A stretch of DNA of 44,461 nt from an uncultured Alphaproteobacteria bacterium (GTDB taxonomy: Bacteria; Pseudomonadota; Alphaproteobacteria; HIMB59), in contig CABYQR010000008.1 in assembly GCA_902521155.1 (NCBI GenBank), positions 1 to 44,461 of the forward strand, in the 5' to 3' direction. The position numbers and the translations under genes were made by a program. The notes beneath the pieces were generated by a model. That model was not told the origin of the DNA. It saw only the letters and a program-made list of their open reading frames with translations, and did no database searches. Within the stretch, counting starts at the first letter, position 1, and the number at the start of each line of letters is the position of its first letter. Of this stretch, positions 1 to 44,461 are shown piece after piece.

Positions 1-1
1 A

Positions 2-1174
2 AAAAAAATTAGAAATTATCCCATAACATATTTGGACTCTGCTGCTAGCACTCAAAAACCAAAATCAGTTATTGAATCCTTAACTAATTTTTATGAGAAT
101 TCATATGAAAATGTTCATAGAGGTATGAACTCTCTGAGTATCAGCGCTACAGATCAATTTGAAAGAACAAGAGAAAGCGTAAAAGATTTCATTAATGCCA
201 AATCATCTAAAGAAGTAATTTTTACTAGAGGCGCAACTGACTCTATAAATATTATAGCTAATTCTCTCATTAAAAAATTTCAAGATGGGGGTCAAGTGGT
301 TATTACTGAATTAGAGCACCATTCTAACTACCTTCCCTGGATGAAGATCTGCGATAATTCAAACTTAGAATTAAAAATAGTTCCAGTTAATGAAAATGGA
401 ATTATTGATGAGCAACAAATAATAGATATCTGCAGCGATACTACAAAAATACTAGCTATAACTCATATGTCTAATGTTACAGGGCAAATCTTAGATATTA
501 AAAAAATCAAATCTAGTATATCAAAAGATATCCTTATAGCTCTTGATGGATGTCAATCTATAGCTCATTGTAATATTGACGTTCAAGATTTAGACTGTGA
601 ATTTTATTCCTTTTCTTCTCATAAATTATATGGCCCATCGGGTGTAGGTATTTTATTCGGTAAACAAAAAATTCTCGAAGATATAGATCCCCCCTTTCTT
701 GGTGGCGGAATGATTAATGACGTATCTTTATCAACTTTTTCTTATGCAGATCTCCCTAATAAATTCGAACCTGGTACACCGTCTATAGAAGCTGTAGTTG
801 GTCTTAATGCTTCTCTAGAATATTTAAATAAAATTAATTTCTATAGTTATTTTGAAGAAGAAAATAAGATGAGAAATACTTTAATTGAAAGACTAAAAGA
901 TATTCCTTCAATTCAAATCTATGGCATTGATAAGCAAATAAATGCTAGCTCAATAGTTTCATTTAATATTATTGATAAAAATTATAATGATATTTCTACT
1001 TTTCTTGATCAGTATGGAATAATGATAAGAGGAGGGCAACATTGCTGTCAGCCTTTCATGAAAAAAATGAATATTCCTGGTTCTTGTCGTGCTTCATTTG
1101 GAATTTATAATGATATCAATGATATTGACATCCTAGTCGACTCTTTAGAAAAAACAGTTAAATTACTTCAATAA
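2..1174 (+). CDS. sufS: cysteine desulfurase SufS (5' end cut by the window)
   Basis: PLP-dependent group II cysteine desulfurase, which takes sulfur from cysteine for Fe-S cluster assembly in the SUF pathway. The frame is open to the window edge and reads YPITYLDSAASTQKP, the usual SufS N-terminal motif. The TTG at 32 is therefore an internal Leu codon, and the true start lies upstream. Counting from position 32, the PLP lysine is K198 in SFSSHKLYG and the catalytic cysteine is C338 in RGGQHCCQP; the conserved ELEHHSN motif is also present. The stop overlaps the next start (TAATG). The following DUF59 and A-type carrier genes mark this as the end of a suf operon, with sufB/C/D expected upstream. 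Family assignment is secure. Confidence 0.95.
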   Translation, partial: KKIRNYPITYLDSAASTQKPKSVIESLTNFYENSYENVHRGMNSLSISATDQFERTRESVKDFINAKSSKEVIFTRGATDSINIIANSLIKKFQDGGQVVITELEHHSNYLPWMKICDNSNLELKIVPVNENGIIDEQQIIDICSDTTKILAITHMSNVTGQILDIKKIKSSISKDILIALDGCQSIAHCNIDVQDLDCEFYSFSSHKLYGPSGVGILFGKQKILEDIDPPFLGGGMINDVSLSTFSYADLPNKFEPGTPSIEAVVGLNASLEYLNKINFYSYFEEENKMRNTLIERLKDIPSIQIYGIDKQINASSIVSFNIIDKNYNDISTFLDQYGIMIRGGQHCCQPFMKKMNIPGSCRASFGIYNDINDIDILVDSLEKTVKLLQ

Positions 1175-1564
1175 TGGTTGATAAAGAATTATCTGATTTT
1201 ATGCCTAAGGCAAACTCAGATGGAGAACTTGTGTTTGGTGAATTTTTATCTGAAGTCTCAAAGCCATTAGAAAAAAAAATAATTATTGATCAATTAACAA
1301 AAATTAATGACCCTGAGTTAGGTATAAATATTTATGATCTTGGTTTGATTTACGATATTGATATTGATAAATTTAATAATATCAAGATTTCCATGACTCT
1401 AACAACTGTCAATTGCCCTGTTGCTGATAGCTTTCCTTTAGATGTAGCAAAAAAAAGTCCATGAAATATCTAATTCAGGTCAAGTTAGTGTTAAACTAAC
1501 ATTTGAACCACCTTGGAATAAAGATATGATGAGCGAAGATGCTAGATTGGTATTAGGTTATTAA
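1174..1564 (+). pseudogene. sufT: SufT-like DUF59/MIP18-family Fe-S maturation protein, frameshifted at an A8 run
   Basis: The frame opened by the ATG at 1174 carries the DUF59 core (NDPELGINIYDLGLIYDI, then LTTVNCPVAD) but stops at 1462-1464 after 96 codons. Shifting by one base at the run of eight A (1449-1456) restores a protein of about 129 residues. Its restored tail reads VKLTFEPPWNKDMMSEDARL, the normal C-terminal signature of SufT-like proteins, and ends at the TAA 1562-1564, directly before the next ATG at 1565. Loss of one A is needed (a +1 change, not -1). The shift may be a sequencing or assembly indel, a recent mutation, or a site of polymerase slippage. The intact downstream half argues against long-standing decay. 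SufT-like proteins help mature Fe-S proteins. The position between sufS and the A-type carrier fits this role. Confidence 0.85.
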
Positions 1565-1900
1565 ATGTCCACTCCACTTTTTAAACTTTCTTCAAATGCA
1601 CAAGATCAAATTAGCCAACTATTGGGTAAGAACCAAGGTGCTATTGGTCTAAAAATTGCTCTTAATACAAAAGGGTGTGCAGGTTTAAGCTATGTTATGG
1701 ACTACGCCAATGAAAATAATATTGAAGGATGTGAGCTAGTTAATGATTATAAGTTCCCCCTCTATATCGATAATAAAGCAATTATGTTTGTTATTGGTAC
1801 TGAGATGGATTATGTCAAAGAAGAATTTGGTGAACGTTTCACTTTTAACAACCCTAATCAAACAAGTGAATGTGGTTGTGGCGAAAGCTTTCACGTTTAA
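1565..1900 (+). CDS. sufA: A-type iron-sulfur carrier protein (SufA/IscA/ErpA family)
   Basis: This 111-residue HesB/IscA-domain protein takes Fe-S clusters from the scaffold and delivers them to apo-enzymes. The three cluster-binding cysteines of the family are present: C38 (KGCAGLSY) and C103 and C105 (SECGCGESF). The length is normal. The ATG follows directly on the restored stop of the sufT-like gene, so the three suf genes look co-transcribed. Which A-type subfamily it belongs to (SufA, IscA or ErpA) cannot be fixed from sequence alone; the suf context favours SufA. It is the last recognisable suf gene here. Confidence 0.92.
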   Translation: MSTPLFKLSSNAQDQISQLLGKNQGAIGLKIALNTKGCAGLSYVMDYANENNIEGCELVNDYKFPLYIDNKAIMFVIGTEMDYVKEEFGERFTFNNPNQTSECGCGESFHV

Positions 1901-1913
1901 TTAACTTACATTT

Positions 1914-2768
1914 ATGGTTGTATTTTTAGGTATATTATCCGCTCTTAGTTTTGGAGTTGGTGATTTTTTAGCAAGATTTAGTTCTCAAGAAGTCGGATTT
2001 AAAAATTCTTTATTTTTTATGTTAGTTGTCGGTTCTATTTTTTACATTTTTATATTTTTTTTTTTGGGGGACGGTTTAGCACCTAATGCTATAGGCTTAA
2101 GCAATAGTTTTCTCTCAGGTATTTTAATTATGTTTGGTCTCCTGTGTCTTTACAGGGGATTACAAATGGGGCCTGTTTCAATAGTTGCTCCAATAGTTGC
2201 CATTAACCCTCTTTTTGTTTTTTCAATTCGTTTCGCACTGGGGAGCGAACCTACTTTAATTCAATGGATATCTACTTTAATTGTAATATCTGGAGCTGTT
2301 TTCGTATCTATCAGCGCAGAAAGTCATGAAGAAAGTCTGGGTTTAACTAAAAAACAAATAAAAGATTCTGTTATCATATCCTTTATTTCAAGTGTGATGC
2401 TTGCTTTAGGATTGGTTTTTTCTCAGGAGGCATCAAATACTCTTAATACACTTGAAACCGTTATCTATATAAGATTTTTTAGTCTTTTAGGAATAGCAAC
2501 CCTTCTTTTATTTACAAAATCGAAAATATTTTTAACTAAAAAATCCATACCAATACTTTTTTTCCAAGGAATTCTTGAGACCACTGGTTATTTTTGTTTA
2601 GTCTACGCTTATGCATTCGACCGAGTGAGCATTGCTGTTGTAATTTCATCAGGTTTTGGTCTTGTGACAGTTATATTGGCCAGGTTTATTTTAAAAGAAA
2701 CAATATCTAAGATTCAAGCTTCCGGTATCTGCTTATCTTTTTTAGGAGTAGTGGGTCTTATTATCTAG
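1914..2768 (+). CDS. EamA/DMT-superfamily membrane transporter
   Basis: This 284-residue, very hydrophobic protein has about ten predicted membrane segments in two similar halves, the drug/metabolite transporter (EamA) pattern. The first half ends with RGLQMGPVSIVAPIVAINPL, the typical helix 3-4 region. The second half has the matching AYAFDRVSIAVVISS. The substrate is unknown; amino acids, nucleosides or other metabolites are possible in this family. It starts 13 bases after the A-type carrier. Its last 8 bases overlap the end of the opposing transporter gene. An unusual T11G5 run (2055-2070) lies in the reading frame and would inactivate the gene if its length changed. Confidence 0.85.
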   Translation: MVVFLGILSALSFGVGDFLARFSSQEVGFKNSLFFMLVVGSIFYIFIFFFLGDGLAPNAIGLSNSFLSGILIMFGLLCLYRGLQMGPVSIVAPIVAINPLFVFSIRFALGSEPTLIQWISTLIVISGAVFVSISAESHEESLGLTKKQIKDSVIISFISSVMLALGLVFSQEASNTLNTLETVIYIRFFSLLGIATLLLFTKSKIFLTKKSIPILFFQGILETTGYFCLVYAYAFDRVSIAVVISSGFGLVTVILARFILKETISKIQASGICLSFLGVVGLII

Positions 2769-3657
2769 TCATATTCTGAAGTCTTTTTTTATCAAAACGA
2801 TAAGAGTTCATGGCTATTGCCACACAAATTATAAGACCACCAATAATAGTATTTGTATTTGGTACCTCGTTAATTCCTAGAATAGGCAACCAGGCCCAAA
2901 ATATTCCCCCAACAACCTCTAAAAGAGAGAGCATTGTTAGTTCTCCAGAAAGTAATTGCTTCGAACCAATACTAAAGAGTATTAGACCTGAAGCTACTAT
3001 ACATCCATGAAATATACTCAATCCAATATTCTTTAAAGGTAAATAAAAATCTTGCCCTTGAAAAATCATTAAAAGAATAGAGATTATTGCACAAAACATT
3101 CCTGCATAAATTATTATATAAAATTTTTTAAAATCACTCTTGCTTCTTAAAGTTACTGTAAAAGCAGAGAAACCTAAGCTCGAAATGAAACCCATAAGTA
3201 ATCCAAAAAAAGAACCACTAAATGCACTGGCATAAATCATAACTAATGTTCCTATAAAAGCTATGATCATGCTAATAAGATTTTGAAAAGATATTTTTTC
3301 TGATAAAAAAATAAAAGCTAGTATAGAAGCTAAGAAAGGCATCAAAGCTAACATAAATAAAGTTACCGCTGCTGTAGTGTAGCTAATAGAATAAATAAAA
3401 CCTAAAAAAGCTGTTGTTAAACTTAATCCACCAATAATTGTAATTTTATCTATTGTTAGGATTTTTTTAGCAAAAGATGAACCCTCATTAATTGATAAAT
3501 AAAATCCTATAATTAAGGCTACAGTCGTTCCTCTTATTACCAAATATGGTAATTGATACATTTGAGGATTAATCATACTTTTCACTACTAATGGCCCAAA
3601 ACTCCAAATAAACCCGCTCATTACAACAATTAGTACCGCTTTAAGATGATCGCTCAT
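2761..3657 (-). CDS. EamA/DMT-superfamily membrane transporter
   Basis: This 298-residue predicted inner-membrane protein has ten hydrophobic segments in two halves. It begins with a helix containing SGFIWSFGPLVVKS, a common EamA N-terminal pattern, and the second half contains LLSGELTMLSLLEVVGGIFW, the helix 8-9 signature. It is only distantly similar to the neighbouring transporter at 1914 and points towards it, with 3' ends overlapping by 8 bases. It lies 39 bases downstream of thrS on the same strand, so it may be transcribed with hisI-thrS. The substrate cannot be deduced from sequence. Confidence 0.85.
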   Translation of the reverse strand: MSDHLKAVLIVVMSGFIWSFGPLVVKSMINPQMYQLPYLVIRGTTVALIIGFYLSINEGSSFAKKILTIDKITIIGGLSLTTAFLGFIYSISYTTAAVTLFMLALMPFLASILAFIFLSEKISFQNLISMIIAFIGTLVMIYASAFSGSFFGLLMGFISSLGFSAFTVTLRSKSDFKKFYIIIYAGMFCAIISILLMIFQGQDFYLPLKNIGLSIFHGCIVASGLILFSIGSKQLLSGELTMLSLLEVVGGIFWAWLPILGINEVPNTNTIIGGLIICVAIAMNSYRFDKKRLQNMTR

Positions 3658-3696
3658 TAACGAAATTACATTAATTTAAAAATTAAAAAAAAATAC

Positions 3697-5481
3697 CTAA
3701 TTATTTTGAAAGAATTCTTTAAACTCTTCAATAGCAGCAAAAGAAGTATTTTCACCTTTTCTACTTCTCAAATTAAAATTTTTAGACTCAATCTCTTTTT
3801 CTCCAACCACGAGTGAATAAGGTATTTTTTTAGAAACTGAGTTTCTAATTTTATATCCTAATTTATTGTCCGAGCCGTCAACTACGGTTCTAATACCAGC
3901 TTCTTTTAATTGCTGGTTTAATTCATTGCAGTATTCAATAAATTTTTCTGACACTGGTAGTATCGCTAATTGAATAGGCGTAATAAATAAAGGAACCCAA
4001 CCATTAGTATTTTCTAATATAATAGCTATAAACCTCTCTAAAGACCCCACAACTGCCCTATGAATCATTATAGGTGTCTGATTTTTATCATTGGTATCTT
4101 TATATTTGGCACCTAATCTTTCAGGTAAATTGAAATCTATTTGAATAGTTCCACATTGCCATTCTCTTCCAAGAGAGTCTTCTAGAGTAAATTCAATCTT
4201 AGGACCATAGAAGGCACCTTCGCCTTCAAGTATATTAAACTCTTTGTTATTATCACTGAGAACTTTTTTAAGTTGATTTTCTGCATTATCCCAATTTTCC
4301 TTTGTTCCTATACTTTTTTCAGGTTTCGTAGAAATGTTGTATTTAATTTTTTCAAATCCAAATCTTTTATAAACTCTCTCTATCAAGAGAGCTGTTTCAT
4401 TACAGACATCATAAATTTGATCACCTGTACAAAAGATATGAGCGTCATCTTGTGTGAACCCTCTAACTCTAAATAGGCCATTTAATGCCCCAGAAGGTTC
4501 ATATCTATGACATTTACCAAATTCTGAGTAACGTAAGGGGAGATCCTTATATGTTATAAGTTGTGAATTAAAGAGAACTATATGACATGGACAATTCATA
4601 GGTTTAAGAGCAAAAGTTTTATTATCAGTTTCAGATGTAAACATATTTTCTTTAAAATTATCCCAATGACCAGATTTGATCCAAAGCTCATTTGAAACTA
4701 ATTCAGGTGTTTTAACCTCTAAATAGTTTAATTTTTGTTGCTCTGATCTAATATATTTTTCAATATTTTGGTAAAGAGTTAAGCCTTTTTCTTTCCAAAA
4801 AACATTTCCGGCAGACAGGTCAGTTAACAAAAATAAACCCATATCCGTTCCTAATCTTCGATGATTTCTTTCTTTAGCTTCCTCTAAATTCTTGAGATAT
4901 TTGTTAAGTTCTCTTTCACTATAAAAAGCAGTTGCATAAATACGTTGCAACATTTTATTTGTACTTATTCCCCTCCAATAAGCTCCTGATACACTGGTTA
5001 TCTTAAAATTAGCATCATACTCTGTGGTAGAAGAATGATGGGGACCTTTGCACAAATCAGTAAAGTTTTTTTGATCGTATAAATTAATTTCAGCAGAATT
5101 ATCAAGATTATTAATTAACTCAACTTTATATTGATTATCTTTAAAAATTTCTAAAGCATCTTCTTTAGAAACAGATCTTTTTTTAAAATCTCTGCCCTCA
5201 GACAAGATTTTTTTCATTTGAGCTTCTATTTTACTTAGATCTTCATCCGAAAGAGTGTTCTCCATATCAAAGTCATAGTAAAAACCATTTTTAATGAAAG
5301 GACCTATAGTAGGTTTAGCATTAGGAAATAAAGTAGTGACAGCCTCTGCTAATATATGAGCCATGTCATGGCGCATAATATTTAAAGCATCTTCTGATTT
5401 AGATTTTATAGGCACACCATCTATTATTTCATGATCGTAATACTCATCATTATGATCTTTATATGCAATGATTTCATTCAT
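3697..5481 (-). CDS. thrS: threonyl-tRNA synthetase lacking a complete TGS domain
   Basis: Class II aminoacyl-tRNA synthetase that charges tRNA-Thr. At 594 residues it is about 45 shorter than the E. coli enzyme, and the shortfall is mostly at the N terminus. The editing domain is intact: HxxxH is H38/H42 and CxxxH is C144/H148. The catalytic domain shows the zinc ligands C297 (KPMNCPCH), H348 (DDAHIF) and the His of IMIHRAVVGSLERF. The C-terminal anticodon-binding domain is present. E. coli has a TGS domain at residues 1-62 and its editing HxxxH at H73/H77; here the equivalent histidine is residue 38, so most of TGS is missing. The start ATG overlaps the hisI stop by 4 bases (ATGA), implying translational coupling and leaving no room for a longer reading frame. 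Confidence 0.96.
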   Translation of the reverse strand: MNEIIAYKDHNDEYYDHEIIDGVPIKSKSEDALNIMRHDMAHILAEAVTTLFPNAKPTIGPFIKNGFYYDFDMENTLSDEDLSKIEAQMKKILSEGRDFKKRSVSKEDALEIFKDNQYKVELINNLDNSAEINLYDQKNFTDLCKGPHHSSTTEYDANFKITSVSGAYWRGISTNKMLQRIYATAFYSERELNKYLKNLEEAKERNHRRLGTDMGLFLLTDLSAGNVFWKEKGLTLYQNIEKYIRSEQQKLNYLEVKTPELVSNELWIKSGHWDNFKENMFTSETDNKTFALKPMNCPCHIVLFNSQLITYKDLPLRYSEFGKCHRYEPSGALNGLFRVRGFTQDDAHIFCTGDQIYDVCNETALLIERVYKRFGFEKIKYNISTKPEKSIGTKENWDNAENQLKKVLSDNNKEFNILEGEGAFYGPKIEFTLEDSLGREWQCGTIQIDFNLPERLGAKYKDTNDKNQTPIMIHRAVVGSLERFIAIILENTNGWVPLFITPIQLAILPVSEKFIEYCNELNQQLKEAGIRTVVDGSDNKLGYKIRNSVSKKIPYSLVVGEKEIESKNFNLRSRKGENTSFAAIEEFKEFFQNN

Positions 5482-5810
5482 AATTTTAATTTTTTAAAAA
5501 AGCAAGTCTTAGCTCCAGTATGACAAGCACCTGAACCATCTAGGTCAACTTCAAAAATTAAAGTATCGTTATCACAATCTGAATAAATATTAAACAGTTT
5601 TAAAACATTTCCAGATGTTTCTCCCTTGAGCCATATCTTTTTTTTACTTCTACTCCAAAAATACGCTTTATTATTCTTAAGCGATAAGGTTAATGACTCT
5701 TGATTAGAATAGGCAACCATAAGAATTTCCTTAGTTGAGCGTTCCTGTGCTATAGTAGGTATTAGCCCATCTGAATTAAAAACTAGTTGATTTAATTTGA
5801 TATTTTCCAA
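5478..5810 (-). CDS. hisI: phosphoribosyl-AMP cyclohydrolase HisI
   Basis: This enzyme hydrolyses the adenine ring of phosphoribosyl-AMP, the third step of histidine biosynthesis. The 110-residue length is that of the stand-alone enzyme without the HisE domain. Conserved elements are YFWSRSKKKIWLKGETSGN, the metal-binding D78-C79-D80-N81-D82 cluster, and zinc cysteines C96 and C103 in GACHTGAKTCFF. The gene ends in a 4-base overlap with thrS. No other his gene is in the window, so the enzyme is encoded apart from the rest of its pathway. The 68-base gap to dusA must hold divergent promoters, but I see no clear consensus there. Confidence 0.95.
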   Translation of the reverse strand: MENIKLNQLVFNSDGLIPTIAQERSTKEILMVAYSNQESLTLSLKNNKAYFWSRSKKKIWLKGETSGNVLKLFNIYSDCDNDTLIFEVDLDGSGACHTGAKTCFFKKLKL

Positions 5811-5878
5811 TGATTTGAATTTTTAATGATTTTTACTTTTATTGCAGTATTTTTCAATGAAGAAAAGTTATTTTTAAA

Positions 5879-6805
5879 ATGAAGTATTATTTAGCACCAA
5901 TGATGGGCTACTCAGATTGTTATCTAAGATGCCTAGCCGACAATATATATGAAGAAAATATCACTACATTTTCTGAAATGATTGTTGATAAAGCAATTAT
6001 TCATAATGAAATTAAAACTTTAGAAAAACATTTTTTAAAAACTAATCGAAGTGCAATCCAAATAGCTGGCTCAGACCCTAAAGAGATCAAAGAGTCTATT
6101 CAAAAATTAAATCAGATAGAGTATATAAAACACCTTAATTTCAATCTTGGATGCCCAAGCTCTCGTGTTCAAGAAAATAAATTAGGTCTAGCGTTAACTA
6201 AAGAACCTTCACTAGTTGAAAAATGTCTTGAATCAGTTGTGGAATATAAAAATGAAATAACTGTTAAATGTAGATTAGGTCTGGGCTTAGAAGAGGATAT
6301 AGATTACATCTTTTCTTACCTGAGTTTATTTTCCAATTTGGGTATTAAAACTATTTTTATTCATTGTAGAAACGGTGTTTTAAATTTAGATACTAAAAAG
6401 AACAGAACTATTCCTACAATTAATTATGAATTATTTTTAAGATGCAAAGATGAATTTCCCGATCTTAATTTAATTCCAAATGGGGAAATAAATACTAAAG
6501 AAACATTCGAATTCTTTGTTAAACACGGAGTTACTAATTTTATGATAGGAAGACAATTTGCTAAAGATATTTTTTTTCCTGAAAAAATTGGTTTATATGA
6601 AATTAAGAATAAAAAAATGGCTATTTTAAAATCAATTAATGATTTTCGTTCACATAAATTTTTAAATATAAATCTTATAAAAAAAAGTATTTATACTCTT
6701 TTAAATGATATCCCTAACTCTAAAAATATTCGAAAAGAAATTACTATTATGGAAGATATTAATAGTTTGCAAAACTATTTTGAAAGTAATGAGTTGTGGA
6801 ATTAG
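5879..6805 (+). CDS. dusA: tRNA-dihydrouridine synthase, DusA type
   Basis: FMN- and NADPH-dependent enzyme reducing uridines in the tRNA D-loop. At 308 residues it is slightly short for DusA. The N-terminal APMMGYSD opens the TIM barrel. The catalytic cysteine is C92 in FNLGCPSSRVQ, the DusA-specific form of the motif. VKCRLGLGLEE and FIHCRNGVLN follow, and NRTIPTINYELF resembles the ENREIPPLDY stretch of E. coli DusA. The phosphate-binding end is PNGEINTKE and FMIGRQFAKD. The 3' end overlaps glnE by 10 bases. The C-terminal third is Lys/Asn-rich and poorly conserved. Confidence 0.88.
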   Translation: MKYYLAPMMGYSDCYLRCLADNIYEENITTFSEMIVDKAIIHNEIKTLEKHFLKTNRSAIQIAGSDPKEIKESIQKLNQIEYIKHLNFNLGCPSSRVQENKLGLALTKEPSLVEKCLESVVEYKNEITVKCRLGLGLEEDIDYIFSYLSLFSNLGIKTIFIHCRNGVLNLDTKKNRTIPTINYELFLRCKDEFPDLNLIPNGEINTKETFEFFVKHGVTNFMIGRQFAKDIFFPEKIGLYEIKNKKMAILKSINDFRSHKFLNINLIKKSIYTLLNDIPNSKNIRKEITIMEDINSLQNYFESNELWN

Positions 6806-9123
6806 ATAATTTAATTGAGCAGTCTACTTTCTTAAATAAGTATAAATACTTACTCAAACTATATAAACCACAAGAATTAAATCTTTCTGTGATTTTAGGC
6901 CATTATCGTCGAAAGCTTAATATTTTTTTCTTAAATGATTATCCGACAAAGTCCAATATTGAAAATTTTAAAAATGAAATAATTTTTTTAATATTTGTTT
7001 CTTTTCATAGCAGTAATATCAATCAAGAAGAGGCTTCACGGTTGTGGTCACTTATTTGTAAAAATATTTTATCAAAAATTTTTCATTATTACCTATTTGC
7101 TAAATACAAAGATTATAAAAAATATTTTTTTGTTATAGGAATGGGCAAAATAGGAGTTAAAGACTTAAATTTCACCTCTGATATTGATTTAATTATTTTT
7201 TTTGATTCCAAAAATAGCCCTTATGAGTTGTATGAATTTAATAAATCTATTAAGACTTTAATAAGCGATATATCTAATATTTCTCCAACCTTTTTTCATA
7301 AAATAGATCTAAGACTAAGACCCGATTTAGGTAACTCATTTATTGTCACTGAAATGGAGGATGCAATTGATTATTATTCTTCCGTTGGGCGTAATTGGGA
7401 GAGACTTGCCTTTCATAGATCCTGTTTTTTATGCGGTGATATCGGTCTTTATTCTAATTTTATATCATCGATTAGTAGTTTTCTTTTTCGAAGATCATTT
7501 GACTATTATGCAATAGACGAAGTTAAAAAATTATTTTCCATCAAACACGACTCCAAGTCACTAGATATCAAAAATTCATATGGTTTTATAAGATCGTGTG
7601 AAAATATCATCCATTTCAACCAATTATTATGGTCAGGAAAATTTATAGAACTAAGAGAAAATAATATCCATAAACTATTCAATATCTTATCCAAGTACGA
7701 TTTTATTATAAATTCAAAAGAACTAATTGCAGTCAAAAATTCATATTATTTTTTTAGAAAAATTGAAAATTATTTGCACATAAAACAAAATATTTTTCAA
7801 AATATTGTCTCAGCTAATGATAATTTTCTAAAATTATCAGTAAAAGATTATGTTTCAGAACTACAGGCTAAAAGTCACCAGATAATAAATATATTTGAAA
7901 AGTTATTTACTAATGATGGATCTAAAAAAGATATTAACTACAAGTTATTTAATGATAAAAGCATAAAAATAATTGAAAAACTATTTGATCGTGCTGACAA
8001 AATTAATAGCTCTGACATAGTAAAAGAAGACTACACAAAATCTATAAATCATTTAATTGCCATACTCTCTGAGAGAGAACACAAAGATGAGTTACTTATA
8101 AAATTCGATTATTTAATTAATTATTATAAATCTGGAGTTCATTTAACTTCTCTATCTAAATATAATCAAAATATTTTCATAGAAATTATATTTATTTTTC
8201 AAAAATCTCCAAAATTAACAAACCTTTTATATAAGAATAATTTTTTAATAGAATCTTTGGTTTATCTTTTCAATTATGGCTTGCCTGAATATCAAATAAG
8301 GAATGGGACTGATAATTTTGATTTAGATTTAAAAAAAATGAAGCAAGATTTATATGAAATAATTTTTCTTTTAGATTATCTCTACATCTCAAATAAAGTT
8401 TCAACTGACACCTATATTACTAAGCGTAATAGAACTTTGAGAAAATTTATTTATAACCTTTTTGAAATAGTCAAATTCAATTATCTTTGTAATAAGGAGG
8501 GAGTATATTCTGATCTCACACCTTTATTTTTTGGAAGTTTTGGTATTAAACAAGCCTTACCTTCTTCTGATATAGACATGTTTTTCATATATGAATCTGA
8601 TTTAAACGAACATATTCATAACATTAAAATAGTTAGAAGGTTTTACAACATTGTGAACCAATACATTGATAAAAATGTTGTATTTATTGATGATCGCAAT
8701 AAACCCTTTGATAAAAGCTCTGATCAAGTAATAAATATAGATAAACTTTTTAAATTTTATAGGAATACTAATGAAGTTTTTCATCAATTGTCATTTATAA
8801 AAATTCAACTTTTAACTAAGGATAAGTCCTTATTACGTAAATTTAATTTGTATAAAAAAGATATTACTTCGCAATTTTTAAAAATTGATAAAAAATATAT
8901 TAGACAAATGATTGAATTAAAAAGTCCTTTAAAGATTTTGAAAGATTTGTTCCAAATATTTAAAATAGCTAATGATATTTACCTAATAAACAATAAAGAA
9001 CTTGGAGTAGATGAGGAGTTAAAAAAAATTAGGAACCAACTAATTCTTCATGATTTGGAGAGCAGCCCATCTAAAATTGATAATAAAGTATATTTAGATG
9101 AGCTACTTTTAAAATTAGATTAA
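6796..9123 (+). CDS. glnE: bifunctional glutamine synthetase adenylyltransferase/adenylyl-removing enzyme, compact form
   Basis: GlnE attaches AMP to, and removes it from, a tyrosine of glutamine synthetase in response to PII and glutamine. Both nucleotidyltransferase-like domains are visible: GMGKIGVKDLNFTSDIDL (residues 115-132, de-adenylylation half) and FGSFGIKQALPSSDID (579-594, adenylylation half). The paired aspartates are D129/D131 and D592/D594. At 775 residues it is much shorter than the 940-1000 usual in Proteobacteria. The start is GTG at 6796, because an in-frame TGA lies at 6790-6792. The target GlnA is the convergent neighbour and PII is beside it, a strong functional context. 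The last 3 of the 4 bases TTAA at 9120-9123 form its stop, overlapping the glnA stop on the other strand. Sequence outside the motifs is very AT-rich and divergent. Confidence 0.88.
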   Translation: MELDNLIEQSTFLNKYKYLLKLYKPQELNLSVILGHYRRKLNIFFLNDYPTKSNIENFKNEIIFLIFVSFHSSNINQEEASRLWSLICKNILSKIFHYYLFAKYKDYKKYFFVIGMGKIGVKDLNFTSDIDLIIFFDSKNSPYELYEFNKSIKTLISDISNISPTFFHKIDLRLRPDLGNSFIVTEMEDAIDYYSSVGRNWERLAFHRSCFLCGDIGLYSNFISSISSFLFRRSFDYYAIDEVKKLFSIKHDSKSLDIKNSYGFIRSCENIIHFNQLLWSGKFIELRENNIHKLFNILSKYDFIINSKELIAVKNSYYFFRKIENYLHIKQNIFQNIVSANDNFLKLSVKDYVSELQAKSHQIINIFEKLFTNDGSKKDINYKLFNDKSIKIIEKLFDRADKINSSDIVKEDYTKSINHLIAILSEREHKDELLIKFDYLINYYKSGVHLTSLSKYNQNIFIEIIFIFQKSPKLTNLLYKNNFLIESLVYLFNYGLPEYQIRNGTDNFDLDLKKMKQDLYEIIFLLDYLYISNKVSTDTYITKRNRTLRKFIYNLFEIVKFNYLCNKEGVYSDLTPLFFGSFGIKQALPSSDIDMFFIYESDLNEHIHNIKIVRRFYNIVNQYIDKNVVFIDDRNKPFDKSSDQVINIDKLFKFYRNTNEVFHQLSFIKIQLLTKDKSLLRKFNLYKKDITSQFLKIDKKYIRQMIELKSPLKILKDLFQIFKIANDIYLINNKELGVDEELKKIRNQLILHDLESSPSKIDNKVYLDELLLKLD

Positions 9124-10535
9124 TAGTCGTAATAAAGATCGTACTCCTTAGGAGTAACAACTAATTTATTAGGTTCTATTTCTTCTTCTCTTTTGTATTC
9201 GATATAAGACTCAATTAAATCTTTGGTAAAGACGTTACCATCTAGTAAGTAATCATGATTAGCTTCTAGATTATTAATAGCCTCTTCAAGAGTTGCTGGT
9301 ACCTCTTTAACTTTTGCTTGTTCTTCAGCTGGAAGATCATAAAGATTCTTATCCATTGGCTCACCTGGGTCTATTCTATTTTTAATACCATCAAGCCCAG
9401 CCATTACCATAGCTGCGAATGCTAAATAAGGATTAGCGGTAGCATCTGGACATCTAAACTCAACTCTCTTAGCTTTAGGAGAAGGAGAGTAGGCAGGTAT
9501 CCTACAAATAGCACTTCTATTTCTATTCGAATAAGCCAATTTTACAGGCGCTTCATATCCAGGAACTAATCTTTTAAAGGAGTTAATTGTTGGATTAGTA
9601 AAAGCTAACAATGAGGGAGCATGCTTTAGGAGACCGCCAATATAAAACTTAGCTTCATCACTCAAGTTGGCATAACCGCTATCCGCATAAAATATTGGTT
9701 TTCCGTTAGACCAGATACTTTGGTGACAGTGCATACCAGAGCCGTTATCATTAGACAGAGGTTTTGGCATAAAAGTTGCACTCAATCCATTACTCTTAGC
9801 TGTATTTCTCACTACATATTTATATTTTTGAAGGTCATCAGCATGAGAAAGAAGAGTATCAAATCTTAAATCGATTTCTTGCTGACCTGCTGTGGCAACT
9901 TCATGGTGCTGTGCCTCTACACTCATTCCAATGGAAACCATATGATTGACCATTTCAGATCTTACATCTTGCATGGTATCGTGCGGAGGGCAAGGAAAGT
10001 AGCCCCCTTTATTTCTTACATGATATCCTAAGTTAGGTCTTTCGTCAGATCCTTTGTTCCAAATAGCTTCCCCAGAGTCCACAGAGAAAAATGAGTTACT
10101 AGGATCTGTTGAAATTCTTACATCGTTAAAAAGAAAAAATTCTGCTTCTGCACCAAAAAAGATGCTATCTCCAATACCTGAACTTTTAACGAATTCTTCT
10201 GCCTTTTTGGCAACGTATCTTGGATCTTTATCATATTTTTGACCTGTTATTGGATCTTGAATATCACAAATTAAAACTAAAGTGGGATCTGCAAAAAAAG
10301 GATCAACAAATGCTGTTTCAATATCAGGTATCAAGATCATGTCACTTGCTTCTATTGATTGAAAACATCTTATAGAGGAGCCATCAAATCCAACTCCTTC
10401 TTCAAATACATCCATTTCGAATGTGTTAATATGGTTAGAAAAGTGATGCCACGTTCCTAGTGGGTCAGTAAATCGAAAATCAATATACTGGATTCCCTTT
10501 TCATCAATAAGTTTCTGTAAAGATTTTTTATCCAT
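9120..10535 (-). CDS. glnA: glutamine synthetase type I
   Basis: Forms glutamine from glutamate, ammonia and ATP; the main ammonium-assimilating enzyme. At 471 residues it has normal GSI length. Landmarks are the beta-grasp VGFDGSSIRCFQ, the metal-binding FFGAEAEFF, NDNGSGMHCHQS, the ATP-site NRSAICRIP, and RVEFRCPD. The adenylylation loop MDKNLYDLPAEE contains Y399, the residue GlnE would modify. A clear Shine-Dalgarno (AGGAGT, about 8 bases before the ATG, on minus) is present. It follows glnB by 45 bases, giving the classical glnBA operon. I see no obvious sigma-54 (GG-N10-GC) element. Confidence 0.98.
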   Translation of the reverse strand: MDKKSLQKLIDEKGIQYIDFRFTDPLGTWHHFSNHINTFEMDVFEEGVGFDGSSIRCFQSIEASDMILIPDIETAFVDPFFADPTLVLICDIQDPITGQKYDKDPRYVAKKAEEFVKSSGIGDSIFFGAEAEFFLFNDVRISTDPSNSFFSVDSGEAIWNKGSDERPNLGYHVRNKGGYFPCPPHDTMQDVRSEMVNHMVSIGMSVEAQHHEVATAGQQEIDLRFDTLLSHADDLQKYKYVVRNTAKSNGLSATFMPKPLSNDNGSGMHCHQSIWSNGKPIFYADSGYANLSDEAKFYIGGLLKHAPSLLAFTNPTINSFKRLVPGYEAPVKLAYSNRNRSAICRIPAYSPSPKAKRVEFRCPDATANPYLAFAAMVMAGLDGIKNRIDPGEPMDKNLYDLPAEEQAKVKEVPATLEEAINNLEANHDYLLDGNVFTKDLIESYIEYKREEEIEPNKLVVTPKEYDLYYDY

Positions 10536-10580
10536 TATTTAAATACTCCTAAAAATATATTTGTAGATAGGTAAGTGAGG

Positions 10581-10958
<378 letters not shown>

Positions 10959-10985
10959 CTATACTATAAATTAATCCTTAATTTT

Positions 10986-11063
10986 GGCGGGTGTAGCTCA
11001 GTTGGTTAGAGCGCTGGTTTGTGGTACCGGAGGCCGGGGGTTCAAGTCCCCTCACTCGCCCCA
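10986..11063 (+). tRNA. tRNA-His (GTG)
   Basis: Full cloverleaf with anticodon GTG in the loop TTGTGGT and a T-loop TTCAAGT. The acceptor strands GGCGGGTG and CACTCGCC pair over 8 base pairs, so an extra 5' G (G-1, position 10986) opposite C73 (11060) is encoded. CCA is encoded at 11061-11063. This is the ordinary bacterial form. A large alphaproteobacterial group lacks it. It is separated from tRNA-Leu by only 6 bases, so the two are probably cut from one transcript. Confidence 0.97.
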
Positions 11064-11069
11064 TATTGT

Positions 11070-11151
11070 GCGCCAGTGGCGGAATGGTAGACGCACTGGT
11101 TTTAGGTACCAGCGGGCAACCGTGGGGGTTCAAGTCCCTCCTGGCGCACCA
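11070..11151 (+). tRNA. tRNA-Leu (TAG)
   Basis: The acceptor stem GCGCCAG/CTGGCGC is perfect. The discriminator base is A, and the CCA end (11149-11151) is encoded. The anticodon stem CTGGT/ACCAG encloses the loop TTTAGGT, giving anticodon TAG, which reads CUN leucine codons. The variable arm (about CGGGCAACCGTG) is of the extended class II type expected for leucine. It lies between tRNA-His and tig on the same strand. Confidence 0.96.
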
Positions 11152-11169
11152 AAAATAGATAGATAGAAA

Positions 11170-12396
11170 ATGGAATATAAAAATACAGAAAAAAAAGATT
11201 ACAAATCCTCATTCGAGGTATCTCTAGATCAAAATTCAATTGCAAAAGTTATCGATCAAAAGATTACAGAAAAACAACCAACATTTGAAATAGCCGGTTT
11301 TAGAAAAGGCAAAGTTCCTATCAATATTATAAAATCCAAAATTGGTCCTCAAGTTGAAAATGAAGTTTTAAATGAAGAAATTTCAAAAAATATTAGCGAG
11401 ATTAGTGAAAAAGAAAAAATTGAATCTTTAATTCAACCAGATGTTCAGTTTAAAGACTCTTACAACTTCTCATTATCTTTTTTTTTAAAACCAGAAATTA
11501 AAATTGATGACTTAAAAACTAGCGAAATTGAAAAAATATCCGCGGAAGTGACAGACAAAGATATAGATGAATTTAGAGAAAAAGTAAGAAGAGAATATTA
11601 TTCTCTCGAAAGTATAGAAGTATCTGATGATTCTTCTGTTATAGATTTTGAAATTCTCAATTTTGAGGAAGAGCAAAAAAAAATTTTTTCGCAAAAAGAA
11701 GTAAGAATAGACCTAAATACCAAAACCGAAGAAGAGACATTTTTAGATTTAAAAAAAGTTTTATTAAAAATTAAAAATAAATCTGAATTTAGTATGACTA
11801 CTAAAGGAATAAAAATTGATTGCATAATTAAAGATATTAATAAAAAAATATTTCCTAAAACAGATGATGAATTAATAAAAGTTCTTAAAATGGATACAAT
11901 TAAAGATCTTAATAACAAAATAACTGAGAAGCTAAATGAGGATGTTAACTATCTCCAAAAAGAATTTTTTATTGAAGATCTTTTGAAGGTATTGTCAGAA
12001 AAAAAGAAAATCGATATTCATCAAGAAGTTGTCGATTTAGAGCTTAAAAGAAAATATCAAGTCGATACATCTACTTTAAAAGATGAACATAAAGAGAGAG
12101 TTGATAACTTAAAAAAACTTACAAGCGATAATATACAAAAGGATTTTATTTTTTCTGAGTTGGTTAAATATTTAGATGTTAAAGTAGATCAAAAAGAACT
12201 ACAGGAACACGTACAAAAATATTATGGTGATAAAATTGACCAGCGAACTGCAGAAACTGCATATGGGACACTTTTGCGGAATAAAATAGCTGATCATTCT
12301 ATGAAAACTTTTAAAATAAAAGAAACTAAGTTAAGTTTAGAAGACATGATGAAAAAAGGATCACATAACCATGAATCTAGTACCCATAGTCATTGA
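11170..12396 (+). CDS. tig: trigger factor with eroded PPIase domain and His-rich tail
   Basis: Ribosome-associated chaperone that shields nascent chains at the exit tunnel. The ribosome-docking motif is clear at residues 43-50 (GFRKGKVP). The middle region (about 154-232) occupies the place of the FKBP-type PPIase domain. It keeps only its edges ([15 protein letters not shown]) and lacks the GxGxFIPGFE-type active-site segment, so prolyl isomerase activity is unlikely. The C-terminal helical chaperone domain follows. At 408 residues it is shorter than most proteobacterial trigger factors. The last residues are His/Ser-rich ([12 protein letters not shown]) and are encoded inside the 26-base overlap with clpP. 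The order tig-clpP-clpX-lon is the classical proteostasis cluster. Confidence 0.9.
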
Positions 12397-12961
12397 GCAA
12401 TCTGGTAAAGGAGAGAGATCCTTTGATATTTTTTCTCGTTTACTAAGAGAGAGAATAATTTTTCTAACAGGTCCTATCGACGATCAAGTTGCATCTTTAA
12501 TTTGTGCTCAATTATTATTTTTAGAGTCTGAGAATCCAGAAGAATCAATAAGCTTATATATTAATTCTCCAGGAGGATTAGTAACTGCTGGATTAGCCAT
12601 GTATGACACGATTCAATACATTAAATGTCCTGTTCATACTGTTTGTGTTGGTCAAGCTTCATCAGCTGGCTCTCTCATCCTAGCCTCTGGAAAGGCAGGT
12701 AATAGATACTCATTACCTCATGCTAAAATTATGATTCACCAACCCTCTGGCGGTTTCTCAGGCCAGGCAACAGATATTAAAATTCATGCTGAGGAAATCT
12801 TAAAAACTAGAAAAAGACTCAATGAGATATACCAAAAACATACTAGCATTAGTATTAGTGAGATCGAAAAGGCTATGGAAAGAGATAGATTTTTTGACCC
12901 AGAGGAAGCTTTAAAGTTTGGATTAATTGATAAAATAATTTCTAATAGAGAAGATATATAA
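12371..12961 (+). CDS. clpP: ATP-dependent Clp protease proteolytic subunit
   Basis: Serine peptidase forming the 14-subunit chamber that degrades substrates fed by ClpX (or ClpA). It is 196 residues long, with catalytic triad S98 (GQASSAGS), H123 (MIHQPSGG) and D172 (MERDRFF). The glycine-rich [11 protein letters not shown] is also conserved. The ATG at 12371 lies 26 bases inside tig, but it is supported because the following residues [20 protein letters not shown] match the conserved mature N terminus of alphaproteobacterial ClpP. It is probably translationally coupled to tig. clpX starts 5 bases after its stop. Confidence 0.97.
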
Positions 12962-12966
12962 AATTA

Positions 12967-14220
12967 ATGTCTGAAGATAAAATTACTCCTGCCAACTCAT
13001 CTGATAAAAAAATATCTTGTTCTTTCTGTGGAAAAAGTCAGGAAGAAGTTAAAAAATTAATAGCAGGCCCAAACGTATATATTTGTAATGAATGTGTTGT
13101 TCTTTGTAAGGACATACTTGTAGAAGATGACAAAATTGACACTAAGCAGAAATTTGAAATACCAAAACCAAGTGAAATTTTCAATTATTTAAATGACCAT
13201 ATTATCGGTCAGGATCAAGCTAAAAAAATATTATCTGTTTCAGTATATAACCATTACAAGAGGGTTCAAAATCCTTCAAAAGACATAGAAATTTCAAAAT
13301 CTAATATTTTATTAATAGGCCCTACGGGCTGTGGTAAGACACTTTTAGCTCAAACTTTAGCTAAATATTTAAATGTTCCCTTTACTATTGCAGATGCAAC
13401 AACTCTAACAGAGGCAGGCTATGTGGGAGAAGATGTTGAAAATATTATTCTTAGATTATTACAGCAGTGTGATTATGACGTAACACTGGCCCAAAAGGGT
13501 ATCGTTTATATAGATGAAATAGATAAAGTTGGCAGGAAAAGTGAAAACCCTTCAATTACCAGAGATGTATCTGGGGAGGGCGTTCAACAAGCGCTATTAA
13601 AAATAATAGAAGGAACTACTGCTAGTGTTCCTCCACAAGGGGGCCGAAAACACCCTCAACAAGAATTCCTTCAAGTTGACACAAAAAACATACTTTTTGT
13701 TTGTGGGGGAGCTTTTGAAGGTATTGATAAAATAATTAAAAGTAGAATTAATAAAAAATCAATTGGGTTTAATAAATCAATTAATGAAGAATCTCCTATG
13801 ACTACTCAATTAGAAAATGATGATTTAATTAAATTTGGTCTTATACCAGAATTAGTGGGTAGATTACCCGTCAGTGCTAGCTTAGATGAACTAACCTTGG
13901 ATGATTTAAAGGAAATACTCACAAAGCCTAAAAATGCAATATCTAAACAATACAAGGCTTTACTCTCATTTGAGGGAGTAGAATTTGAGATTACAGAAGA
14001 TGGCAGAGAGCAGATAGCACAATTAGCTGTTGATAAAAAAATAGGGGCAAGAGGTCTCAGATCTATTATGGAAAAAATTCTTTTGGAATGTATGTACGAT
14101 ATTCCAGATAAAGATACTGTAGATAAAGTTGTTTTAAATAAGGATGCGGTGATAGCAAACAAACCAATTATTGTCTACAAAGAAAAATTAAAAATAAAAA
14201 AAAAAGTAGGTGAAAATTAA
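12967..14220 (+). CDS. clpX: ATP-dependent Clp protease ATP-binding subunit ClpX
   Basis: AAA+ unfoldase hexamer that recognises, unfolds and threads substrates into ClpP. It is 417 residues long. The N-terminal zinc-binding domain has C18, C21, C40 and C43. Walker A is GPTGCGKT (118-125) and Walker B is IVYIDEID (179-186). The pore-loop region GYVGEDVE follows, and the ClpP-docking loop with IGF (KKSIGFNKS) is present. The C-terminal sensor-2 [10 protein letters not shown] is conserved. It lies between clpP and lon on the same strand in the usual order. Confidence 0.98.
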
Positions 14221-14243
14221 AAATTCCTCACTATCTTTATAGT

Positions 14244-16661
14244 ATGGAAAATCAAATCGTCGGACCTATATTACCTTTAAGAGACCTAGTCGTATATCCC
14301 TCAATAACATCACCTTTGTTTGTAGGTAGAGCTAAATCTATTGATGCAATTAACTTTGCTATGAATAGTAATAATAAGATAATTTACCTATTTACTCAAA
14401 AAGAGCCAACTACCGACGATCCGCAAGTAAATGATGTCTTTTCCTATGGTGTTAAATCAAAAATAATCCAATTTCTAAAGCTGCCTGACAATACCTATAA
14501 AGTTCTCACTGAAGGGTTAGAAATAGTAAAAATTAAGTCAGCCGTCAAAGCTACTAATAATTTTCTTACTGCAAAAATAGAACCCTTAGCGGTTAACAAG
14601 AAAAATTCTGCAGAGCTTAAAGCATCACTAAGAGTGCTCAAAAATGAGTTTCAGAATTACATCCAAAATATAGGAAATAATAATGATATTTTAGAAGGCC
14701 TTTTAAATATCGATGATCCATTCCAGTTTATTGATAATGTTTATTACAACCTCAACGTAAGCATTGAAGATAAACAAAAAAACTTAGAAATTCTTGATAT
14801 AAATAAAAAAATTCAAAATTTATTAAATTTCTTCTCAAAAGAATTGAATTTCTCTGCCCTAGAAAAGAAAATCAAAAATAGAGTAAAGCGTCAAATGGAA
14901 AAAACTCAGCGAGAGTATTACCTCAATGAGCAAATGAAAGCCATTCAAAAAGAACTAGGCGACGGGGAAGATGGTTCAAACGAGTATTCTGAAATAGAAA
15001 AAAAGATTAATGAAGTCAAATTATCGAAAGAAGCAAAAGAAAAAGCCCTGAATGAGTTTAAAAAACTTAAATCTATGAGCCCCATGTCTGCTGAAGCTTC
15101 GGTTATTAGAAATTATCTAGAATGGTTATTAGATATTCCCTGGGAGAACTTTTCTAAAGAAGTTATTGATATAGCAACAGCTGAAAAAATTCTTAATCAA
15201 GATCATTATGGTTTAGAAAAAGTAAAAGATAGAATTCTTGAATTTCTTGCTGTTAAAAAAAGATCCAAGAAAGCCACTGGAACCATTCTTTGCTTTGTTG
15301 GACCCCCAGGTGTTGGCAAGACATCTCTTGGTAAATCAATTGCCAGAGCTACTGGCAGGGAGTTTGCCAAAATCTCTCTAGGGGGTATTCGTGACGAAGC
15401 TGAAATCAGAGGCCATAGAAGAACTTATATTGGTTCTATGCCGGGTAGATTTGTTCAAGCGATGAAGAAAACAAAGACTTCAAACCCCATTATCTTATTA
15501 GACGAGATAGATAAAGTGGGTAGTGACTGGAGAGGCGACCCTTCCTCTGCTTTGTTAGAAGTATTAGATCCAGAACAAAATAACCAATTTAATGACCATT
15601 ATTTGGAGGTGGACTATGATCTATCTAACGTCATGTTCATTTGCACAGGTAATACTTATAATATTCCAGGACCATTATTAGATAGGTTAGAGGTTATTGA
15701 AGTTTCTGGATATACAGAAAAAGAAAAAGTGGAAATAGCTAAAAAGTACTTGGTTCCAAGAAAAATGAATAAAAATGTTTTGAAGCCAAGTGAATTTAAA
15801 TTAGATAAAGCTTCTATTGCTAAAATAGTGAGAAACTACACGAGAGAGTCAGGTGTAAGAGGTCTTGAAAAAATATTTGATAAGCTCTTTAGAAAACTAG
15901 TATTTCAGTTAGAAAAAAATAAATCTCGTTCTAAAAAGCCTTTTATATTTGATGATAAGTCGATTAAAAAATTCCTTGGACCTGAAAAGTTTAAAGACAG
16001 TGTTTTAGAGAAGAAAAACTTAGTTGGAATTACTAATGGCTTGGCTTGGACTCAGGTTGGTGGAGATATTCTTAATATTGAAGTTAATCTTTCAGCTGGC
16101 AAGGGAATGATAAATGCTACCGGAAAATTAGGAGACGTCATGAAAGAGTCTATTACTGCGGCTCTTGGATATATTAAATCAAATTCTGTTGAATTTGGTG
16201 TTAATCCTAAAGTCTTTGATAAAATAGATATTCATTTACACGTTCCTGAAGGTGCAATCCCAAAAGATGGACCTAGTGCAGGGATTACAATTTTTACATC
16301 ACTAATTTCTTCACTTACTGATATTAAGGTGAAAAAGGAAATAGCCATGACAGGGGAGATAACCCTTAAAGGAAGGGTCCTTCCAATTGGTGGATTAAAA
16401 GAAAAACTTTTAGCTGCAATAAGGTATGGAATTAAAACTGTCATTATTCCAAAAGAAAATGAGAAGGACTTAGTAGAAATTCAAAAGGATCTGAAAAATA
16501 AAATAACCATTAAATCAGTGGAGTTTGCTAGAGAGGTGCTTGACTTAGCTTTGGACGGAAAAGTCACTAAAATCAATAAAAAATTGGACTGGAGACACAT
16601 TGTTAGCGAGTCCATGAAGCAAAAAAACCAGCAAAATCAAGAAAAAACATTTGTTAACTAA
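14244..16661 (+). CDS. lon: ATP-dependent protease Lon (LonA)
   Basis: Homohexameric protease combining AAA+ and peptidase domains in one chain; it degrades misfolded and regulatory proteins. It is 805 residues long, the normal LonA size. Domain order is: N-terminal substrate-binding domain (GPILPLRDLVVYP at the start), coiled-coil region around residues 190-260, AAA+ module with Walker A GPPGVGKT and Walker B ILLDEIDKV, then the serine-lysine dyad protease. The catalytic residues are S678 (PKDGPSAGI) and K721 (GGLKEK), spaced as in E. coli. The gene starts 23 bases after clpX. hup follows after a gap with its own candidate promoter. Confidence 0.98.
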   Translation: MENQIVGPILPLRDLVVYPSITSPLFVGRAKSIDAINFAMNSNNKIIYLFTQKEPTTDDPQVNDVFSYGVKSKIIQFLKLPDNTYKVLTEGLEIVKIKSAVKATNNFLTAKIEPLAVNKKNSAELKASLRVLKNEFQNYIQNIGNNNDILEGLLNIDDPFQFIDNVYYNLNVSIEDKQKNLEILDINKKIQNLLNFFSKELNFSALEKKIKNRVKRQMEKTQREYYLNEQMKAIQKELGDGEDGSNEYSEIEKKINEVKLSKEAKEKALNEFKKLKSMSPMSAEASVIRNYLEWLLDIPWENFSKEVIDIATAEKILNQDHYGLEKVKDRILEFLAVKKRSKKATGTILCFVGPPGVGKTSLGKSIARATGREFAKISLGGIRDEAEIRGHRRTYIGSMPGRFVQAMKKTKTSNPIILLDEIDKVGSDWRGDPSSALLEVLDPEQNNQFNDHYLEVDYDLSNVMFICTGNTYNIPGPLLDRLEVIEVSGYTEKEKVEIAKKYLVPRKMNKNVLKPSEFKLDKASIAKIVRNYTRESGVRGLEKIFDKLFRKLVFQLEKNKSRSKKPFIFDDKSIKKFLGPEKFKDSVLEKKNLVGITNGLAWTQVGGDILNIEVNLSAGKGMINATGKLGDVMKESITAALGYIKSNSVEFGVNPKVFDKIDIHLHVPEGAIPKDGPSAGITIFTSLISSLTDIKVKKEIAMTGEITLKGRVLPIGGLKEKLLAAIRYGIKTVIIPKENEKDLVEIQKDLKNKITIKSVEFAREVLDLALDGKVTKINKKLDWRHIVSESMKQKNQQNQEKTFVN

Positions 16662-16671
16662 TATATTGTTG

Positions 16672-16701
16672 TTGATTTTCTTACCTTTTTCTTACTACAA
16701 T
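16672..16701 (+). promoter_or_regulatory. candidate sigma-70 promoter of hupB
   Basis: TTGATT (16672-16677) and TACAAT (16696-16701) are separated by 18 bases in the gap between lon and hupB, about 30 bases before the HU start. The boxes are a fair match to TTGACA/TATAAT. The gene behind them is normally highly and separately expressed. This rests on consensus matching in AT-rich DNA only. Confidence 0.4.
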
Positions 16702-16731
16702 TAACTAATAGAATCACTAAGGAGGTTCGGT

Positions 16732-17013
16732 ATGAACAAAAATGAACTCATTGCTGAATATAGTACAAAAAACAATGTTGGTAAATCAGATGCAACTAAG
16801 GCTGTAGAAAGTTTATTTGAAATTATTACTTCAACATTAAAAGGTGGCGGCGACGTTAAGATCGCTGGTTTTGGAACTTTTAAAGTAGCTGATACAAAAG
16901 CTAAAACTGGAAGAAACCCAAGAACTGGTGAGTCAATTCAAATTCCTGCATCAAAAAAGCCAAAATTTCTTGCTGGAAAACAGCTCAAAGAACTAATAAA
17001 GTCCACAGTCTAA
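16732..17013 (+). CDS. hupB: DNA-binding protein HU
   Basis: This small histone-like protein bends and compacts DNA. The 93-residue chain starts MNKNELIAEY. It has the DNA-binding arm signature GFGTFKVADTKAKTGRNPRT followed by the IPASKKPKFLAGK end. A near-perfect Shine-Dalgarno (AAGGAGG at about 16720) lies just upstream of the ATG, the strongest ribosome-binding site I see in the window and consistent with an abundant protein. Its position after lon is common in Proteobacteria. HU rather than IHF is preferred from the arm sequence and length. Confidence 0.96.
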   Translation: MNKNELIAEYSTKNNVGKSDATKAVESLFEIITSTLKGGGDVKIAGFGTFKVADTKAKTGRNPRTGESIQIPASKKPKFLAGKQLKELIKSTV

Positions 17014-17030
17014 TTTTTGATAATTAGATA

Positions 17031-17106
17031 GGGCGATTAGCTCAGTTGGTAGAGCATCTCGTTTACACCGAGAGGGTCGGCGGTTCGAGTCCGTCATCGC
17101 CCACCA
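17031..17106 (+). tRNA. tRNA-Val (TAC)
   Basis: The acceptor stem GGGCGAT/ATCGCCC is perfect, with discriminator A and an encoded CCA (17104-17106). The anticodon stem CTCG/CGAG encloses the loop TTTACAC, giving anticodon TAC. The D-arm AGCTCAGTTGGTAGAGC and T-loop TTCGAGT are standard. It lies 17 bases after hupB and 13 bases before tRNA-Asp. Confidence 0.97.
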
Positions 17107-17119
17107 TTCGATAATAGTC

Positions 17120-17196
17120 GGGGGTGTAGTTCAGTTGGTTAGAACGCCTGCCTGTCACGCAGGAGGTCGCGGGTTCGAGTCCCGTCGCTCCCGCCA
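17120..17196 (+). tRNA. tRNA-Asp (GTC)
   Basis: The anticodon stem CCTGC/GCAGG encloses CTGTCAC, giving anticodon GTC. The acceptor strands GGGGGTG and CGCTCCC pair with two G-T wobbles. The discriminator is G, as expected for aspartate tRNA, and CCA is encoded (17194-17196). It is the last gene before the loosely packed region upstream of nuoA. Confidence 0.96.
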
Positions 17197-17291
17197 CTTC
17201 CTAATGGAGCTGGCTAAACTTAAATTAACTTTTCTAAATATTATAAACGTATTTATTAAGATAATTATTATTAACTAAGAAGGAGAAAATA

Positions 17292-17480
17292 TTGATTTGG
17301 GAAATTATCTTTTGGCTATTTTTAATTCCCGTTGCTCTTTGGGGGCTTCATAAATTATTTCGATATAGCGCTATTGGAATACCCTTCATAAAAAAGAACC
17401 AATTTTTATATTGGGTATTTATGATTGGATTAATATTATTAATTAATTTTCTTGTTGATAAATTCTATCTAGCTAATTGA
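17292..17480 (+). CDS. small two-helix membrane protein of unknown function
   Basis: I do not recognise this 62-residue protein. It has two hydrophobic segments, about residues 3-20 and 38-58, separated by a short basic loop (KLFRYS, IKKNQ), as in a helical hairpin in the inner membrane. A good Shine-Dalgarno AAGGAG (17280-17285) lies 6 bases before the start codon TTG (17292). No ATG is available upstream in this frame. The strong ribosome-binding site and membrane-like composition support a real gene; the TTG start and lack of homology I can name count against it. It is flanked by tRNA-Asp and a decayed gene. Confidence 0.5.
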   Translation: MIWEIIFWLFLIPVALWGLHKLFRYSAIGIPFIKKNQFLYWVFMIGLILLINFLVDKFYLAN

Positions 17481-17522
17481 TTATACTAGTTAACTTAAAT
17501 ATACCTTAATTTGTTAAATAAA

Positions 17523-17560
17523 CTTTTCTTTAAAAAAAGAAAAGAATTTCGATTTTTTTT
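17523..17560 (+). terminator. weak hairpin plus T-run, possible terminator after the small membrane gene
   Basis: A perfect 9-bp inverted repeat CTTTTCTTT/AAAGAAAAG (17523-17531 and 17536-17544) with a 4-base loop is followed, after 8 bases, by a run of eight T (17553-17560). The stem is almost pure A-T, and the T-run is not directly adjacent, so it is at best a weak intrinsic terminator. The position between the small gene and the decayed gene is suitable. Confidence 0.3.
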
Positions 17561-17587
17561 GAATATGAAATGTATATAAATTAAATA

Positions 17588-18003
17588 ATGAAAGTTTTTC
17601 TAATTTTATTATTGCTAATATCTAGTTTGAGTTGGGGGAGAATGATTGCCCTTAAAGATTATATGTTTGAAAATCCTAGTTTGGGAGAAAATGAATCCGT
17701 ATATATGTAATCAAGATGTAGCGCAATTTTTTATCATATGTCTGAATTGAATAAGGATAGAGAAGATTTATTTAAAAATTTGGATAAACTACAGACTCAA
17801 TTTTCAGAAATGTCTTTAATGTTAACAATGAAAGCTTTACCTGATGAGAGTGAGGAAAATCTTTATCAAAAATATCTAATACAATTAATGATATGATCGA
17901 TGAAAACATTGAATTATCTAATATTCACTATAAATATACAGGTAGCTACTTAACTGACTATATGATGAATGATATTGAGATTTGCTCTAGTATTATGGGA
18001 TAG
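17588..18003 (+). pseudogene. decayed gene for a small secreted protein
   Basis: The frame starting with ATG at 17588 encodes a convincing signal peptide (MKVFLILLLLISSLSWG). It runs 40 codons to an in-frame TAA at 17708-17710, continues open (SRCSAIFYHMSELNKDREDL and onward) to a TGA at 17894-17896, and resumes one frame over as NTINDMIDENIELSN up to the TAG at 18001-18003. The frame change is best placed at the A5 run 17868-17872, where restoring one A joins the halves. One nonsense and one frameshift mutation in a sequence that otherwise keeps protein-like composition indicate recent inactivation of a protein of about 138 residues. Two cysteines (in SRCSA and EICSS) could have formed a disulfide. 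I do not recognise the family. Confidence 0.65.
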
Positions 18004-18314
18004 TATTTAGCTGGAAATTCGTAGTTTTTTTTCACTTAGATTCTGTTTAAAAAATATTATTTGTTAAATTATTTATAAAAAAAATAATTTTATTTAGAGC
18101 TCAAACACCATTCAAAATCTTATTTAAAATAATTATCAAGAAACATTGATTTTTTTGATCTTTTTAATCAAATGATTATATAATTATTTATTAATTTACA
18201 CATAAATATATTAAAAATGTGTGTAAACAAGTTGCGTCATTTTACTCATCAATTATTTAGCAATTTTTTCTATAATCTTGTTTTCTATAATTGATTACAG
18301 AAAACTATTAATAT
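18004..18314. other. AT-rich intergenic region upstream of the nuo operon
   Basis: No gene is visible in these 311 bases. The sequence is extremely AT-rich, with short inverted repeats such as TTGATT (18146-18151) and AATCAA (18166-18171). Two TATAAT boxes (18271-18276 and 18286-18291) lie 24-44 bases before the nuoA start and are the best -10 candidates for the complex I operon. I see no convincing -35 element at the right distance for either. Confidence 0.4.
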
Positions 18315-18674
18315 ATGTACAACTTGGATTATATTTTCATATTAATTTTTATCCTCATAGGAGCAGGTATGGCTATAGTTATGTATTTACTATCCAAAAT
18401 CCTATCTCCTAGTAAACCAGACTCTGAGAAATTATCAGCCTATGAATGTGGTTTTGAGGCTTTTGATGATGCCCGCTCTAAGTTTGATGTGAAGTTTTAT
18501 TTAGTATCAATTTTATTTATCATTTTTGATTTGGAAATAGCTTTTTTATTTCCTTGGGCTGTCAGTTTGAAAAATATAGGAGCACTTGGTTTTTATTCGA
18601 TGATGTTTTTCTTATTTATTTTAACGGTGGGTTTTATTTATGAATGGAAGAATGGAGCGTTAGATTGGGAGTAG
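18315..18674 (+). CDS. nuoA: NADH-quinone oxidoreductase subunit A
   Basis: Membrane subunit of complex I near the quinone site. At 119 residues it has three membrane helices. The loop between helices 1 and 2 carries the conserved [20 protein letters not shown], with the quinone-site cysteine and acidic residues. The second helix [12 protein letters not shown] is diagnostic. It is the first gene of a complete 14-gene nuo operon and overlaps nuoB by 31 bases. No strong Shine-Dalgarno is seen before its ATG. Confidence 0.97.
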
Positions 18675-19174
18675 AAATAGAACATAATAATTCTTTAAAT
18701 ATTGATGAGGTATTTGAAAAAAAAGGTTTTGTAACCGCTTCTTTTGAAAATTTAATTAACTGGGCACGTTCGGGATCTTTGTGGCCAATGACTTTTGGAC
18801 TAGCATGTTGTGGTGTCGAGATGATGCACTCCTATATGAGTAGATATGATCTAGATCGCTTAGGAGTTATTCCTAGAGGATCACCTAGACAATCTGATGT
18901 TATGATTGTAGCTGGAACTTTGACAAACAAAATGGCTTCCGCCTTAAGAAAAGTTTACGACCAGATGCCTGAGCCTAGATGGGTTATTTCTATGGGCTCC
19001 TGCGCTAATGGGGGTGGTTACTATCATTACTCTTATTCAGTCGTGAGGGGTTGCGATAGAATCGTACCTGTCGATATTTATGTCCCGGGTTGTCCTCCCA
19101 CTGCTGAAGCACTTCTTTATGGGATAATGCAACTCCAAGATAAAATTAAAAAAAAGAAAAAAATTTATAGGTAA
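18644..19174 (+). CDS. nuoB: NADH-quinone oxidoreductase subunit B
   Basis: Peripheral-arm subunit carrying Fe-S cluster N2, the last electron carrier before quinone. It is 176 residues long. The N2 ligands are the tandem C55-C56 (GLACCGVEM), C120 ([12 protein letters not shown]) and C150 ([10 protein letters not shown]). The ATG at 18644 lies inside nuoA. A start at TTG 18665 would also leave the conserved core [18 protein letters not shown] intact, so the exact N terminus is uncertain. The core is very highly conserved. Confidence 0.97.
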
Positions 19175-19178
19175 TCAC

Positions 19179-19772
19179 TTGTCCCCAGATCTTTTGCAAA
19201 AATATTCTATCGGTAATTTTCATTTTCCAGTTAAGTCTGCAATGGATAGTATACTCGTATCCAAAGACTCCATATTAGAGGTTGTTCAAAAAGTAAAAGA
19301 AGACGAAGAACTTTTATACGAACAACTAGTCGATGTAACTGCCACTGATAATATGTTATCAAAATCGAGTAATTCGAACGAACGTTTTACAATTATTTAT
19401 AGTTTTTTAAGTCTTAAAAATAATAAAAGACTCTTTGTTTTTACTAACTTATCTGAAAATGACTTAGATATAGACTCTATTACTCAGATATTTGAGTCAG
19501 CGGATTGGTATGAGAGAGAGTGCTATGATTTGTTTGGTATTAACTTTAAAAACCACCCCAATCTTCAACGCTTAATGAATGATTATAATTTTCAAGGCCA
19601 CCCTTTAAGAAAAGACTTTCCTTTAACCGGTTATGAAGAAGTTAGATATGACGAGAACCTCAAGAAAGTCGTATACGAACCCGTAACTCTTAAACAAGAG
19701 TTTAGAGATTTTGATAATGAAAGCCCTTGGGAGGGTATGAAAGATACAATCCAAGAGGAGCTTAAAAAATAA
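19179..19772 (+). CDS. nuoC: NADH-quinone oxidoreductase subunit C
   Basis: The 30-kDa peripheral-arm subunit, separate from NuoD as in Alphaproteobacteria (fused in E. coli). It is 197 residues long. The signature [14 protein letters not shown], then [11 protein letters not shown] and [20 protein letters not shown], is present. The start is TTG at 19179, four bases after the nuoB stop. The first in-frame ATG would remove about 22 residues, so TTG is preferred. The stop overlaps the nuoD start by 1 base (TAATG). Confidence 0.95.
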
Positions 19773-20950
19773 TGGCTGAAAATTTTAAACCAGTAACTCT
19801 TAATTTTGGACCTCAACACCCCGCAGCTCACGGTGTACTTAGATTACTTGTTCAATTAGAGGGGGAGGTTGTCAATAAAGCTGAACCACATATTGGTTTA
19901 CTTCATCGAGGTACTGAAAAACTTATCGAACAAAAAACATATACTCAAGCAATACCTTACTTTGATCGTTTGGATTACGTTTCTCCAATGTGTCAAGAAC
20001 ATGCCTTTGCTATAACTGTTGAGGAGCTCTTAAATATCGAGGCGCCCATCAGGGCTCAATACATCAGAGTGATGTTTGCCGAGGTAACAAGAATTTTAAA
20101 TCATCTATTAAACATTCCTGCTTTTGCGATGGATATTGGAGCAGCTACACCAATGCTCTGGGCATTTGAGGAAAGAGAAAAGATGCTAGAATTTCATGAA
20201 GCGGTTTCTGGTGCTAGATTTCATGCTGCTTATTTTAGACCTGGAGGAGTTCATCAAGATCTTCCTGATAACATTCTTGAAAAAATGAAAAGTTATTTTA
20301 CTAACTTTCCTAAATTCATTGACACACTGGAAGAACTCTTAACAGAAAATAGAATTTTTAAACAACGTTCTGTAGATATTGGAATACTCAGTAAAGAAGA
20401 TGCTATTAGGTTAAGTTGCAGTGGTCCCGTTCTAAGAGCGAGTGGTGTCGCTTGGGACTTAAGAAAAGCACAACCTTATGACGTTTATGATGAATTAGAT
20501 TTTTCTATTCCCGTAGGCAAAACGGGGGATACCTATGATCGTTATTTGGTTCGCATGGAAGAAATGAGAGAGTCAGTCAAAATCATACTTCAATGTATTG
20601 AAAAAATTCCCTCAGATGGACCAGTTATGGTGGAGAACAATAAAATCACACCCCCTAAGAGATCAGAAATGAAACACTCTATGGAAGCGATTATCCATCA
20701 CTTTAAACTTTTTACAGAGGGCTATCGTGTACCAGAAGGCATTACCTATAAAGCTGTTGAGGCGCCTAAAGGTGAATTTGGTGTTGTTTTAGTCTCTGAT
20801 GGAAGTGCTAAGCCCTATCGATGTAAATTAAGAGCCCCTGGTTTCGCACATCTTCAAGCTTTACATTTTTTATCTCAAGGTCATCAGTTAGCAGATCTTC
20901 CTTCTATTTTAGGAAGTCTCGATATTGTTTTTGGAGAAGTGGATCGATGA
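19772..20950 (+). CDS. nuoD: NADH-quinone oxidoreductase subunit D
   Basis: The 49-kDa subunit, related to the large subunit of NiFe hydrogenases, forming the quinone pocket with NuoB. It is 392 residues long. The conserved quinone-site stretch [13 protein letters not shown] carries the key histidines. [13 protein letters not shown] and [12 protein letters not shown] follow, and the C terminus ends DIVFGEVDR as is typical. It overlaps nuoE by 4 bases (ATGA). Confidence 0.98.
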
Positions 20951-21534
20951 GTGGTACTCACCCAGGTTTATCAAATAACTTTATTCATTCAGGAGAGAAA
21001 TTTGAATGGTCTAAAGATAATGCCAAATCAATAAAAAAAATTATTTCTAAATATCCATCCGAAAGAAAACAAAGTGCAGTAATGCCTCTTTTGTACTTAG
21101 CCCAAGAACAAAATAATAATTGGATTAGTATTGAGTGTATTGAGACTGTTGCTGAAACTTTAGAAATGCCAAAAATAAGAGTTACGGAAGTAGTTTCTTT
21201 TTACTCAATGTATAATACTCAACCTGTTGGTAAAAATTTAGTCCAAGTTTGTCGTACTTCACCATGCTGGCTTAGAGGCTCAAATAAAGTGACAGACACA
21301 ATTTGTAAACAAGCTAAATGTGGTATCAATGAGACTAGTGAAGATAATTTATTTACTGTAGTAGAAGTTGAATGTCTTGGTGCTTGCTCTAATGGCCCTG
21401 TCGTCCAAATTAATAATGATTTTTTTGAAGACCTCGATGAAGAGAGTACCAAGAAAATCATAGATAATATTAAAAATAATATTCCTAACACAATAGGATC
21501 TCAAAAAGGAAGAAAGAGCTCAGAAAATGCTTAG
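20947..21534 (+). CDS. nuoE: NADH-quinone oxidoreductase subunit E
   Basis: The 24-kDa thioredoxin-fold subunit holding the 2Fe-2S cluster N1a in the NADH module. It is 195 residues long. The four ligands lie in [11 protein letters not shown] and [26 protein letters not shown] precedes the first pair. The C-terminal tail (about 25 residues, Lys/Ser/Asn-rich) is not conserved. The gene overlaps nuoF by 8 bases. Confidence 0.96.
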
Positions 21535-22798
21535 TCAAAAAGATAAAGTTTTTCAAAACCTCCATGGCTTTGAAGACGCTTTTCTAGAAGGAGCTCTCAA
21601 AAGAGGTTCTTGGTCCAATACAAAAGAAATTTTATCCAAAAGTCAAAATGATATCATAGAGTTAGTTAAGTCAAGCCAACTTAGAGGTAGAGGTGGGGCT
21701 GGTTTTTCTACTGGTTTAAAATGGTCGTTTATGCCTAAGGACACAGGCAAGCAACATTATTTGGTAGTTAATGCGGATGAGTCAGAACCAGGTACTTGCA
21801 AAGATAGAGAAATTATTAGAAATGATCCTCATACTTTAATTGAAGGATGCTTAATTGCTTCTTACGCTATTCAAGCAACAAAATGCTATATTTATATTCG
21901 AGGTGAATATCATTATGAATATGTTCAATTAGAAAAAGCTATTCAAGAAGCTTACGATAAAAATTTAATTGGTAAAAACGCATGCGGCAGTGGATTTGAT
22001 TTTGATCTATACGTTCACCGCGGAGCTGGAGCTTATATATGTGGAGAGGAAACTGCATTATTAGAGAGTTTAGAGGGAAAAAAAGGTCAACCTCGATTAA
22101 AGCCTCCTTTTCCTGCCGGAGTTGGATTATATGGTATGCCAACTACTATCAATAATGTGGAGTCCATAGCTGTTGTTCCTACTATTTTAAGAAGAGGCCA
22201 AGATTGGTTCAAGTCTATAGGCAAGGAAAATAATACCGGTACAAAAATATTTTGTATTTCAGGAAATGTTAATAATCCATGTACCGTTGAAGAAGAGATG
22301 GGTATTCCTTTACAAGAGCTTATAGAAAAACATGCTGGAGGAGTTGAAGGGGGATGGGGTAATTTAAAAGCTATCATTCCAGGCGGTTCTAGTACTCCAA
22401 TGTTACCTAAAAAAGTCTGTGAAACCGTCTTGATGAATTTTGATGATCTTAGAGCTTATGGATCTGGCTTAGGTACCGCGGGCGTTATTGTTGTTAATGA
22501 GAAAAATGACATAGCCGAGGTTATAGAAAGATTTGCTCATTTTTATAAACATGAAAGTTGTGGTCAATGTACTCCATGTAGAGAAGGTACAGGCTGGATG
22601 TTTAGAATGATGCAAAAGTTAGTTAGGGGAGAAATATCACCTGAGCAAATAGAGCTTCTGGAAAATGTTACTAAGCAAATTGAGGGTCACACTATTTGTG
22701 CTTTGGGAGACGCTGCAGCATGGCCTATTCAAGGTCTGATTAAAAACTTTAAGCCCGAATTAATTCAAAAATATAATAAGAAATTAAAAGCGTCATGA
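21527..22798 (+). CDS. nuoF: NADH-quinone oxidoreductase subunit F
   Basis: The 51-kDa subunit that binds NADH and FMN and carries the 4Fe-4S cluster N3. It is 423 residues long. The nucleotide-binding segments are [15 protein letters not shown] and [16 protein letters not shown]. The N3 ligands are in [14 protein letters not shown] with a fourth cysteine in [14 protein letters not shown]. It lies between nuoE and nuoG with 4-8 base overlaps, which points to coupled translation of the NADH-oxidising module. Confidence 0.98.
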
Positions 22799-24828
22799 GT
22801 GAAGATCAAAACATCAATATAAAAATTAATCAAAAAGAAATACAGGTTGATAAAAATTTAACTGTAATGCAGGCCTGCGAGATAGCAGGAGAGGAAATCC
22901 CAAGGTTTTGCTACCATGATAAACTTTCCATAGCTGGAAATTGTAGAATGTGTCTTGTAGAAATTGAAAAAGCTCCAAAGCTTGTATCTTCTTGCACAAT
23001 GCCATTAATGGATGGAATGTCTATTATCACGAATTCTAAAAAAGTAGAAGCAGGCAGAAAAGGTGTCATGGAATTCCTTCTGATTAACCACCCTCTAGAT
23101 TGCCCGATTTGCGATCAAGGTGGAGAATGTGACCTTCAAGATCAAGCTATGTATTATGGCTTTGATAAATCTCGTTTTAAAGAAAACAAAAGAGCAGTTG
23201 ATAACAAAAATATGGGCCCACTTGTGAATACGATTATGACTCGATGTATTCACTGCACAAGATGTGTCCGCTTTGCAACGGAAGTAGCTGGTGTCTCTGA
23301 ATTAGGTATGCTAGGCAGAGGTGAAAATGCAGAAATTACAACTTACTTAGAACAGTCAATTACTTCTGAATTGTCTGGCAACGTTATTGATTTATGTCCA
23401 GTTGGTGCATTAACGAGTAAGCCTTATCAGTTCAAGGCCCGCCCGTGGGAGTTAAAAAGAACGGACTCTATAGATATATTTGACTCAGTAGGGTCGAATA
23501 TCAGAATAGATAGCAGGGCTCAAGAAATTCTAAGAGTTACCCCAAGAGCTAATGAATATATTAATGAAGAATGGATAACTGATAAAGTTAGATTCAATTA
23601 TGATGGATACTACCAACAAAGAATAGATAGTCCTTATATAAAAAAAAATAACAAACTAGAACCCACCTCATGGGCGGATGTTTTAAAAACTCTAAAATTA
23701 AAACTGGAAAGATCAAATCCACTTGCTTTAATTGGTGACCAAGTAGACTTAGAGACTGGATATTCTATTAAAAAATTTATGTTAAGTTACGGTAAAAATA
23801 ATGTTGAATGTCGAACTGATGATCAGGCAATATTATCAAATCTGGATAGTTATAGATTTAATACTCCCATTTCTGAAATTGAAGAAGCAGACCTAATTAT
23901 ACTAATTGGAACTAACACCAAACTAGAAGCTCCTATTATTAATCATAAAATATTCAAAGCTTATAACAATGGCGCTGAGGTATTTAATATGGGGGAGGAT
24001 ATTTCTCTAAATTACCCCACTCATTACATTGGAAGTCAGCTTGAAGATCTTAATTCTAATAAACTTACTAAAGCTTTAAAACAATCAAAGAACCCTCTTG
24101 TTATAGTGGGACCTGCCTATCTTAATAATATTAAATCTTCTGATACACTTGAGTCATTATTTTCTTTTGCTCAAAAAAATAAGATTATTGATGACAAAAA
24201 GAATAATTTAAATTTTTTAAATTCCCATGCCTCTAGAGTGGGTCAACTTCTTTTGGGAAACACTTCTAAAAATAATTGTCAGCCATTTTCATCAATTAAT
24301 TATCAAGAATATGATTTAGTTATGTCTTTTTCTTCTGAAGTAATTTCGAAGAATTGTTTCAAGGATACTTATAAAGTTTACTTCGGACATCACGGAGATG
24401 AAGGAGCTATGTGTGCAGATATTGTTCTACCAACCCCTTTATACACTGAAAAAAACGGTATTTTTGTAAATATAGAAGGTCGTCCACAGGAGGCAAAAAA
24501 ATGTCACAACCCTATAGGATTGGCTAAAGAAGAATGGACTATTTTAAAAGAATTATCTAATCAGCTATCTTTAAGTTTTGAGATTGAAAGTTTTGAGGAT
24601 CTTAGAAGTAAATTATCACAAGAATTTCCTGATTTAATGAAGTTTCAACAAATCATTGAATTTTCTGAAAATTCTAACTTTGATAAACCTTATAATTTTG
24701 AAAATTGCTCAATTTCATATCCCATTGAAAATTTTTATATGTCTGATGTTATTTCAAAAAACTCTATAACAATGGCTAAATGTGTTGAAGAAATATTACC
24801 CAAGCCATTATTGGAAAAAACAGCATAA
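22795..24828 (+). CDS. nuoG: NADH-quinone oxidoreductase subunit G
   Basis: The 75-kDa subunit that wires electrons from NADH through several Fe-S clusters. It is 677 residues long. The 2Fe-2S cluster N1b ligands are C39, C50, C53 and C67. N5 ligands lie in [20 protein letters not shown] (His plus three Cys) and N4 ligands in [10 protein letters not shown] with [14 protein letters not shown]. The C-terminal half is a degenerate molybdopterin-oxidoreductase fold, as in the family. The N7 ligand set known from E. coli is not evident. nuoH follows after 2 bases. Confidence 0.97.
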
Positions 24829-24830
24829 TA

Positions 24831-25829
24831 ATGGATTCCTTAGGTTTAGAGATATTAATTGGTACTTTAAAGATTTTTAGTTTTGTTGTTCCCGTTTTGG
24901 TTTCTGTGGCTTTGCTTGTCTATTTAGAAAGAAAAGTTTTAGGAGCCGTTCAATTGAGAAAAGGTCCTAATGTAGTTGGACCTTTTGGAATATTACAAAG
25001 CTTTGCAGATGTGATTAAATTAATAACTAAAGAAAATTTACTTCCATCAAGTTCAAATAAATTTTTATTTATTTTTGCCCCTATGCTAACTTTATTACTC
25101 AGTTTGATTGCCTGGGCAGTTATTCCTGTGAGCTCTACTTATGTGATCTCTAATATCAACATAGGAATTCTTTATCTTTTTGCTGTTTCTTCCTTTGGCG
25201 TTTACGGTGTGATACTAGCCGGATGGGCAAGTAATTCTAAATATCCTTTTCTAGGAGCTTTAAGATCTGCGGCTCAAATGATCTCCTACGAGGTATCTAT
25301 CGGTTTCGTAATTATAACTGTTTTAATTTGTGTGGGGTCGCTAAATTTAATCGACATAGTTGAAAGTCAAAAAAATCTTTGGTTTGCTATTCCCCTTCTG
25401 CCTATGTTTGTTGTTTTTATTATTTCAGTATTAGCAGAGACTAATCGACTACCTTTTGATCTTCCCGAGGATGAGGCAACCTTGGTTGCTGGTTTTTTCA
25501 CTGAATATTCATCCATTTCTTTTGGATTATTTTTCTTAGCCGAATACGCCAATATGATTTTAATGAGTTCTTTAACTGTAATTTTATTTTTAGGGGGCTG
25601 GTATCCGCCAATGGATATATTTCCTCTAAATGCCATTCCAGGGATAATTTGGTTTGGACTAAAAGTATTTTTAATTTTATTTGTATTTTTGTGGGTTAGG
25701 GCAACTTTTCCACGATATCGCTATGACCAGTTAATGAGGTTGGGTTGGAAGATATTTTTACCTTTGACATTAATTTGGGTAGTCATAACTTCCTCTTTTT
25801 TATTTTATTTTGGATTGTTACCTAACTAA
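24831..25829 (+). CDS. nuoH: NADH-quinone oxidoreductase subunit H
   Basis: Membrane subunit joining the peripheral arm to the proton pumps and forming much of the quinone channel. It is 332 residues long with eight or so helices. Conserved segments are [20 protein letters not shown] near the N terminus, [19 protein letters not shown] in the matrix-side loop with its acidic residues, and [18 protein letters not shown] near the C terminus. The gene is spaced tightly between nuoG and nuoI. Confidence 0.98.
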
Positions 25830-25831
25830 TC

Positions 25832-26320
25832 ATGATTCATTTTATAAAATATCTTAAATCTTTTACTCTGTTTGAGTTAATGAAAGGATTAATGTTAACC
25901 CTTCGTTACTTTTTTAAAGCTAAGGTTACACTCAACTATCCTAATGAAAAAGGTCCTTTGAGCCCACGTTTTAGAGGCGAACATGCACTAAGAAGATATC
26001 CTAATGGAGAAGAAAGATGTATAGCCTGTAAACTTTGTGAAGCTGTATGCCCAGCTCAAGCTATTACAATTGAAGCAGAGCCCAAGCCAGATGGTAGTAG
26101 AAGAACTACACGCTACGATATCGATATGACAAAATGTATATATTGTGGTCTCTGCCAAGAGGCTTGCCCTGTAGATGCTATTGTAGAGGGCCCTAACTTT
26201 GAGTACGCAACTGAAACAAGAGAAGAGTTACTATATGATAAGGAAAAGCTTCTTCGAAATGGAGATATTTGGGAAAAACAAATTAGTGAAAATATCAAAA
26301 GTGACAGCAGGTTTAGATAA
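25832..26320 (+). CDS. nuoI: NADH-quinone oxidoreductase subunit I
   Basis: Ferredoxin-like subunit with two 4Fe-4S clusters (N6a and N6b) that pass electrons towards N2. It is 162 residues long. The two binding motifs are [16 protein letters not shown] and [16 protein letters not shown]. The preceding [17 protein letters not shown] is typical of the family. An N-terminal amphipathic segment anchors it to the membrane arm. Its stop shares one base with the nuoJ start. Confidence 0.98.
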
Positions 26321-26922
26321 TGTTTCTTTTAGGAACTTTTTATTTATTTGCTTCCTTTTTAGTAATGACATGTATTTCAGTTATTTTCTCAAAAAACCCA
26401 GTTAATTCTGTTTTATTTTTAGTTTTAGCTTTTTTAAACTCCACATTTTTATTTATTTTAATAGGTGCTGAATTTGTCGGCATTATTCTTGCTATTGTCT
26501 ACATAGGAGCCGTTGCAATCCTTTTTTTGTTTGTTGTAATGATGTTAGATATTCAAATAACTTCTTTAATGTTTAATATTAAAAGATATGTACCTTTAGC
26601 GATTTTATTTTCTAGTATTATTTTAGCGGAGATTATTTATCTAACTGTTTACAAGACTGCTAAATCTCAAAAAGATATAATTGTTCGTTCAGAAAATAAT
26701 ACAGAGCAAATAGGCAATGTTTTATATACTGATTATTTTATTGATTTTCAATTAAGTGGCATCGTTTTGTTACTAGCCATGATAGGTGCAATTGTATTAA
26801 CGCATGTCTACAGACCTACGATCAAACGTCAAAATATCAATAAACAAAACATGACTTTTGCAAAAGATCGAGTTGAGTTAATGAAACCTAAATCAGGAGA
26901 GGGAATAAATAGTGATGACTAG
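26320..26922 (+). CDS. nuoJ: NADH-quinone oxidoreductase subunit J
   Basis: Membrane subunit of 200 residues with five predicted helices. The third helix reads GIILAIVYIGAVAILFLFVV, the most conserved stretch of NuoJ/ND6, including its functional glycine and tyrosine. The hydrophilic C-terminal tail (from about residue 166) is variable. The stop overlaps the start region of nuoK by 8 bases. Confidence 0.95.
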   Translation: MFLLGTFYLFASFLVMTCISVIFSKNPVNSVLFLVLAFLNSTFLFILIGAEFVGIILAIVYIGAVAILFLFVVMMLDIQITSLMFNIKRYVPLAILFSSIILAEIIYLTVYKTAKSQKDIIVRSENNTEQIGNVLYTDYFIDFQLSGIVLLLAMIGAIVLTHVYRPTIKRQNINKQNMTFAKDRVELMKPKSGEGINSDD

Positions 26923-27226
26923 TTTGACTTATAATCATTTTTTTATTCTATCACTCGTTGTTTTTATGATTGGCTGCTTTGGGTTATTTTTAAACCGAAG
27001 AAATATGATTTTAATATTAATGTGTATTGAAATTATTTTACTTGCTGCAAATATTAACTTTGTTTCTGCATCCGTATTTCTAAATGATATTAACGGACAA
27101 GTATTTTCAATTTTCATTTTGACTATAGCGGCTGCAGAAGCTGCAATCGGTCTAGCTATTTTAGTTATCTATTTTAGAAACAAAGGGGAGATTGATGTTA
27201 CCAAAATTAATCAATTAAAAGACTAA
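26915..27226 (+). CDS. nuoK: NADH-quinone oxidoreductase subunit K
   Basis: Small antiporter-like membrane subunit with three helices. The buried glutamates are visible in MILILMCIEIILLAANINF and in TIAAAEAAIGLAILV. I chose the ATG at 26915, giving 103 residues, over the adjacent GTG at 26912 because the Shine-Dalgarno-like GGAGAGGG (about 26896-26903) is then better spaced. The GTG would add only one residue. The stop overlaps the nuoL start by one base. Confidence 0.96.
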   Translation: MTSLTYNHFFILSLVVFMIGCFGLFLNRRNMILILMCIEIILLAANINFVSASVFLNDINGQVFSIFILTIAAAEAAIGLAILVIYFRNKGEIDVTKINQLKD

Positions 27227-29142
27227 TGATTAGCTATAAATTACTATTTTTTCTTCCTCTTTTTTCAACCATGTTTACTTACCCTTTGGGCATGCTCCTA
27301 GGTTCTAAAACAGCCCAGTACCTCTCCTCAGGATTAATTTCACTTTCAGCAATCATTAGCTGGGTACTTTTTGTAGATTTTTATAATACTGGATCGAATG
27401 AAATGATTATTCCTATACTAGACTGGCTTTTGATTTCTGGTCAGTTTTTTAATTGGGGTATTGCCATCAATTCCTTGACCTTAATTATGTTAACACTAGT
27501 TCTAACTGTCTCAGCCTTAGTTCATATTTACTCTATTGAGTATATGGCTCATGATAAATCCAAGACTAGGTTTATGACTTATTTAAGTCTTTTTACCTTT
27601 TGTATGGTGGCACTTGTTGTTAGTGATAATTTAATACAATTATTTTTTGGTTGGGAGGGAGTCGGTTTAGCTTCCTATCTTTTAATTGGTTTTTGGCATC
27701 ATAAAAAATCTGCAAATTTAGCTGCCATGAAAGCTTTTCTTGTAAATAGAGTTGCTGATTTCGGATTTTTAATTGGCATAGCATCTCTTTATATATTTTT
27801 AGATACCCTTTCCATTAACGAAATAATAAAAGAAAAAGACTTTCTTCTTTATTTTGAAATAGAACTTTTAGGAATGACTGTTGATGCTCTTACCTTCGCC
27901 TGCTTCTTTTTATTTATTGGGGCAATGGGTAAGTCTGCTCAATTTGGTTTTCACACATGGCTCCCCGATGCCATGGAAGGCCCCACACCTGTATCAGCTT
28001 TAATTCATGCAGCTACCATGGTAACAGCTGGCGTTTTTTTAACAGTAAGATTTTCTGAACTAATGGTGATGTCTGATTTCGTAATGACATTTATTTTAAT
28101 AATAGGTTTGCTTACAGCTTTTTTTGCCGCCTCAGTTGGTTTTTTTCAAAAGGATATTAAAAAAGTTATTGCCTATTCTACTTGTAGCCAATTAGGCTTT
28201 ATGTTTGTGGCTTGTGGTTTAGGTGCATTTAATATCGCAATTTTTCACCTCATAACACATGGCTATTTTAAAGCTTTATTGTTTTTATCGTCTGGTTCAG
28301 TTATCCACGGCGTTCACGATGAACAAAATATGGATAAAATGGGGAACTTATTTCCAAAAATGAAATTAACAGCAATTATGATGTGGATTGGAACAATGGC
28401 TATAGTCGGTTTTCCATATTCTTCAGGATATTTTTCCAAAGATCTTATTTTAAGTTCATCTTTTAACTTACATAACTTAGGCTCTCTTGTTTACATCATC
28501 TTAGCTATTGTATCGGCAATGACTGCTTTCTATTCATTTAGATTAATATTTAAAGTATTCCACGGAACTTATAATGGAGATTACAATTATAATAAAATTC
28601 ATGAGTCAGGTATTTTTATGATTTTACCACTTGTTTTACTCTCCATAGGAGCAATATTTGCTGGTTATTTTTTTAATAACATTCTCTCAGGTTATAATGC
28701 TGAAGAATTCTGGAATAAAATAATTTTTTTAAGTAATGAGAAGCATCAATATTCATCATTCTTTCCTATTTTCTCAAAAACTCTTATTGCTATGGGTATT
28801 GCTTTAGCAGTCTATTTTTATGGATTTAATCAAGTAAAGTTAAATGACTTAAAAAAACAATTTGTAAATATTTATAGGTTTATACTCAATAAATGGTACT
28901 TCGATGAACTATATGACAAAATATTTATTAAACCTATCTATAATCTCGGTAAATTTTTATGGTATAAAATAGATCAAGGAATTATCGACAGATTTCTACC
29001 AAATGGTAGTGCATCTATAGTAGCTTCAGTAGCAAAAGCATGTAAAAAAATCCAAACAGGGTTTATTTTTGACTACACCTTTATCATTATTACTGGATTT
29101 ACTTTGTTTATTTCAATTATTTTCTATGTATCGGTTTCATAA
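27226..29142 (+). CDS. nuoL: NADH-quinone oxidoreductase subunit L
   Basis: The most distal proton-pumping antiporter-like subunit, 638 residues, with the long C-terminal lateral helix that runs along the membrane arm. Key stretches include FFGWEGVGLASYLLIGFW (helix 5 glutamate), FHTWLPDAMEGPTPVSALIH (helix 7/8 region with lysine-linked channel), VIAYSTCSQLGFMF and the broken-helix lysine segment HGYFKALLFL. The C-terminal part (KWYFDELYDKIF) is the usual family end. nuoM follows immediately. Confidence 0.98.
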   Translation: MISYKLLFFLPLFSTMFTYPLGMLLGSKTAQYLSSGLISLSAIISWVLFVDFYNTGSNEMIIPILDWLLISGQFFNWGIAINSLTLIMLTLVLTVSALVHIYSIEYMAHDKSKTRFMTYLSLFTFCMVALVVSDNLIQLFFGWEGVGLASYLLIGFWHHKKSANLAAMKAFLVNRVADFGFLIGIASLYIFLDTLSINEIIKEKDFLLYFEIELLGMTVDALTFACFFLFIGAMGKSAQFGFHTWLPDAMEGPTPVSALIHAATMVTAGVFLTVRFSELMVMSDFVMTFILIIGLLTAFFAASVGFFQKDIKKVIAYSTCSQLGFMFVACGLGAFNIAIFHLITHGYFKALLFLSSGSVIHGVHDEQNMDKMGNLFPKMKLTAIMMWIGTMAIVGFPYSSGYFSKDLILSSSFNLHNLGSLVYIILAIVSAMTAFYSFRLIFKVFHGTYNGDYNYNKIHESGIFMILPLVLLSIGAIFAGYFFNNILSGYNAEEFWNKIIFLSNEKHQYSSFFPIFSKTLIAMGIALAVYFYGFNQVKLNDLKKQFVNIYRFILNKWYFDELYDKIFIKPIYNLGKFLWYKIDQGIIDRFLPNGSASIVASVAKACKKIQTGFIFDYTFIIITGFTLFISIIFYVSVS

Positions 29143-30597
29143 ATGAGCTTCCCTATTTTATCTCTTTTGATCCTAACTCCATTAATAGGTGCCTTGATTA
29201 TTTCTTTATCTAGTAGTTCTCAGCTAAATAATCAAACTATTTTTATTTCAGGATTATGGATAACTACGGGAGAGTTTATTTTAAGCCTACTTCTTCCTGT
29301 TTTTTACGATCAAAAAATAAATGGTTATCAATTTAAAGAATTTCATACATGGTTTGATAAGTTTGACATTAATTATTATTTAGGTGTTGATGGTATTTCC
29401 ATTCCTCTTATTTTATTAACTACTTTTTTAGTTCCTATTTGCTTACTTTGCTCTTTAAATTCAATTAAAAGCAGAGTTAAAGAATATGTAATTTATTTTC
29501 TTTTACTAGAGAGCTTCATTATAGGAGTTTTTGTCAGTATTGATTTAGTAATTTTCTATGTTTTTTTTGAAGCTGTACTAATACCTATGTTTTTAATTAT
29601 TGGTATTTGGGGAGGAGAAAACAGGATGTATGCTACTTTTAAATTTTTCCTCTACACACTGGCGGGTTCTGTTTTGATGTTACTTGCTATTGTTTATATA
29701 ATATCTGTAACTAATACCGGTAACATTGAAATTATATCAAATTTTAAATTTGGTAATCAAATTGAATTAATTCTTTTCCTATGTTTTTTTGCATCTTTTG
29801 CAGTAAAGGTTCCTATGTTTCCATTTCATACATGGCTTCCTGACGCTCACGTTCAGGCACCAACTGGTGGATCTGTAATTTTAGCAGGAGTTTTATTGAA
29901 GTTAGGTGGATACGGATTTATGCGATTGTCTATTCCATTCTTCGATTTTGCATCAGTTTATTTTCAGCCACTAATATTTTCTTTGAGTTGCATAGCCATT
30001 GTTTACACATCAATTGTAGCTTTAAGACAGGAAGATATGAAGAAAATGATTGCATACTCATCTGTTGCCCACATGGGGTTTGTGACTATCGGTATATTTA
30101 CTCTTACCCAAGATGGTATGAATGGTGCTTATTTTCAAATGATAAGCCATGGTATCGTTTCCGCAGCATTATTTTTGATAGTTGGTGTTGTTTATGAAAG
30201 ACACCATACGCGTATGATCTCTGACTATAGTGGAGTAACAAATATTATGCCTAGATATTCATTTTTCTTTATGATTTTTATGCTCGCTTCTGTTGGCCTC
30301 CCAGGAACAAGCGGTTTTGTTGGAGAATTTTTAGTTATTTTATCGACTATCAGTGTAAGTGTTTATTTGACTATTTTTACTGCAATTGGAGTAGTTTTAG
30401 GGGCAGCTTATATGTTACTACTCTATAAAAATGTCAACTTTGGTGATGTCAAAAGTGATATTAAAATGTTGTCAGATTTAAATAGAATTGAATTATTTTA
30501 TTTTACCTGTTTGGCGACATTGACATTACTGTTAGGTGTTTATCCAAAATTATTATTTAAGATGATAGATCAAAGCATAGCTACAGGTATTCTCTAA
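29143..30597 (+). CDS. nuoM: NADH-quinone oxidoreductase subunit M
   Basis: Antiporter-like proton-pumping subunit, 484 residues, with about fourteen helices. Diagnostic stretches are YYLGVDGISIPLILLTT, FYVFFEAVLIPMFLIIGIWG (conserved glutamate), FHTWLPDAHVQAPTGGSVIL and KMIAYSSVAHMGFV. The ATG follows the nuoL stop with no gap, and nuoN begins 1 base after its stop. It is intact along its whole length. Confidence 0.98.
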   Translation: MSFPILSLLILTPLIGALIISLSSSSQLNNQTIFISGLWITTGEFILSLLLPVFYDQKINGYQFKEFHTWFDKFDINYYLGVDGISIPLILLTTFLVPICLLCSLNSIKSRVKEYVIYFLLLESFIIGVFVSIDLVIFYVFFEAVLIPMFLIIGIWGGENRMYATFKFFLYTLAGSVLMLLAIVYIISVTNTGNIEIISNFKFGNQIELILFLCFFASFAVKVPMFPFHTWLPDAHVQAPTGGSVILAGVLLKLGGYGFMRLSIPFFDFASVYFQPLIFSLSCIAIVYTSIVALRQEDMKKMIAYSSVAHMGFVTIGIFTLTQDGMNGAYFQMISHGIVSAALFLIVGVVYERHHTRMISDYSGVTNIMPRYSFFFMIFMLASVGLPGTSGFVGEFLVILSTISVSVYLTIFTAIGVVLGAAYMLLLYKNVNFGDVKSDIKMLSDLNRIELFYFTCLATLTLLLGVYPKLLFKMIDQSIATGIL

Positions 30598-30598
30598 A

Positions 30599-31987
30599 AT
30601 GGTAAATTTTTATCTCTATCTTCCTGAAATTTTCATATTAGTGCTAATTTTATCAACATTAACTTTGGGCCTCCTTAATAGAGACTCATCAATTACACTT
30701 AATACAATAGGATTTACCTTATTATCCATTTTTTTAATGACAAATGGATATGGTATTTATTTATTTTCTGGTTTCACTGAAAGCACTATTAATTTAGTTG
30801 TTTTATCAAAAATAATTTTATCTCTTGGCTCAATTATTTTCATATTACTTTTAAAAAGACCGCTTAAAAATGAAAATTTGTATCGCTATGAGTATATATT
30901 ATTTGTGCTCTTTGCTACCCTTGGCTCTTTTGTTTTAATTTCTAGTAATAATTTTCTTACAGCCTTTATTGGCTTAGAACTGCAATCTTTGTCTCTTTAT
31001 TTAATGGCAGCATTTAACACTAAAGATCTAAATTCTAATGAGGCTGGAATAAAGTATTTTTCGTTAGGCGCTCTTTCTTCAGGTTTCCTTTTATTTGGAA
31101 TATCTATGGTATATTTTGATACAGGTAATTTTCTCTTTCAAAATTTAAATAATTTTACTTATATTAGCGAGATAGGTTTATCTTTAATATTAATTTCTCT
31201 CTTTTTTAAAGTTTCTGCAGCGCCATTTCATATTTGGACACCTGATGTCTATGAGGGTTCACCCACTATATCCACGTTATTTTTTGCAACCCTACCAAAA
31301 TTTGCCTCACTTATTTTTCTTTTCAGGGTTTATCACGAACTTAACATTACAGATATAGAGTCTTTAAATTATATCTTCCAGATTGTATGTGCAATTTCAC
31401 TCTTAGTGGGAGCCTACGGTGCGATTACTCAAAAAATTATAAAGCGTTTATTGGCATTTAGTTCAATCAATCATATTGGGTTTATACTACTAGGTATGAT
31501 GAGTTACAAATTAATGTCTGAGGGAACTTTATTTTTTTACTTAATAGTATACCTAATTACAACATTCGGTATTTTTGCTGTAATTCTTAATTTAAGAACA
31601 GTTGAAGGAGAAGTCATTAAAATATCTGATCTCAATGGGCTTAGATTTACATCAAGGCCTAAAGCTATTGCCTTACTAGTATTCCTTTTTTCTCTTGCTG
31701 GCATTCCACCTTTCGCAGGATTTTTTGCTAAATTTTTTATCTTATCTGCTTCTGTAAATGAGGGGTTATATCTACTATCTATTATTGCAGTAATAAGCTC
31801 TGTCATAGCAGCTTTTTATTACTTATCTGTCATAAAGAATATGTTTTTTAACGAGTCCAAAACCGAACTATTGCTAGACAATAATAAAATTAGTTCCGTT
31901 GTGTTCATAATTTCAGCCTTATTTGTGACACTATTTTTCTTTTACCCAGATCCTTTAATTGACTTGGTCGATACTCTCTTTAGTTAG
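30599..31987 (+). CDS. nuoN: NADH-quinone oxidoreductase subunit N
   Basis: Third antiporter-like pumping subunit, 462 residues. FIGLELQSLSLYLMAAFN carries the conserved helix-5 glutamate. FKVSAAPFHIWTPDVYEGSP and KRLLAFSSINHIGFILLG mark the channel helices, and LAGIPPFAGFFAKFFI is the familiar late motif. It ends the nuo operon. The next gene starts within 2 bases, so transcription probably continues into birA and coaX. Confidence 0.97.
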   Translation: MVNFYLYLPEIFILVLILSTLTLGLLNRDSSITLNTIGFTLLSIFLMTNGYGIYLFSGFTESTINLVVLSKIILSLGSIIFILLLKRPLKNENLYRYEYILFVLFATLGSFVLISSNNFLTAFIGLELQSLSLYLMAAFNTKDLNSNEAGIKYFSLGALSSGFLLFGISMVYFDTGNFLFQNLNNFTYISEIGLSLILISLFFKVSAAPFHIWTPDVYEGSPTISTLFFATLPKFASLIFLFRVYHELNITDIESLNYIFQIVCAISLLVGAYGAITQKIIKRLLAFSSINHIGFILLGMMSYKLMSEGTLFFYLIVYLITTFGIFAVILNLRTVEGEVIKISDLNGLRFTSRPKAIALLVFLFSLAGIPPFAGFFAKFFILSASVNEGLYLLSIIAVISSVIAAFYYLSVIKNMFFNESKTELLLDNNKISSVVFIISALFVTLFFFYPDPLIDLVDTLFS

Positions 31988-31989
31988 TT

Positions 31990-32676
31990 TTGTATAAAAT
32001 TATTTTTGACTCAGTAAATTCTACTTTTGACCAAATAATTAATAATGATCAATACTATAATGTCTTAAATAGAAAAAATTTTATAGTTCAGTCTTTTGTC
32101 CAAAAAAAAGGTACTGGAAGGGGTACCAAAAAATGGTCTAGTCCTAAAGGCAATATTTATATTACTATAAATCAAAAATGTCATTCAAAAGAAATTTTGA
32201 AAAATAGTTTTCTTGTTTGCCATCTTATTCATAAATTTTTTCTTATAAAATATTCTCTAAAACTTCAATATAAATGGCCCAATGACTTATATTTCGATAA
32301 CAAAAAAGTAATTGGTGTTGTTTCAAAATCAAAAATTATTTCTGATAAAGCTTATATCCAAGCGGGTATTGGTATTAATGTAAACAATAGTCCTTTAAAA
32401 TTATCTGTTTCGCTATCTCAAATACTATCTAAAAAATTTTCAATCTATAATATTTCAAATGATTTAATTGATTATTTAGATTACAAATTAAAATTAGATT
32501 ATTCTAATAAAGATATAGTTAAATACCTAAACATATACTTGATGAAAAAATTTAAATTAAAACACCCTAAAATTCAATACAAAGAAATTAAAATTTTAAA
32601 ATTAGAAAATAATTTATCGCTACTAATTGATATAGAGGATAAAAGAAAAAATATTTTCTTTGGAGAGCTTATATGA
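31990..32676 (+). CDS. birA: biotin--[acetyl-CoA-carboxylase] ligase (monofunctional, BirA/BPL family)
   Basis: Attaches biotin to the biotin carboxyl carrier protein. It is 228 residues long and has no N-terminal helix-turn-helix, so it is not a repressor. The ATP/biotin loop is QKKGTGRGTKKWSSPKGN, and the active-site motif is KWPNDLYFDNKKVIGV. The start is TTG at 31990, two bases after the nuoN stop TAG (31985-31987); no better start lies nearby. The C-terminal cap domain is short and Lys-rich. nuoN-birA linkage is common in Alphaproteobacteria. It overlaps coaX by 4 bases. Confidence 0.88.
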   Translation: MYKIIFDSVNSTFDQIINNDQYYNVLNRKNFIVQSFVQKKGTGRGTKKWSSPKGNIYITINQKCHSKEILKNSFLVCHLIHKFFLIKYSLKLQYKWPNDLYFDNKKVIGVVSKSKIISDKAYIQAGIGINVNNSPLKLSVSLSQILSKKFSIYNISNDLIDYLDYKLKLDYSNKDIVKYLNIYLMKKFKLKHPKIQYKEIKILKLENNLSLLIDIEDKRKNIFFGELI

Positions 32677-33404
32677 ATTTAGCTATAGATATAGGCAACA
32701 CATCTTTAAAAAAAGCTTCCTTTTCTAATTCAAAAGTTAGCAATATAAAACATATTAATTACTCAAAAAATAATTTTAATAAAATTTTGTTTTCTTTGAA
32801 GAAAGACTTAGATAAATACGATAATATATATATATGTTCTGTTGTGCCTGAGTTAGATATAATTATTAAAAAACAATTATCTAAATCAAAAATTCATTTT
32901 ATAAAAAAAGGTTTATTAAAATCATATGTCCACAAAACTGTTAATTTAAAACAATTGGGTATTGATAGACTAGTAAATGTTTTTTCTGTTAGCCAAATAT
33001 ATCCAAAGAATAAAAACTTTATTATTATAGATTTAGGCACTGCTACTACTCTTGATCTAATTATAAATAATCAATATTTTGGAGGAGCGATACTGCCAGG
33101 GCTCAAAACATCTTATTCAAATTTAATTAGTCTGGCTTCTGGTATTAATAGTATAACTTTTCAGGAGTTAAATGATGTTATTGGTAAAGATACAAAAGGA
33201 GCCTTATTGTCAGGTTTTAATACTGGCTATAAACTCATGATTGAGGCCTATATCAAGAAATTAATTTCTATTTATAAGCTCAGATTTAAAGTGATATTTA
33301 CTGGTGGATATGCTAGCAATATCCTCAATAAGCAAATTAAATACCTATATAAGCAAGACTTAACTTTATTAGGAATTGCTCATTATCATAATTTAACCAA
33401 ATAA
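32673..33404 (+). CDS. coaX: type III pantothenate kinase
   Basis: Phosphorylates pantothenate in the first step of coenzyme A synthesis; an ASKHA-fold enzyme unrelated to CoaA. It is 243 residues long. The phosphate-binding motif LAIDIGNTSLKKA, the GIDRLVNVF motif, IIDLGTATTLDLI and FGGAILPGLKTS are in the family order. The ATG overlaps the birA stop by 4 bases, and rnj starts directly after its stop. The gene pair birA-coaX is conserved in many bacteria. Confidence 0.94.
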   Translation: MNLAIDIGNTSLKKASFSNSKVSNIKHINYSKNNFNKILFSLKKDLDKYDNIYICSVVPELDIIIKKQLSKSKIHFIKKGLLKSYVHKTVNLKQLGIDRLVNVFSVSQIYPKNKNFIIIDLGTATTLDLIINNQYFGGAILPGLKTSYSNLISLASGINSITFQELNDVIGKDTKGALLSGFNTGYKLMIEAYIKKLISIYKLRFKVIFTGGYASNILNKQIKYLYKQDLTLLGIAHYHNLTK

Positions 33405-35063
33405 ATGAACAAATTTGATATTTTAAATAATAAAAAGAATAATTATTTTCTTTCTATAGGTGGAATAGGAGAAATAGGTGGTAATAACTATCTATATTCC
33501 TTTAAAGGAGAGCAGATAATAGTTGATGCAGGGATATCTTTTGCCGATGATTCACTACCGGGAGTTGATATAACAATTCCAGATCCTCATATTTTTTTAA
33601 ATTCTACAATTAAACCTAAGGCAATGATCTTAACTCATGCCCATGAAGACCATGTAGGGGGCTTGGAATATTATTTTGATAAAATAGATTTCCCTATTTA
33701 TTGCAATAGTTTTACTTTTGCCTATATCAAGCATAAATTTAAACGGATTCCTGAATTTGAAAAAAAATTCATCATCATTAAAAATTATGAAGAAGTTACT
33801 TTCAATAATTTTTCATTCCAACTAATTCCAACTACTCACTCTATCCCTGACCCATCTGGTATTTTTTTTAAGACTAAAGATGGCAGCATTTACCACACAG
33901 GTGACTGGAAAATAGACAAAAATCCAGTTACTGGTGATCCTTTTTGTTATGATAATTACCAGTTACTTAAAGATGAAAAAGTCGATCTTCTAATAGGTGA
34001 CTCAACAAATGCGGGTGTTAAAGAGATATCTAGATCAGAGTCAGATTTAGACCCATCTTTTGATGAATTATTTAAAAAGCTCAAAGGTAGGATTGTTGTT
34101 ACTTGCTTTTCTTCTAATATAGCTAGATTAAAAACTGTTATCTCAAATGCTATTAAACACAAAAAAAAAATATTTGTTGTAGGTAGGAGTATAAAAAGAG
34201 CAATTTCTACTGCTATTGAAGAAAAATTAATAGATAACTTTGAAATATTAAATGAGAAATTATTTGATGACTATAATCGAGATAATGTTGTTTTAATTTG
34301 TACTGGTAGTCAAGGTGAAAAAAATTCTGCTCTTTCTAAGATTGCAAATAATACTCACAATCAGATTAAACTAAGACCTAAAGATAATATAATTTTTTCA
34401 TCAAAGGAAATACCTGGTAATGAAAAATCAATCTCATATCTTAAAAATTCTTTTAGCTTTATAGGCTTAAATATTATTACTGATGTAGATGAATTTGTTC
34501 ATGTATCTGGACATCCTGGCATCCCTGAAATTAAAGAATTTTATCAATTCTTAAAACCTCTTTCTCTTATACCTATGCACGGTGAATACCTTCACTTAAA
34601 AAAACATCTGGAAATAGCTAAAGATCTTAAAATTGAAAAAACTTCACTTTTATTAAGTGGTGATATATGTCAGATAGATCTCATTAATAAAAATCATAAA
34701 ATCATAGAACAATTAATTATTAAAAAATTACCTGTTATCCAAAATTCTATCATCGAAGAGATGGATTTTTTAAATGAAAGAGGAAAAATACTTAATAATG
34801 GTATAGTTAGTATGAACGTAATTTTAAGTAAAAAATTTGAAATAATTAAATTACAAATATATAACAAAGGTTTCCCTTTTCCATTCAATAAAGAAATAAT
34901 AGAAGATGAAATTAAAGAAATTTTATTAAATAAAATACTATTCATAAAAGAAGAGATAAATGAAAATATTTTAAAAGATTTACTGGAAGAAATTTCTAAA
35001 AAAACTTTTAGTAGAAACTTCTCTCTTAAGCCAGAGTTTTTCGTTCATATCTCTCTAATATGA
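33405..35063 (+). CDS. rnj: ribonuclease J
   Basis: Metallo-beta-lactamase/beta-CASP nuclease with 5'-3' exonuclease and endonuclease activity in RNA processing and decay. It is 552 residues long. The zinc-binding motif is H78-A-H80-E-D82-H83 in LTHAHEDHVGG. Further metal-binding motifs are IYHTGDWK and IGDSTNAG. The beta-CASP part has VTCFSSNIAR and HVSGHPG, and PMHGEYLHL is present. Its place next to birA/coaX and upstream of a DUF1467 gene and proS is the standard alphaproteobacterial arrangement. Many relatives have a methylmalonyl-CoA epimerase gene just after rnj; none is seen here. Confidence 0.95.
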   Translation: MNKFDILNNKKNNYFLSIGGIGEIGGNNYLYSFKGEQIIVDAGISFADDSLPGVDITIPDPHIFLNSTIKPKAMILTHAHEDHVGGLEYYFDKIDFPIYCNSFTFAYIKHKFKRIPEFEKKFIIIKNYEEVTFNNFSFQLIPTTHSIPDPSGIFFKTKDGSIYHTGDWKIDKNPVTGDPFCYDNYQLLKDEKVDLLIGDSTNAGVKEISRSESDLDPSFDELFKKLKGRIVVTCFSSNIARLKTVISNAIKHKKKIFVVGRSIKRAISTAIEEKLIDNFEILNEKLFDDYNRDNVVLICTGSQGEKNSALSKIANNTHNQIKLRPKDNIIFSSKEIPGNEKSISYLKNSFSFIGLNIITDVDEFVHVSGHPGIPEIKEFYQFLKPLSLIPMHGEYLHLKKHLEIAKDLKIEKTSLLLSGDICQIDLINKNHKIIEQLIIKKLPVIQNSIIEEMDFLNERGKILNNGIVSMNVILSKKFEIIKLQIYNKGFPFPFNKEIIEDEIKEILLNKILFIKEEINENILKDLLEEISKKTFSRNFSLKPEFFVHISLI

Positions 35064-35260
35064 AATACTTATTTTTTTTATTTATCAACTGGTGGATTAT
35101 ATTTATGATTATTCTTCCTATAAAACGCTCTCAGTTTGAAGATGGAATGCCTAAGAAGTCTTATTTAGGTATAAAGTTTTCAATATCTCTTGGAATATCA
35201 CTAATAATTTCCTTTTTTTTAGTTAAATATGAAAATAATATATTCTCATATTTTAAATGA
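35060..35260 (+). CDS. DUF1467-family small membrane protein
   Basis: This 66-residue protein has two predicted helices (about 4-20 and 41-58). The loop carries the family's LPIKRSQFEDGMPKKSYLG, equivalent to the LPIGVRTQ...G stretch of DUF1467 proteins. The function of the family is unknown. The gene overlaps rnj by 4 bases and proS by 4 bases, the same slot it occupies in many alphaproteobacterial genomes, which supports both the call and the gene being real. Confidence 0.75.
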   Translation: MKYLFFLFINWWIIFMIILPIKRSQFEDGMPKKSYLGIKFSISLGISLIISFFLVKYENNIFSYFK

Positions 35261-36531
35261 AATTTTCAAATTTATTATTTAACTCACTAAAAGAGTCTCC
35301 TAAAGAGGCTAAAATAGTATCTCATCAATTAATGTTAAGATCATCTATGATCCGTCAGCATACCTCTGGTATCTATACTTGGCTTCCTCTTGGTTTTAAA
35401 GTTCTTAAAAATATTGAAAATATAGTTAGATATAATCAAAATAAAATTGGGTGTAATGAGATGATGATGTCTACAATTCAATCATCAGACTTATGGAAAA
35501 AAAGTGGAAGATACTCCGACTATGGAAAAGAAATGCTTAGAATTAATGATAGGCATGATAATGAATTGCTATATGGGCCAACAAACGAAGAGGTAATCAC
35601 AGATCTTTTTAGTGACTACGTCAATTCATACAAAGGCCTCCCTAAATATCTTTATCATATTCAATGGAAATTTCGTGATGAAATAAGACCTCGATTTGGA
35701 GTTATGAGAGGAAGAGAATTTTTAATGAAAGACGCCTATAGCTTCGATTTAGATCATGAAAGTGCCGTTGAAACATATAAAATTTTTTTTAAATCTTACC
35801 TTCAAACTTTTATTGATCTTGGTCTCCAACCCATACCCGTTAAAGCTGCTACTGGAGCTATCGGAGGTGATCTATCACATGAATTCCAAATTATTGCCAA
35901 AACGGGTGAGAGTGAACTTGCCTACGACCCAGAATTAGTTTCTCAAAACTTACTTAACAAATCTTATGAAGAGATTACCTCAATGTACTCAGCCTCCGAT
36001 GAAATGATTGATAAAAATCGTTCTAATGTTGTTATTGGAAGGGGTATAGAAGTAGGTCACATATTTAACTTTGGAACTAAATACTCACTGCCACTAGAGT
36101 GTTATGTGTTAAATAACGAGGGTAAAAAGGTATTTCCCCACATGGGATCATACGGAGTAGGAGTCTCAAGATTAACTGCAGCTATAATTGAAGCATTTCA
36201 TGACGAAAATGGTATCAAATGGCCTTTTAATATTTCACCCTTCAAAATTAATATTATTACATCAACTCATGGTTCAAACAATGAAGTTGCAGAAAAACTT
36301 TTAGAAAAATTAACACTTAAATATGGAAATGTTAGTTATGATGATCGTGATTTGGGTATGGGTAGAAAGATTAAAGACTCCGAACTAATAGGTATCCCTT
36401 GGTCTATAATTATTGGTAAAAATTATGAAGAAAACAAACAGTTAGAAATTACTAATAGATCAAATGGTGAAAAATCATTTTTAACTGAATCAGAAGTTGA
36501 GAGTTTTAAATTTGAACAATACACTCCTTAA
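35257..36531 (+). CDS. proS: prolyl-tRNA synthetase, short form without the insertion editing domain
   Basis: Class II synthetase charging tRNA-Pro. At 424 residues it belongs to the alphaproteobacterial/mitochondrial short group; E. coli-type enzymes of about 570 residues have an editing insertion that is absent here. Motif 1 is around MIRQHTSGIYTWLPLG, motif 2 is RFGVMRGREFLMKDAYSF, and motif 3 is HMGSYGVGVSRLTAAI. The C-terminal anticodon-binding domain starts near FKINIITSTHG. Its 3' end overlaps the lolC frame by up to 35 bases. Confidence 0.97.
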   Translation: MKFSNLLFNSLKESPKEAKIVSHQLMLRSSMIRQHTSGIYTWLPLGFKVLKNIENIVRYNQNKIGCNEMMMSTIQSSDLWKKSGRYSDYGKEMLRINDRHDNELLYGPTNEEVITDLFSDYVNSYKGLPKYLYHIQWKFRDEIRPRFGVMRGREFLMKDAYSFDLDHESAVETYKIFFKSYLQTFIDLGLQPIPVKAATGAIGGDLSHEFQIIAKTGESELAYDPELVSQNLLNKSYEEITSMYSASDEMIDKNRSNVVIGRGIEVGHIFNFGTKYSLPLECYVLNNEGKKVFPHMGSYGVGVSRLTAAIIEAFHDENGIKWPFNISPFKINIITSTHGSNNEVAEKLLEKLTLKYGNVSYDDRDLGMGRKIKDSELIGIPWSIIIGKNYEENKQLEITNRSNGEKSFLTESEVESFKFEQYTP

Positions 36532-37684
36532 ACTTTCAATATCCTATATATTCAATTTTAAAAAAGATAAAGCATTTTCTGTGTCTACTGTTTTGTCTTC
36601 ATTGGCTTTGATATTAGGTATTTCTATTTTAATAACTGTAATGTCAGTTATGAATGGTTTTAGAGAAGAGCTGGTTAGTTCTTTAAGTGGTATTAATGGA
36701 GATATAACTGTTTATGAAGCTGATGAAACAGACTTATTAAAGTTAAAAGATAAATACTTAGATTTACAATATGTAAAAAATATTCAGGAAAGAGTAATTT
36801 CAACTAACTCTGAAGGAATAGAGGGTTTGCTTATGAAGTCCATAAATGAGGCTGATATTTTAAAAATCCCTAAAGTCAGTGAAAATTTATTTCAAATAGA
36901 AAGTACTGATGATAATTGGGTTTTTATTGGTATTGAGTTAGCTAGATCATTAAACTTACAAGTGGGTGATAATTTACAAGTGAGTATCCCTGGATCTTCT
37001 ATGACAATCTTAGGGCCTGTTCTAAATACTCATGAACTCTTTATTAAAGGTATTTTTAATTCGGGTATATATGATTATGATAAGTATTTTATATATTCAA
37101 ATATTGAAAAATTTTCATCATTAACTGACTCGCTAATTTACGATATCTACTTCGATATTAATAAATTCAATCTTGAAGATTTAGGAGATATGTATTTTGA
37201 AACATGGGAAGATCGAAATCAATCTCTGGCTCAAGCCTTAGCTACAGAAAAAAATGTTATGTTTATGATATTATTTTTTATTATCATAATTTCTTCATTC
37301 ACTATTATATCTAATCAAATTTTTTTTATTAAAGAAAAATTTAAGGATATTATCTTACTAAAATCATTGGGTATCAGCCAATTTCAAATTTGTTCTTTAT
37401 TTTTTATGAACTCATTTTTAATATCTATTTTTTCTATTTTCTTAGGCACATCTTTGGGAATTTTCTTATCCACAAATATAGATTCTATTGAAAGTTTTTT
37501 ATCTTTTCTTTTAAATTTTGATCTGTGGAATAATGAAATAAGATATCTCTCGTCTATGCCTTACAGCATTCATGTTGATGATATTATATTTATAATCTCA
37601 ATATCTTTGATTTCTTCATTATTAGCTTCTTATATCCCTATATTGAGAATTTTTAAAATAAAACCTAATTTAATATTAAGATGA
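36497..37684 (+). CDS. lolC: lipoprotein-releasing system permease, LolC/LolE family
   Basis: Inner-membrane component of the ABC machine that releases lipoproteins to the LolA chaperone for transport to the outer membrane. It is about 395 residues long. One N-terminal helix (ILGISILITVMSVMNGF, the LolC/E signature) is followed by a large periplasmic domain and three C-terminal helices. The start is TTG, either at 36497 or at 36512; the second is equally plausible, and both lie inside proS. Only one permease gene is present, so the transporter may use a single LolC/E-type subunit. It overlaps lolD by 4 bases. Confidence 0.92.
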   Translation: MRVLNLNNTLLKLSISYIFNFKKDKAFSVSTVLSSLALILGISILITVMSVMNGFREELVSSLSGINGDITVYEADETDLLKLKDKYLDLQYVKNIQERVISTNSEGIEGLLMKSINEADILKIPKVSENLFQIESTDDNWVFIGIELARSLNLQVGDNLQVSIPGSSMTILGPVLNTHELFIKGIFNSGIYDYDKYFIYSNIEKFSSLTDSLIYDIYFDINKFNLEDLGDMYFETWEDRNQSLAQALATEKNVMFMILFFIIIISSFTIISNQIFFIKEKFKDIILLKSLGISQFQICSLFFMNSFLISIFSIFLGTSLGIFLSTNIDSIESFLSFLLNFDLWNNEIRYLSSMPYSIHVDDIIFIISISLISSLLASYIPILRIFKIKPNLILR

Positions 37685-38319
37685 AACTGTTAGAATTAAA
37701 AAAAGTATCAAAGGCTTATACCTCTAATATTGGTGAATTTAAAATCTTAGACGACGTAAATCTATCTCTTCAAAACAAGGAAAATATTTTTTTATTTGGA
37801 CCTTCAGGCTGTGGTAAATCAACTTTACTAAATATTCTTGCTGGCTTAGATTATCCTGATAATGGAGAAATATATTTCCAGAATAAAATAATCAAAAAAA
37901 AATCTTTAGAACTTGTACAGAAAGACTTAGGAATTATTTTTCAAGATCATTATCTTATCTCAGAACTTAATATATTTGATAATATTAAATTAAAAAGTAA
38001 CAGCCATGAGGAAATAAAAGCAATACTTAAATATTTTGAATTGTTTGATTTAAAAAACAAATTTCCAAATCAACTTTCTAATGGTCAAAAACAAAGAGTA
38101 TGTGTAGCTAGAGCATTAGTTAGCAAACCAAAAATGTTAATTGCTGATGAACCTACTAGTTATCTTGATAGAGAAAATGCAGATCTAGTTATTAATTTAA
38201 TTCTAATGGCTTCAAAAAAATTTGATATATCCACAGTTGTTGCAAGCCATGACATGTCATTTCAATCAAAATTTGATAAATCATATACTATAGATAATAA
38301 AAACTTAATTTTATGTTAA
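37681..38319 (+). CDS. lolD: lipoprotein-releasing system ATP-binding protein LolD
   Basis: ABC ATPase that powers lipoprotein release with the LolC/E permease encoded just upstream. It is 212 residues long. Walker A is GPSGCGKST, the signature is LSNGQKQRV, Walker B is MLIADEPTS, and the switch histidine lies in VASHDMS. The Q-loop IFQDHYLI is of the LolD/MacB type. The start overlaps lolC by 4 bases, and the stop overlaps dnaE by 7 bases. Confidence 0.93.
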   Translation: MKLLELKKVSKAYTSNIGEFKILDDVNLSLQNKENIFLFGPSGCGKSTLLNILAGLDYPDNGEIYFQNKIIKKKSLELVQKDLGIIFQDHYLISELNIFDNIKLKSNSHEEIKAILKYFELFDLKNKFPNQLSNGQKQRVCVARALVSKPKMLIADEPTSYLDRENADLVINLILMASKKFDISTVVASHDMSFQSKFDKSYTIDNKNLILC

Positions 38320-41300
38320 TACCCCTAAGGAATTACTCTAATTATTCTATTTGTGAGTCTAACATTAAAGTAGAGGATTTGGTTGAATTTGCTTCTAAAA
38401 ATAAATTACCAGCTATTGCACTTACTGATTATAAGCTTTTATCAGGCGCACTAGAGTTTTCTATCAAATGTCAAAAAAAAGGAATTCAGCCTATACTTGG
38501 TTTAGATATTGATTATCTCTCATCATTAGATCATGCATCCAGAATTACTATTATTTCAAAAAATGAATCAGGTTTTAAAAATCTCAATATACTTTCAACA
38601 AAAATTAATACTGAAAATGATTTTCTACTATCTATCAAAAATATTAATGAATTTTCACAGGGTAATATTTTAATCTTAGGAGGTTTATATAGTTTATTTG
38701 AAAAAATATCACTGAATGCAAAAAATTTTAAAAAAATTAATGATGAAATAAAAATATTAAAAGAGACATTTAATAATGATATTTTTTTTGAATTAGATTT
38801 AAATTTGGATAATTCTTTCATGCTTGAGATATCTCAAACTTTAGATATTAATTTATTTCAATCTTCTTTTAGTTTTTACAAAAAAAAAGATGATTTTCCA
38901 GCTATGAGAATTCTCCATTGTGTTAAAAACGGAGAATATCTCCAAAATACTTCTTATAATATTAAAAATAATTACTCTCTTAATAGGACAATTGAGGCCA
39001 ATCAAAAAAATTTAGTCTCTAACACATGTTTAATTGCAAACAAGGTTCAATTTATCATTGAAGAAAAATCTATTACACTACCAAATTTTTCATCAGATCT
39101 TAACTCTGATGAGAATAAGGAAATAATTAAGCAATCTAGAAGTGGCTTAGACTTAAGATTAAAAAAACTTTTTAAAAATATTCCTATAGAAGAACTAAAT
39201 TCTAAATCTAAAGTTTATAGAGACAGATTAGAGTATGAGTTAAATGTTATTACAAATATGAAGTTTTCGGGTTACTTTCTTATTGTATCCGATTTTATTA
39301 GATGGGCTAAATCTCAATCTATTCCAGTTGGTCCCGGTAGAGGTTCTGGTGCAGGATCTATCGTTGCATGGTCTCTCTTAATTACTGATATTGATCCTAT
39401 TCAATTTGGTCTTCTTTTTGAACGTTTTCTCAATCCTGATAGGGTCTCTATGCCTGACTTTGATATTGATTTTTGTAAATCTAGAAGAGATGAAGTTATA
39501 GGTTATGTCCAAAAGAAATATGGATCTCAAAATGTTGCTCAAATAATCACCTTTGGAACTATGATTTCAAGGGGCATTTTAAAGGATATTGGAAGAGTTG
39601 AGGGTATCCCTTACTCGGAGGTAGAAAGACTAGTCAATAAAATTCCTTACAATCCAGTTCATCCACTATCTATTAGTGAGCTAAAAACTAATCATAGTGA
39701 CCAACTAGGAGAATTGGCCAACTCAGAAATGATGGATAAAGCTGAATCCATGGAGGGCGCTCTAAGAAATGTATCTACTCATGCAGCGGGAATAATTATT
39801 TCATCTGAAAAACTTTATGGAAATGTCCCTTTGTTTAAAGATGAGGATTCACAAATTATGGCTACTCAATTCAATATGAAAGATTGTGAAAAAGCAGGTT
39901 TGTTAAAATTTGATTTTTTGGGATTAGCTAATTTGACAATTATAGACGAAACTCTCAAATTAATTAAAAAAACTCACAATATTGATATAGACCTTACAGA
40001 GATACCCTTTGATGATCAAAACTCTTTTGATCTATTAGGCAGGGGTCTTACTTGTGGTGTATTCCAGGTAGAGAGTGCTGCCATGGTCGACACTCTTAAA
40101 AAATTAAAACCTACTAACTTAGAAGAAATTATCGCTGTATTAGCTCTAAATAGACCTGGGCCAATGCAATTTATTGACAGTTTCATTAAACGAAAAAAAG
40201 GCCAAGAGGAAATCGTATATGATCACCCTTTACTAGAATCCATTTTAAAAGAAACTTATGGAATTATTGTTTATCAGGAACAAATTATGAAAATAGCCCA
40301 AGTAATATCTGGATATTCGTTAGGTCAAGCAGACTTACTTAGAAGAGCTATAGGAAAAAAAATAAAGTCAGAACTCTTGAGTCAAAAAGAGAGCTTTGTA
40401 AAAGGAGCCATTAATAAAAAAATAAAATCATCGGATGCTACAAAACTATTCTCACTTATTGAGAAATTTGCAGAATATGGTTTCAATAAAAGTCATGCTG
40501 CTGCGTATGCTTTTATTACTTATTACACTGCCTATTTAAAAGCACATTTCCCAAGAGAGTTTTACTGCGAATTACTTAATAATTCTATCAATAACACTGA
40601 TAAATTATTTGTAATTCTTAATGAAATAGCTTCACAAAATATTAATGTAAATCCTCCAGATATTAATTATTCTGATTTTAAATTTACAGTAGATGGAGAT
40701 AAAATTTCTTATGGATTATCTGCTCTTAAAGGAGTGGGAGAGGACTCTATGAGAGAGCTAGTTGAAGAAAGAACAAAAAATGGAGATTTTAAAACACTAA
40801 CTGATTTTAATAAAAGACTTTCAAGGTCTATTTTAAATAAAAGACAAATTGAAAAGCTTATATTAGCTAATGCTTTTAACTCACTTGGACATAAAATTTC
40901 TAAATTATTTGCAAATGTTGAATTTATTATTCAAAAAATTGATGGAGACTCTCTATTTAATGATATTAGTGATGATCAATTTTTTATGAAAAAAAAATTT
41001 AAAACATTAGATAATATTAATTCTGAATTTGAAAGTTACGGCTTTTTATATTCACAAAAAAAGCAAACATCTATTTTGTCAAAATTGAACATTTCTTCTT
41101 TCAAAGAAAAAATTGAAAACAAAACAGAACTATTGGATGATTTTTATTTTTACGTCATCAAATCCCAATACAAGACAACTAAAAATGGTAAAAGATATAT
41201 ACTCATAAATGTTATAAATGAAAGTGGTTTCTTTGATTTGAGATTGTTTGATGACAAATTTGATATGAAATCACTTCAAGCCAATTTTATTAAGACTAAA

Positions 41301-41492
41301 ATAAAATCGTCAATTAAAAATGAATTCTATAATGTAAACATTGAAAAAATTGAAATAATTAATCAAGATAGCTTAATTCATCAAATTTCTTATCTCTCTT
41401 TTGAGGATTTAATTGAATTAGGGACTAAAGATGGTCTAAAAGACATTAAAGTCAGGAAACATAATAAAATTCTGACAGTTAATCTTAATTAA
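38313..41492 (+). CDS. dnaE: DNA polymerase III alpha subunit, with degenerate PHP domain
   Basis: Replicative C-family polymerase, 1059 residues, about 100 shorter than E. coli DnaE. The catalytic aspartates are D382 and D384 in MPDFDIDFC, with the third in LLKFDFLGLANLTIIDE. VGPGRGSGAGSIVAWSL is the phosphate-binding palm motif, and EYGFNKSHAAAYAF is in the fingers. The N-terminal PHP domain begins LIPLRNYSNYS, where the usual metal-binding histidines of HLRxHSxYS are replaced, so PHP exonuclease activity is unlikely. The C-terminal OB fold and tau-binding end are short. dnaE after lolD is the alphaproteobacterial order. A gap of 114 bases follows before rpsB. Confidence 0.97.
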   Translation: MLIPLRNYSNYSICESNIKVEDLVEFASKNKLPAIALTDYKLLSGALEFSIKCQKKGIQPILGLDIDYLSSLDHASRITIISKNESGFKNLNILSTKINTENDFLLSIKNINEFSQGNILILGGLYSLFEKISLNAKNFKKINDEIKILKETFNNDIFFELDLNLDNSFMLEISQTLDINLFQSSFSFYKKKDDFPAMRILHCVKNGEYLQNTSYNIKNNYSLNRTIEANQKNLVSNTCLIANKVQFIIEEKSITLPNFSSDLNSDENKEIIKQSRSGLDLRLKKLFKNIPIEELNSKSKVYRDRLEYELNVITNMKFSGYFLIVSDFIRWAKSQSIPVGPGRGSGAGSIVAWSLLITDIDPIQFGLLFERFLNPDRVSMPDFDIDFCKSRRDEVIGYVQKKYGSQNVAQIITFGTMISRGILKDIGRVEGIPYSEVERLVNKIPYNPVHPLSISELKTNHSDQLGELANSEMMDKAESMEGALRNVSTHAAGIIISSEKLYGNVPLFKDEDSQIMATQFNMKDCEKAGLLKFDFLGLANLTIIDETLKLIKKTHNIDIDLTEIPFDDQNSFDLLGRGLTCGVFQVESAAMVDTLKKLKPTNLEEIIAVLALNRPGPMQFIDSFIKRKKGQEEIVYDHPLLESILKETYGIIVYQEQIMKIAQVISGYSLGQADLLRRAIGKKIKSELLSQKESFVKGAINKKIKSSDATKLFSLIEKFAEYGFNKSHAAAYAFITYYTAYLKAHFPREFYCELLNNSINNTDKLFVILNEIASQNINVNPPDINYSDFKFTVDGDKISYGLSALKGVGEDSMRELVEERTKNGDFKTLTDFNKRLSRSILNKRQIEKLILANAFNSLGHKISKLFANVEFIIQKIDGDSLFNDISDDQFFMKKKFKTLDNINSEFESYGFLYSQKKQTSILSKLNISSFKEKIENKTELLDDFYFYVIKSQYKTTKNGKRYILINVINESGFFDLRLFDDKFDMKSLQANFIKTKIKSSIKNEFYNVNIEKIEIINQDSLIHQISYLSFEDLIELGTKDGLKDIKVRKHNKILTVNLN

Positions 41493-41495
41493 TAC

Positions 41496-41524
41496 TTGAA
41501 ATAACTAACAAAACGTAATAAAAA
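41496..41524 (+). promoter_or_regulatory. candidate promoter of the rpsB-tsf operon
   Basis: TTGAAA (41496-41501) and TAAAAA (41519-41524) are spaced by 17 bases in the dnaE-rpsB gap. They would start transcription near 41531 and so place the whole leader hairpin in the mRNA. The -10 box is weak (4 of 6), and AT-rich DNA gives many chance matches. Confidence 0.35.
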
Positions 41525-41549
41525 ACTGAAAAAAACAGATTAGTAAATA

Positions 41550-41606
41550 TCCGGTGCTCTTATTAGGGTTTTCCACTTTACTAATCAAAGCTAAACCGGA
41601 GGCAAA
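41550..41606 (+). promoter_or_regulatory. structured rpsB leader overlapping the Shine-Dalgarno
   Basis: A long imperfect hairpin can be drawn. The outer stem TCCGGT (41550-41555) pairs with ACCGGA (41595-41600). GCT/AGC (41556-41558 with 41589-41591) and TT/AA follow inward. The inner stem ATTAG (41562-41566) pairs with CTAAT (41581-41585) around a 14-base loop. The 3' strand contains the first bases of the Shine-Dalgarno GGAGG (41598-41602), just before the ATG at 41607. The G+C-rich outer stem stands out in this AT-rich DNA. Such a site fits translational feedback by S2, known in other bacteria for rpsB-tsf leaders. Confidence 0.6.
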
Positions 41607-42323
41607 ATGAATTTAGAAATATCACTCGAAGACCTATTAAAAAATGGTTCCCACTTTGGTCATAATAAAAAGAGATGGAACCCCAAGATGGAAAAATATA
41701 TATATGGTGAGAAAAATGGTACTCATATTTTAGATTTAAGAAAATCTCTTCCATTGATTGAAAATGCATTAAAATTTGCACTTGACTGCTCTAAAAACCA
41801 AAAAAAATTTTTGTTTGTTTCTACTAAAAAACAACTTGGAGAAATAGTTGAAGATATTGCTAAAGAAACTGATAACTATTATGTAAATTTTAGATGGCTT
41901 GGAGGTATGATTACCAATTGGAATACAGTTAAAAATTCTATTAATACTCTTAATAATTATGAAAATATTTTGAGATCAGAAGAAACAGTATTTACTAAAA
42001 AAGAACTTTCAGACATAGAAAAGAAAAAAATTAGATTAGATAAAACCCTAGGTGGAATAGCCGAAATGAAAGCTACCCCTGATGTTATTTTTATAATAGA
42101 CACTAATAGAGAACATATCGCTGTTTTAGAGGCAAAAAAACTTGGAATTCCAATTATTGGTATAGTTGATACTAATTGTGATCCTGATTTAATTGATTAT
42201 CCAATTCCAGCAAATGATGATGGGGTTAAATCAGTTCAGTTTATTTTAGATAATTTTAAAAAAGTTTTAATTAATACTTCCGATGATAGTTCAGTAAAAG
42301 AAGAGAGTAATGCCAATGAGTAA
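41607..42323 (+). CDS. rpsB: 30S ribosomal protein S2
   Basis: Small-subunit ribosomal protein needed for S1 binding and translation initiation. It is 238 residues long. The N-terminal LLKNGSHFGHNKKRWNPKM is the S2 signature; NFRWLGGMITNWNTVKNSI and IPIIGIVDTNCDPDLIDYPI are highly conserved. The ribosome-binding site GGAGG is strong but lies in the base of the leader hairpin. The 3' end overlaps the start of tsf. The order rpsB-tsf-pyrH-frr is near-universal in bacteria. Confidence 0.98.
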   Translation: MNLEISLEDLLKNGSHFGHNKKRWNPKMEKYIYGEKNGTHILDLRKSLPLIENALKFALDCSKNQKKFLFVSTKKQLGEIVEDIAKETDNYYVNFRWLGGMITNWNTVKNSINTLNNYENILRSEETVFTKKELSDIEKKKIRLDKTLGGIAEMKATPDVIFIIDTNREHIAVLEAKKLGIPIIGIVDTNCDPDLIDYPIPANDDGVKSVQFILDNFKKVLINTSDDSSVKEESNANE

Positions 42324-43191
42324 TATGGAGTCTATAAAAAAATTAAGAGATAGTACTGGTAGTGGAATTGTTGATTGTAAAAAGGCATTATTAGAAAATA
42401 ACAACGATCTAGAAAAAGCTATAAAATGGTTAAGAGAAAAAGGAATACTAAAAGCACAAAAAAAACAAGATAGAGAAACTAATGAAGGTATAATTTCTTT
42501 TTATAATCACGATACTTCCTTTTCTTCCTTCTCACTATGTATGATAAAATGTGAGACGGACTTTGTAGCAAAGAATGATGATTTTTTGAATTTTGCAAGT
42601 GAACTAACTAAGGCAATTCACGAAAATCAAGAAATTAGTAATTTTGGATCTGCCGAGAACTTATCTAATCTATTGATAGCAGGTAAAAAATTTAATTCAA
42701 CTCTCACTGATTTAATTTCAAAGATTGGTGAAAATATTCAAATTATTTCCTATAAAAAGTATTATTCAGAAAATTCAATCTTTATTTGTTATCTTCATAA
42801 TAAATATAACTCTTCATGCTCTAAGATTGCATCAATTGTTGAAATATCATCTGATAATTTAGCTAAGACTATAGATATAATTGACCAACTTAAAGTTTTA
42901 GCAATGCAGGTATCAGCTATGAAACCTTTAAGCTTAGATAAAGATTCTTTAGAAAAAAAAATATTAGATGATGAAAAAGATATCATTCTTAAACAGATTG
43001 AAAATACTCCTGAAAATAAAAAGGAACAAATTTTACAAGGTAAACTAAACAAGTTTATTAAGGAGAATACTCTTTTGGGTCAGGCGCTAATTACAGATCC
43101 TAAAAAAAATGTATCTGATTATTTATCTGAGTTATCTAAAAGTTTCAACTTAGATCTTAACATTGCTTCAATGGACTTATATAACATATAA
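42310..43191 (+). CDS. tsf: elongation factor Ts
   Basis: Nucleotide exchange factor that regenerates EF-Tu-GTP. It is up to 293 residues long. The N-terminal UBA-like domain contains LRDSTGSGIVDCKKAL. The EF-Tu-interacting TDFVAKNDDF motif (KCETDFVAKNDDF) follows. Three in-frame starts exist (ATG at 42310, 42316 and 42325). The purine-rich AAGAAGAGAG before them suits 42316 slightly better than 42310, so the first two residues are uncertain. It overlaps the rpsB stop by a few bases, indicating coupling. Confidence 0.96.
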   Translation: MPMSNMESIKKLRDSTGSGIVDCKKALLENNNDLEKAIKWLREKGILKAQKKQDRETNEGIISFYNHDTSFSSFSLCMIKCETDFVAKNDDFLNFASELTKAIHENQEISNFGSAENLSNLLIAGKKFNSTLTDLISKIGENIQIISYKKYYSENSIFICYLHNKYNSSCSKIASIVEISSDNLAKTIDIIDQLKVLAMQVSAMKPLSLDKDSLEKKILDDEKDIILKQIENTPENKKEQILQGKLNKFIKENTLLGQALITDPKKNVSDYLSELSKSFNLDLNIASMDLYNI

Positions 43192-43893
43192 ATGTATAAA
43201 AATATTATGCTCAAGATTTCTGGAGAGTCTTTAGCTGGTACGAATGAACAAGGTTTTGACTTTAATATACTTAATGATTTAGCCGAAAGTATTAAAAAGA
43301 TAAGTTCTAAAAATATTAAGATATCTATAGTGTTAGGTGGTGGTAATTTTATTAGAGGCTCTTCTTTTACTAATGGGGTTGTAGATAGAGTTACATCTGA
43401 TTATATGGGAATGCTAGGAACAGTTATTAATTCTTTAGCATTACAGTCCAATTTAGAAAAAATCGGTGTACCGTCAAGAGTCATGACTGCGATAAGTATT
43501 AACAGAGTAGCGGAACCCTATATCAAAAATAAGGCTACAAGACATCTACAAAAAGGCAGAGTTGTAATATTTGGATCTGGTACTGGTAACCCATTTTTTT
43601 CAACTGATACTGCTGCTGTTTTGAGAGCCTCTGAAATGAGATCTGATATAATTTTTAAAGGAACTAAAGTTGATGGAATTTACGATAAAGATCCAATTAA
43701 AAACAAAGATGCAAAAAAAATATCTAATATTTCTTATTCAAATTATTTAAGCAAAGATATCAAAGTAATGGATGCTACTGCTATAAGCTTAGCAAAAGAT
43801 AGCTCATTGCCAATAATAATTTTTTCAATAATGAAAAGTTCAAATATTTTAGATATAATTGAAGGTAAGGGTAAATACTCTATTATTAAATAA
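43192..43893 (+). CDS. pyrH: uridylate kinase (UMP kinase)
   Basis: Phosphorylates UMP to UDP in pyrimidine nucleotide synthesis. It belongs to the bacterial amino-acid-kinase family. It is 233 residues long. The N-terminal LKISGESLAG, the phosphate-binding LGGGNFIRG, DYMGMLGTVINSLAL and the ATP-site KGTKVDGIYDKDP are all in place. The ATG follows the tsf stop directly, and frr begins 2 bases after the pyrH stop. Confidence 0.97.
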   Translation: MYKNIMLKISGESLAGTNEQGFDFNILNDLAESIKKISSKNIKISIVLGGGNFIRGSSFTNGVVDRVTSDYMGMLGTVINSLALQSNLEKIGVPSRVMTAISINRVAEPYIKNKATRHLQKGRVVIFGSGTGNPFFSTDTAAVLRASEMRSDIIFKGTKVDGIYDKDPIKNKDAKKISNISYSNYLSKDIKVMDATAISLAKDSSLPIIIFSIMKSSNILDIIEGKGKYSIIK

Positions 43894-43895
43894 CA

Positions 43896-44447
43896 ATGTT
43901 TGATATCAATGATTGTAATTCCGAAATGGACTCTACTATTGAAGCTTACTCAAATGAACTTAAGAACATTAGAACTGGAAGAGTCTCACCAGAAATATTA
44001 AAGACGATTATTGTTGATAGTTATGGATCTAAAATGCCTTTGACTCAGCTATCTAATATTAACAACATTGATAATATGACTCTTTCTATTAGCATATGGG
44101 ATGGTTCTTTGACAAAAATAATTGAAAAAAACATTCTAGAATCAAATCTTGGAGTCACACCACAAACTGACGGTAATAATATTTTATTAAAATTTCCAGA
44201 ATTAACTGCAGAAAGAAGAAAAGAATTAGTTAAAATCATATCTGAAGTTTCTGAAAACTTTAAAGTCTCTATAAGAAATGTAAGACGAAAATTTATTGAC
44301 CAGATTAAAAATTTAGAAAAGGATAAATTATTATCTATGGATGAAAGTAAAAAATTTCAAGAGGATGTTCAAAAATCTACAGTTAATGCAATTTCTGATT
44401 TAGATAAAATAACTAAACTTAAAGAGAACGATATTTTAAAAGTTTAG
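43896..44447 (+). CDS. frr: ribosome recycling factor
   Basis: Splits terminated ribosomes together with EF-G. It is 183 residues long, the usual size. The first helix ends in ELKNIRTGRVSPEIL, the conserved RTGR tip region. The SISIWDGSLTKIIEKNI and LTAERRKELVKI stretches and the C-terminal SIRNVRRKFIDQIKN complete the family pattern. It is the last complete gene. Only 14 bases follow it, so the expected undecaprenyl diphosphate synthase gene cannot be assessed. Confidence 0.97.
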   Translation: MFDINDCNSEMDSTIEAYSNELKNIRTGRVSPEILKTIIVDSYGSKMPLTQLSNINNIDNMTLSISIWDGSLTKIIEKNILESNLGVTPQTDGNNILLKFPELTAERRKELVKIISEVSENFKVSIRNVRRKFIDQIKNLEKDKLLSMDESKKFQEDVQKSTVNAISDLDKITKLKENDILKV

Positions 44448-44461
44448 ATATTGTCTACTAA

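Follow-up and report, generated by a model that had tools for sequence, protein, structure and literature searches.

The sufT-like gene and its two reading frames

The window, a contig of 44,461 nucleotides from an uncultured marine alphaproteobacterium of the HIMB59 lineage, starts with three genes on the forward strand in the order sufS, sufT and sufA. The first of these (32..1174) encodes a SufS-like cysteine desulfurase, which scores 465 bits against TIGR01979 (cut-off 475). Its start lies at or beyond the start of the contig, and its stop overlaps the start of the sufT-like gene by one base. The third gene (1565..1900), directly 3' of the sufT stop, encodes a SufA-like A-type carrier protein that is above the cut-off of TIGR00049 and also matches PF01521. 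The sufT-like (DUF59) gene between them is broken 1.4 kb from the contig end, at a run of eight A's (A8; 1449..1456) that follows c1448. The ORF from ATG 1174 contains 94 SufT-like codons and two stray codons before a premature TGA at 1462-1464, giving a 5' part (1174..1464) of 96 amino acids as read. The 3' part (1457..1564), consisting of 35 codons and TAA, is found in the +1 frame and holds the SufT tail (VHEISNSGQVSVKLTFEPPWNKDMMSEDARLVLGY) with nine nearly invariant DUF59 positions. Its stop, TAA 1562-1564, adjoins the sufA-like ATG at 1565, in agreement with an earlier note on this DNA, according to which the tail ends directly before the start of the next gene. No intact ORF runs through the conserved C-terminal motif, which is located in the next frame after the TGA. 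Analysis by tblastn placed residues 1–94 of the read-through SufT in frame 1 and residues 93–129 in frame 2.

Read as one protein, the two parts match TIGR02945, the SUF-associated family, over the whole length (E 5e-34), with 116.6 bits for the read-through protein and 72.9 bits for the fragment. The gathering score of PF01883 (23.5) is exceeded by both, with 58.2 bits for the read-through protein and 51.7 bits for the fragment. Based on these matches, we conclude that the split protein is not a product of chance. TIGR02945 is the best NCBIfam model for the read-through protein, but the equivalog cut-off of 143.4 bits is not reached, and the protein is therefore named SufT-like only. Solved structures of DUF59 proteins (1uwd, 3lno, 2cu6, 5ird) align through the sufT tail. 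The full-length match to TIGR02945, together with a match to all 129 residues in the closest relative, bear out the proposal that removal of one A at 1449-1456 yields a single protein. The gene is the only DUF59 match in the genome (78% complete), and neither a second sufT nor any other DUF59 gene was found there.

The arithmetic by which a +1 (or -2) change is needed to restore the frame is correct. Two other routes to the tail were rejected. Restart at ATG 1461, which overlaps the TGA, opens the third frame, which ends after 12 codons and does not restore the tail. A ribosomal -1 slip at A AAA AAA (1449-1455) leads into the same wrong frame.

The sufT locus in related genomes

The relatives used for comparison belong to the HIMB59 lineage of marine alphaproteobacteria, and the named ones are mostly single-cell genomes of the AG- series. 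We found sufT in 45 of the 52 genomes of the genus, and the gene was intact, or open over its length, in 43 of the 45. The nearest relative, AG-325-G13 (G012), has seven A's (A7) at the site and an open frame with 96% identity over all 129 residues. The tail had been described as perfectly conserved, which holds for PPWNKDMMSEDARL, identical in AG-325-G13, but not for the tail as a whole, since one residue differs (codon 111, GAA/GAT, E to D). A 17.2-kb alignment of the window with AG-325-G13 (96.4% identity) contains two indels only, both of which represent one extra A in an A run of the window and lie at most 3.7 kb from the contig end. The second is located in an intergenic A9 run at 3685-3693, with one A more than in AG-325-G13.

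The A tract is not conserved. Many relatives have GCT AAA AAA and some have A7; A8 is present in two relatives, where the frame is kept by a different next codon. The other broken sufT copy, in CM1_5m.P70 (G007), has indels different from that of the window. At this locus (L103) many genes are frameshifted within 12 kb, including both sufT and sufS, and because the sufT copy stands among several other such genes it is read as an assembly error in an indel-rich assembly. A split arrangement conserved among the relatives was rejected, given the one open frame in 43 of them. It could also be imagined that SufT is controlled by a programmed frameshift or a phase-variation switch, since an A7/A8 tract within a core gene could in principle act as a switch where mismatch repair is undetected, as in this genus. 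However, the variable tract, the in-frame A8 runs of two relatives and the finding that no relative with reliable sequence is off at sufT make such control highly improbable.

In the seven genus genomes without sufT, sufS was likewise unmatched, in a search performed without a positive control. The absence of sufT was therefore rejected as a sign of dispensability, and the seven cases look like gaps.

Frameshifts and A runs across the genomes

The reference for a frameshift scan was G001, whose genome, also from this genus, consists of one contig; proteins encoded in 800 kb of it were compared with 444 kb of the genome under study, taken in sampled stretches. The sufT-like gene gave the only frameshift signal in the scan, which included 212 well-covered genes (197 kb), and a genome-wide pattern of split genes was not seen in these 444 kb. 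The scan detected 150 of 212 simulated one-base shifts (71%), so that a few frameshifts may have escaped it. Applied to AG-325-G13, the scan gave no frameshift signal; in AG-893-E21 (G051) it gave four, all on one contig, which points to local sequence quality. Three of the four were checked against close relatives and represent one additional A in A runs, twice in sufS and once in a dus gene (L091, 3440-3860 and 9430-9530). In AG-325-C06, another single-cell assembly, a +1 A insertion was observed in a gene that is probably sufB, judged by its length and by its position 5' of sufS (L101, 1800-1900). Single-A insertions are sporadic in these assemblies and occur in various genes.

A recurrent signal from the antisense ORF b_1_183571 of G001 was attributed to a spurious ORF and disregarded as an artefact. 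Also discarded as a gene frameshift was a T7/T8 difference at G000:C5:19674, located just upstream of a start codon and outside genes. Near position 25265 of the same contig (L156), where AG-325-G13 differs, there is an 11-base stretch, AGATCGGAAGA. It is identical to the first bases of a widely used Illumina adapter, and its occurrence could be due to chance or to an adapter trace in the assembly.

The earlier note had offered three explanations of the frameshift: a very recent mutation, an assembly error, or tolerance by slippage. The first two fit an indel that is private to one genome, whereas the third gained no support. A tolerated frameshift would imply slippage at the A8 run, by RNA polymerase or by the ribosome, so that some full-length SufT is made. 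The A8 run would permit the P-site lysine tRNA to re-pair one base on, the RNA polymerase of Buchnera deletes homopolymer bases at a low rate (PMC5574713), and Baranov et al. listed genes whose interruption is presumed to be overcome by slippage at 9A (PMC1088944). However, rescue here needs the loss of one A, or a +1 ribosomal slip, whereas transcription slippage at A/T runs in E. coli and Buchnera consists mainly of insertions; in Buchnera, 151 of 157 insertions but 16 of 57 deletions were in homopolymers (PMC5574713). The arrangement is found in no relative and so fails the comparative test of Baranov et al. (PMC1088944); no comparative sign of slippage use was found among the sufT relatives, and no other split gene among the genes checked in 444 kb. 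In the genes of this genome, A8 runs (82 observed, 72.5 expected) and A9 runs (33 observed, 30.4 expected) are not avoided relative to codon-shuffled controls, which suggests that slippage at A8 is probably not strong. Runs of at least 11 A's are avoided (2 observed, 8.1 expected). Taken together, slippage rescue of the sufT-like gene is improbable.

Coding runs of at least eight A's number more than one per two genes in the HIMB59 lineage. We consider it unlikely, though conceivable, that cells of this lineage, in which mismatch repair was not detected, differ from one another in a standing load of core-gene alleles (sufT, sufB, sufS and dus) that a +1 A reversibly switches on or off, partly buffered by slippage.

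Origin of the additional A

Most likely, no special gene-expression mechanism is involved, and the frameshift is instead a stray error of sequencing or assembly, or else a chance mutation that arose very recently. We lean towards a sporadic homopolymer indel of technical origin, introduced when the genome was amplified, the library prepared or the reads assembled. The locus would then be an ordinary sufT-like gene in a sufS-sufT-sufA cluster, with one A added to an A7 run. A single slip during replication, in the sampled cell or in a recent ancestor of it, is a less likely source of the extra A. The indel lies in a homopolymer, is absent from close relatives and is isolated among the genes checked, as is characteristic of homopolymer indels from sequencing or assembly. 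Judging from its named kin, we infer that the genome itself is a single-cell assembly. For the SCGC workflow behind the AG- series genomes, a published benchmark gives 3.0 indels per 100 kb, which corresponds to about one expected indel in the 44 kb of the window. Against a technical origin, the assembly looks clean elsewhere, and its coding indels are fewer than would be expected from the benchmark.

A genuine recent slip competes seriously with this reading, although we give it somewhat less credence. Here, replication slippage would have added one A in a lineage without mismatch repair, with loss or reduction of SufT. MutS had no match in any of the 52 genus genomes, the single-contig G001 included, and MutL gave only weak matches below the cut-off, whereas controls such as Caulobacter matched. 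Mismatch repair thus looks to have been lost in the lineage, and genuine slips in A runs are expected to be frequent too. The same loss of mutS and mutL is reported for deep-sea SAR11 (PMC12374537); for HIMB59 itself, we found nothing direct in the literature. That the tail is still conserved agrees with an event of very recent date. In S. aureus, SufT has an accessory role: the bacterium can live without sufT, and deletion mutants grow (PMC4982691). On the other hand, SufT is reported to be essential in M. tuberculosis (PMC9045647), and every genus genome that holds the locus has sufT. In addition, the benchmark error rate alone suffices for the indel, and the closeness of the site to the contig end and its restriction to one genome also argue against a genuine mutation.

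The 96-residue product retains the DPE and NCP motifs, but without the nine nearly invariant positions of the conserved tail it is predicted to lack activity. If the A8 run is real, translation would end 100 bases ahead of the sufA-like gene and not beside its start, possibly with weaker translational coupling to that gene. The main value of resolving the case is that a core iron-sulfur gene would not be wrongly reported as recoded or lost. As no examined genome of the genus yielded MutS, or MutL above the cut-off, genuine slips in homopolymers should occur often in these bacteria, which are abundant in the ocean, and telling them from amplification errors is a testable question.

The encoded protein resembles the SufT and DUF59 (MIP18-like) Fe-S maturation factors in its DUF59 domain, in the DPE, NCP and PPW..DMMS motifs and in the place of its gene between sufS-like and sufA-like genes. 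It differs from them in the broken frame and in a read-through score under the TIGR02945 cut-off. With the slippage-rescued poly(A) frameshifts of AT-rich bacteria, such as those of Buchnera and Blochmannia and the interrupted genes listed in PMC1088944, the locus shares a frameshift in an A run, a conserved downstream frame and an AT-rich genome (30% GC). Unlike those, which affect many genes, it is one isolated case that is not conserved and that needs the loss of one A, whereas slippage mainly adds bases. Homopolymer indel errors of single-cell or long-read assemblies, which leave the same sequence picture as a true single-cell mutation, have in common with this locus the surplus base in an A run, the isolated occurrence, the position near a contig end and the +1 A events in kin assemblies.
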